Notes under the pieces: generated by a model
What the model saw: the letters and a program-made list of their open reading frames with translations, nothing else
Told to the model about the DNA's origin: nothing
Databases searched by the model: none
Shown: positions 1 through 37,862 of the stretch, piece by piece
How positions within the stretch are numbered: the stretch's first letter is position 1
Layout of the letters: the number at the start of each line of letters is the position of its first letter
Position numbers and translations under genes: made by a program
Virus record (IMG/VR): IMGVR_UViG_3300025009_000949
Coordinates: 1-37,862 of that record
Strand: one strand, 5' to 3'
Length of the DNA stretch: 37,862 nt
Origin: a virus

Positions 1-213
1 CTGGTATTCTTGAAAGAACAAGGCGTAAGTTTCCGGATCGGCTAAAACTTCTTGATCAATTTCTTTTAGTCTAAGAGAAATTTTCCTAACTTCTTCTTCC
101 GTTGCACTATCCATGATTCCGTAAATTTCTTCGGCACAATGTATTGCTGCCCAAATTACTAAGTTGGCCTTTTTTATTCTGCTGGCGATCTTATTAATTT
201 CTCGTCTAGTCAT
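1..213 (-). CDS. hypothetical protein, 3' end cut by window edge
   Basis: An open frame starts at ATG 213 and runs off the left edge, giving 71 residues. It is helical and charged, starting MTRREINKIASRIKK, with a run of E/K-rich heptad-like sequence and no motif I recognise. The start overlaps the end of the upstream gene by 8 nt and a CCTCCT stretch (GGAGG on this strand) lies just before it, so the two are probably translationally coupled. It is the third gene of the leftward operon that begins near position 860. Function unknown; it is treated as real because of the overlap and ribosome site. Confidence 0.6.
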   Translation of the reverse strand, partial: MTRREINKIASRIKKANLVIWAAIHCAEEIYGIMDSATEEEVRKISLRLKEIDQEVLADPETYALFFQEYQ

Positions 214-400
214 TATTCTCAATCTCCTCCTCAATTAAACTTCTAATGTATTTACTCACGTCCATACCGCTTTTAGCGGCCAGCGCCTGAACAGTTAACC
301 ACTCCAGATCACTAAACTTAATCGAGTGGTTACGGCGAATTAAATCTTTCAAAGGTTTGCGGCCTGAGTTAGACCGCTTACCTCCGTGCTGGTTGGTCAT
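206..400 (-). CDS. small basic ribbon-helix-helix-like protein (MobC-like flavour)
   Basis: 64 residues. The N-terminus is basic (GGKRSNSGRKPLKD) and is followed by RRNHSIKFSDLEWLTVQALAAKSG and a helical acidic tail (SKYIRSLIEEEI). The order 'K/R patch, beta-like strand with I-K-F, helix, turn, Y-I-R helix' resembles ribbon-helix-helix DNA-binding proteins and MobC-type relaxosome accessory proteins. The RHH resemblance is from reading the sequence; the MobC link is inference, supported by the conjugation-type ATPase next door. The ATG at 400 has a TAGGAGG site 8 nt upstream. It lies 4 nt after the preceding gene of the same operon. Confidence 0.6.
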   Translation of the reverse strand: MTNQHGGKRSNSGRKPLKDLIRRNHSIKFSDLEWLTVQALAAKSGMDVSKYIRSLIEEEIENND

Positions 401-404
401 ATGT

Positions 405-818
405 TTAGCCTCCTATTTGGTACATTAACTCTGATACATCTTTTATGGTTGCGCTGTTCAGGTCGTGTGTAGTTGATACATAAACTATATACATCCCATC
501 GTCATCCTTGTAACGCTCGGCCAACCCTCTTAATCTACACTGCATCCCGTACTTATCAAAATTGGTACCGTGCTTCATTAGCGAAGGTATTTCGCATATT
601 ATGATTGACCTGCGCCCGTTGTAGTTATCATAATAGATACTTTGATTGTCCTGGTCATCCGCTTCACTTACGATAATGTGCAAGGTTTGTAAACAACTCC
701 AGCGACTAGAGGCATCGTTTTTACTAAATTCAACATCCATCTTATCTTGGATTAATTGTGCTAACCAACTCGTGTCTTCAAGTTTTCTAACTGTATTCGA
801 TACCTTACGTTTCCTCAT
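405..818 (-). CDS. hypothetical protein, first gene of leftward operon
   Basis: 137 residues from ATG 818, which has an AAAGGAGG site 9 nt upstream. A longer in-frame reading to 875 is rejected because the promoter -10 box (866-871) lies inside it. The N-terminus is basic (MRKRKVSNTVRKLED). The middle has alternating hydrophobic strands (SIIICEIPSLM, MYIVYVST) suggesting a small alpha/beta fold. No family recognised. Nucleotide context suggests it belongs with the RHH-like gene that follows after 4 nt. Confidence 0.65.
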   Translation of the reverse strand: MRKRKVSNTVRKLEDTSWLAQLIQDKMDVEFSKNDASSRWSCLQTLHIIVSEADDQDNQSIYYDNYNGRRSIIICEIPSLMKHGTNFDKYGMQCRLRGLAERYKDDDGMYIVYVSTTHDLNSATIKDVSELMYQIGG

Positions 819-865
819 TTTTGTATTCCTCCTTTGATTTAAGTATTGATGTTCTTCATGTTTTA

Positions 866-894
866 ATATTACCACAAAATAAAATAAACGTCAA
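866..894 (-). promoter_or_regulatory. leftward promoter with palindromic operator
   Basis: On the minus strand TTGACG (889-894) is followed after 17 bp by TAATAT (866-871) with a TG one base upstream (extended -10). Transcription would start near 859, giving a leader of about 40 nt before ATG 818. The -35 box overlaps the inverted repeat AACGT-CAAC-ACGTT (887-900), which looks like a repressor or autoregulation site also facing the divergent gene at 924. Confidence 0.55.
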
Positions 895-923
895 CACGTT
901 TTTCAGGAAAAGAAGGTGATTTT

Positions 924-3551
924 ATGAAAAAGTTTTTTCAGTCTACTGCACTGGTACCTCAAAATAATCAAACAGACTACATAGACGCAGAATGGTACGA
1001 AACAGAGCAAAAACAGTGCTTTAATCTCCGCAGTCACTACCAAATAGTCGCGCCTGAGCATAAGGTTATCCGCATCCGTCCGGACACCAGCGCAAGAAAC
1101 TGGCATACGGAGGATATAGCAAAAACTATTACGGATGCCTTCAAAATCCCACTTGACCGATTCTACTTCGAGGACGGTTGGAAACTCAGGTACCGGCAAC
1201 CAGACCGGGCAACCTGGGAGATTGATTATACCCACGGGAGTATAGATTTCCTTTTGACAGTGCCGGGGGACAGGGTAGATAGCTGGGTGCGTCGGTTGTC
1301 TGGGATTTGGGATAAGTCAACTATCGCGGTCGATGATGATTACCAGGAAGGATGGGAGCCTGACAAAACAACTATATATGAGTTAGTTTACCGTAAACAC
1401 GATATGTATTCTCTTATGACCGACAGCAAAAACAACCTACCACTGCCGTCACTCTTACAGGCAGTAAAATCTCTCGAGGTAGGCGACAAAGCCAAAGTAT
1501 TCGTATTTTTCGACCCTGTAGGGAGGTTGGACTGGAACGCGACATACCAAGAAGCATGGGAAATGCTCAGGAACGGCAGGCAACCGGTCAAAAGAAATGG
1601 GGATGCTAGAGGTTATTTTCGCCTGGGCCTGACGTGTGCCGGGCAGTTTATGCAAGAGACCATGATCGGTATCGGTGACATGATTAAGTCGGATAATCGC
1701 GAAAACAAATACGCCAAGAAAGAAGTAGACCCGGAGGCAGGCCTGTTTGCCATAGAGAATCTAACATCGGCAACCAAGCGTAAGGGCAGTATGGGGGCGC
1801 TTAGAACATACCTTTGGGTAATAGCTCAGTCAGATGACAGGGGGCGCAGGGAGTCAACTGCCCGCACTCTAACAGCTGCCTTTGCTGACTTGGCATCCGA
1901 TAACGAATTTGAGGCGAGGGAGACAAAGAACCGGAAGAAGAAGGCGACTGTCATAGAAACTATAACCACAAGGAGGTTGCCAAAGATGAAATTTAACTAC
2001 AGCATTTTAAGCGCAGCAGAGGCAGGGAAGTTAATTCAGATACCAGGCCGGGAGTTGCAAGAGGATTACCCACAGGTGAACGGCATTAAACTGCAGGAGG
2101 TTACGCTGCCCGCAGAGCTGTTCGGTACTGTTGGTATACCCTTAGGGAAAGTGACAGATAGGGGAGTCACAAGGGAAGCAAAGTTGCCGATACACGATCA
2201 CGACATCGAATGTAAAGGAGAGATAAATTATGGCAATATGGGAAGTGGTAAAACGGGGAGGGGAATCACTGTTGCTGTTACCGCTGTTACTTATGGTAGA
2301 ACCGTTTTTTACTTTGATATGGCAGATGGTGATGCCATTAATCGGGTGAGGGATGCTTTGCCGATTGAGATACCAGATCATAAGATAATTGACCTTGATT
2401 TTGGCAACAAGCACTGGCCGATACCGCTAACATTGACCGATATAGCAATCCGGGGTAGTGCTGGAGATGAATTAGACGCTTTAGATGCCGCTGAAAAAAT
2501 GACTGACTACATATACACTTTCATAAACCAGCTGGCCAACAGTGAGTTTTCAGACCGCATGGAGTATTTTTTAACACCAGTCGGTAAAGGCGTATTGACA
2601 GATCCGCGCCGAGGACTGTTGGACATTGTTTTAGCGCTGTCCTCTCCGGTCTACCGGGAGGAACTATTGCAAGACCCAGTTATTCTATCCCAGCCGGAAG
2701 TAGTTGACGTGCTAAGAGAGTTACAGCAAAAGGCCGTCAAAGGTAGTGACAAAACTCTAGTACAGCCAATATTGGATAGGCTTAATTTGTTGGCAGGGAA
2801 AAGAACACTAGCTAACATTTTTCTACAGCAGGAAAAGCTAGTTGACGGCAAACCTGCTTTGGATTTTCGCCAGATGATGGATGAAGGCGGGTATTTTGTC
2901 GGGCTCCGCATACCCAAAGCTGAACTGGGCAAAGACGGGGTTAACCGGGTTGCATCGTTCCTGATGGCCAAGATATGGTTGGCCACATTATCACGCCTGG
3001 ACACGGCACAGAAAGATCGTAAACCGTTTTACACCATCATTGATGAGCCGCACAACTGTTTAGAGGGTACCGGTCCCTTGCTCGATGGTGAGATAGGAGT
3101 CGAAGCGAGAAAATATAGAAACAAAATGATTTTCCTTGCTCACAGCGCGGAGCAGTTCGGAAAGTACAAGGCTGGGATTTACGCCGGGGGGCCGTTCTTT
3201 AACTTTTTCAAGACGGAGCTGCAGAAGACTTTTACCGACCATGCTGAAAAATTAAATCCTTTAGAGGCCCGGAGCTTATATGAGCAGTTGCCGAAGCGCT
3301 GGGTGGCAGCCTGCAAGATGGAGCTACCTGGGACGGATAGCCTGCCTGCTTTTATCTGCCGCATGACAGCGCCGCCAAAGGCAGTCAAGGATCGGAGTTA
3401 TCGGCGGGCTGAGTGTTCTAAGATGTTCGGGAGGCATTGGAAAGATGTTACTAAAACTATACAGGATAAAAGACGGATCACGCTGCAGGATGAGGCTTGG
3501 CGGGAGGAAAGGCAGGCTGAGGTTAAGGAGGCGCGGAAGGCAAAGAAATAG
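924..3551 (+). CDS. conjugation-type P-loop ATPase (VirD4/VirB4/HerA superfamily)
   Basis: 875 residues. A clear Walker A, GNMGSGKT, lies at about residues 437-444, and a Walker B, TIIDEPH, at about 703-709. The roughly 430-residue N-terminal part without motifs, followed by a RecA-like motor domain with a large insertion, fits the DNA-pumping ATPases of Gram-positive conjugative elements (HerA/FtsK/VirD4 superfamily). Such proteins move DNA to or through a membrane channel using ATP. I see no N-terminal transmembrane segment, so it may act as a soluble motor or bind a membrane partner. The ATG at 924 has GAAGGTG upstream. A terminator follows the stop directly. It is outside the integrase-repressor module, so it may belong to a neighbouring mobile element rather than to the phage. 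The superfamily is secure; the exact subfamily is not. Confidence 0.75.
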   Translation: MKKFFQSTALVPQNNQTDYIDAEWYETEQKQCFNLRSHYQIVAPEHKVIRIRPDTSARNWHTEDIAKTITDAFKIPLDRFYFEDGWKLRYRQPDRATWEIDYTHGSIDFLLTVPGDRVDSWVRRLSGIWDKSTIAVDDDYQEGWEPDKTTIYELVYRKHDMYSLMTDSKNNLPLPSLLQAVKSLEVGDKAKVFVFFDPVGRLDWNATYQEAWEMLRNGRQPVKRNGDARGYFRLGLTCAGQFMQETMIGIGDMIKSDNRENKYAKKEVDPEAGLFAIENLTSATKRKGSMGALRTYLWVIAQSDDRGRRESTARTLTAAFADLASDNEFEARETKNRKKKATVIETITTRRLPKMKFNYSILSAAEAGKLIQIPGRELQEDYPQVNGIKLQEVTLPAELFGTVGIPLGKVTDRGVTREAKLPIHDHDIECKGEINYGNMGSGKTGRGITVAVTAVTYGRTVFYFDMADGDAINRVRDALPIEIPDHKIIDLDFGNKHWPIPLTLTDIAIRGSAGDELDALDAAEKMTDYIYTFINQLANSEFSDRMEYFLTPVGKGVLTDPRRGLLDIVLALSSPVYREELLQDPVILSQPEVVDVLRELQQKAVKGSDKTLVQPILDRLNLLAGKRTLANIFLQQEKLVDGKPALDFRQMMDEGGYFVGLRIPKAELGKDGVNRVASFLMAKIWLATLSRLDTAQKDRKPFYTIIDEPHNCLEGTGPLLDGEIGVEARKYRNKMIFLAHSAEQFGKYKAGIYAGGPFFNFFKTELQKTFTDHAEKLNPLEARSLYEQLPKRWVAACKMELPGTDSLPAFICRMTAPPKAVKDRSYRRAECSKMFGRHWKDVTKTIQDKRRITLQDEAWREERQAEVKEARKAKK

Positions 3552-3553
3552 CT

Positions 3554-3578
3554 AACCCGAAAGGGTTTATTTTTTTTT
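3554..3578 (+). terminator. intrinsic terminator
   Basis: AACCC (3554-3558), a GAAA loop, GGGTT (3563-3567), then TA and ten T's. It closes the ATPase gene. Confidence 0.75.
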
Positions 3579-3592
3579 CAGTGAAATACTGC

Positions 3593-3621
3593 TTGACATT
3601 AAGCGTACACCAGTGTACACT
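3593..3621 (+). promoter_or_regulatory. promoter with operator between -35 and -10
   Basis: A perfect TTGACA (3593-3598) is followed after 17 bp by TACACT (3616-3621). The spacer holds the perfect palindrome GTACAC-CA-GTGTAC (3605-3618), which runs into the -10. A short 14-bp palindrome inside a core promoter just ahead of an RHH gene is the usual layout of an autoregulated RHH repressor. That this RHH protein binds here is inference. Confidence 0.7.
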
Positions 3622-3656
3622 ATAGATAATAGAAAACACGAGAGGGGATACGACAG

Positions 3657-3986
3657 ATGACAATACCGGCAAACAAGGCCCGCATAATCATAACCGTAAC
3701 CAAAGAAACAGAGCAAAAAATTGACGGGGTAGTAGATAAAATAAATAGCACCAAAGTTGGTAGGGTAAAACGTAGTGACATAGTAAACGCAGCTCTGGAA
3801 GAGTACTTGGGGAGGAATGAGTTTATCAGACAGCAATATAAAAATATTGTAGCTGACATACCCACATCCACAAGATCCGTTTTGGAGGGTAGGGCGAGTC
3901 AGTTATTGCAGTTTGCCAGATACGTAAGCGACAAAGAGCTGGAAATTAAAATAGCTGATTTATACATAAAATTAGCATCGGGGTAG
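3657..3986 (+). CDS. ribbon-helix-helix (CopG/Arc-like) regulator
   Basis: 109 residues. Residues 8-50 read as an RHH domain: a strand (ARIIITVTKETEQKID), a helix, then a basic turn (GRVKRSDIVNAALEEYL), the pattern of CopG/Arc proteins that insert a beta ribbon into the major groove as dimers. The remaining 60 residues are helical and may mediate oligomerisation. GAGAGGGG lies about 10 nt before the ATG. The gene stands alone between two terminators with its own promoter and a 14-bp palindromic operator, so negative autoregulation is the simplest reading. It could alternatively control the neighbouring ATPase operon or be a ParG/Omega-like stability protein. Confidence 0.75.
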   Translation: MTIPANKARIIITVTKETEQKIDGVVDKINSTKVGRVKRSDIVNAALEEYLGRNEFIRQQYKNIVADIPTSTRSVLEGRASQLLQFARYVSDKELEIKIADLYIKLASG

Positions 3987-4053
3987 GTGCTGGAATCCAT
4001 ACGCCAACCTGTACAAGCCTGTTTTTCCAATAAAATCAATAAAACCACTTACT

Positions 4054-4086
4054 ACCCCATCTCTCTTAAGATGGGTATTTTGTTTT
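4054..4086 (+). terminator. intrinsic terminator, possibly bidirectional
   Basis: CCCATCT (4056-4062), a 6-nt loop, AGATGGG (4069-4075), then TATTTTGTTTT. It lies between two convergent genes. Confidence 0.7.
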
Positions 4087-4095
4087 CCCCGTTTC

Positions 4096-4287
4096 TTAAT
4101 CCGGCCATAAATAATCCACGCTTTTCCCCAATGCCTTAGCTATCCGTTTTGCCGTGGAGAGGTATATCTCTTTTTGATCATTAATTATTTTGCTGATTTC
4201 ACCTTGACGGATACCCGTCCTTTTTGATAATTCTTCCTGTGTAATTCTCTTAAGTAACATAACTTCTCTCAGTCTGTTCAATGTCAT
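4096..4287 (-). CDS. Xre-family HTH regulator
   Basis: 63 residues from ATG 4287 (a GTG at 4290 is an alternative). The whole protein is one helix-turn-helix domain: a helix (LREVMLLKRI), then TQEELSKRTGIRQGEISKII as the HTH, then helices ending in LGKSVDYLWPD. This is the compact Xre/Cro fold that binds operators as a dimer. The frame stays open far upstream to 4701, but that part is the shadow of the divergent gene and the operator region. Its promoter region carries 18-bp operator-like repeats, so it probably represses itself and the divergent gene. Confidence 0.75.
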   Translation of the reverse strand: MTLNRLREVMLLKRITQEELSKRTGIRQGEISKIINDQKEIYLSTAKRIAKALGKSVDYLWPD

Positions 4288-4350
4288 CACCGAAATAAAC
4301 TTTCTGTTATTTAAGACGCGTTTCCTCTGAAAAAACCGTTGTGCAGAATT

Positions 4351-4413
4351 TATAAGTGTACGCCTATAATAATGTGACAAGAATGTGACAAAAAATATAA
4401 GTGTACGCCTATA
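4351..4413 (-). promoter_or_regulatory. two identical 18-bp operators with leftward promoter boxes
   Basis: TATAAGTGTACGCCTATA occurs at 4351-4368 and again at 4396-4413, 45 bp apart. Each is an imperfect palindrome centred on GTAC. On the minus strand TTGTCA boxes lie between the copies, and one of them is 17 bp from a TATAGG box inside the first operator, so binding would block transcription of the 4096-4287 gene. The role is inferred from layout. Confidence 0.6.
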
Positions 4414-4488
4414 ATTTGTATGATATTGGGTAAAATGTCGCAAGAGATGTAGTTTTCGAGGTGCTATTCTTACAAATTTCGACACGCC

Positions 4489-4506
4489 TTTAGGTGTATA
4501 CTGAGA
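4489..4506 (+). promoter_or_regulatory. third, degenerate operator copy
   Basis: TTTAGGTGTATACTGAGA matches the reverse complement of the two upstream operators at 13 of 18 positions and contains TATACT, a plausible -10 for rightward transcription. It ends just upstream of the TTG start at 4517 and overlaps its ribosome site, so binding could control transcription or translation of that gene. Confidence 0.45.
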
Positions 4507-4516
4507 GGAAGCAAAG

Positions 4517-4723
4517 TTGGGAATAGGTAGCAATATAGCAAAATTTCGCAGAAAAAAAGGATGGACACAGGCAAAGCTGGCTAAGGAGACAAGGTTAAGT
4601 CGTGGATACATAGCGTCCATTGAGGAAGGGAAGGGCAATCCAAGGCTGAAAACTTTGGCGATTATTGCAGAAATATTGGGGATAGGGATAGAAAAACTCA
4701 TAGAAGGGGAGAAAAAGCAATGA
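4517..4723 (+). CDS. Xre-family HTH regulator
   Basis: 68 residues from a TTG start with GAGAGGA upstream. It contains IAKFRRKKGWTQAKLAKETR and LSRGYIASIEEGKGNPRLKT, a textbook Xre helix-turn-helix, then LGIGIEKLIEGE. It diverges from another Xre gene across a shared operator region, a two-repressor switch arrangement. It overlaps the next gene by 4 nt (ATGA), so the two are coupled. It could be part of the phage, of a neighbouring element, or a chromosomal control pair. Confidence 0.75.
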   Translation: MGIGSNIAKFRRKKGWTQAKLAKETRLSRGYIASIEEGKGNPRLKTLAIIAEILGIGIEKLIEGEKKQ

Positions 4724-4962
4724 CAGAAATAGAAGAACGTATATTTGTAGTTGCGTATAATGATACTAGGAGAGATTCGGAATACACGGGTAACCTAGAT
4801 AGAATAATAGGCCTTGGTCATGTTATAATGAATCATCTGGGTTCTCACCGCTCGTTACTTCTGGAATATGAAATGCTAATTGGTCTTTGTCAGGGAATAT
4901 ATATGGAAAACGTCTACCACATTGGTTTGAAAGATGGGCTAGAAAAGGCTAATGAGGCATAG
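4720..4962 (+). CDS. hypothetical protein coupled to Xre regulator
   Basis: 80 residues, start ATG overlapping the TGA of the upstream regulator. It is helical, with a C-terminal stretch LEYEMLIGLCQGIYMENVYHIGLKDGLEKA that could form a helical hairpin. Small helical proteins of this size often follow Xre genes in Firmicutes and may act as partner or anti-repressor, but no function can be assigned. A hairpin terminator follows at 5042. Confidence 0.6.
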   Translation: MTEIEERIFVVAYNDTRRDSEYTGNLDRIIGLGHVIMNHLGSHRSLLLEYEMLIGLCQGIYMENVYHIGLKDGLEKANEA

Positions 4963-4964
4963 CC

Positions 4965-5241
4965 ATGCCCAACAAAATGCCTAACAAAATTCTTAGATTT
5001 ATAAGAACATTGTTAAAAGATGTCTAAACGATACGCAAAAAGCAATAAAACCTCTATATTTATTAGGGGTTTTATTGCCGCATTATTACTGTATTTTTAA
5101 AATGTTGCGTGTTACGCATCAAATAACTATCGAGGGGTAGTTACCTAGATTCAACATAAAACCCTGTATCCCTTTAATATCAACGGTTACAAGGTTTTGT
5201 GTTAGGCTAGAAAACTGTCAAATGCCCAACAAATGCCCAAC
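4965..5241. other. candidate phage attachment region with integrase arm-type repeats
   Basis: This gene-free stretch next to the integrase holds four direct repeats in the same orientation: ATGCCCAAC at 4965-4973, ATGCCTAAC at 4977-4985, and ATGCCCAAC at 5222-5230 and 5233-5241. Paired short direct repeats flanking a core are typical arm-type sites for tyrosine integrases of Firmicute phages. An imperfect inverted repeat (arms 5154-5168 and 5188-5202, 13 of 15 matching) lies between them. The exact core and crossover point cannot be fixed without the other prophage end. Confidence 0.5.
5042..5078 (+). terminator. hairpin terminator
   Basis: GCAATAAAACC (5042-5052) pairs perfectly with GGTTTTATTGC (5068-5078). 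It lies about 80 nt after the 4720-4962 gene. The stem is AU-rich with a short T run inside the descending arm, so strength is moderate. Confidence 0.55.
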
Positions 5242-5267
5242 TGAATATTTAAAAAAAAATAGGCCGC

Positions 5268-6350
5268 CTACTTGGTGGTCTTTTTGTTTTTCTTCTTTTC
5301 TGGTGGTCCGTCAAACATATTTCTAATGTTGTCATCGATCTCAATTTGCCTGTCAAGACCAAGATGCTGATATACGGTTTTTAGGATGTTTATATCATGA
5401 CCGAGTCTTTGGGCAGCGTATTGATCCGGCACTCCTCTGCTGTATAGCCAGCTGGCATGATAGTGCCGGAGATCATGGAAACGGATGTCTGGAAGTTTTT
5501 TATGATCAATTAATTCCCCGAAATAACCAGAATAATAATCAGGACGTAAGTTAAAAATCCTCTGACTAATAACGGTTTGGCTCTTCCTGAGTTCATCCAA
5601 AATGCCAATCAGGTAGGCAGGCACTACGACTTCACGTATGCCGTTATCTGACTTAGGCTTCTTATCCTCATATTCCTTTTTATCGTTAATACTATAACTC
5701 TCATCGACACGAAGTTTTCCCTTCTCCCAATCGATACCATTCCACTTAAGCGCAAATATTTCACCGCGGCGAAGACCGCACCAAGCAGCCAACAGTACAA
5801 TAGGTTCATCCCGAGTACCTTTCACTGCATCATGTATTTGTTGCATTTCCGTGTCTGATGGCACTTTAGGGACGTATTTTTCTTCTTTAGGTAACTTAAT
5901 ATCTCTTGCAGGGCTTTTGTGTTTTAGCGCGTCCTCCAGGATACGTTTAAGATTTGTCATTATTCTTTTAACAGTTGAATTAGCTAGTTTTCTCTGTTTT
6001 TCGTTCATAAACTGCTGAACGTGTATTTCGGTCAATTGATTTAACTTAAGTTGACCGAAATACGGCTTATAGTGAGCATTGTAATACATTTTATATAAAA
6101 CAAAGGTGCCCGGTGAAAAGCTATTCCTGTTTAATTCCAACCATTTTTCAATCCAAGCCGTAACCCGGATGTTTTCGACATGTACAAAAGTTCCTTCCGC
6201 TATCTCCTGTTCAAGCTCCCTGGCAGCCGCTTTACACTCTTTCATCGTCGGGCGGGTAACGTATTTAAATAATTGTTTCCCGTTTACATCCCTGCCAACA
6301 TACACAGTGGCTTGGTATGTCCCGTTTGGGCGTTTTTTAATACTTGCCAT
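5268..6350 (-). CDS. int: tyrosine-family phage integrase
   Basis: 360 residues, the usual length. Residues 1-50 form an AP2-like arm-binding domain (MASIKKRPNGTYQATVYVG). Residues 60-150 are the SAM-like core-binding domain. The catalytic domain shows CGLRRGE (Arg194), a Lys near 233, FHDLRH (His292, Arg295), LGH (His318) and the nucleophile Tyr327 in KTVYQHL, so it should be active. It would catalyse integration and, with an excisionase, excision. The ATG overlaps the repressor stop (TAATG) and AGGTGAG sits inside the repressor's last codons, so translation is coupled. The att-like repeats lie just beyond its 3' end, as expected. Confidence 0.95.
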   Translation of the reverse strand: MASIKKRPNGTYQATVYVGRDVNGKQLFKYVTRPTMKECKAAARELEQEIAEGTFVHVENIRVTAWIEKWLELNRNSFSPGTFVLYKMYYNAHYKPYFGQLKLNQLTEIHVQQFMNEKQRKLANSTVKRIMTNLKRILEDALKHKSPARDIKLPKEEKYVPKVPSDTEMQQIHDAVKGTRDEPIVLLAAWCGLRRGEIFALKWNGIDWEKGKLRVDESYSINDKKEYEDKKPKSDNGIREVVVPAYLIGILDELRKSQTVISQRIFNLRPDYYSGYFGELIDHKKLPDIRFHDLRHYHASWLYSRGVPDQYAAQRLGHDINILKTVYQHLGLDRQIEIDDNIRNMFDGPPEKKKNKKTTK

Positions 6351-6985
6351 TATCTCACCTCTGATTTAAAAAATATTGCCTTGCCTAAAATATGAATTGT
6401 TTTAACCTCCTTTTTGGTAAATATCATGTCAGGATAGTTAGGATTTTCAGCCCGTAGAATTACGGAGCCGTCAAGCCTGTACAACCGTTTAAGCGTTGCA
6501 TCCTGCTGATCTATGAGAACGGCGCAGATTTCTCCGTTTTCTGCATCCGGTTGTTGTCGTACATAGACAAGGTCGCCATCCAGTATCCTGGCGTTAATCA
6601 TGGAGTCACCCTTAACTCTAAGGCAGAAATCGACATTGATATTTTCAGGTACATATTCGTAGCCCTCTATATATTCCTGAGCCAGTATTGGCTGACCGGC
6701 AGCGATAGTTCCGACTACGGGTATTTTCTTGCAGCCTATTTTGTTTTCAAGGTATCTTTCGGCTCCTTCGGTACCCATTAGCCAGGTAGGATTGATGTTA
6801 TATTTTTCTGCTATTGCCTGAATTGTTGGAATTTTAGGAGAAATATTTCCAGTTATATATCTTGAAATTGTTGCATTGCTTAAATGCAAATGTTCGCCAA
6901 GTGAATAAGTTGTGTCATTAAACTCTAACATCAAATCTGATAACCTTTTCCTAAATATGTCTTTATCGAAATATCTACCCACCAA
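6350..6985 (-). CDS. CI/LexA-like phage repressor with S24 autoprotease domain
   Basis: 211 residues. The N-terminal HTH (residues 25-50: TTYSLGEHLHLSNATISRYI) binds operators. The C-terminal peptidase S24 domain has the cleavage pair Ala96-Gly97 in GTIAAGQP, the nucleophile Ser128 in KGDSM and the general base Lys166 in ATLKRL. Such repressors cut themselves when RecA filaments signal DNA damage, so SOS induction of the prophage is expected. The start is TTG 6985 (or the adjacent GTG) behind AAAGGAGG. It is transcribed from 7009-7037 in one operon with the integrase and diverges from cro. Confidence 0.93.
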   Translation of the reverse strand: MVGRYFDKDIFRKRLSDLMLEFNDTTYSLGEHLHLSNATISRYITGNISPKIPTIQAIAEKYNINPTWLMGTEGAERYLENKIGCKKIPVVGTIAAGQPILAQEYIEGYEYVPENINVDFCLRVKGDSMINARILDGDLVYVRQQPDAENGEICAVLIDQQDATLKRLYRLDGSVILRAENPNYPDMIFTKKEVKTIHILGKAIFFKSEVR

Positions 6986-7008
6986 GATGACCTCCTTTAT
7001 ATGATGTT

Positions 7009-7037
7009 ATTATAAATCTAAACACTAATAAATGCAA
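7009..7037 (-). promoter_or_regulatory. repressor-maintenance promoter (PRM-like)
   Basis: On the minus strand TTGCAT (7032-7037), 17 bp, TATAAT (7009-7014). The -35 overlaps the inverted repeat TGCAA-N6-TTGCA at 7033-7048, a likely operator through which repressor or Cro adjusts repressor synthesis. Confidence 0.75.
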
Positions 7038-7078
7038 TAACATTTGCAAAAAATACTTAAAAAATGTTGCAATACGTA

Positions 7079-7107
7079 TTGACACAATACAACAAGATTT
7101 GTATAAT
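7079..7107 (+). promoter_or_regulatory. main early rightward promoter (PR-like), consensus
   Basis: TTGACA (7079-7084), exactly 17 bp, TATAAT (7102-7107): a full sigma-A consensus. The perfect palindrome CAATACGTATTG (7070-7081) overlaps the -35. A second site with inverted ends, ATGCAAAACGCAT (7120-7132), lies just downstream of the start. Both are plausible repressor/Cro operators. Confidence 0.85.
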
Positions 7108-7153
7108 AATTCTTAGGTGATGCAAAACGCATTAACAAGCGGGGGTGAAATAT

Positions 7154-7405
7154 ATGACTAAAAAAAGAAAATACCCGGAACTTACAGCATTAAAGGGTAG
7201 GATTAGAGAGAAAAAAACATCGTACAGGAAACTAGCTATCGAGTTAAACATAGCAGTTAACACATTATCGGATAAAATTAACGGTTTTTACCCTGTTACT
7301 GGGCCAGAAATAGAGAGATTGGCTACGGTGCTCGATATTTCTCCTAAGGACATCGCTATTTATTTTATGCCGTCATACTGCAAAACGCATCAGGAAACGG
7401 CATAA
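7154..7405 (+). CDS. Cro-like Xre-family regulator
   Basis: 83 residues from ATG 7154, which has GGGGGTG 8 nt upstream; a GTG at 7145 sits inside that site and is less likely. The HTH spans about residues 22-45 (TSYRKLAIELNIAVNTLSDK), followed by GFYPVTGPEIERLATVLDIS, the standard phage Xre/Cro layout. It is the first gene of the rightward transcript, divergent from the repressor. Its last codons contain TGCAAAACGCAT (7379-7390), the same 12-mer as the operator at 7121-7132, which may be another regulator-binding site. Confidence 0.85.
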   Translation: MTKKRKYPELTALKGRIREKKTSYRKLAIELNIAVNTLSDKINGFYPVTGPEIERLATVLDISPKDIAIYFMPSYCKTHQETA

Positions 7406-7500
7406 CTTAGTTGAACTTGCTTTAATATCAACTGACTAGCAAATAGATTTATAGGAGGCGGTTGATATAAGCGGAGCGCATAACCATCGGGGAGAGGACA

Positions 7501-7566
7501 TTGGCCCGTATAGAGGGCAGTAAAAAGAAACGTAAGAAGAAACCATTAAAATTAATAAAGTTATAA
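7501..7566 (+). CDS. very small basic ORF (21 residues)
   Basis: TTG start with GGGGAGAGGA upstream, encoding MARIEGSKKKRKKKPLKLIKL. The lysine-rich composition would favour nucleic-acid binding, but the ORF is so short that it may be chance. It sits in the early leader between cro and the next gene. Confidence 0.3.
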   Translation: MARIEGSKKKRKKKPLKLIKL

Positions 7567-7580
7567 GGTGGTTAAAAAAA

Positions 7581-7667
7581 ATGTTGTATAAACTTTTAGC
7601 ATTCAAAGGCACTAATAGAGAATTCCGCAGGTGGTTAAGACTAAACAAATTATGGCTACAGCAGTAA
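7581..7667 (+). CDS. very small basic ORF (28 residues)
   Basis: ATG 7581 with AAGGTGG upstream encodes MLYKLLAFKGTNREFRRWLR and a few more residues to TAA 7667. It overlaps the next gene's start by 16-37 nt, which is compact phage style. No family recognised; low confidence. Confidence 0.3.
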   Translation: MLYKLLAFKGTNREFRRWLRLNKLWLQQ

Positions 7668-7849
7668 CCGAAAGGTGCAGTTTTTCTGAATCAGATTTAG
7701 AGTACATTTGTAAATACTGGCAGGTCGATGGTGCAGAAATGATAGCCTACGCGCTTGACAGGTCAGTAGAGTCGGTAAAATCCAAGGTTAAGAAGTTAAG
7801 GAAAAAGAAACTATTCGATTATTATAAAAATCTGAATAAGCACTGGTGA
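7631..7849 (+). CDS. small HTH-like early protein
   Basis: 72 residues if started at GTG 7631, 65 if at ATG 7652; neither has a well-placed ribosome site, so the start is open. The core SFSESDLEYICKYWQVDG-x-EMIAYALDRSVESVKSKVKKLRKK resembles phage 'Myb/SANT-like' or RNA-polymerase-sigma-like helix-turn-helix proteins: a helical bundle followed by a basic recognition helix. Its stop overlaps the start of the following broken gene (TGATG). Confidence 0.6.
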   Translation: MVKTKQIMATAVTERCSFSESDLEYICKYWQVDGAEMIAYALDRSVESVKSKVKKLRKKKLFDYYKNLNKHW

Positions 7850-8219
7850 TGCTGATGGGAGAGACAAGGGATAAGAAAATAGCCGAGATGGTCAGAAATG
7901 GTTTAAGTGTGGAGGACGTTTCTGTGCTGTATGGACTGGCTACCATGACTGTAAAAAAATATTTGTAAAAGGTACGAACCTGATGATTTGCAAGCGGTTA
8001 ACGCTCCTATCAAATACGAGAAGCGGGCAGGTAGGCAAAAGCCTATTAAGGATTACGCGGTTATCCAGTGTTCCGATTGTAGCAGATGGGTAAAACCGAC
8101 ATCCGGCATCCGGCACACAGATAAGATGTAAGGCATGTGCGAGGAAGGTTAGGAGGGCAAGGTATGAAGCGAAGAAAAACGAGAGTACAAAAGACAGAGG
8201 GGGAACTAAGACAAGCTAA
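7849..8219 (+). pseudogene. frameshifted HTH plus zinc-ribbon protein
   Basis: Three reading frames read together as one protein. 7849-7968 gives a 39-residue HTH piece (MLMGETRDKKIAEMVRNG, then SVEDVSVLYGLATMTVKKYL) that stops after a run of seven A's (7952-7958). Removing one A continues into KNICKRYEPDD...YAVIQCSDCSRWVKP. That frame breaks at a perfect 7-bp tandem duplication, ATCCGGC twice (8101-8114). Removing one copy restores TQIRCKACARKVRRARYEAK and the frame runs to TAA 8219, completing a CxxC...CxxC zinc ribbon. The gene therefore looks broken by two small indels, leaving perhaps only the HTH piece expressed. Sequencing error in the A run is possible; the 7-bp duplication is harder to explain that way. 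Confidence 0.6.
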
Positions 8220-8586
8220 AAAGACTATTTCCGATTTGGAAAAGAGCATAGCTGCCCTGTCTGAGAGAATCGAAGACGTCCATAAGCAGAGCGAAAAACA
8301 AGCTGTCAGTCTGCACAAATACCTTATATCGGCAAAAGTCGATACCCAGGATCTGAGGGAAGAAACGGTATTTGATTTGAACAGCTTGAAGCATAACCTA
8401 GATACGTTTAAAGATGTAACCCGAGTCTATGGGCGTAAGATAAACTGTTTATACAAAACCGCCGAAAAGTTAGAAAACCAGTCAGACGAACTACGCGCAC
8501 TACGCGCACAGGTCTATTGTATGGCCAGTAGCAGTCTGTGGAAAAGGTTAACTCGTTGGATGATTAAGAAAGCGGGATGCAGATGA
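8164..8586 (+). CDS. coiled-coil protein of unknown function
   Basis: 140 residues from ATG 8164, with AGGAGG 7 nt upstream. Residues 12-50 carry heptad-like repeats (ELRQAKKTISDLEKSIAALS), strongly suggesting a coiled coil, and a second one lies near 105-120. The C-terminus is basic (LWKRLTRWMIKKAGCR). No family recognised. It overlaps the following MazG-like gene by 4 nt (ATGA). Confidence 0.7.
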   Translation: MKRRKTRVQKTEGELRQAKKTISDLEKSIAALSERIEDVHKQSEKQAVSLHKYLISAKVDTQDLREETVFDLNSLKHNLDTFKDVTRVYGRKINCLYKTAEKLENQSDELRALRAQVYCMASSSLWKRLTRWMIKKAGCR

Positions 8587-8846
8587 TATATAAATATCCC
8601 AGGATCAAATTTGCCGATACCAACACAGTGGAACAGCAGCTAGAGCATATCCGGTCAGAGGTTGTCGAAGCTATACAGGCCTACAACGCTGGGAAGCTCG
8701 GCGACATGGACATTGAGCTACATGATATTGGCCAGAGTGTTGAGACGCTCCAGCGCATGAGAGAAGAACAGGCGGGAGTTAGTACAGAGGAAGGTAAAGT
8801 GGACATGATACAAAAAAATTATATTAGGGGGTATTACGAAAGTTGA
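8583..8846 (+). CDS. MazG-like nucleotide pyrophosphohydrolase
   Basis: 87 residues from ATG 8583 in an ATGA overlap (an in-frame ATG at 8577 is the alternative). Helices with HIRSEVVEAIQAY and, about 20 residues later, DIELHDIGQSVETL match the ExxE...ExxD metal-binding arrangement of all-alpha NTP pyrophosphohydrolases (MazG/dUTPase-2 superfamily). These hydrolyse (d)NTPs to monophosphates; in phages they tune nucleotide or alarmone pools. It sits directly before thyX, whose TTG overlaps its stop, consistent with a role in thymidylate supply. Exact substrate unknown. Confidence 0.7.
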   Translation: MIYKYPRIKFADTNTVEQQLEHIRSEVVEAIQAYNAGKLGDMDIELHDIGQSVETLQRMREEQAGVSTEEGKVDMIQKNYIRGYYES

Positions 8847-9520
8847 AAATTATTAAACCTTTCGCAGTTATTCCGGTAGGGGAGTTAGACCCGAAGAAGG
8901 TACAAGCTATCGAGCGATACGGTCGTATTTGCTACAAATCTGAGGACTTGATTACCGCTGATAGTGCTGAAAAGTTTGTTGTTGGAATCATTAAATCGGG
9001 GCATGAGTCTGTTATCGAGCATGAAAAGGCTACTGTCGTTATCGTATGCGACCGGGGCGTAACACATGAAATCGTCCGGCACAGGATAGGCAGTTATAGT
9101 CAAGAGTCTACCCGTTATTGCAACTACGGCAAGGAAAAGTTTGGGCAGGAGATAACAGTAATCGAACCTTACTTTTATACGGGTGAAAGAGTTATAAGCA
9201 AAGAAGACTGGAAAAGAGCATGCGAGGAAGCTGAATACAGGTACCTTAAGCTTATAGGATTGCCAGCAGGTACACCGCAAGAGGCAAGGTCGGTACTGCC
9301 AAACAGTTTAAAAACCGAGATAGTGGTAACATTCAACATGAGGGAATGGCGGCACTTTTTCAAGTTAAGATGCTCAGCAAAGGCGCATCCGCAAATGAGA
9401 CAAATCGCTATACCGCTTTTGCTAAAATTCCAGGAGTGCTTGCCTGCTTTGTTCGCTGATGTGTGTTACGACAGAAGTTTTCCGGCAGAACACTACGCGG
9501 AAATTAGGGAGGGTAATTGA
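8843..9520 (+). CDS. thyX: flavin-dependent thymidylate synthase
   Basis: 225 residues. The ThyX signature RHRIGSYSQESTRY (residues 79-92) matches RHRxxSxxxxSxRY, which holds FAD and dUMP. The conserved C-terminal R-H-F-F-KLRCSAKAHPQMRQIA segment is also present. The enzyme makes dTMP from dUMP using methylene-tetrahydrofolate and reduced flavin, and is unrelated to ThyA. TTG 8843 overlaps the stop of the MazG-like gene and is preceded by AGGGGG. Length matches the family. Phage copies raise dTMP for DNA synthesis. Confidence 0.96.
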   Translation: MKIIKPFAVIPVGELDPKKVQAIERYGRICYKSEDLITADSAEKFVVGIIKSGHESVIEHEKATVVIVCDRGVTHEIVRHRIGSYSQESTRYCNYGKEKFGQEITVIEPYFYTGERVISKEDWKRACEEAEYRYLKLIGLPAGTPQEARSVLPNSLKTEIVVTFNMREWRHFFKLRCSAKAHPQMRQIAIPLLLKFQECLPALFADVCYDRSFPAEHYAEIREGN

Positions 9521-10087
9521 TTGGGTATACGAGAGATTAGAAAGTTAGGCAAGGATTTTTGTGAGACAGAGGGATCACAGCACTATAAAGATGGCGGTGT
9601 TGAACCGATTGACCTGATTATTAGCAAAGGTTTAGGAATAGATTTTTGCATAGCTAACATAATCAAATATGCTGCCCGTTTTAAAAATACAGGTAATCTT
9701 GAAGATGTTAAAAAAGCAGTTGATTATGGCCACATTCTAGCTGGTATTGAATTGGACAAGCTACAAATTGCCCGAGGTAAGTTGGAACCTGATGTAATAC
9801 CAGTGCCAGCAACTGAATTTGAAGCTAAAAGCTGCTCAAATTGCGAGCATGAGTATAAAGACGATAGAAAAGAACCTTGTATCACTTGTCTCACTCGCGG
9901 TGCTGATGATGCCGAAATTAATGATGATGCATCTGCTGACGCAGAAGGTTTACGTATGTGGGCACCTAAGCCTGATAAAAGCTGCTCGAATTGCTATTTA
10001 AATAACTCTAAAACGTGCAGTCCTGCTATAGAGAAGATTTGTAAAGCTAATAACCTATCAAGCTGGGGTAAGATACTCGAATTCTAG
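9521..10087 (+). CDS. DUF3310 protein with C-terminal Cys-rich extension
   Basis: 188 residues, TTG start behind GGGAGGG. Residues 20-78 (HYKDGGVEPIDLIISKGLG, then NIIKYAARFKNTGNLEDVKKA) match DUF3310, a small phage domain often listed as nucleotide-kinase-like although its activity is not settled. Residues 100-188 are an added segment with two similar Cys-rich blocks, SCSNCEHEYK...CITC and SCSNCYLNN...C, suggesting a duplicated zinc-binding unit. It follows thyX directly in the nucleotide-metabolism cluster. Confidence 0.8.
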   Translation: MGIREIRKLGKDFCETEGSQHYKDGGVEPIDLIISKGLGIDFCIANIIKYAARFKNTGNLEDVKKAVDYGHILAGIELDKLQIARGKLEPDVIPVPATEFEAKSCSNCEHEYKDDRKEPCITCLTRGADDAEINDDASADAEGLRMWAPKPDKSCSNCYLNNSKTCSPAIEKICKANNLSSWGKILEF

Positions 10088-10099
10088 GAGGTGCTGAAT

Positions 10100-10285
10100 T
10101 TGGCAGACTCTGAGAGCGCGTGGCAAAAGTTTGTTAGAAAAACAAAGGTCAAAATACAGGAAAAATGCGGTACTTGCATAAGTGGCAGACAAACTGCTGC
10201 AGGTGTTATGTGTGTAGAAAATCCAGTTATAGCTTATGACTGTAGGCACTGCGAATTCCAGTATCACGAGGCAAAGCATGGGTAA
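10100..10285 (+). CDS. small Cys-rich protein
   Basis: 61 residues from TTG 10100, with AGGAGGTG 6 nt upstream; the GTG at 10091 lies inside that site and is rejected. It contains CGTC and CRHC pairs (about residues 23-26 and 48-51) plus H-containing tail residues, consistent with one zinc-binding site. It resembles the Cys-rich extension of the preceding DUF3310 protein (xCGTCxSG versus CSNCxxN). Function unknown. It overlaps the next gene by 8 nt. Confidence 0.6.
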   Translation: MADSESAWQKFVRKTKVKIQEKCGTCISGRQTAAGVMCVENPVIAYDCRHCEFQYHEAKHG

Positions 10286-10760
10286 ACGATATCTAAACAG
10301 GGATGAAAAGAACCAGACGTTAACCTTGGCGGCGTTTATAGGATTTATGTCAGAACGGGCAGAAGAGAGCGCTAAACTTGGAAGGTCTAAGGACCTGGTG
10401 AAGTTTTTGCGAACATCTAAAACGTATGCTGACAAGGCACTGGCGTTAATCATGTTACCGTTGGATAACGACGAGAAGGACAAGCTGCTTGAAGAAATAC
10501 CTAAAATGTCAGTTGTCACGAAGTACAAACGTGAAGCTATACGGGAGTTTGAAGAAGCGAAAAAGATTGATAGCGTTACACCGGTTAGCACAGATGATTT
10601 TTTGGATATCGTGGATCATGCTTTGGTTATCTGCCGAATGTGTAAATTGACAAGCGAGGATGCAGATACATGCCGACTGAAAAAGATGTTTATCCAATAC
10701 GATATTGAACCGCTGGACTTGAACGCGCCGTTTGGAAAATGTCCTTATCAATACACCTAA
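10278..10760 (+). CDS. conserved phage protein (DUF5651-like)
   Basis: 160 residues from ATG 10278. It is mostly helical with a C-terminal module containing CRMCKLTSEDADTCRLKKMF and then DIEPLDLNAPFGKCPYQYT. That Cys pattern (CxxC...C...C) looks like a zinc site. I associate this C-terminus with a Firmicute phage family of unknown function (DUF5651), from memory only. A partial second copy of its last 22 codons survives at 11551-11619. Confidence 0.6.
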   Translation: MGKRYLNRDEKNQTLTLAAFIGFMSERAEESAKLGRSKDLVKFLRTSKTYADKALALIMLPLDNDEKDKLLEEIPKMSVVTKYKREAIREFEEAKKIDSVTPVSTDDFLDIVDHALVICRMCKLTSEDADTCRLKKMFIQYDIEPLDLNAPFGKCPYQYT

Positions 10761-10770
10761 GAGGTGAGAT

Positions 10771-11340
10771 ATGAACAAACTGCAAGGATTTAAAACTTTG
10801 CGTGAATTAGGTATACCTGCGGCACCTTGGAAATTTATGACCGCTGATACAGAGTTGAGCAAAGGCTTGTTGTGGACTGTCAGAACAGCGGTTGAAGTGG
10901 GCGACGATTATAACCTACCCAGGGCAGTAGGGGTTACTGCTGAGGTAGCAAAGCAAAAATACTTAGAGTTTAGTAAGCAAGGTTTGAAAGTTATCTACTA
11001 CCCGTACTTTAAGGCTTTAACCAGCGGAGTAATAGACATTTCAGAAAAACATATAGTTATCGAGGGCGTTTATGGCGACTTGTGGAAGCTTGTTACAGAG
11101 GATAGACCAGACTTTAGGATTATGTATGCTCGGGGTTACTTTTATAACTGTAACGTCCCTACTGATGGGTTCATAAGACTTTTAGGTTATGCTAAGCAGG
11201 TTTTCGCTAAGATGAAAGGTTTTATTGAAATGGACAAGCACATATACCTTGAATGGTCATTTGCACAAAACGTCAATTATCTTAATCTGCCAGATGATGA
11301 ACATTACTTAGTGTTTTACGAGTGTAGGGTTATAAATTAG
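10771..11340 (+). CDS. unrecognised 189-residue phage protein
   Basis: Start ATG 10771 with AAGAGGTGAG upstream. The protein is alpha/beta with aromatic-rich strands (LKVIYYPYFKALTSGVIDI and HIVIEGVYGDLWKLV). The 'TSGVIDI...IEGVYGDLWKLV' stretch is faintly like the ATP-grasp nucleotide-binding half of PEP-synthase-type enzymes, but the key lysines and metal ligands are not evident. No reliable family. Single gene-length ORF, well placed in the operon. Confidence 0.6.
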   Translation: MNKLQGFKTLRELGIPAAPWKFMTADTELSKGLLWTVRTAVEVGDDYNLPRAVGVTAEVAKQKYLEFSKQGLKVIYYPYFKALTSGVIDISEKHIVIEGVYGDLWKLVTEDRPDFRIMYARGYFYNCNVPTDGFIRLLGYAKQVFAKMKGFIEMDKHIYLEWSFAQNVNYLNLPDDEHYLVFYECRVIN

Positions 11341-11350
11341 GAGGGGTTTT

Positions 11351-11554
11351 ATGGGCAATACTTTGGTAACAAAAAAGTGTCCTGTTTGTGGGGATATGTT
11401 TGTACCGCGTAACAACCGACACACCTACTGTAAAACCAGTTGCCGTAAAAGTAACAACCGGACTAAACATCTTGGTAGTGGTGTTACAGTCAGAGGTAAT
11501 CAAGTTACTGTTAAAGGCGCGGTAAACGTGGCACTGTTTGCTTTAGGATTATAA
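11351..11554 (+). CDS. small zinc-finger protein
   Basis: 67 residues, ATG 11351 behind AGGAGGGG. The N-terminal half is a zinc ribbon: KKCPVCGDMFVPRNNRHTYC followed by KTSC, giving CxxC...CxxxC typical of small phage and bacterial nucleic-acid-binding proteins. The second half (GSGVTVRGNQVTVKGAVNVA) is beta-like. Unknown role. Confidence 0.65.
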   Translation: MGNTLVTKKCPVCGDMFVPRNNRHTYCKTSCRKSNNRTKHLGSGVTVRGNQVTVKGAVNVALFALGL

Positions 11555-11619
11555 ATTATGATATTGAACCTTTTAACCTGGAAGCACCAGAGGGGAAATG
11601 CCCTTATCAATACACCTAG
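11551..11619 (+). pseudogene. remnant of DUF5651-like gene 3' end
   Basis: This frame reads INYDIEPFNLEAPEGKCPYQ and then YT-stop, matching the last codons of the 10278-10760 gene (IQYDIEPLDLNAPFGKCPYQ, then YT). There is no start or ribosome site and it begins at the stop of the preceding gene, so it is a leftover of a duplication or recombination event. Confidence 0.7.
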
Positions 11620-11632
11620 GAGGTGATTTGGG

Positions 11633-11725
11633 ATGTTAGAGATCGGCTCTAATTTAAGCAACTTACTCCAAAGTATAGTTGTAATAGGAGGTTTTTGTTT
11701 CGCTTGGTGGGTATTCTTCAAATAG
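11633..11725 (+). CDS. 30-residue single-pass membrane protein
   Basis: ATG 11633 has AGGAGGTGAT 7 nt upstream. The sequence starts MLEIGSNLSNLLQ and then has one hydrophobic span (SIVVIGGFCFAWWVFFK) ending in Lys. Such tiny membrane ORFs are common in phages; role unknown. Confidence 0.5.
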   Translation: MLEIGSNLSNLLQSIVVIGGFCFAWWVFFK

Positions 11726-11737
11726 GAGGGGTTTTAT

Positions 11738-11935
11738 GTGGAAAGGTGGGGTTTTTATCAGGTAGGATTTAATGCTGGATTCCTGGGGCAGGCAAGATGC
11801 TTACCAGACAATCCGACAGACAAAGAGCAGTACAAAAAGGGTTACAGGGACGGAGTAGCGAGGGCAAGACGGAAACAACCGCTTGTTAGGATGCTACATG
11901 CCGTATTGCAGGGAAACAAAATGCTGGAGGTGTAG
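11738..11935 (+). CDS. hypothetical small protein
   Basis: 65 residues from GTG 11738 behind AGGAGGGG. Helical, with GFYQVGFNAGFLGQ and a basic C-terminal half (YKKGYRDGVARARRKQP). The GYRDGVARAR part looks like a helix that could bind nucleic acid. No family recognised. Confidence 0.55.
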   Translation: MERWGFYQVGFNAGFLGQARCLPDNPTDKEQYKKGYRDGVARARRKQPLVRMLHAVLQGNKMLEV

Positions 11936-11937
11936 AA

Positions 11938-12171
11938 TTGGAAGCTGAAACATTCAGAAGAAGTATTGCTTATGTAGGTGCTCATAGGGCGTTTGGTGTT
12001 GATTTAGCTACCGAACCGGATAAAACAGCAGTAAAAAAGTTTATCAAACCGTTGCATAAGCACCCAAGGACGAAAGATGGTAAAAGAGTAGTTAGCTTGT
12101 CCGAGCACAAAAAGGCAAAGCGTAAAATGGCCCGGAAGTCGAAACAGCGGAATCGTAAGTATGCCAGTTAA
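11938..12171 (+). CDS. hypothetical basic protein
   Basis: 77 residues from TTG 11938, which has GGAGGTG upstream. The C-terminal half is very rich in Lys/Arg (HKKAKRKMARKSKQRNRKYA), suggesting RNA or DNA contact. It overlaps the next gene by 11 nt. No family recognised. Confidence 0.55.
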   Translation: MEAETFRRSIAYVGAHRAFGVDLATEPDKTAVKKFIKPLHKHPRTKDGKRVVSLSEHKKAKRKMARKSKQRNRKYAS

Positions 12172-12859
12172 TATCGTTAGCTTTTCTGGTGGTAAGGACA
12201 GTACCGCGCTTTTGCTTATGATGAAAGAAAAGGGTATACAGATTGACGAAATTATCTTTTGTGATACGGGGAAGGAATTCCCTGCCATGTATCCACATAT
12301 CGAAAAAGTTGAACAGTATATCAGAATGCCGATTACAGTTATCAGGGCAGATAAGTCTTTTGACTATTGGATGTTTGACCATGTTAAAACTAAAGGTAAA
12401 AGTAAAGGCAGTATCGGTTATGGTTGGCCGTTACTAAAATCCCGATGGTGTACAGATCGCATGAAACAGGCACCGGTTAATAAGTACCTTAAATGTAAAT
12501 ACGATGATGATTTTGTGGAGTATATAGGTTACGCGTTCGACGAACCTAAACGGGTACGGGGGGGGTTGCTTAAAAACCAACTGATACCTTTGTACGACTG
12601 GAAAGTTACCGAAGCAGCGGCGCTCAGGTACTGCTACGAAAAAGGTTTTGATTGGGATGGGTTATATGAACATTTTGACCGTGTAAGCTGTTGGTGCTGC
12701 CCGTTCCAAGGGATTAAAGAGCTTAGAAGTCTTTACTTCTTTTATCCCGAACTGTGGGCAGAGCTTAAGGACATGGATGCTAGATCTTTCAACAGCTTTA
12801 GGTATGACCACAGCTTAGACTCCTTAGAACTAAGATTTAAAAATGAATTAGTGGGTTAG
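12161..12859 (+). CDS. PAPS-reductase-like PP-loop enzyme
   Basis: 232 residues. The PP-loop SFSGGKDSTAL (SGGKDS at 9-14) near the N-terminus defines the adenine-nucleotide alpha-hydrolase superfamily, here the phosphoadenosine-phosphosulfate reductase/DndC-like branch. CDTGKEFP follows at about 34, and late Cys clusters (WCTDRMK near 98; CWCCPFQ near 182) could bind an iron-sulfur cluster or do thiol chemistry. Possible roles are sulfur handling, nucleotide activation, or DNA phosphorothioation-like chemistry; DndC needs partners (DndD, DndE) not seen here. Family secure, reaction unknown. Confidence 0.8.
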   Translation: MPVNIVSFSGGKDSTALLLMMKEKGIQIDEIIFCDTGKEFPAMYPHIEKVEQYIRMPITVIRADKSFDYWMFDHVKTKGKSKGSIGYGWPLLKSRWCTDRMKQAPVNKYLKCKYDDDFVEYIGYAFDEPKRVRGGLLKNQLIPLYDWKVTEAAALRYCYEKGFDWDGLYEHFDRVSCWCCPFQGIKELRSLYFFYPELWAELKDMDARSFNSFRYDHSLDSLELRFKNELVG

Positions 12860-12898
12860 TGAAATACCGAAAAATATCAAATTAAGGAGGTGATTAAG

Positions 12899-13204
12899 AT
12901 AACTTTATCAGCTTTAATCCAATTAAATAATATGCTGGAAGGCGCAAAAGCTGACTTGGAAAAGTCGCTGCAGGGTATAAGAGGTAAGGACTGGTGGCAC
13001 GAAGGAATTGACAAGGATAAAAGACCATCTGTTAAAATCCTGTTTGCCGAGCTTACCGCGACTGAGGAAAAGATTAAAAAGCTTGGCGTTATGAAAATTA
13101 GTTCGATGGATTGGAGAGATAAGGACCTGCTAGACGATTGGTTAGTCGAATACGGGATTATGGGTTATGCGATTGCAGAAAAGGTAAAGGAGGGAACTAT
13201 CTAA
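12899..13204 (+). CDS. hypothetical protein with apparent ATA start
   Basis: About 101 residues. Upstream is AAGGAGGTGAT, a near-perfect complement of the 16S 3' end, and 8 nt after GGAGG comes ATA (12899) in frame; the only in-frame GTG (12890) lies inside that site, and the first ATG is 33 nt further on. The protein is helical and charged: TLSALIQLNNMLEGAKADLE, then GKDWWHEGIDKDKRPSVK. No family recognised. It ends one base before the next gene. Confidence 0.6.
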   Translation: MTLSALIQLNNMLEGAKADLEKSLQGIRGKDWWHEGIDKDKRPSVKILFAELTATEEKIKKLGVMKISSMDWRDKDLLDDWLVEYGIMGYAIAEKVKEGTI

Positions 13205-13543
13205 ATGCCAACCACTATCAATGTTCTTGAGCTTGCCAAAGGGGCTATCCAGGAACAAATCACGAACGAACTGGGCAAGGTGCTGAACAACTTAGCTGAT
13301 CCGAATACGGATTTTAAAACCAAGAGGAAGTTAACTGTTACGCTGGAATTTGTTGTAGACGAAAACAGGGAATCGGTAGCATGTTCAGGGCAGGCAAAAG
13401 CTACTCTGGCACCGGTTAAACCGATTCTGACAAGGTTAAACCTGGACACTGACCGTAAAGGTAACGCTGTAGCTGTGGAGTATGTCAAGGACAATCCAGA
13501 CAGTAGCACAGCAGAAGTTTATCAGTTAAGGAGTGTGAATTAG
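13205..13543 (+). CDS. phage 'replication terminator protein' family
   Basis: 112 residues, ATG 13205. The pattern LAKGAIQEQITNELGKVLNN, ADPNTDFKTKRKLTVTLEF, then GQAKATLAPVKP matches a common Firmicute phage family that databases label 'replication terminator protein'. That label comes from automatic annotation and does not establish a function. It forms a conserved pair with the downstream 14030 gene in many such phages, as far as I recall. The TAG overlaps the next start (TAGTG). Confidence 0.65.
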   Translation: MPTTINVLELAKGAIQEQITNELGKVLNNLADPNTDFKTKRKLTVTLEFVVDENRESVACSGQAKATLAPVKPILTRLNLDTDRKGNAVAVEYVKDNPDSSTAEVYQLRSVN

Positions 13544-14028
13544 TGTCTAAATTTGAAGGGGTTGACGATGTACCAGAAATACTCACCACTGAGCAGGCGG
13601 ATTATGTTTATGCTTTAGCTAAAGATATAATTTGCGACAGTTTGAATGCGCAGCTGAGAGACATCGTTCTATTGTTAGGGTTACCGAGAAGGCAGGAAAA
13701 GGCTTTAAAAAATCTAATTATTGCCGCTTTAAGCGACTATTTACACTGTTATCGGCAGGGCATCGATTTAGTGACCGCCGAGGAAGACGATAACGAAGCA
13801 CCTGAGATTGTTACCCATGTTGACGCTGTTTGTCCGTACTGCGTCGAGCATTTTAACAGCATGGTTATTCTCACGGAGGATGAAAAACAGGACGGCGTAA
13901 CAGTTAAATGTTTATTAACCGAAACCTGCCCGCACTGTGATAAGGAAATGAAAGTAGTTAATCATTCGCCTTGTGTTGATGTTAACGTCAGGCAAGAGTT
14001 TATAAAAATTGAAGAAGGAGTGAAATAA
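13543..14028 (+). CDS. protein with C-terminal zinc ribbon
   Basis: 161 residues from GTG 13543, overlapping the upstream stop by one base. The first 80 residues are helical. The C-terminal half has CPYC (about 97-100) and CPHC (about 128-131), a CxxC pair making a zinc ribbon. No named family. Likely nucleic-acid or protein binding. Confidence 0.6.
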   Translation: MSKFEGVDDVPEILTTEQADYVYALAKDIICDSLNAQLRDIVLLLGLPRRQEKALKNLIIAALSDYLHCYRQGIDLVTAEEDDNEAPEIVTHVDAVCPYCVEHFNSMVILTEDEKQDGVTVKCLLTETCPHCDKEMKVVNHSPCVDVNVRQEFIKIEEGVK

Positions 14029-14029
14029 T

Positions 14030-14749
14030 TTGAGTTTAACCGCTGATGCAATTGAAAAGATTTTACAACTGGCACCGATGGAGCAGGTACTTTTGAATGG
14101 TGTATCGTACCAGACCAAGCAACTTTATCGCAAAAGTGAACCTGCGCCTAAAGTTTTCACCACTCAAACGCTTGTTAGTCTGGTAGAACTCATCAACAAA
14201 GAACATAACCATAACAGATTAGACGATCTAATTATACATGTAGCAGATCCGACTGTAGTTGATGTGTACAGCGTACTAAGGGGAGACCTGGGACGGTTCC
14301 ATATTTACAAAGCTGTGGCAGAGTTACCACAGCAGATGTTCGAGCAGTATCAAGATTTAGAAAAAATGGTCATCGGGTTAAAATCAACTTTCGTTCAGTC
14401 TGATAACCGGGATGCACTTGTAACCTTGTTGGGTAATATCACGGAGGAAGCAGTAAAAACCAGTGCAGATGATGGTATCAGTCAGACAGTTACTGCTAAG
14501 ACAGGTATAGCTACTGTTAGCAAAGTGCCAGTCAATCCGATTCAACTGTTAGCACCTTACAGAACTTTCGTTGAAGTCGAACAGCCTGAAAGTGAGTTTT
14601 TACTGAGACTGCAGAACGGGCCAAAAGCAGCTATTTTTGAAGCTGACGGTGGAGCTTGGAAAATGGCTGCCAGGGCGAATATCAAGGCGTATTTCGAGGA
14701 CAAGCTTGCTGACCTGATTAGCCTGGGCAGTGTCGTTGTAACTGAATAG
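14030..14749 (+). CDS. conserved phage protein of unknown function
   Basis: 239 residues from TTG 14030 behind AAGGAGTG. Recognisable conserved stretches are TVTAKTGIATVSKVPVNP and PYRTFVEVEQPESEF followed by EADGGAWKMAA; I recall these from uncharacterised Firmicute phage early proteins but no function is known. The fold is probably alpha/beta. It follows the 'replication terminator' pair. Confidence 0.65.
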   Translation: MSLTADAIEKILQLAPMEQVLLNGVSYQTKQLYRKSEPAPKVFTTQTLVSLVELINKEHNHNRLDDLIIHVADPTVVDVYSVLRGDLGRFHIYKAVAELPQQMFEQYQDLEKMVIGLKSTFVQSDNRDALVTLLGNITEEAVKTSADDGISQTVTAKTGIATVSKVPVNPIQLLAPYRTFVEVEQPESEFLLRLQNGPKAAIFEADGGAWKMAARANIKAYFEDKLADLISLGSVVVTE

Positions 14750-14772
14750 TTAACAAAGGTAGGTAAAACAGC

Positions 14773-15060
14773 ATGAGATTAGTCAGTATTGTAGGTGTTG
14801 ATTATGCCATTAATCCTAATTTTTTGGAGATTGGCGACAAAGTAAAGTTAGTTAAAGAACCGGAGAATCAATTTGACAAAGAAGCTGTAAAGGCGCTTTT
14901 CCATGATAAGAAAGTCGGTTATGTTGCCAATAGCACTAAAACCGTTATGCGCGGGTGCCATAGTGCCGGTTACATCCTTGAAAGTGTCGGTGTGCATGGG
15001 TTGAACGCTGAAATCATCCTTAAGCATGAACATGGTTTGATTGCTCTGTTAGATAAATAA
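14773..15060 (+). CDS. HIRAN-domain protein
   Basis: 95 residues. The pattern VGVDYAINPNFLEIGDKVKL, EPENQFDKEAVKA, DKKVGYVAN matches HIRAN domains (EPxNxxDxxAV and kvGYva), which in HLTF/Rad5 bind the 3' end of single-stranded DNA. Stand-alone HIRAN proteins occur in bacteria and phages and probably recognise damaged or stalled DNA ends. ATG with AGGTAGG upstream. It ends the first early gene block. Confidence 0.8.
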   Translation: MRLVSIVGVDYAINPNFLEIGDKVKLVKEPENQFDKEAVKALFHDKKVGYVANSTKTVMRGCHSAGYILESVGVHGLNAEIILKHEHGLIALLDK

Positions 15061-15069
15061 TTAGCTTTG

Positions 15070-15160
15070 AACCTGCGAAGACGATGGCAACCTGTAACAT
15101 TGCTCGACCTCGGACCGCAGAGGGCAAACTCGTCACGATTCGGTGGAAGCCCGGCAGGTT
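15070..15160 (+). ncRNA. possible structured RNA in inter-operon leader
   Basis: AACCTGC (15070-15076) pairs with GCAGGTT (15154-15160). Inside, GACGA (15080-15084) pairs with TCGTC (15130-15134), enclosing GCAA/TTGC and CCTC/GAGG hairpins; a CAC/GTG hairpin follows. Together this is a compact five-helix fold in a non-coding gap. It matches no riboswitch or ribozyme consensus that I can recall. Some pairings may be chance. Confidence 0.4.
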
Positions 15161-15173
15161 TAAATATTAACTA

Positions 15174-15200
15174 AATTAAGGAGGTGCAAAGCTTATGTAG
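15174..15200 (+). promoter_or_regulatory. strong ribosome site followed by ATG-TAG start-stop
   Basis: TTAAGGAGGTG is followed at normal spacing by ATG TAG (15195-15200), a minimal start-stop reading frame. Reading through the TAG gives about 25 more codons in frame (SLMIYLTHSYKHTEIK and on), so it may be a small gene killed at codon 2 or a ribosome-parking regulatory element. Confidence 0.4.
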
Positions 15201-15252
15201 TCGCTAATGATTTACCTTACCCACTCTTATAAACATACAGAAATTAAAAATT

Positions 15253-15284
15253 GCGCCTCAGTCCGTTGTCGCGGTTAGAGGCGC
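15253..15284. promoter_or_regulatory. stable hairpin in leader
   Basis: GCGCCTC (15253-15259) and GAGGCGC (15278-15284) form a 7-bp GC-rich stem. A U-rich tract follows only on the minus strand, so it could terminate leftward transcription or act in the leader RNA of the 15330 operon. The rest of the 15061-15329 gap holds no gene. Confidence 0.45.
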
Positions 15285-15329
15285 CAACAAAAAATTATCC
15301 CACATTAATTATAACGGAGGTTTTACATT

Positions 15330-15854
15330 TTGGATATTAATTTAAATGTGACTATAAATGCACCGGAATTGTGCGCTTCGCTTAATAATCTTGCTGCATC
15401 CTTAGCTATGAGCAAGACTACTGGATTTGTTGCTGATACCACTACCGATAAATCCAATTTTACTTTTAAACTTGCCGATACAGCTGCCGCTGGCGAACCT
15501 GTTACCCATAACGCTGAAACCGTTGATTTGCCGACAACTGACAGGAATGATGATGCTACACGGGTAGAACCTCCCGCTGTTACCGATAAGCCGGAAACAA
15601 CCGAAACAACGAATGGCAATCCTGCTCAGGATACCGACGAAGCTGATAGTAAACCAGCTACCGAGGAACCGCCGAAAGAGGAAGTGCAAAAAGTTGAGCT
15701 TGAGGTAATACGCGGCATTCTCAAAGGGAAAGTCGAAGCCGGCAAAAAGGATAAAGTGGCTGCTTTCCTTGCCTCTTACGATGTCAAGAAGTTAACCGAC
15801 ATTCCCGCTGATAAATTCACCACTGAAATGCAGGCGAAAGCTGAGGCGATATAG
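15330..15854 (+). CDS. phage protein with acidic disordered linker
   Basis: 174 residues, TTG 15330 behind ACGGAGG. There is a short N-terminal segment, then a long Thr/Pro/Glu/Asp-rich low-complexity linker (about residues 50-115, e.g. TDKPETTETTNGNP), then a C-terminal domain (VIRGILKGKVEAGKKDKVAAFLASYDV, in two pieces) with a 'G-K-K-DKVAAFL' helix pair. Proteins of this layout precede DUF2800 genes in Firmicute phages. Role unknown, perhaps a recombination accessory protein. Confidence 0.65.
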   Translation: MDINLNVTINAPELCASLNNLAASLAMSKTTGFVADTTTDKSNFTFKLADTAAAGEPVTHNAETVDLPTTDRNDDATRVEPPAVTDKPETTETTNGNPAQDTDEADSKPATEEPPKEEVQKVELEVIRGILKGKVEAGKKDKVAAFLASYDVKKLTDIPADKFTTEMQAKAEAI

Positions 15855-17027
15855 TTGGGAGATCATGCAAAGCTTTCCCCTTCGGGGGCCAGTCGCTGGA
15901 TGAAATGTACTCCTTCCGCAATGCTTGAACAGAACTTTCCCAGGGAGAGCAGCAACTACGCTGAAGAAGGTACACATGCACACAAACTGGCTGACTTGAT
16001 ACTGAGTAAGCAGCTAGTGGGTAATATTAAACCAGCAGCGTTTAAAAAGAAACTTGCAGACCTACACGCGAACGCTTTTTACAACGCTGAAATGGAAGAG
16101 TCAGTAGGGTTATACACCACTCAGGTTACCGAAAAATACATGGCGCTGAAAAAGGATTGTCCTGATACGCTGGTACTGTTGGAGCAGAAACTTGATTTCT
16201 CTCCGTGGGTGCCTGGTGGGTTTGGCACCGGTGACGTTGTACTGGTAGCCGATGGGGTATTAGAAGTAATCGACTTGAAGTATGGAAAAGGGGTGCCGGT
16301 ATCAGCAGAAGGTAACCCACAGATGCGTTTATACGGGCTGGGAGCTATCAGTGCTTACGAAATGTTGTATGAGTTTGCTACCATTCGCATGACCATTATG
16401 CAACCGCGCCTGGACAGCGTATCGACTGAAGAAATGTCTGTAGCAGATCTACTTGCTTGGGCAGATGCCGAAGTAGTGCCTAAAGCTAAAATGGCCGATT
16501 CTGGTGAGGGTGAATTTTGCGCAGGTAAGCACTGCCAGTTTTGCAAGGCACGTAATACCTGCAGGGCAAGGGCAGAGTACAATCTGGAGTTAACTAAATA
16601 CGACTTTAAAACTCCGGCGCTGCTAGATGAATCGGAGATAGCGGATATTTTGGGCAGGTTAGAAGAACTGACAAGCTGGGCAGGTCATATCCAGTCATAT
16701 GCTCTGGATCAAGCTGTGAATCATGATGTCAAGTGGCCAGGGTGGAAGCTTGTTGAGGGTAGGAGTAACCGCAAAATAACTGATAAAGACGCTGCCGCAA
16801 TGCTGCTTATAAAAGCTAAGTATAAGTACAAACAGGTGTATAAACCTAAAGAGCTTTTAGGCATAGGTGACTTGGAAAAAGAAATCGGTAAAAAGAACTT
16901 TAGCGCTTTGCTGGGTGAATTTATTATTAAACCTGCAGGCAAACCTACTTTGGTGCCGGAAAGTGACAGAAGGCCGGAGATACAATCAATGGATTCTGCA
17001 AAGTCTGATTTTGACGGGTTGGATTGA
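15855..17027 (+). CDS. DUF2800 nuclease (PD-(D/E)XK, RecB/Cas4-like)
   Basis: 390 residues, TTG 15855. EEGTHAH (37-43), GTGDVVLV (about 124) and VIDLKYGKG (about 137) form the PD-(D/E)XK nuclease core of the RecB/Cas4 group. A late Cys cluster, CAGKHCQFCKARNTC (about 222-236), probably completes a 4Fe-4S site as in Cas4/AddB. Such phage proteins act with a DUF2815 single-strand-binding partner in end resection and recombination; the direct gene neighbour is DUF2815. The activity is inferred from family and motifs. Confidence 0.88.
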   Translation: MGDHAKLSPSGASRWMKCTPSAMLEQNFPRESSNYAEEGTHAHKLADLILSKQLVGNIKPAAFKKKLADLHANAFYNAEMEESVGLYTTQVTEKYMALKKDCPDTLVLLEQKLDFSPWVPGGFGTGDVVLVADGVLEVIDLKYGKGVPVSAEGNPQMRLYGLGAISAYEMLYEFATIRMTIMQPRLDSVSTEEMSVADLLAWADAEVVPKAKMADSGEGEFCAGKHCQFCKARNTCRARAEYNLELTKYDFKTPALLDESEIADILGRLEELTSWAGHIQSYALDQAVNHDVKWPGWKLVEGRSNRKITDKDAAAMLLIKAKYKYKQVYKPKELLGIGDLEKEIGKKNFSALLGEFIIKPAGKPTLVPESDRRPEIQSMDSAKSDFDGLD

Positions 17028-17740
17028 TGGCGTACGGAGATTGGAAATGTCCAGAAGGTTGTAAAGGTGTACCTATATATGGTTACACATGCCCGGACGA
17101 TTTGGCACCTGATGAACCGTGCCCGCTTGGAATATTAGAAGACGAAATTGAGGATAAAAAGGAGACTAAAAAATATATGGCAACAGATAAAAAAGACACT
17201 AAAATCGTTATTGGCCCGTTAAGACTGAGTTACCCGAAACTGTTCGTGCCTGAGGAAAATGACCAGGGCGTTTTGAAGTATGGTGCTGCTTTCTTGGTGC
17301 CTAAGTCGGACACTAAGACAATTGCAGCTATCAACGCCGCTGTGGAGGCCGCAAAGACAGCAGGCGTAGCGGATAAGTGGAAGAACAAAGTCCCGCCTAA
17401 TCTGAAAATGCCTTTGCGCGATGGGGATACAGAGAAAGATGCGCCGGAATATGCGGGCCACATGTTCTTCAACGCTAACAGCAATAACAAACCTATTGTT
17501 CTGGACAGGGCCAAGAATAAGCTTGATGAAGACAAATTCGGGGATGTTATTTACGCAGGTTGTTACGTATATGGCAGCTTTAACGCTTTTGCTTTTGACG
17601 CCAAGGGTAACAAAGGCGTGGCGTTAGGATTGCAAGGCGTGATGAAGTGGGCAGACGGTGAACGCTTGGCCGGTGGCGGATCAGTGGCAGACTTTGATGG
17701 TATCGAAGCCGAAGTTGATACCGACGATATGGGATTATAA
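17027..17740 (+). CDS. DUF2815 ssDNA-binding-like protein with Cys-rich N-terminal extension
   Basis: 237 residues from ATG 17027 (TGATG overlap with the upstream stop). The DUF2815 domain starts near residue 51 at MATDKKDTKIVIGPLRLSYP and runs to VALGLQGVMKWADGE. This family is predicted to be an OB-fold, SSB-like recombination partner. The first 50 residues form a separate piece (WKCPEGCKGVPIYGYTC...EPCPLG) with four Cys, a likely zinc knuckle. The internal ATG 17177 is preceded by AAAGGAG, so a short DUF2815-only form may also be made. The acidic end TDDMGL resembles an SSB-type tail. Confidence 0.85.
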   Translation: MAYGDWKCPEGCKGVPIYGYTCPDDLAPDEPCPLGILEDEIEDKKETKKYMATDKKDTKIVIGPLRLSYPKLFVPEENDQGVLKYGAAFLVPKSDTKTIAAINAAVEAAKTAGVADKWKNKVPPNLKMPLRDGDTEKDAPEYAGHMFFNANSNNKPIVLDRAKNKLDEDKFGDVIYAGCYVYGSFNAFAFDAKGNKGVALGLQGVMKWADGERLAGGGSVADFDGIEAEVDTDDMGL

Positions 17741-17757
17741 GCTAATTAGTTAATTAT

Positions 17758-17787
17758 CAGGCGGGTAGCAGTTTTGTTACCTGCCTG
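17758..17787 (+). promoter_or_regulatory. 13-bp hairpin between DUF2815 and next gene
   Basis: CAGGCGGGTAGCA and TGTTACCTGCCTG pair over 13 bp with two G-U pairs around a GTTT loop. There is no T run after it, so it is probably an RNA-processing or stability hairpin, or an attenuator, rather than a classical terminator. It ends just before the ribosome site of the next gene. Confidence 0.55.
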
Positions 17788-17808
17788 TGTTGAAAGGATT
17801 TGAACGGT

Positions 17809-18369
17809 TTGGAAGCCGATATCTGCAAAATACCTTGTGAAGAATGCACCTTTAAATGTCACCATCTTGTTAAAGCTCACAGGAAACTACAAGTTAAACC
17901 GGTTGTAGACGGTTATGCAGTCCTGATTACAGATAAAGAAGGTAAATTGCTTGATGTTGAAGATCTGTATTGCAACGATGATGGTGTACGCGATTGTATC
18001 GAAGGTGGGGGCACTAAGGAAGAATTTGACTATGCATACGAGCATAAAGACGCTAAGTTTGTTTTATTCTTTGCCTACGTTACTGAGGAAGTAGGTACCT
18101 ATGAATATAGAGATTATGAGAGCAGCGCTCAGAGTATCCAAGAAGTTGTGCTCGTAGGTGACTATCAAGAACATTTTAAGCGACAGATATTAAAATTAGC
18201 TGAATACGCTAATTATACAGCAAAAACAGAAGCTAAAGTCTTAAATCAAGACGGTGATTTTTTGGATATGTGCGGTCAGTACCAAGAATTTTATGGTGAG
18301 TGCATTATCCTACCAGAAACTTGGAGTAACGCTAAACCGATCAATGTTACCGATTTATGGGAGGATTAA
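17809..18369 (+). CDS. hypothetical protein
   Basis: 186 residues from TTG 17809, 10 nt after AAAGGA; another TTG at 17800 is too close. The N-terminus is Cys/His rich (CKIPCEECTFKCHHLVKAH), likely zinc binding, followed by alpha/beta sequence with many acidic residues (DYAYEHKDAKFVLFFAYVTE). No family recognised. Its end overlaps the start of the DUF4326 gene by 13 nt. Confidence 0.6.
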   Translation: MEADICKIPCEECTFKCHHLVKAHRKLQVKPVVDGYAVLITDKEGKLLDVEDLYCNDDGVRDCIEGGGTKEEFDYAYEHKDAKFVLFFAYVTEEVGTYEYRDYESSAQSIQEVVLVGDYQEHFKRQILKLAEYANYTAKTEAKVLNQDGDFLDMCGQYQEFYGECIILPETWSNAKPINVTDLWED

Positions 18370-19016
18370 AAACTAAAGTAGTTCACTGCAAAAAGCGAAA
18401 GTTTGATGTTTACATCGGCAGGCCATCCAAGTGGGGTAATCCTTTCTTTATCGGCAAGGACGGATCGCGGCAAGCAGTTATTGACAAGTACGAAAAATAC
18501 ATCTTGTCAAGGCCGGATTTGCTGGCTGACTTGCATGAACTAAGAGGGAAGACGCTTGGATGCTGGTGTAAACCTAAACTCTGTCACGGTGATGTTTTAG
18601 CTAAATTAGCGGATAGTTTGGAGGTTGATGATTTGGGGGATTGGTTTTTCGGTAAAGATTGTGCTTCACAAACAATGCTCAACGATGCTTTTGCTTGTAA
18701 AAGAGATTCCAAGTTTTACGTATGTTGTCCGGAAAGTTGCCCGCTTGAAAAAGAAATTGTTAAGAAAATAGTCCAGGTCACCTTTGCGGGTAACAACGAA
18801 GTAAGATATGACTTCTTCACCGACTTGGATCTAAATGTCGGGGAGGATGTTGTTTGTCACACTGTCAGAGGCTTTGGCATCGGTAGGGTTGTCGGGCATG
18901 TTGAAACTTCTACTAAAGCGAGAGATTGGATTGTTCAGAAAGTTGATGTAGAGAGATACAAAGCACTTGTTGAGCGTGACAGACAGGCACGGGAAATCGA
19001 TGATATGTTGGGGTAG
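18357..19016 (+). CDS. DUF4326 protein with extra C-terminal domain and DDMLG tail
   Basis: 219 residues. Residues 8-85 match DUF4326: GRPSKWGNPFFIG (21-33), a Y-x-x-YI helix, and LGCWCKPKLCHGDVLAKLAD (67-86). The Cys/His cluster suggests metal binding. Family members normally end about here. The remaining 130 residues add a second Cys-rich unit and a beta-barrel-like stretch (GEDVVCHTVRGFGIGRVVGH) with no assigned family. It ends REIDDMLG, a tail shared with four other proteins in this window. ATG 18357 has no clear ribosome site, so coupling to the upstream gene is likely. Confidence 0.75.
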   Translation: MGGLKTKVVHCKKRKFDVYIGRPSKWGNPFFIGKDGSRQAVIDKYEKYILSRPDLLADLHELRGKTLGCWCKPKLCHGDVLAKLADSLEVDDLGDWFFGKDCASQTMLNDAFACKRDSKFYVCCPESCPLEKEIVKKIVQVTFAGNNEVRYDFFTDLDLNVGEDVVCHTVRGFGIGRVVGHVETSTKARDWIVQKVDVERYKALVERDRQAREIDDMLG

Positions 19017-19025
19017 GTGATAAAT

Positions 19026-19493
19026 TTGTTTGGTGATGGGTGTGATTCGAGGGTTATCAGAGCAGGGGCGTATGTTTGTAAAAATGGTTTTTCACACTAC
19101 CCTTGTACGCCTGCAAACTGTACTAAAGAGGTAAAAATTATCGACACTGATAAACTTGCCGGTAAAGTATTTCAGCATTTTAAAGGTGGCATTTATTTAG
19201 TTTTAAACGTTGACAACTACACGCATACAGTTAAGTATATGCGGTTATCCGACAAAGAAATATTTGATAGGGATTTTGACGAATTTACAGGTAATAAAGA
19301 GTTACCCAGTGGTGAGGTTGTTAAACGGTTTAGATTGTTGGACGGTTACAGCTTCACCGATGGCGCGCAAAATGAGCGGGAGCGCATATTGGATTTGATT
19401 GACCATGAGATTGAAAATCCTCACAAAGACCGCGACATGGATTATGGTTTATATAGAGCTAAAAAGCTAATCGAAAAGTCAGTGGGTGATTAG
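19026..19493 (+). CDS. DUF1653-containing protein
   Basis: 155 residues from TTG 19026 (GTG 19017 is an alternative). The central block FQHFKGGIYLVLNVDNYTHT and VKYMRLSDKEIFDRDFDEF matches DUF1653, a small beta domain found in bacterial and phage proteins, function unknown. A Cys pair and an N-terminal C-x-PANC motif precede it. The ribosome site lies inside the MLG-stop codons of the upstream gene. Confidence 0.75.
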   Translation: MFGDGCDSRVIRAGAYVCKNGFSHYPCTPANCTKEVKIIDTDKLAGKVFQHFKGGIYLVLNVDNYTHTVKYMRLSDKEIFDRDFDEFTGNKELPSGEVVKRFRLLDGYSFTDGAQNERERILDLIDHEIENPHKDRDMDYGLYRAKKLIEKSVGD

Positions 19494-19667
19494 ATGGATG
19501 TTAGTTATATGATCCAGCAGATGCAACTGCAGAAGTGCATCGGAGAACTTAGAGCTTTAGCAGTTAGCTTTTTTATACCTACTGGAGAAAAAGGTGGGGA
19601 AATGTACGACAAAATGAAGCCTACCATAGAAAAAATGATCGAAGAACTTGAAAATGAGTGTGGTTAA
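19494..19667 (+). CDS. small helical protein (57 residues)
   Basis: ATG 19494 follows the upstream stop directly and its own stop abuts the DNA polymerase ATG. It reads MDVSYMIQQMQLQKCIGELR, then helices ending IEKMIEELENECG. The tight packing on both sides supports a real gene. Its position just ahead of the polymerase suggests a replication accessory, but nothing proves it. Confidence 0.6.
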   Translation: MDVSYMIQQMQLQKCIGELRALAVSFFIPTGEKGGEMYDKMKPTIEKMIEELENECG

Positions 19668-21623
19668 ATGACAGTCCTCAGTATAGATTTAGAAACCTTT
19701 TCCAGTGTCGATATAAAAACCTGCGGTGCTTACAAATATGTAGCGTCGCCGGATTTTGAAATATTACTTTTCGGGTATGCGATTGAAGACGGGCCAGTTC
19801 ATGTTGTAGATTTAGCAAACGGTGAAGAAATACCACTTGTTATACAGATTCTTCTAACCGGTGAAGAGATAACAAAAACCGCTTATAACGCTAATTTTGA
19901 ACGCTTATGCCTAAATAAACACTTCAGTATAAAACATCCGATTGATCAATGGAAATGTACTGCAGTCCATGCCTTGACTTTAGGACTACCGGGCACATTG
20001 GATGCGGTTGCAAAGGTTTTAAACATGGAGCAGCAAAAAGACACTTCGGGTAAGGCGCTAATTAGGTACTTCTGCCAACCATGCAAGCCAACCAAAGCTA
20101 ACGGGTTTAGGACAAGAAACCTGCCAGAACATGCACCTGAGAAGTGGGAACAGTTTAAGGAATACTGCCGGCAGGACGTTGTTGTTGAACGGGATATAAG
20201 AAAAAGGCTTGAAAAGTATCCCGTCCCTGCTGCAGAACATAAATTGTGGTGCCTTGACCAAAAGATTAACGATACGGGAATCAGGATTGATCAGCAGCTT
20301 GTTACTAACGCTATCGCTTGTGACTTGGAATTCCAACAACGGAAAACGGAAGAAGCTAAAAAGCTGACGGGCCTACAAAATCCGAATAGTGTATCACAGC
20401 TTAAGGATTGGATATTTGGTCATGAGTGGATCACGGTTGACAGTCTTAATAAAGAGACTGTTACAGAGTTAATCAAAACTACTAAGAACGAAACTGTTAA
20501 AAAGATGCTTGAATTAAGGCAAGAAATGGCCAAAACAAGCGTCAAGAAATACGACGCCATGGTACGGGCTGTTCGGGACGATGGACGGGTAAGGGGTTTG
20601 TTTCAGTTTTGCGGAGCTAACAGAACTTGGAGATGGGCTGGGAGAATTGTTCAATTTCAAAATTTACCCAAAAATAGTATGAAAGACTTGGACATGGCCA
20701 GGCAGATTGTCAGGAGTGGCGACTTTGAAACTTTAGAAATGCTTTTTGATAGTGTGCCAAATGTTCTTAGTCAATTGATTAGAACTGCTTTCATCCCGTC
20801 TGACGGTTGTATATTTCTTGTATCAGACTTCAGCGCGATTGAGGCCAGGGTGATAGCTTGGTTAGCTAATGAGCAGTGGCGTATGGAGGTTTTCCGTACT
20901 CACGGGAAAATATACGAGGCATCTGCTAGTCAAATGTTCAAAGTGCCGTTGGAGTCTATTACCAAAGCTAATCCACTCAGACAAAAAGGGAAAATAAGTG
21001 AGTTGGCCTTGGGCTATGCCGGTGGTGTTGGTGCTTTGGTGACTATGGGAGCACTTAAGCAAGGACTGACTGAGAAAGAGCTGCCAGGGCTAGTCAGTAC
21101 GTGGCGGGCAGCTAATCCGGCAATAACGCGACTGTGGAAAGATGTTGAAAAAGCGGCCATAAGTGCCGTCAAGGATAAGAAAATAGTGCAGTTGCAGTAT
21201 GGTTTAGTTTTTAGCTTTGAGTCAGGTATTTTGTTTATCAAGTTACCTTCGGGCCGGAGATTGGCGTATTACAAAGCCGCTGTGGAGAATGATGCAAGGT
21301 TTAATAGACCGAAATTAACTTACTGGGGTATGGATCAAGTCAAGAAAGTGTGGACTAAGATTGATACATATTCTGGGAAATTAGTTGAAAATTTGGTGCA
21401 AGCGGTAGCGAGGGACTGCCTTGCTGAAGCACTTATTCGTGTAGATGCTGCAGGTTACAGAATTGTTAGCCACGTCCATGATGAAATAGTATGCGATGTA
21501 CCTATCGGGCAGGGCAGCTTGGAAGAGCTTAACGAGATAATGGGACAACCTATCTCCTGGGCGCCGGGGTTACCTGTACCGGCAGACGGCTTTAGTGGAT
21601 TTTATTATAAGAAGGATGATTGA
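19668..21623 (+). CDS. family A DNA polymerase (phage PolI type)
   Basis: 651 residues. The N-terminus has the 3'-5' exonuclease start SIDLETFSSVD (DxE, residues 5-15). The polymerase palm shows motif A DFSAIEARVIAW (about 387), the fingers helix GKISELALGYAGG (about 441), and motif C HVHDEIVCDVP (about 602), with the catalytic Asp in HDE. It is a replicative or gap-filling polymerase typical of Firmicute phages, shorter than bacterial PolI because the 5'-3' exonuclease domain is absent. Its stop overlaps the start of the methyltransferase gene. Confidence 0.95.
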   Translation: MTVLSIDLETFSSVDIKTCGAYKYVASPDFEILLFGYAIEDGPVHVVDLANGEEIPLVIQILLTGEEITKTAYNANFERLCLNKHFSIKHPIDQWKCTAVHALTLGLPGTLDAVAKVLNMEQQKDTSGKALIRYFCQPCKPTKANGFRTRNLPEHAPEKWEQFKEYCRQDVVVERDIRKRLEKYPVPAAEHKLWCLDQKINDTGIRIDQQLVTNAIACDLEFQQRKTEEAKKLTGLQNPNSVSQLKDWIFGHEWITVDSLNKETVTELIKTTKNETVKKMLELRQEMAKTSVKKYDAMVRAVRDDGRVRGLFQFCGANRTWRWAGRIVQFQNLPKNSMKDLDMARQIVRSGDFETLEMLFDSVPNVLSQLIRTAFIPSDGCIFLVSDFSAIEARVIAWLANEQWRMEVFRTHGKIYEASASQMFKVPLESITKANPLRQKGKISELALGYAGGVGALVTMGALKQGLTEKELPGLVSTWRAANPAITRLWKDVEKAAISAVKDKKIVQLQYGLVFSFESGILFIKLPSGRRLAYYKAAVENDARFNRPKLTYWGMDQVKKVWTKIDTYSGKLVENLVQAVARDCLAEALIRVDAAGYRIVSHVHDEIVCDVPIGQGSLEELNEIMGQPISWAPGLPVPADGFSGFYYKKDD

Positions 21624-22995
21624 TATAAAACTTGGATCATTATTTGATGGGGTAGCAGTGTTCCCTTTAGCGGCAAAGAGAAACGGAATTAAAGCAGCTT
21701 GGGCGAGTGAGATAGAGGTTTTTCCGCTAAAGGTTAGTCAATATCATTTTCCCGACATGAAGCATTTAGGTGACATTTGCCTGATTAACGGGGCAGAAAT
21801 TGAACCTGTGGATATAATCACCTTCGGTAGTCCATGCCAGGATTTGAGTGTAGCAGGCAAGCGTGAAGGGATGGCAGGAGAACGGTCGGGATTGTTTAGT
21901 CAGGCGATACGAATAATCAGAGAAATGCAGGGGGCGACAAATGGAGAATACCCAAGATACGCGATATGGGAGAACGTGCCCGGAGCATTTAGTAGTAACT
22001 CAGGACAGGATTTTAGGACAGTCCTTGAAGAAATCACAGCGTCCGAAATTCCAATGCCTAAGTCTGGAAAGTGGGCAAACGCGGGAATGGTCAGAGGGAA
22101 TGGGTATAGTGTTGCTTGGAGAACACTTGATGCGCAATACTGGGGAGTCCCCCAGCGTCGTAAGAGAATCTTTCTTGTCACAGATTTTAGAGGTCAACGT
22201 GCCCCAGAAATACTTTTTGAGTGCGAAGGCCTGCCTTGGAATTTTACGCAGAGCAGAGAAGCGAGGGAAGAACCTGCCGGAAGGGTTAGAAATGGCGTTG
22301 AAACAACAAGCAGGATTAACTGCACTTCCGAAGGTATAGCGGGAACTGTGAGTAGTAAATGGGCGAAGGGTACAGGGGGACCGGCAGGAGATAAACACTA
22401 TAGTCTTGTCTGTCAACCAATAGCCTTTAACGGCAGACAAGACCCTGTTTATGGACAAGTTACCGGGGCGATTGATACTGATCGAGCGACACAATGTGTA
22501 TTGCATCCCAAAGTAGCTGGAACGATTTGCGCCAGTGGTGCAGGGACAAACAGACCAGCGGGGCAGGGGAATGAGACTGATTTAGTTTTTGTTATCCAAT
22601 CGGCAACGATGAGCGGTGATAAGAAACAAAACGGTTTAGGCGTGTCAGACGGCCCATGCTATACACTGGATTGTCGGGCAGATCATGCTGTCGCTCACAG
22701 TTTCCCATTAGTCGGTCACGGTGTTTATTTAGAAGGTGGGGCGGCGACACTAAGATCATTTCATGGTGACTGTGGGGGAGGTAGTGAAACCTTAGTCACT
22801 CAAAATTACATGGTGAGGCGACTAATGCCGATAGAGTGCGAGCGTTTAATGTCGATGCCCGACGGTTGGACCAATATTCCCGGCGCAAGTGACACTGCAC
22901 GGTATAAGTCGATTGGCAACTCGTTGGTGATGAATATAGCTGATTGGATATTTAGTCAGATAGTTAGAATAGAAATTGAAGAGATGTTAGGATGA
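21616..22995 (+). CDS. C5-cytosine DNA methyltransferase
   Basis: 459 residues. Motif I is KLGSLFDGVAVFPLAA, motif IV GSPCQDLSVAG with catalytic Cys74, motif VI WENVPG (ENV at 119-121), motif VIII QRRKRIFLV, and motif X near the end (KSIGNSLVMNI). A target-recognition region of roughly 230 residues (about 190-420) sets specificity, which cannot be read here. It transfers methyl from SAM to C5 of cytosine, probably to evade host restriction; no cognate endonuclease gene is visible. It ends IEEMLG, a variant of the shared tail. Confidence 0.95.
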   Translation: MIDIKLGSLFDGVAVFPLAAKRNGIKAAWASEIEVFPLKVSQYHFPDMKHLGDICLINGAEIEPVDIITFGSPCQDLSVAGKREGMAGERSGLFSQAIRIIREMQGATNGEYPRYAIWENVPGAFSSNSGQDFRTVLEEITASEIPMPKSGKWANAGMVRGNGYSVAWRTLDAQYWGVPQRRKRIFLVTDFRGQRAPEILFECEGLPWNFTQSREAREEPAGRVRNGVETTSRINCTSEGIAGTVSSKWAKGTGGPAGDKHYSLVCQPIAFNGRQDPVYGQVTGAIDTDRATQCVLHPKVAGTICASGAGTNRPAGQGNETDLVFVIQSATMSGDKKQNGLGVSDGPCYTLDCRADHAVAHSFPLVGHGVYLEGGAATLRSFHGDCGGGSETLVTQNYMVRRLMPIECERLMSMPDGWTNIPGASDTARYKSIGNSLVMNIADWIFSQIVRIEIEEMLG

Positions 22996-23001
22996 TTGGC
23001 C

Positions 23002-23427
23002 ATGTATGTTAGACCGCTCACTATTGAGGATAAAGCTAAAATTAAGCAGGTTAAGGAATTAGCTAACAAACCAATAAGGGAACAATCCAAGGAGCTTACA
23101 AAGCTAATTCAGAAGGCACGTAAAAATCCAGGTATGGCATCAGAATTAAGAATGTTGGAACGCGAACGGAATAACTTGCAGGAGTTATTAATAACTGGAT
23201 CGCCTGTTACTATAGAGTGCTTGGGCGAGACTATCCTGCTTGATTACGATTTATTGTCGAAGCTATATAGAAGTTTAGCTAAACATCGAACTATAAGGGC
23301 CTATATTGGGGATTACGATTTAACGATCAGGTATGAAAAAGGCGAGAGTAAGGGTTATACAGTTTTGCATGAAGTTAATGTCTATCGGAGTTTGGCCGGT
23401 AGTTTACCAATTATAAATTTGTACTGA
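23002..23427 (+). CDS. hypothetical protein with N-terminal helical domain
   Basis: 141 residues from ATG 23002, 9 nt after TAGGAT; a TTG at 22996 is closer than usual. The N-terminal half is a helical, likely coiled-coil segment (IKQVKELANKPIREQSKELT and on). The C-terminal half is beta-rich (YIGDYDLTIRYEKGESKGYT). No family recognised. Its ribosome site lies in the MLG-stop codons of the methyltransferase gene. Confidence 0.6.
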   Translation: MYVRPLTIEDKAKIKQVKELANKPIREQSKELTKLIQKARKNPGMASELRMLERERNNLQELLITGSPVTIECLGETILLDYDLLSKLYRSLAKHRTIRAYIGDYDLTIRYEKGESKGYTVLHEVNVYRSLAGSLPIINLY

Positions 23428-23438
23428 GGGTGAAATAA

Positions 23439-23768
23439 TTGGACTTATTAGTAGGTGAAAATTTAAAAATCACATCGGATCGTTTGAATTATGTTATTGA
23501 GCAGCGCAGAGTCAAAACTGAAGGAGAGAACATCGGGGACGAATACTGGGTTAACGCCGGTTACTACTCCCAATTCGACGAAACTATTTTTAAGCACCTG
23601 ATTAATTTAGGTTTAAGGACATCCGATCTGAAAGGCGCCAGGGAGATACTTGATTACTTGGCCGAGATTCGCAAAGACATTTTAAAACTGGATTTCCAGG
23701 AGTGCATCAAGAAGCTGAACCAGGAACCGGTTGAATTGACTGAAACTGATGACGATATGCTCGGATGA
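23439..23768 (+). CDS. conserved phage protein with DDMLG tail
   Basis: 109 residues, TTG 23439 behind GAGGGTG. The pattern LKITSDRLNYVIEQRRV, GDEYWVNAGYYSQFDE, then a helical LRTSDLKGAREILDYL is familiar from short Firmicute phage proteins of unknown function. It ends ETDDDMLG, and that stop overlaps the next start (ATGA). The final codons provide the ribosome site for the next gene. Confidence 0.65.
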   Translation: MDLLVGENLKITSDRLNYVIEQRRVKTEGENIGDEYWVNAGYYSQFDETIFKHLINLGLRTSDLKGAREILDYLAEIRKDILKLDFQECIKKLNQEPVELTETDDDMLG

Positions 23769-24067
23769 TAGCAGCACTTATAAACCGTAGACGTAGGCAG
23801 ATATTAATACACTCTTATATTTATTACAAACTCGGAACGTCTATAATTGCTGACCATACTTGGGATAAGTGGGCAAGGGATTTAGTTGACTTGCAAAAGG
23901 CCTATCCCAAGATAGCTAAAAGTTTACCCTACCACGAAGTATTTAAGGACTTTGATGGTTCATCAGGATTTTACTTGCCAGCCGACGAATGGACGGTAAA
24001 CAAAGCTTTACAGTTGTTACGAATACATGACATGGTACAAAAAGAGATCGATGACATGCTGGGGTGA
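23765..24067 (+). CDS. phage LigA-related small protein with DDMLG tail
   Basis: 100 residues. NRRRRQILIHSYIYYKLGTS, IIADHTWDKWARDLVDLQKA and FKDFDGSSGFYLP match a phage family sometimes labelled 'DNA ligase LigA-related' because the HxxYYxxxxxxISDxxYD-like opening resembles the N-terminal Ia domain of NAD ligase. It lacks any adenylation core, so it is not a ligase by itself. It ends QKEIDDMLG. It sits just ahead of the SNF2 helicase fragment. Confidence 0.65.
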   Translation: MIAALINRRRRQILIHSYIYYKLGTSIIADHTWDKWARDLVDLQKAYPKIAKSLPYHEVFKDFDGSSGFYLPADEWTVNKALQLLRIHDMVQKEIDDMLG

Positions 24068-24071
24068 TGGG

Positions 24072-24956
24072 TTGGATTATCAGGAATTTTTGGAGAGCAA
24101 GAAAACAGCAGTACAAAGTTGCGGATTTAAAATCAGTGAAGAAGAACTTAACCCAGGCGCTAAATTATTTCAAGCTGATATCGCCAGATGGGCGCTGCAG
24201 AAGGGCAGGGCAGCTATATTTGCCGGGACAGGATTAGGCAAGACTTTTATGCAACTTGAATGGGCGGATAAAGTTTGTGATTACACCTTCGGTGATGTGC
24301 TGATAGCGGCACCTTTGGCGGTGGCTCAGCAAACTGTTAGAGAAGGTGAGAAATTCGGTATAAAAGTAAACTACTGCCGGTGCCAAGAAGATGTAAAGCC
24401 TGGTATTAATATAACTAACTACGAAATGTTGGGTAAGTTTAATCCCGATAAATTCGAAGGTATCGTATTGGATGAAAGCAGTATTTTAAAATCTTTTACA
24501 GGAAAAGTAAGAACTCAGATTATCGAGACGTTCCGAAATACGCCTTACAAATTAGCTTGTACAGCTACACCTGCACCCAACGATATTATGGAGTTATGCA
24601 ATCATGCAGAATTTTTAGGTGTGATGACGCGAGCGGAAATGCTGGCCATGTGGTTTGTCCATGATGGTGGTGATACATCGAAATGGCGGCTAAAGGGCCA
24701 TGTCAAGGAGAGTTTTTGGACATGGGTTGCTATTTGGGCGGTTATGTTGCAGAACCCTAAAGATTTGGGGTATGACGGTACGGAGTATGAACTGCCTGAG
24801 CTGAATATCATTCCTGTTGTTGTAGAAATGGACGGGCCTGAAGCAAGGACTATGACGGAGCGCAGGAAGGCCCGGAAGGAAAGTATTGATCTGAGGGTTG
24901 TTGCAGCTGCAGAAATAGTTAACCGGATATTAAATGCGGAGTGTGATTTATTATAA
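24072..24956 (+). CDS. SNF2-family helicase, N-terminal half (split gene)
   Basis: 294 residues from TTG 24072. It carries the first RecA-like domain only: Q-like region near FQADIARWAL, Walker A FAGTGLGKTF (about 50-59), motif II VLDESS (about 132-137) and motif III ACTATPAPND (about 159-168). Translation then ends at TAA 24956, ten bases into an inserted HNH gene. The missing half (motifs IV-VI) is encoded at 25530-26042. Removing 24947-25534 (588 bp) rejoins both halves in frame as ...NAEC-D-SLLIWC.... The split falls between the two helicase lobes, so both polypeptides could still assemble. Function otherwise: ATP-driven DNA remodelling in replication or recombination. Confidence 0.85.
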   Translation: MDYQEFLESKKTAVQSCGFKISEEELNPGAKLFQADIARWALQKGRAAIFAGTGLGKTFMQLEWADKVCDYTFGDVLIAAPLAVAQQTVREGEKFGIKVNYCRCQEDVKPGINITNYEMLGKFNPDKFEGIVLDESSILKSFTGKVRTQIIETFRNTPYKLACTATPAPNDIMELCNHAEFLGVMTRAEMLAMWFVHDGGDTSKWRLKGHVKESFWTWVAIWAVMLQNPKDLGYDGTEYELPELNIIPVVVEMDGPEARTMTERRKARKESIDLRVVAAAEIVNRILNAECDLL

Positions 24957-25561
24957 AGAAGTGTAAAACTTGCGGTGAGTTAAAAGCATTATCTGAATTT
25001 ACGAAGGCCGCAGGCTGCAAAGATGGGGTTAGAGGGGACTGTAAAAAATGTCACAGTATAAAGAATACCGCCAATAGTGAGTCTAAGAAACAAAAACGTA
25101 AAACTTACATGGCAGAATATTCTAAAAATAATAGATCTAAATTCATAAGAACTCCTGAGCAGAAAGGAATTTATAACACCAGACGCAGAGAAGAATACGC
25201 AAGTAATAACGAGTTTAGAAAACAAGTAAAAGAAAAGGTAAAAAACTGGCAACATAATAACCCTAGTAAGCGAAGAAATCAGAGATTATCTAAATACGGC
25301 ATTACCCTCGAACAATTTAACGATATGCTAGAAAAACAAAACGGTAAATGCGCCGTATGCGGGTACAGTGATACATCGGATACTAATTTTTTCCCTGTGG
25401 TGGATCACTGCCACGATACAGGTAAAGTTAGAGGTATTTTATGCATGAACTGCAACATGGGCATAGGAAAATTTAAAGATAACGAAATTTATCTTTATAA
25501 CGCTTTGGTATACCTAAAGGGGGATATTATTGGACAGCTTGTTAATATGGTGCAATCTTAA
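24950..25561 (+). CDS. HNH/endonuclease VII-like homing endonuclease inserted in helicase gene
   Basis: About 203 residues if started at ATT 24950 or 202 at ATA 24953; both follow GGAGTG. The first ATG (25109) would cut off the conserved N-terminal zinc ribbon KKCKTCGELKALSEF with a later CKKCH, so a non-standard start is favoured. The C-terminal nuclease core reads YGITLEQFNDML, CAVCGYSD, VVDHCHDTGKVRGILCMNCN, matching the endonuclease VII/HNH beta-beta-alpha-metal fold (His, Asp, CxxC ligands present). The gene lies precisely at the helicase break and its 3' end reads 27 nt into the second half in another frame. This is how free-standing homing endonucleases split host genes. Confidence 0.85.
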   Translation: MIKKCKTCGELKALSEFTKAAGCKDGVRGDCKKCHSIKNTANSESKKQKRKTYMAEYSKNNRSKFIRTPEQKGIYNTRRREEYASNNEFRKQVKEKVKNWQHNNPSKRRNQRLSKYGITLEQFNDMLEKQNGKCAVCGYSDTSDTNFFPVVDHCHDTGKVRGILCMNCNMGIGKFKDNEIYLYNALVYLKGDIIGQLVNMVQS

Positions 25562-26042
25562 TTCGGAGCAAGACGCTCTTGAAAAGGCGCTTGGTAGTTT
25601 GTGTGTATCTGTGCGCGGAACAACTCCAAGCGATAAAAGAATTGATTACATGCACAAATGGGTTAGCGGAAAGATACCTATTATGGTATCTAAACCATCT
25701 GTTTTTGGTTGGGGTATGAACTGGCAGCACTGTCACAATATGATATTTGTCGGACTGTCTGATAGTTTTGAACAGTATTTCCAAGCAGTGCGCCGGTGCT
25801 GGAGGTTTGGACAGACTGAGAAAGTTAATGTGTACGTGGTTACCGCATCGACAGAGGGCGCGGTAGTTGATAACATCAAGCGCAAGGAAGAAGAATTTAA
25901 TTCCATGCTGTCAGGGATGATAGCGGCAACACAGGAGATAACGAAAGAGAACATACAAGCTACTTTGAGAGATACGACAGTTTATGATCCGCAGGTGCCT
26001 ATGGTACTACCGGATTGGTTAACAACACAAAAGACTGCTTAA
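25530..26042 (+). CDS. SNF2-family helicase, C-terminal half (split gene)
   Basis: 170 residues from TTG 25530, which has AAGGGGG 6 nt upstream supplied by the inserted sequence. It holds the second RecA-like lobe: motif IV LLIWCNLNSEQDAL, motif V VSKPSVFGWGMNWQ and motif VI QAVRRCWRFGQTEKVNVY (about 86-103). It lacks any Walker A, so alone it cannot work; it likely pairs with the 24072-24956 product. The end overlaps a perfect 14-bp inverted repeat terminator. Confidence 0.85.
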   Translation: MDSLLIWCNLNSEQDALEKALGSLCVSVRGTTPSDKRIDYMHKWVSGKIPIMVSKPSVFGWGMNWQHCHNMIFVGLSDSFEQYFQAVRRCWRFGQTEKVNVYVVTASTEGAVVDNIKRKEEEFNSMLSGMIAATQEITKENIQATLRDTTVYDPQVPMVLPDWLTTQKTA

Positions 26043-26058
26043 TTAGCAGTCTTTTGTG
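26026..26058. terminator. bidirectional terminator over two convergent stop codons
   Basis: CACAAAAGACTGCT (26026-26039), loop TAATT, AGCAGTCTTTTGTG (26045-26058): a perfect 14-bp stem with U-rich descending arms on both strands. It contains the stop codon of the rightward helicase half (TAA 26040-26042) and of the leftward HTH gene (TAA 26041-26039). Confidence 0.85.
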
Positions 26059-26212
26059 AAGGGTTTGGTTGGTCCTTATCTATTATCCAGCGGTTATCAA
26101 TTTTACGCGCCAAGACTTTACCGGCAGCGCATAAGTTTTTAATATAACCGGGTTTTAAGGACCAGAGCAGGGCAGCTTCATTGACGCCCATAATTTTATC
26201 AAGAATGTTTAT
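26039..26212 (-). CDS. small helix-turn-helix protein with apparent ATA start
   Basis: 57 residues if started at ATA 26212 (AGGTGA 6 nt upstream); the first ATG (26191) would give 50 and has no ribosome site. LDKIMGVNEAALLWSLKPGY and IKNLCAAGKVLARKIDNRWI, ending IDKDQPNPSQ, is a common Firmicute excisionase/MerR-like single-HTH protein. Its ATA overlaps the TAA of the upstream, IS-interrupted gene (ATAA). It is the last gene of a leftward cassette. Confidence 0.65.
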   Translation of the reverse strand: MNILDKIMGVNEAALLWSLKPGYIKNLCAAGKVLARKIDNRWIIDKDQPNPSQKTAN

Positions 26213-26256
26213 GTCGTTTCACCTACCTTGTAAATATATTCTCGACGCTGTAACCA
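26209..26256 (-). pseudogene. 3' fragment of gene interrupted by the IS element
   Basis: Directly after the IS right end the frame reads WLQRREYIYKVGETT and stops at TAA 26209. Joined to the 28066-28227 fragment it completes a 69-residue protein. Confidence 0.7.
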
Positions 26257-26423
26257 GTGAACTACCCCCGCTTACGTTCCACTAAGAAGCGGGGGCTTCC
26301 ATGGGAACATCAACGAGCGTTTCCTGATTCATCAACCACGGCCTGCCGCTACAAAGAGCAATAGGTCTTACACGGCCTCCAGCAGGCATGATTTCGGGCG
26401 GTCCCCGCCCTACAAGTATATAT
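26257..26423 (-). ncRNA. probable omega-RNA (reRNA) at tnpB 3' end
   Basis: The 165 nt after the tnpB stop form GC-rich hairpins (GGGCGGGGACCGCCC-type pairing near 26393-26410 and the right-end stem at 26265-26295) and end in TAGTTCAC at the IS border. By analogy with ISDra2-type TnpB systems this RNA would extend into the flank, using TGGTTACAGCGTCG and following bases as guide, i.e. the interrupted gene itself. Confidence 0.65.
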
Positions 26424-27524
26424 CTAAGCCGCTAGCATTTCTAAGCCACGGCGTTCTATCAATATGGCTGACACCAAATCCCTGGGCATAACCAGTCCAC
26501 AAGCAGGGCACCGGTGTACTCTGACACTCAAATCCTTTGGCACATTGGCACCACAAAGACAGGTCTGGGAAGTGCCATGTGGAGGGACAGGGAAAAATAT
26601 TTTGCCGTATCTGCGGCATTTGTACTCCACAAAGTTTCTGAATGTACCCCATGAAGCATCATGGATGCTTTTAGCTAGGTGGTGGTTTTTGACCATGTTC
26701 TCGATCTTTAGATCTTCCATGATGATAATGTCATGGTTTTGAACCACGTCTAAACTGGTCTTGTGTAGAAAGTCTTTTCGTTGATTAGTTATCGTAGCAT
26801 GAAGTTTAGCCACTTTAGTTTTGGCTTTCCCTCGGTTGTTAGAACCTTTCTTTTTGCGAGAAAGTCTGCGCTGTTGTTTGGCTAACTTCTTTTCGGATTT
26901 ACGATAATATTTTGGGGTTTCTATCTCTGTGCTATCAGACAGTACAGCAAAATGCTCAAGACCCACGTCTATTCCAGTGGATTTGGTACTGTTAGTAAGA
27001 TTTTCGGGTACTTCCACTTCGGCGGTCAAATTAGCATACCACTTGCCACCGTGATACTTTATATTAACCCTGGATATTTGGCTAGCATCAAATTCCCGGT
27101 GAGTTGTCATTTTTACGAAACCAATCTTAGAAAGATAGATTTTAGCTGGCTTAGAGAAAGTTTTCTTTACAGCATCCACTTGAGGATAGGTAAACGAAGT
27201 ATAGTGGTCACGGTTTTTGAACCGGGGGTATCCCGCTTCTTTGGCAAAAAACCGCTGATAGGCAAAGTCTAGCCGATGCAGAGTATCCTGTAATACCTGG
27301 CTATGAACTTGCTTGTATTCCGGGTGTTCTTTAGTATAGTCCGGCAACATATTCTGCTGTTTATTATATGTCAACCCCTGGCCAGTTTCTTTATACACAC
27401 GCTGACGCTCAGATAAAGACCAGTTATAGAGTTTCCGGCAAAGTTTTAGTGTATGGAACATTTTTCTCTGTTGCTCTTTGGTCGGACGTATTTCAAACCG
27501 GTAGACAATTTGCAAATAATTCAC
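26424..27524 (-). CDS. tnpB: TnpB RNA-guided nuclease of IS200/IS605 element
   Basis: 366 residues. The N-terminal OrfB HTH-like region is YRFEIRPTKEQQRKMF. The RuvC parts are GIDVGLE (Asp, about 188), IIIMEDLKIENM (Glu, about 273) and a final RDLVSAIL (Asp near 350). A zinc ribbon, CLCGA...CPACG, lies between. TnpB is an omega-RNA-guided DNA nuclease, the ancestor group of Cas12, and helps keep the element in place. All three acidic residues are seen, so activity is plausible. Its ATG overlaps the tnpA stop (ATGA). Confidence 0.93.
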   Translation of the reverse strand: MNYLQIVYRFEIRPTKEQQRKMFHTLKLCRKLYNWSLSERQRVYKETGQGLTYNKQQNMLPDYTKEHPEYKQVHSQVLQDTLHRLDFAYQRFFAKEAGYPRFKNRDHYTSFTYPQVDAVKKTFSKPAKIYLSKIGFVKMTTHREFDASQISRVNIKYHGGKWYANLTAEVEVPENLTNSTKSTGIDVGLEHFAVLSDSTEIETPKYYRKSEKKLAKQQRRLSRKKKGSNNRGKAKTKVAKLHATITNQRKDFLHKTSLDVVQNHDIIIMEDLKIENMVKNHHLAKSIHDASWGTFRNFVEYKCRRYGKIFFPVPPHGTSQTCLCGANVPKDLSVRVHRCPACGLVMPRDLVSAILIERRGLEMLAA

Positions 27525-27925
27525 CTCTTTTCACCCTGGGTTTCAATGTACTTCTTAATTACTTCGATGGGTACACCACCTGTTGTTAATAAACAAAAAC
27601 TTTGCGACCAAAAATATTCTTTCCATAGCTGCTTTCTAACTTCCGGAAACTCTTTTTTAATAAGTCTGGATGATGCACTTTTGAAGGCATTGATATACTT
27701 AGAAATTTCCGTATTAGGGTGAGCCTTGAACAATATGTGTGCATGGTCTTTGTCATGGTTGTATTCCAGGAAGCTAATATTATATTTTGGTGCAATATAC
27801 TCACCAATTTCTTTGATACGGTTTGCTATTGTGTCGTTTATAACTTTTCTGCGGTATTTTACTACCAAAATTAGATGATATGTAAGTAAGAAGACTGAGT
27901 GGCTATTTGTATCAAGTTTGCTCAA
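27521..27925 (-). CDS. tnpA: TnpA Y1 HUH transposase
   Basis: 134 residues. LTYHLILVVKYRRKV is the family opening; the HUH motif is DHAHILF (His61, His63) and the catalytic tyrosine is Tyr126 in EVIKKYIETQ. It cuts and joins single-stranded IS ends as a dimer, favouring the lagging-strand template at replication forks. Full length. It lies upstream of tnpB in the same direction. Confidence 0.93.
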   Translation of the reverse strand: MSKLDTNSHSVFLLTYHLILVVKYRRKVINDTIANRIKEIGEYIAPKYNISFLEYNHDKDHAHILFKAHPNTEISKYINAFKSASSRLIKKEFPEVRKQLWKEYFWSQSFCLLTTGGVPIEVIKKYIETQGEKR

Positions 27926-28065
27926 TAATAATCAACCCTTCGTTATTGCGACTGATTATATTTTGCCACATCATAGAGACTTCGGCAACCATTATTTTTA
28001 GCATACAAAACAAGGCCGCCATTCATCCCACCACCTTAGAGGTGGGGGAATTCTGGCGAGTTTTG

Positions 28066-28227
28066 GTTAAAAGTTGTTGCTTCCATGATTGTTATACCCG
28101 TTACGGGTATAACGTCGGCATGGTTTAAGTTTTTAACTTCATTAGCGGTATTGTAAGCTAACAGATATATAATCCCTCTTCTGATGTTAACAGCGTAGTA
28201 TTTACTTCTTTTGTATGTGTTTAACAT
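28066..28227 (-). pseudogene. 5' part of small gene interrupted by IS200/IS605
   Basis: 54 codons from ATG 28227 (MLNTYKRSKYYAVNIRRGII, then YLLAYNTANEVKN and on to EATTFN) until the IS left end. The present frame runs on into the IS for a few more codons and stops at 28036. The intact form would be 69 residues ending WLQRREYIYKVGETT. TAATG overlap with the upstream gene and a GGAGG site show it was a normal operon member. Function unknown; the beta-strand-rich start suggests a small regulatory or binding protein. Confidence 0.7.
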
Positions 28228-28406
28228 TATCTAACCTCCTTAACGGTGAAAGGTCCCGTGTATTCATCATTATCTTCTAACCAGTTTAGTATTTCGCCAA
28301 CGGTTACATCGTTGATATCTTTATCCAAAAAGTCACAAATACAATTTTCGAGAATTGGTTGTTGGCCTGATACTATTTGACCTGCTAATTTTCTATAGTT
28401 TTGCAT
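28227..28406 (-). CDS. hypothetical protein, first gene of leftward cassette
   Basis: 59 residues from ATG 28406, which has AAGGAGG 8 nt upstream; in-frame extension to 28439 is not supported. Sequence MQNYRKLAGQIVSGQQPILE, then acidic helices (DFLDKDINDVTVGEILNWLE). Low pI and small size are reminiscent of phage anti-host or regulatory proteins, but there is no family match. Stop overlaps the next start. Confidence 0.6.
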   Translation of the reverse strand: MQNYRKLAGQIVSGQQPILENCICDFLDKDINDVTVGEILNWLEDNDEYTGPFTVKEVR

Positions 28407-28454
28407 TGTGTGTTCCTCCTTATTTATGCGTATTCGCACTTACTTTCTATATTT

Positions 28455-28483
28455 ATAATAACATATGCGTTAAGACATGTCAA
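28455..28483 (-). promoter_or_regulatory. leftward promoter for the small cassette
   Basis: On the minus strand TTGACA (28478-28483), 17 bp, TATTAT (28455-28460), near consensus. The spacer holds AACGCAT, also part of the 7121-7132 operator-like 12-mer, and the palindrome TGCG-TATT-CGCA lies downstream (28427-28438), so control by the phage repressor or Cro is possible. Confidence 0.7.
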
Positions 28484-28505
28484 TACTTTTTTTTGAGGTG
28501 AATTT

Positions 28506-29450
28506 ATGAATGTTTTAAACCAGTCAGTCACCCGTGATTATGCGATTTATCATGGTGACAGCATGGAAGTTATACGGGAGATACCGACAGATTCTTTACA
28601 TTGTTCTATATTCTCCCCACCGTTTGAGAATCTTTATACCTACTCGAACTCTATCAGGGACTTGGGCAATTCTAAGAATCAAGTCCAGTTTATGAAGCAT
28701 TTTAGATTTTTGATTGGTGAACTGTATCGGTGTATGATGCCTGGTAGGTTGGTAGTTATACACTGTATGGACTTACCAAAAATGAAGAGCAGGGACGGGG
28801 TTATTGGTCTTAGGGACTTCCCTGCTATTGTCCGCAAAATGTTTGAAAATGCCGGTTTTATATATCACTCAAAGGTAACTATTTGGAAAAATCCTGTTAC
28901 TGAGATGCAGAGGACAAAGGCGCTGGGCCTGCTCCACAAAACAGTGGTTAAAGATAGTGCTATGAGTAGGCAAGGTATGGCAGATTACCTTGTAGTTATG
29001 CGGAAACCTGGAATTAATCCTGAAGCGATATCAGGAGAATTTACACACTACGCAGGAAATGACCCGGAGGGTGTTTTCGGATACCAGCAGCAGGGTAACG
29101 ATGTTAAAAAATCTATCCAGATATGGCAGCGTTACGCATCTCCTGTATGGTTTGATATAAACCAAAGCAATACGCTACAGAGGAAAAGCGCAAGGGATGA
29201 AAACGACGAAAGGCATATAGCACCTTTACAGCTTGACACTATCGAGAGATGTCTGCAGTTATGGAGCAATCCAGGAGATACGATACTTGATCCGTTCGGT
29301 GGTATCATGTCAGTTGGTTACAAGGCCGTATTGATGGGCAGAAGATTTGTCGGGATTGAACTAAAAGATAGTTATTACAAACAGGGCGTTGGTAACATGG
29401 AAAACGCTGTAGCTAAGAGAGATAAAGAACTTGATGACATGCTGGGGTGA
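28506..29450 (+). CDS. beta-class DNA methyltransferase (N4-C or N6-A) with DDMLG tail
   Basis: 314 residues. Motif IV comes first, SIFSPPFENLY (SPPF at 37-40), and motif I late, LDPFGGIMSVGYKAVLMGRR (about 261-280), the beta-class order. SPPF-type motifs are usual in N4-cytosine enzymes but also occur in N6-adenine ones, so the product base is uncertain. GAGGTG precedes ATG 28506. It diverges from the leftward cassette. It ends KELDDMLG, whose last codons give the ribosome site for the next gene. Confidence 0.9.
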   Translation: MNVLNQSVTRDYAIYHGDSMEVIREIPTDSLHCSIFSPPFENLYTYSNSIRDLGNSKNQVQFMKHFRFLIGELYRCMMPGRLVVIHCMDLPKMKSRDGVIGLRDFPAIVRKMFENAGFIYHSKVTIWKNPVTEMQRTKALGLLHKTVVKDSAMSRQGMADYLVVMRKPGINPEAISGEFTHYAGNDPEGVFGYQQQGNDVKKSIQIWQRYASPVWFDINQSNTLQRKSARDENDERHIAPLQLDTIERCLQLWSNPGDTILDPFGGIMSVGYKAVLMGRRFVGIELKDSYYKQGVGNMENAVAKRDKELDDMLG

Positions 29451-29455
29451 TTAGT

Positions 29456-29737
29456 TTGAGAATGTGCAAGCGTAAAGCTGAAATTACTAAACAGGTATTG
29501 ACAAGGGACAAGCTGATCGAGCTACTTGTCAAATACAAGCTGACCCGTGAGCAGGTAGGTAAATCCTACGGAATATCTACGTCAGCTGTCGGGAGGTTGC
29601 TTAAGGATTACGATATCAATTTAGCAATCGAAAGGAAAGAGTTTAGAAACGCACCATCTAAGATTAATAAGGTGCTATCGTCTTTTAAATGTGGCGGGAA
29701 GGTTACGTGTAGAAAAGATTACATGGGGATGTGGTAA
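29456..29737 (+). CDS. small HTH protein
   Basis: 93 residues from TTG 29456 (ATG 29462 possible), behind GGGGTGAT. RDKLIELLVKYKLTREQVGK and SYGISTSAVGRLLKDYDI form a clear helix-turn-helix, like small phage transcription factors or recombination directionality factors. A basic Lys/Cys-rich tail follows (SSFKCGGKVTCRKDYMGMW). Confidence 0.7.
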   Translation: MRMCKRKAEITKQVLTRDKLIELLVKYKLTREQVGKSYGISTSAVGRLLKDYDINLAIERKEFRNAPSKINKVLSSFKCGGKVTCRKDYMGMW

Positions 29738-29741
29738 ACAT

Positions 29742-30209
29742 TTGATAGTATCTGGTATAACATCCGATTCTATTCTAGATGGTCCAGGTTTGAGAGTAGT
29801 CTTATTTGTCCAAGGTTGCCCGCATGGGTGCAAGTATTGTCACAACTCGTCAACTCGGGACAAGTCCGGCGGATATGAAATGTCAATATACAATGTTGAG
29901 AAAGAGATTTTAAGTAGGTTAACAACTATGCACCAGGGTGTTACTTTCAGCGGTGGAGAACCGTTTGATCAGTCGGAAGAATTATCGATGTTAGCTTGTC
30001 GGTTAAAATATTGGGTTAAGGACATTGTAGCTTATAGCGGTTACAAACTGCACGAACTATTAGGTAACGATTTGCTGGGTGTTGTTGACTATCTGATTGA
30101 TGGTAAATTCGAGATAGATAAGCGAGATATTGGTTTAAAGTGGCGAGGTAGCAGTAATCAAATAATTTGGAAAAAGGTTAATGGTATCTGGGTAAAGGAG
30201 AGTGATTAA
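29742..30209 (+). CDS. NrdG-like radical-SAM activase
   Basis: 155 residues from TTG 29742. The 4Fe-4S motif CPHGCKYC (Cys26, Cys30, Cys33) plus GITSDSILDGPGLRVVLFVQ, TFSGGEPF and RGSSNQ match anaerobic ribonucleotide reductase-activating enzymes. NrdG makes the glycyl radical on class III reductase NrdD. No nrdD lies in this window, so it may act on the host NrdD, on a phage NrdD elsewhere, or on another protein. Oxygen sensitivity points to an anaerobic host. Confidence 0.88.
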   Translation: MIVSGITSDSILDGPGLRVVLFVQGCPHGCKYCHNSSTRDKSGGYEMSIYNVEKEILSRLTTMHQGVTFSGGEPFDQSEELSMLACRLKYWVKDIVAYSGYKLHELLGNDLLGVVDYLIDGKFEIDKRDIGLKWRGSSNQIIWKKVNGIWVKESD

Positions 30210-30801
30210 TCTGTCTGAAAGAATCGGAGATTATGTGGAAACATACACAGGTAAGCAGTTTTGGCCGCTTGACCCGCGACCGGAGGACGTGTGCATTGAA
30301 GATATCGCTCATTCACTGAGTATGCAATGCCGGTTTAATGGTCACTGTAGCAGGTTTTATAGTGTGGCCGAGCATAGTGTTATAGTCGCTAAGGAATTAG
30401 AAGCAAGAGATTATTATCCCGGGGTGCAATTAGAAGGTTTGTTACATGATGCGGCCGAAGCGTACATTTGCGACATCCCGCGCCCTTTGAAAAGACACAT
30501 TGCTAGCTATTCAAGCATCGAGTACAAGGTGCAGAAAGCTATATTCGAGGCTTTTAATTTACCCATGATAACAGCAAACCATCTAGCTTACATGATCAAA
30601 GATATCGATACTTCGCTCATGGTGTACGAGGCAGAAAGCATTATGCCAAATGCGAACAATTGGACGAGTGAGTACAATACTATACCACTAAAAATTAAAC
30701 ATGTTTTAGGGTTATCCCCGCAGGAAGCAGAGAAGCAATTTTTAGATATGTTTAACTACTTAACAGAACAGTTAAGAAGTGATTGGGATGGTGTGTTATG
30801 A
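30202..30801 (+). CDS. HD-domain nucleotidase (YfbR-like)
   Basis: 199 residues from GTG 30202; CTG 30211 has better spacing to AAAGGAG and is an alternative. Metal ligands in GTG numbering: His37 (IAHSLS), His58 (AEHS), His82-Asp83 (LLHDAAEAY). PLDPRPEDV before and ICDIPRPLK after fit YfbR-type dNMP 5'-nucleotidases or related phage HD hydrolases. It would shift the deoxynucleotide pool alongside ThyX and the MazG-like protein. It overlaps the NrdG stop by 8 nt. Confidence 0.8.
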   Translation: MINLSERIGDYVETYTGKQFWPLDPRPEDVCIEDIAHSLSMQCRFNGHCSRFYSVAEHSVIVAKELEARDYYPGVQLEGLLHDAAEAYICDIPRPLKRHIASYSSIEYKVQKAIFEAFNLPMITANHLAYMIKDIDTSLMVYEAESIMPNANNWTSEYNTIPLKIKHVLGLSPQEAEKQFLDMFNYLTEQLRSDWDGVL

Positions 30802-31523
30802 TGTGGCCTGTTGTGCCTCTTTGCGATAAGCAACTGTTGGGCATATCACCTGAAAATGTGCTCTTCGGCGGTTACTTTAGAAAATGTGACGTTTACAAAG
30901 GCGGCGGTGGTTACGATAAATTCCCCGCTGTTTGTAAAAAACGTTTAGGTGTTTATTGTAAAAATCAATTCGTCGTGCAGCTAAGAGGTTGTCCATTAAA
31001 ATGTCCATATTGTTACGTTACAAAAGACGGTATTTGGGGAGAGTCAAAATTCTTCAGTTCCAGAGAATTAATTGATCATTTTAAAGATTCCAAGCAAGAT
31101 GTTTTTCACCTAATGGGTGGGGCGCCTGGATTGTATATAGAGCACTGGCACGAGATATTAGATTTACTACCGAGCGATAAGGTTTTTCACAGCGATTTAT
31201 TATTGGTAGAAAAGCCGTACAGTGCGGAACATCTACAAAGTATAAATAGACCAAACGCTTTGTATGTGGTGAGTATAAAAGGATCTAACGAAAAAGAGTT
31301 TTACGATAATACTGGCACTGTTTTAAATACTGATCTATTTTGGTCGAACCTTAAAGCAGTAGTTAGTAGTGGTATAAATTTTTATTTTACCTTTACTAAT
31401 CCGAGTAGCTTAACAGAAGGTTTTAAAAAGAATTTATTAAAGCTCTACGGATCGTCAGTAATACGAGATTGTTTCAATATTGAGTTGGTTAAATATAAAG
31501 CTTTGGGGTTAAAAGAGCAATAG
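30798..31523 (+). CDS. radical-SAM enzyme of unknown reaction
   Basis: 241 residues from ATG 30798 in an ATGA overlap. CPLKCPYCYV (Cys65, Cys69, Cys72) is the radical-SAM cluster motif. After it come LMGGAPGLYIEHW (the GGxP-like SAM-binding segment) and a half-barrel with LLVEKP and SGINFYFTFT strands. About 60 residues precede the cluster, with extra Cys (CDVYKGGGGY, CKKRLGVYC) that may hold an auxiliary site. No recognised subfamily; not QueE- or PFL-activase-like in an obvious way. Unusual for a phage. Confidence 0.75.
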   Translation: MMWPVVPLCDKQLLGISPENVLFGGYFRKCDVYKGGGGYDKFPAVCKKRLGVYCKNQFVVQLRGCPLKCPYCYVTKDGIWGESKFFSSRELIDHFKDSKQDVFHLMGGAPGLYIEHWHEILDLLPSDKVFHSDLLLVEKPYSAEHLQSINRPNALYVVSIKGSNEKEFYDNTGTVLNTDLFWSNLKAVVSSGINFYFTFTNPSSLTEGFKKNLLKLYGSSVIRDCFNIELVKYKALGLKEQ

Positions 31524-31540
31524 GATTAAAACTAAATATA

Positions 31541-31740
31541 CCGCTTGCCTTTATCTAATGTAAATAATATAATTAGCAGACAACCTAATACTTATGTGTA
31601 ACAATTGACCTTTATTGCGCATAAGACCCTGGAAGGTTCTTTTAGAACTGTTAGGGGGTAACGCTAATACGTGAAACAGTAGGCAAGTAGCCACGGTCGA
31701 TATTAATTTATCGAATTGTGGATGCTTGCCTTTTTATTTT
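31541..31740 (+). promoter_or_regulatory. structured leader with terminator and alternative pairing partner
   Basis: This 240-nt gap before the excisionase-like gene carries GCTTGCCTTT (31543-31552), a middle hairpin region (GTTC-TTTTA-GAAC with flanking ACCCT and AGGGGGT, about 31627-31660), then AGGCAAG (31681) and CTTGCCTTTTT (31725). The first CTTGCCT can pair with AGGCAAG instead of the last one, which would prevent the terminator from forming. This is the classic attenuator or riboswitch layout; no known class is recognised. Confidence 0.5.
31681..31740 (+). terminator. intrinsic terminator ahead of the replication operon
   Basis: AGGCAAG (31681-31687) pairs with CTTGCCT (31725-31731); inside, CCAC/GTGG and TCGATA/TATCGA extend the stem. 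A TTTTTATTTT tract follows. It sits only 24 nt before the next gene's ATG, so it probably gates that operon. Confidence 0.75.
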
Positions 31741-31763
31741 GTCTAAAAAGGTGGTGTAATAAA

Positions 31764-31955
31764 ATGGAATTAGGTAAAGAGACAATGAGTATTAAAGAAT
31801 TCGCTGAAAAAATGAGTATAAGTAGGAGTCTAGCTTATAAGCTTGTGGCGAATGGACAAATACCTGTTATCAGACTGAGCAAGCGCAAATTAGTAATACC
31901 GATGCAGGCAGTCGAAAAAATGTTGAATGGTGTACTGGCGCTGCAGGAGGCATGA
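31764..31955 (+). CDS. excisionase/MerR-like HTH protein
   Basis: 63 residues from ATG 31764, AAGGTGGTG upstream. TMSIKEFAEKMSISRSLAYK and LVANGQIPVIRLSKRKLVIP match the excisionase-family winged HTH: helix-turn-helix, then 'G-x-I-P-x-x-x-x-x-x-x-x-I'. It might be the directionality factor for the integrase, or a regulator of the replication operon it leads. Ends just before the primase-helicase. Confidence 0.8.
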   Translation: MELGKETMSIKEFAEKMSISRSLAYKLVANGQIPVIRLSKRKLVIPMQAVEKMLNGVLALQEA

Positions 31956-31959
31956 TCAT

Positions 31960-34395
31960 TTGGTTAAGAATGATTTAGTACCAACAACTTTGAGACATGA
32001 TGGTGAAATAGCAATATCGGTAGGTAAAAGTCGCTTAGAAACTAATTGGAAAAATAGAACGCTTTTATATTCTGATTTAGTTAGAAAGTTAAGTCAGACT
32101 ACCAGAACGCCGGAAACTTATAACGAATACAAAAAACTATCTAAGAAAGATCAGGGTAGCATTAAGGATGTAGGTGGTTTTGTTGGTGGGCCGCTGAAAG
32201 GTAACAGGCGCAAAGGTGACGCGGTATCATGGAGACACTTAATAACATTGGATATAGATTATCCTAAAGGTGATATATGGTCAATTGTTGAGAGTGTTAT
32301 TGGTCATGCCTGTGTTATGTATTCAACACATGCGCACTGCCCTGACAATCCCAGACTGAGACTTGTTATACCGGTATCAAGGTCGGTAACACCAGACGAA
32401 TACCCAGCGGTAGCACGTAGCATAGCAGGAGATATCGGGATTGACTTTTTCGATGATACTACTTACCAACCACACAGACTGATGTATTGGCCTTCGACGA
32501 GTGCTGACGGTGAATATTTATTCAAAGTCTTAGATGCCGAATGGCTTAATCCTGATACCGTTTTAGCTAAATACCCAGATTGGACAGATAGCAACTATTG
32601 GCCTGAGTCAAGCAGGATGAAAGAAACACGGCAGAAATTAGCTGAAAAACAAGGTAATCCACTCAGTAAACCCGGTGTTATAGGCGCCTTTTGCCGGACT
32701 TATACTGTTACCGATGCTATCGACGTGTTTTTAGCTAGTGTATACGCCTCAGCAGGCGATGGGCGATACACATATACGGAAGGTAGCACTTCGGGCGGGT
32801 TGGTTATATATGACGGTGATACTTTTTGCTACAGTCACCACGGCACAGATCCTATAAGCGGATTACTTGTTAACGCTTTTGATTTAGTAAGGATCCACAA
32901 GTTCGGACACTTGGACGATGAAGCAAAAGCTAACACCCCAACAGTCAAATTACCCTCTTATTCCGCCATGGCCGAATTAGCCGTAACGGATGGAGAAGTT
33001 CTGCAGACCATGGGCGAGGAGCAACTTGCCGAAGCCATGGCTGATTTCAATGCTATTAGTGATGGTAAAGGCTGGTTTAAAAAGTTAAAGCGTAACAAGC
33101 AAGCAAAAATAGAGTCCACAGCGCCGAACGTAATACTGCTACTAGAGAACGATTTTAACATAGCAGGTAGAATGGTTACTGATGAATTCAGTCGCAGAAT
33201 TACTATAATAGGTGATCTACCTTGGAGAAAATTAGATAGGAAGCTAGGTGTATTCTGGGGTGACGCCGATGATTCGGGGCTTAGGAATTATTTATCAAGG
33301 GCATACGGAGTTAAAGGTAAGGACATTATAACGGACGCTTTGAGAGAAGTTTTGCTCAAAAATACATTTCATCCGATTAAAGATTATTTAAACGGTTTAA
33401 ATTGGGACGGTTTATCACGACTAGATACTATTTTTATAGATTACCTGGGTGCAGAAGATAATGTTTATACCAGAGCAGTAACAAGGAAAACTTTAGTCGC
33501 AGCAGTAGCCAGGATAATGGAGCCAGGAACTAAGTTCGATTACATGCCAGTTTTAGTCGGAGCGCAAGGTGTAGGAAAAAGTTATTTGATCAATAGGTTA
33601 GGTCAAAAGTGGTATTCCGATTCTGTTTATACCGTATCTGGGAAAGAGGCTTATGAGGCCGTACAAGGATCCTGGATTATAGAGATGGCCGAATTAGCAG
33701 CTACTAAAAAGAGTGAGGTTGAGGCGGTTAAACATTTTATATCCAAGCAAGAGGACCGCTTTAGGGTATCTTACGACAAATGGACTTCTTTTTTTCCAAG
33801 GCAGTGCGTTTTTATAGGAACCACTAATAATCCTGTATTTCTAAGAGATCAAACAGGTAATAGGCGTTTTTGGCCGATAGCAGTCAATAAGGACAACGTT
33901 AAAAAAAGCATATGGGCTGATTTAACGCAATCTGAAGTAGACCAAATATGGGCAGAGGCATACGCCGCTTGGTTAATCGGAGAGACATTGCACCTGGACA
34001 AGGAAATAACAGACATAGCTCTGTCGATACAAGCTGAATACACTGAAGAGAGCGAAAAAGCTGGACTGGTCAGAGAGTATCTAAATCTACTATTGCCGGA
34101 TGACTGGGATAAAAGAGATTTATCCGATAGGCGTAATTTTATCCATAATACAGACTTCGGGGAGCAAATACAGGGAACAATCCTTCGTGGTAGAGTTTGT
34201 GTTATGGAGATTTGGGCAGAGCTTTTTGAAGGCGATCCGAAACATTTGAACCAAATGACTGCCAGGGAAATAAACGATATTTTGCAAAATACTGACGGAT
34301 GGATCAGGTACACAAAGGGGTGTAAAAAGTTACGTTTTGGATCAATTTACGGACTGCAAAGATGCTTCATTAGGTGTAACCAAGATACTATTTAG
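31960..34395 (+). CDS. VapE-type primase-helicase (replication protein)
   Basis: 811 residues from TTG 31960, 9 nt after AGGAGG. The N-terminal AEP-like primase region has LDIDYP (DxD, about 97-102) and YSTHAHCPDNPRLRLVIPVS. The C-terminal virulence-associated E helicase domain has Walker A GAQGVGKS (about 534-541), Walker B WIIEMAEL (about 570-577) and GTTNNPVFL with an arginine-finger region RRFWPI. Such proteins start phage and island replication by opening and priming the origin. The last codons already lie inside the iteron array, so origin and initiator overlap. Confidence 0.92.
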   Translation: MVKNDLVPTTLRHDGEIAISVGKSRLETNWKNRTLLYSDLVRKLSQTTRTPETYNEYKKLSKKDQGSIKDVGGFVGGPLKGNRRKGDAVSWRHLITLDIDYPKGDIWSIVESVIGHACVMYSTHAHCPDNPRLRLVIPVSRSVTPDEYPAVARSIAGDIGIDFFDDTTYQPHRLMYWPSTSADGEYLFKVLDAEWLNPDTVLAKYPDWTDSNYWPESSRMKETRQKLAEKQGNPLSKPGVIGAFCRTYTVTDAIDVFLASVYASAGDGRYTYTEGSTSGGLVIYDGDTFCYSHHGTDPISGLLVNAFDLVRIHKFGHLDDEAKANTPTVKLPSYSAMAELAVTDGEVLQTMGEEQLAEAMADFNAISDGKGWFKKLKRNKQAKIESTAPNVILLLENDFNIAGRMVTDEFSRRITIIGDLPWRKLDRKLGVFWGDADDSGLRNYLSRAYGVKGKDIITDALREVLLKNTFHPIKDYLNGLNWDGLSRLDTIFIDYLGAEDNVYTRAVTRKTLVAAVARIMEPGTKFDYMPVLVGAQGVGKSYLINRLGQKWYSDSVYTVSGKEAYEAVQGSWIIEMAELAATKKSEVEAVKHFISKQEDRFRVSYDKWTSFFPRQCVFIGTTNNPVFLRDQTGNRRFWPIAVNKDNVKKSIWADLTQSEVDQIWAEAYAAWLIGETLHLDKEITDIALSIQAEYTEESEKAGLVREYLNLLLPDDWDKRDLSDRRNFIHNTDFGEQIQGTILRGRVCVMEIWAELFEGDPKHLNQMTAREINDILQNTDGWIRYTKGCKKLRFGSIYGLQRCFIRCNQDTI

Positions 34396-34688
34396 GTGTA
34401 ACCAAGATCGGAAAAAGTGTAACCAAAGTGCCTAAAGTGTAACCAAGATCAATTTTAGATGAGAAGGTCAGGTGTAACCAATGTAACCAAACTTTTTTAT
34501 CTTGGTTACACCCCTTGGTTACACCTACAGACCAATGAAATCAAGGGTTAAGGGGCTACTGTAACCAATGTAACCAAGTTTTTTATATATAATAATATTT
34601 ATAGATTATATAGGTAATGTACATAGGTAATTATATAAATAAGTAATTATATAGAGAACGCGATTATTTTGGTTACACTGGTTACACC
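34373..34688. repeat. GTAACCA iteron array, probable phage replication origin
   Basis: Twelve copies of a GGTGTAACCAAGAT-like unit. Forward copies begin at 34373, 34395, 34416, 34436, 34471, 34481, 34560 and 34570; inverted copies (CTTGGTTACACC-like) lie at 34501, 34514, 34669 and 34679. The first begins within the VapE gene. Between 34580 and 34660 is a strongly AT-rich stretch (TTTTTTATATATAATAATAT), a candidate unwinding element. Position after a VapE-type helicase fits an origin. The 34396-34708 gap contains no gene. Confidence 0.8.
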
Positions 34689-34708
34689 TTAGCTTTTAGA
34701 GGTGAAAA

Positions 34709-34996
34709 ATGAGAGAGTCAGCAATCGAAAAAGCACTAAAAGATGGCGTTAAAAAACATGGAGGAAAAGCATATAAATTCGTTTCTCCCGGGATGTCAGG
34801 AGTGCCAGATCGGATTGTTCTTTTACCAGGAGGCAGATTGTTTTTTGTAGAAACTAAAGCACCTGGTAAAAAACTAGAACCTTTACAGGCAAAACGTAAA
34901 AAAGAATTAGAGCAATTTGGTTTTAAAGTTTTTAAAATAGATTCTTTTGCAGGGGTTGACGAATTTTTAAAAGAGGTTTTGCAAGATGGAGTTTAA
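34709..34996 (+). CDS. VRR-NUC nuclease
   Basis: 95 residues. PGMSGVPDRIVLLPGG (Asp34) and LFFVETKAPG (Glu48, Lys50) with a following Gln60 give the PD-(D/E)XK core of stand-alone VRR-NUC proteins, the same fold as the nuclease of FAN1. They are structure-specific DNA nucleases, forming dimers. Conserved position between VapE and SNF2 helicase in Firmicute phages points to a joint role in replication or recombination. Overlaps the next gene by 11 nt. Confidence 0.92.
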   Translation: MRESAIEKALKDGVKKHGGKAYKFVSPGMSGVPDRIVLLPGGRLFFVETKAPGKKLEPLQAKRKKELEQFGFKVFKIDSFAGVDEFLKEVLQDGV

Positions 34997-36350
34997 ACCG
35001 CATGTTTACCAAGATTACGCAAAGCAAAAAATAATAACGTCTGATATAGCGGGATTGTTTTTAGGTTGTGGTTTAGGCAAGACGGTATGTACACTAACAG
35101 CAATATCAGAGCTGCAATATGACTACTTCCACGTCGCAAAAACGTTAGTCATAGCACCACTCAGGGTTGCAGAAGACACCTGGGGTAGTGAGGTGGCGAA
35201 ATGGGACCACTTAAAACACCTCCGGGTATCAAAGGTATTGGGATCTGCGAATGAGCGTTTAAATGCGCTACAAACATCTGCCGACATTTACGTAATCAAT
35301 CGTGAGAATGTTGTCTGGTTGGTAGAGCTTTACGGAAAGCATTGGCCATTCGATATGGTAGTCATTGACGAGCTGTCCAGCTTCAAATCACACCAGGCAA
35401 AACGATTTAAGGCACTACGGAAGGTAAGGCCGATTGTTGACCGCTTGGTAGGCCTCACAGGCACACCGGCGCCCAACGGATTGATTGACTTATGGGCACA
35501 GATTTATTTGCTTGATCGTGGCGAGCGGTTAGAGAAAAATATAACCGGATATCGTAACAGATACTTTGACCCGGATAAGAGAAATCAGCAGGTAGTATTT
35601 AGCTACAAACTTAAAGACGGGGCAGAAGAAGCGATATACAAAAAAATATCTGATATCTGTGTAAGCATGTCAGCTAAAGATTGGCTTGACTTACCGGAGC
35701 GGATTAACAATACCGTTACTGTTAAGCTGTCAAACGCTGAAATGGACACATACAACAAGATGGAGCGTGACATGCTTCTCCCGTATGAGCTTGGTGACGT
35801 TGTGGCAAACACAGCAGCAGGCCTGAGTAACAAACTATTACAGATGGCTAACGGGGCTGTATACAACGAAAATGGAGAAGTACAGGAGATCCATAAGGCA
35901 AAGCTATTAGCGCTGGATGACCTGATCGAAGCAGCTAATGGAAAACCTGTTATGGTGTTTTACCATTTCCAACACGACTTAAGCAGGTTGCAAGAACATC
36001 TTAAAAAGCTAAAGCCGCGAGTGTTAGAAACATCAAAGGATATCAAGGATTGGAATAATAAAAAAATTCAGATCCTTTTGGTGCATCCGCAATCGGCGGG
36101 TCACGGACTGAACTTACAAGCAGGCGGGAATACAATAATTTGGTTTAGTCTTACATGGTCGTTAGAGATTTACCAGCAAGCTAATGCCAGATTGGACAGA
36201 CAAGGCCAAACCGAAAGCGTTATCGTTCACCACTTAGTTACCGAGGGGACGATAGACGAGGACGTTATGAGTTCACTTGCAGGCAAGGAAGAAGGACAGA
36301 CAGCGCTGTTGGAAGCTGTCAAGGCACGAATAGAAAAATTAAAGGGGTGA
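34986..36350 (+). CDS. SNF2-family DNA helicase (intact)
   Basis: 454 residues. Walker A LGCGLGKT (about 26-33), motif II VIDELSS (DE at about 128-129, a DELS box), motif III GTPAPNG (about 159-165), and motif VI QQANARLDRQGQ (about 397-408) are all present, with both RecA lobes in one chain. It is the standard phage SNF2/DEAD-like helicase paired with VRR-NUC. Compare the split copy at 24072-26042, which is a different sequence, so this phage carries two such enzymes. Confidence 0.93.
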   Translation: MEFKPHVYQDYAKQKIITSDIAGLFLGCGLGKTVCTLTAISELQYDYFHVAKTLVIAPLRVAEDTWGSEVAKWDHLKHLRVSKVLGSANERLNALQTSADIYVINRENVVWLVELYGKHWPFDMVVIDELSSFKSHQAKRFKALRKVRPIVDRLVGLTGTPAPNGLIDLWAQIYLLDRGERLEKNITGYRNRYFDPDKRNQQVVFSYKLKDGAEEAIYKKISDICVSMSAKDWLDLPERINNTVTVKLSNAEMDTYNKMERDMLLPYELGDVVANTAAGLSNKLLQMANGAVYNENGEVQEIHKAKLLALDDLIEAANGKPVMVFYHFQHDLSRLQEHLKKLKPRVLETSKDIKDWNNKKIQILLVHPQSAGHGLNLQAGGNTIIWFSLTWSLEIYQQANARLDRQGQTESVIVHHLVTEGTIDEDVMSSLAGKEEGQTALLEAVKARIEKLKG

Positions 36351-36356
36351 GGTTTG

Positions 36357-36557
36357 ATGCTACATACCAGAATGTTGAAAGCATCGTCGAACGAATTTTG
36401 GAAGATGTTTTGTGAGACAAGCCCACCGGATGTAAATGTAAAAGATTACAATTGCCCACTGCTAGCGCCGCCAGCACATAAAGGCGGAGGAAGTAAGAGC
36501 GGTAAAAGAAAAAAGAAAAAAAATCTATCTGATTTGAGGAAATATGTATTGCAATGA
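36357..36557 (+). CDS. hypothetical small protein
   Basis: 66 residues from ATG 36357 (TTG 36354 directly before). GGGGTGAGG lies upstream. Has a Lys-rich stretch (GGGSKSGKRKKKKNLSDLRK) after CETSPPDVNVKDYNCPLL. No family recognised. Last gene before an intergenic promoter-terminator region. Confidence 0.5.
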   Translation: MLHTRMLKASSNEFWKMFCETSPPDVNVKDYNCPLLAPPAHKGGGSKSGKRKKKKNLSDLRKYVLQ

Positions 36558-36578
36558 TATTGACACATATGATATACT
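36549..36578 (+). promoter_or_regulatory. possible promoter near end of early operon
   Basis: TTGCAA (36549-36554), 18 bp, TATACT (36573-36578). The perfect palindrome CGACATGTCG (36581-36590) follows at the start site and could bind a regulator. A terminator comes within 50 nt, so a short leader RNA is possible. Confidence 0.35.
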
Positions 36579-36607
36579 AGCGACATGTCGTATACCCTAA
36601 ATGTGAT

Positions 36608-36632
36608 AAGCGCCTGAGCAGGGCGCTTTTTA
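36608..36632 (+). terminator. intrinsic terminator
   Basis: AAGCGCC (36608-36614), loop TGAGCAG, GGCGCTT (36622-36628), then TTTTA. It separates the replication block from the HNH block. Confidence 0.75.
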
Positions 36633-36656
36633 TTATGCCTAATTGGAGATGATGTT

Positions 36657-36911
36657 ATGAGCGAACTAACAACTGAAGATAAACTTTATATTGAGGATAT
36701 GGACTTATGGATACATGAGCAGATATTAAGGTATAAAGAGATTGAATGTGCCATTAATACATCTACAAAGATAGCAGAATTAAACCATAGACAGTTACAG
36801 GTAATGGCCGAGAGATATAACATCGGCATTACTAAACACAATAAGTGGCTTAAAAGTAAAGGGATTGAACCTATTGTCCCTTTGATGGGTGAATTAAATG
36901 CCACCTCGTAG
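36657..36911 (+). CDS. hypothetical helical protein before HNH gene
   Basis: 84 residues, ATG 36657 preceded by TTGGAGATGATG. All-helical, acidic first half (ELTTEDKLYIEDMDLWIHEQ), then KHNKWLKSKGIEPIVP. Its end overlaps the HNH gene start by 14 nt. Proteins of this size just ahead of the packaging HNH are sometimes small terminase-related factors, but there is no direct evidence. Confidence 0.55.
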   Translation: MSELTTEDKLYIEDMDLWIHEQILRYKEIECAINTSTKIAELNHRQLQVMAERYNIGITKHNKWLKSKGIEPIVPLMGELNATS

Positions 36912-37278
36912 CAAAAGACCCTGCAGTTATCCAGGGTGTAATCAGTTGACTACAGAACGCTTCTGCGAGGCACATAAGAGGCAGGAGGCTAAGCGATACG
37001 ATGAGAGGCGAGGGAGCAGTAGTGAGCGTGGTTATGGAGCAAGGTGGCAGAAGGTACGTAAACATTTCTTAAAAGAATTCCCTTTGTGTGCCGAGTGCGA
37101 GAGGCAGGGAAGGTTAACTGCTGCTGCTGTAGTTGACCATATCGTGCCACATAAAGGGAACAAGGAATTGTTTTGGGATACGAGAAATTGGGGACCGTTG
37201 TGCAAGACCTGCCACGATAGAATCACGGTTCTTTATGATGGCGGATTTGGCAGAGAGGTAAGGCCTAAGGAATATTAA
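36898..37278 (+). CDS. HNH endonuclease of the terminase-adjacent type
   Basis: 126 residues. An N-terminal Cys/His motif (CSYPGCNQLTTERFCEAHK) is followed by RGYGARWQKVRKHFLKEFPL, CAECERQGRLTAAAVVDHIV and PLCKTCHDRIT: the beta-beta-alpha-metal core with VDHI, N (RNWGPLC) and H (CHDRIT), flanked by two CxxC. In tailed phages of the HK97/Gram-positive cos type such proteins lie next to terminase and stimulate DNA cutting for packaging, so terminase should be just to the right. Confidence 0.9.
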   Translation: MPPRSKRPCSYPGCNQLTTERFCEAHKRQEAKRYDERRGSSSERGYGARWQKVRKHFLKEFPLCAECERQGRLTAAAVVDHIVPHKGNKELFWDTRNWGPLCKTCHDRITVLYDGGFGREVRPKEY

Positions 37279-37295
37279 TTTAGATGTCGCTCCCG

Positions 37296-37325
37296 AAAAG
37301 ACGGTAATCTCCACCGTCTTTTTTC
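37296..37325 (+). terminator. intrinsic terminator
   Basis: AAAAGACGG (37296-37304), loop TAATCTCCA, CCGTCTTTT (37314-37322) and TTC. It follows the HNH gene and precedes the homing endonuclease. Confidence 0.75.
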
Positions 37326-37369
37326 TTATGCTTTTAAACGGAGATTAAACACGAGGAGATGTGTTGAAG

Positions 37370-37825
37370 ATGTATAAAAAGTTTTGGGATAATGTAAATA
37401 AGGATGGAGATTGTTGGGAATGGGTAGGTTCTATAAATGGTAAAGGATATGGACAATTGTGTCTGAATGGTGAGTATAAGTTAGCGCATAGATTGTCTTG
37501 GGAAATTCATTACGGACAAATACCTAAAGGTATGCAAGTATTACATAGATGCGATAATAGATGTTGCACTAACCCACAGCATCTTTTTGTCGGAACACAT
37601 CAAGATAATATGGACGATAAGGTTAGTAAGGGAAGAGCGTCTCACACCAGAGGAACTGACAATGGACAAAGTATAATTACGGAGAGAGACGTGCTGACTA
37701 TTATTAAACTGAGAAATAGCGGACTGAAGTATAGAGAGATAGCTGATCTTTTTAATGTAGACAAAAGTCATATAGGTAAGATATGTCGCGGGAAAAGATG
37801 GGAACACCTCTTACTGATGGGGTAG
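37370..37825 (+). CDS. homing-type HNH endonuclease with HTH tail
   Basis: 151 residues from ATG 37370 (TTG 37364 is nearer to GAGGAG). CWEWVGSINGKGYGQLCLNG and KLAHRLSWEIHYGQIPKGMQ, VLHRCDNRCCTNPQHLFVGT form the HNH_3 core with His, Asn and His. The C-terminal part (RNSGLKYREIADLFNVDKSH) is a DNA-binding HTH. This is the standard free-standing or intron-encoded homing endonuclease. Its position between packaging genes suggests a mobile insertion. The last 37 bases of the window (37826-37862) hold no recognisable feature. Confidence 0.85.
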   Translation: MYKKFWDNVNKDGDCWEWVGSINGKGYGQLCLNGEYKLAHRLSWEIHYGQIPKGMQVLHRCDNRCCTNPQHLFVGTHQDNMDDKVSKGRASHTRGTDNGQSIITERDVLTIIKLRNSGLKYREIADLFNVDKSHIGKICRGKRWEHLLLMG

Positions 37826-37862
37826 GGGGTATCGAATCTATAGAGCGCCATAAACCATGACA

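Follow-up and report, generated by a model that had tools for sequence, protein, structure and literature searches.

An Endonuclease VII-like HNH gene inside a phage SNF2-like helicase gene: nested relatives and a putative two-polypeptide motor

Organization of the interrupted helicase locus

The window, i.e. the whole stretch of DNA analyzed here, corresponds to an entire IMG/VR virus record of 37,862 bases and carries the following features at the helicase locus:

24072..24956, plus strand: helicase half A, RecA lobe 1 with motifs I-III (TTG start 24072, TAA 24954-24956)
24927..24946, plus strand: 20-bp upstream flank in which similarity to the sister (85% identical) is lost; the probable co-conversion tract has its 5' end here
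24938..24941, plus strand: GGAG, candidate ribosome site for the HNH frame (duplex energy -6.1; 8 nt 5' of ATT 24950)
24950..25561, plus strand: Endonuclease VII-like HNH gene (putative ATT or ATA start; CxxC, DHCH and CxxCN intact)
25516..25523, plus strand: AAAGGGGG, Shine-Dalgarno site of half B that lies within the HNH gene, 6 nt 5' of TTG 25530
25530..26042, plus strand: helicase half B, RecA lobe 2 with motifs IV-VI (TTG start 25530)
25535..25712, plus strand: downstream exon segment of about 180 bp unlike the sister ('EQ-type'), co-conversion tract

A sequence-only reading had interpreted this locus as a single helicase broken between its two RecA lobes, and the open reading frames, their phases and their coordinates proved to be as it described. 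Motif inspection likewise placed motifs I-III in 24072-24956 and motifs IV-VI in 25530-26042, as that reading had claimed: half A contains intact AGTGLGKT, LDESS and TATP motifs, and half B starts just 5' of motif IV (IWCNLNSEQ) and also possesses motifs V and VI. The TTG start of half A at 24072 is associated with a Shine-Dalgarno (SD) energy of -5.0. Both halves match the DNA helicase family PHROG 62, half A at profile positions 688-954 (1e-37) and half B at positions 1005-1148 (3.7e-25), and half B additionally matches Pfam Helicase_C above the cut-off (1.7e-8). Against the Pfam SNF2-rel_dom profile (PF00176), half A reached 20.0 bits, which is under the cut-off of 24.9. The two halves share one phase and the HNH frame lies at -1 relative to the helicase. 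Excision of 24947-25534 had been proposed to restore the helicase frame, and removal of these 588 bp indeed yields a single frame of 475 amino acids; however, the join is not gapless: the stretch from IVN to IWC is four residues longer in it than in L165 (IVN-MSDEPWL-IWC), which is the nearest empty allele of the EQ type. The true ends of the insert are therefore not exactly 24947 and 25534.

An open HNH frame spans 24947-25561. Its product matches Pfam Endonuclease_7 (PF02945) at 1.2e-22, with 80.0 bits versus a curated cut-off of 23.6, in agreement with the earlier proposal that the insert encodes an endonuclease VII-like HNH protein, and it matches PHROG 2633 at 4e-36. The zinc cysteines and the DH.H and CN residues of PF02945 are present in the alignment, and a PDB search with the profile of the HNH family gave matches to Hpy99I and T4 endonuclease VII that are confined to the zinc/HNH core. 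Since the frame contains no ATG, GTG or TTG 5' of 25109, the position of its first in-frame ATG, a full-length product would have to start from ATT 24950 or ATA 24953. The GGAG located 8 nt upstream suggests that ATT 24950, which overlaps the stop of half A, is probably the start.

Uninterrupted relatives and probable co-conversion at the insertion site

Unsplit homologues, for which the sequence-only reading had proposed a search, were found in about 150 uninterrupted relatives. The join was spanned in one HSP by 154 of approximately 158 viral helicase loci, three of which (L071, L174 and L223) were later found to be invaded. The closest relatives, L003 and L004, are 85% identical to the window at the nucleotide level and possess one frame of 463 amino acids and no HNH gene; half A is 93% identical to them at the amino acid level.

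The blastn alignment of the window with L003/L004 stops at 24926 and resumes at 25713. Comparison with L004 resulted in pN values of 0.046 and 0.039 outside this tract versus 0.49 over the first 57 codons that follow the insert, and in dN/dS values for the exons of 0.05 (N exon 0.052) and 0.03, which mix the time before and after the split. The EQ-type exon (LNxEQ..) was present in 13 of 14 helicases invaded at the same site, just before motif IV, versus 3 of 114 distinct uninvaded helicases (Fisher 4e-14, in a test partly suggested by the same data), and the invaded phages are divergent. This link may reflect either transfer of the exon together with the insert or a preference of the nuclease for this exon type, both of which would point to homing.

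A similar tract was found in cultured phages, where the invaded Gordonia phages Malisha and Squiddly provide a natural replicate. Over about 840 bp (gene positions ~793-1634) comprising the insert and its flanks these two phages differ in one base, while beyond the tract they are 82-88% identical downstream and, for much of the exon upstream, 62-93% identical, some stretches there being almost the same. The uninvaded helicase gene of Holliday is unlike both of them just after the insert position and alike again further on. Signs of flank co-conversion and a sporadic distribution, both of them features of mobility, were observed. The pattern is as homing predicts and suggests that this position in the helicase gene has been targeted by homing repeatedly, the downstream exon being co-converted in the process.

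Nested and split relatives

Searches with the HNH gene and with the helicase halves resulted in 16 loci, including the window, in which an Endonuclease VII-like HNH gene lies inside the same helicase, and L402, L415 (with L403 as its counterpart in the genome collection), L418 and the phages Malisha and Squiddly (L501/L502) were added later. Two of these, L402 (Rhizobium) and L403 (Mesorhizobium), were the nested loci among 12 loci listed in a scan of genome contigs. Plasmids gave only weaker matches, with less than 80% of the query covered. The nested state, with an open helicase frame and the HNH gene out of frame, was observed in 18 other loci including Malisha, Squiddly and rhizobial prophages, and the split architecture in the window and two other contigs, L166 and L167, the exact split of the window being present in one genome only and each split lineage being represented by a single genome; these counts derive from the best 80 loci per scan, and the ratio of split to nested loci is no census. 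Since a nested, uninterrupted reading frame is the commoner invaded state, the split represents one of two ways for this element family to coexist with the gene that hosts it. The sequence-only reading, which is partly supported, did not include this nested state.

Two insertion sites are used, one just before motif IV (site 1) and one just before motif V (site 2; L071, L223, L251, L276, L323 and L418), and at site 1 the HNH gene is found in either of two alternative frames. All 16 initial loci have their N- and C-terminal helicase halves in phase with each other, and 13 of them have no helicase-frame stop anywhere in the insert, so that a single ORF of about 600-700 amino acids or longer results. 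When each HNH gene was shuffled synonymously, 39 helicase-frame stops were expected in total for these 13 nested loci, and 0 were observed. For some single loci this null is weak (P0 up to 0.84), since codons that could form stops are already scarce in their codon usage. In the split loci the stops are close to expectation, with 10 versus 12.1 in the window, 18 versus 17.9 in L166 and 14 versus 15.8 in L167. The split inserts are generally the most A+T-rich (GC 26-46% versus 44-58% in nested inserts), which would fit a loss of open frames through drift in AT-rich phages.

The Rhizobium pair L246/L402 showed a dN/dS of 0.068 in the HNH frame and of 1.8 for the insert in the helicase frame, with 0.06 and 0.04 in the exons. 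This contrast shows that the HNH gene and the helicase exons are under purifying selection, whereas the constraint on the insert as read in the helicase frame is mainly to avoid stops. For the L246 helicase, AlphaFold2 modelled two high-confidence lobes and an insert (residues 313-486) with a pLDDT of about 30, so that the nested insert is predicted to add a disordered loop of approximately 175 residues to the helicase. The top PDB matches obtained with Foldseek for this model, which represents a relative and not the window protein, are SNF2 remodelers.

The closest relatives of the window HNH on viral contigs reached at best 46-52% in the matched segment. In the HNH tree, the window groups with L166 (split), with L245, L174 and L243 (nested, site 1), with L418 (nested, site 2), and with L244, a free HNH gene located just downstream of an intact helicase. 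Most forks of this tree are weakly supported, the support for the window group is modest, and the split label changes at least two times. The grouping suggests that the nested and split states both occur within one HNH lineage.

A 12-base stretch close to TAAAYTGGCAGC (10-12 of 12 matches) was noticed directly or shortly 5' of the HNH ATG in eight inserts (L170, L174, L246, L402, L418, L071, L251 and L501), which cover both sites and both relative frames. It is absent from the three split loci and may mark where the element itself begins (5') or serve as a translation signal. At L249, the HNH frame (3309-3839) is fused to a truncated N-terminal helicase remnant and followed by a second HNH gene (3840-4271), which looks like a decayed invaded locus. 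Among 188 other relatives, the alternative frame is open in six, all inside terminase genes or terminase inteins. These nested +1-frame Endonuclease VII-like HNH genes in phage terminase genes lie at L102 3635-4345, L150 1134-1733, L284 1368-1961, L141 738-1229, L142 1741-2232 and L124 1324-1908; five are apparently inside inteins whose own frame is open, and the L124 terminase has no evident intein motifs.

A restart site for the second helicase half

The insert had also been proposed to supply a ribosome site and a TTG start for the second half, which the analysis bears out. The AAAGGGGG site has an energy of -10.8 kcal/mol against the anti-SD, a value matched by only 0.3% of the ATG, GTG and TTG triplets in the window, and the TTG at 25530 is located six codons 5' of the motif IV Trp. 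Likewise, L166 and L167 possess ATG starts at the same distance from this Trp (SD -5.9 and -5.8, respectively). A start six codons before the motif IV Trp with an SD of -5.8 or lower was therefore present in all three split loci and in none of the 11 nested site-1 loci (Fisher 1/364, a test that, like the exon-type test, was partly suggested by the data it describes). The best start within 12 codons in the nested site-1 loci, with -5.2, is found in Malisha one codon before the Trp. The strong restart site before motif IV suggests that separate translation of lobe 2 is a likely compensation for the broken helicase frame, and both halves are likely to be translated separately.

Interpretation and alternative explanations

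The insertion, the uninterrupted and nested relatives, the restart site, the tract boundaries and the purifying selection on the nested HNH genes and the exons, as read from the DNA, suggest the following course of events. An Endonuclease VII-type HNH homing gene would have invaded the linker between motifs III and IV of a phage SNF2-like helicase via a double-strand break and its repair, bringing along about 180 bp of the donor's downstream exon, and the insert would be removed neither from the RNA nor from the protein. With stops in the helicase frame of the insert, one mRNA would give rise to three products, half A, the HNH nuclease and half B. Translation of the nuclease, presumed active in cleavage, would probably be coupled to the termination of half A and start from the ATT or ATA, whereas half B would be made from TTG 25530 via the strong Shine-Dalgarno site inside the HNH gene. 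Lobes 1 and 2 would then most likely associate into a two-chain SNF2-like motor; in analogy to the precedents reviewed in PMC2988022, halves A and B probably reassemble into one enzyme, which may be active. In most invaded relatives, the HNH gene would instead be read out of frame and the open helicase frame would supply a disordered loop. Taken as a whole, from the homing invasion to the three products, the two-chain motor and the nested alternative in the relatives, we regard this explanation as probable, even though the TTG start of half B, the HNH gene without a standard start and a second intact helicase speak against it. That a single HNH family resides unspliced in this helicase, either nested or split, and that the window encodes a natural two-polypeptide SNF2-like motor derived from or existing alongside the nested forms, is a proposal that we favor only slightly.

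An unlikely alternative is that the insertion killed the helicase, leaving a decaying pseudogene with useless or untranslated fragments. The phage encodes a second, intact SNF2-like helicase at 34986-36350 (PHROG 62, 2e-175; PF00176, 1.8e-23), which might suffice and make the loss tolerable, and which weakens any argument from essentiality. Moreover, the window is a single example, the TTG of half B and the ATT or ATA of the HNH gene are weak starts, and the insert has about as many helicase-frame stops as chance would give. However, the exons have neither frameshift nor stop, all motifs are intact, and the exon dN/dS versus L004 is 0.03-0.05, with the caveat that it mixes the time before and after the split; in addition, the restart site, within the top 0.3%, is at the right place and recurs in the two other split loci and in no nested locus. 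A sequencing or assembly artefact, the true sequence being a nested uninterrupted ORF, is scarcely credible. The window is an IMG/VR record and most of its invaded relatives are nested, but ten stops spread across the insert, near the chance expectation, exceed what a few errors would produce, and the same split architecture occurs in two other contigs.

The remaining alternatives would produce one helicase chain. Mobile introns and inteins too are typically associated with homing, site specificity and co-conversion, but it appears very improbable that the insert is a self-splicing intron, or an intein, that is removed ahead of helicase production. An Rfam search over 23500-26500 for the catalytic RNA of a group I or II intron gave no family at E <= 1, and no intein motifs were seen. 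The HNH ORF fills nearly the entire 588 bp and thus leaves no room for a catalytic core, and a stop-free host frame in 13 relatives would be pointless if the insert were spliced from the RNA. Ribosomal bypassing or frameshifting across the insert, to which we attach very little probability, would be compatible with the N- and C-terminal halves being in phase in 16 of 16 loci, but the same phase is expected anyway if the split loci are related to the nested ones. The gap of 588 nt is far above known bypass lengths; in T4 gene 60, 50 nt are bypassed. Half B has its own strong SD, and a -1 frameshift from the helicase into the HNH frame was rejected, as GAT-TTA-TTA-TAA (24945-24956) contains no plausible slippery heptamer. 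Neither an intron nor an intein was found for a comparable element either (PMC11855218).

Relation to known systems

Out-of-frame HNH insertion elements were reported in 2025 for the ShiLan methylase (ShiLan domain) and for Pacc40 gp60, a helicase-methylase (PMC11855218), and Applejack represents another methylase case (PMC12613952). The invaded helicases resemble ShiLan in that an HNH gene lies in another frame inside a phage DNA-metabolism gene, without intron or intein, adds a disordered loop in the host frame and homes between phages, and Pacc40 gp60 also carries a helicase domain (PMC11855218). They differ in that the host is an SNF2-like helicase, that the HNH is of the Endonuclease VII type (PF02945) and that two sites and two relative frames are used; furthermore, in the window, L166 and L167 the host frame is interrupted by stops (10 in the window) and the gene is split, a restart site being present. 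In the text of PMC11855218, the word 'split' does not appear.

Genes split by homing endonucleases are likewise known from T4-like phages, including mobE in nrdA of Aeromonas phage Aeh1, mobA in the T4 topoisomerase gene and the split gene 43 of phages 25 and 44RR; the split NrdA of Aeh1 is active and 43A/43B of phage 25 co-purify (PMC2988022). The parallel to nrdA of Aeh1 drawn in the sequence-only reading is a fair one, as in both cases an endonuclease gene in a functionally critical region splits an enzyme gene whose two coding regions still look functional, and in the present case the gene is continuous in relatives and both halves retain motifs and starts. In contrast to Aeh1, however, the enzyme and phages are different and nested versions with an uninterrupted frame exist, and assembly and activity were shown for NrdA, whereas those of the window's halves are proposed from sequence and prediction. 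The HNH gene shares the CxxC, DH.H and CxxCN core with T4 endonuclease VII and homing-type HNH proteins of PF02945, here inside a helicase gene. In the PDB, the predicted structure of the nested relative L246 is closest in fold to SNF2/Swi2 ATPases (ISW1, CSB, Mot1 and RapA), compared to which the phage protein is small (about 460 amino acids) and has a motif II that reads DESS.

As far as the literature searched shows, the SNF2-like helicase as a recurrent host with two sites and two relative frames is new, as are the selection contrast between overlapping frames, the linked co-conversion and the split derivatives with a restart at the nested site. These cases illustrate that a selfish gene can persist unspliced inside a conserved enzyme gene and provide a comparative series of empty, adjacent, nested and split states at one gene, with cultured representatives, in which SNF2 lobes as separate natural chains and the translation of an out-of-frame nested endonuclease are now testable. 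In addition, mobile nucleases in the nested state escape annotation: gp71 of Malisha and gp64 of Squiddly are annotated only as 'DNA helicase'.

Genomic neighbourhood of the helicase gene

Just upstream of the helicase, 23765-24067 encodes a 100-aa protein consisting of only the N-terminal Ia domain of an NAD-dependent DNA ligase (PF22745, 6.7e-32). An IS605-type TnpB-like ORF (26424-27524, minus strand) is located between the helicase and a methyltransferase gene, and L003/L004 lack the entire 2.5-kb stretch 26021-28502 that contains it. The C-terminus of the helicase also differs, reading PDWLTTQKTA in the window and PDWLGGIAV in L003/L004. Several neighbouring genes end in (D)DMLG or EMLG, with gene ends including 22995 and 23768, and an exact 18-bp sequence, GATGACATGCTGGGGTGA, is common to two gene ends (24050-24067 and 29433-29450), with none expected by chance. 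In L003, an extra methyltransferase cassette ending in NMLG is present at this point, and these gene ends are a possible recombination boundary sequence.
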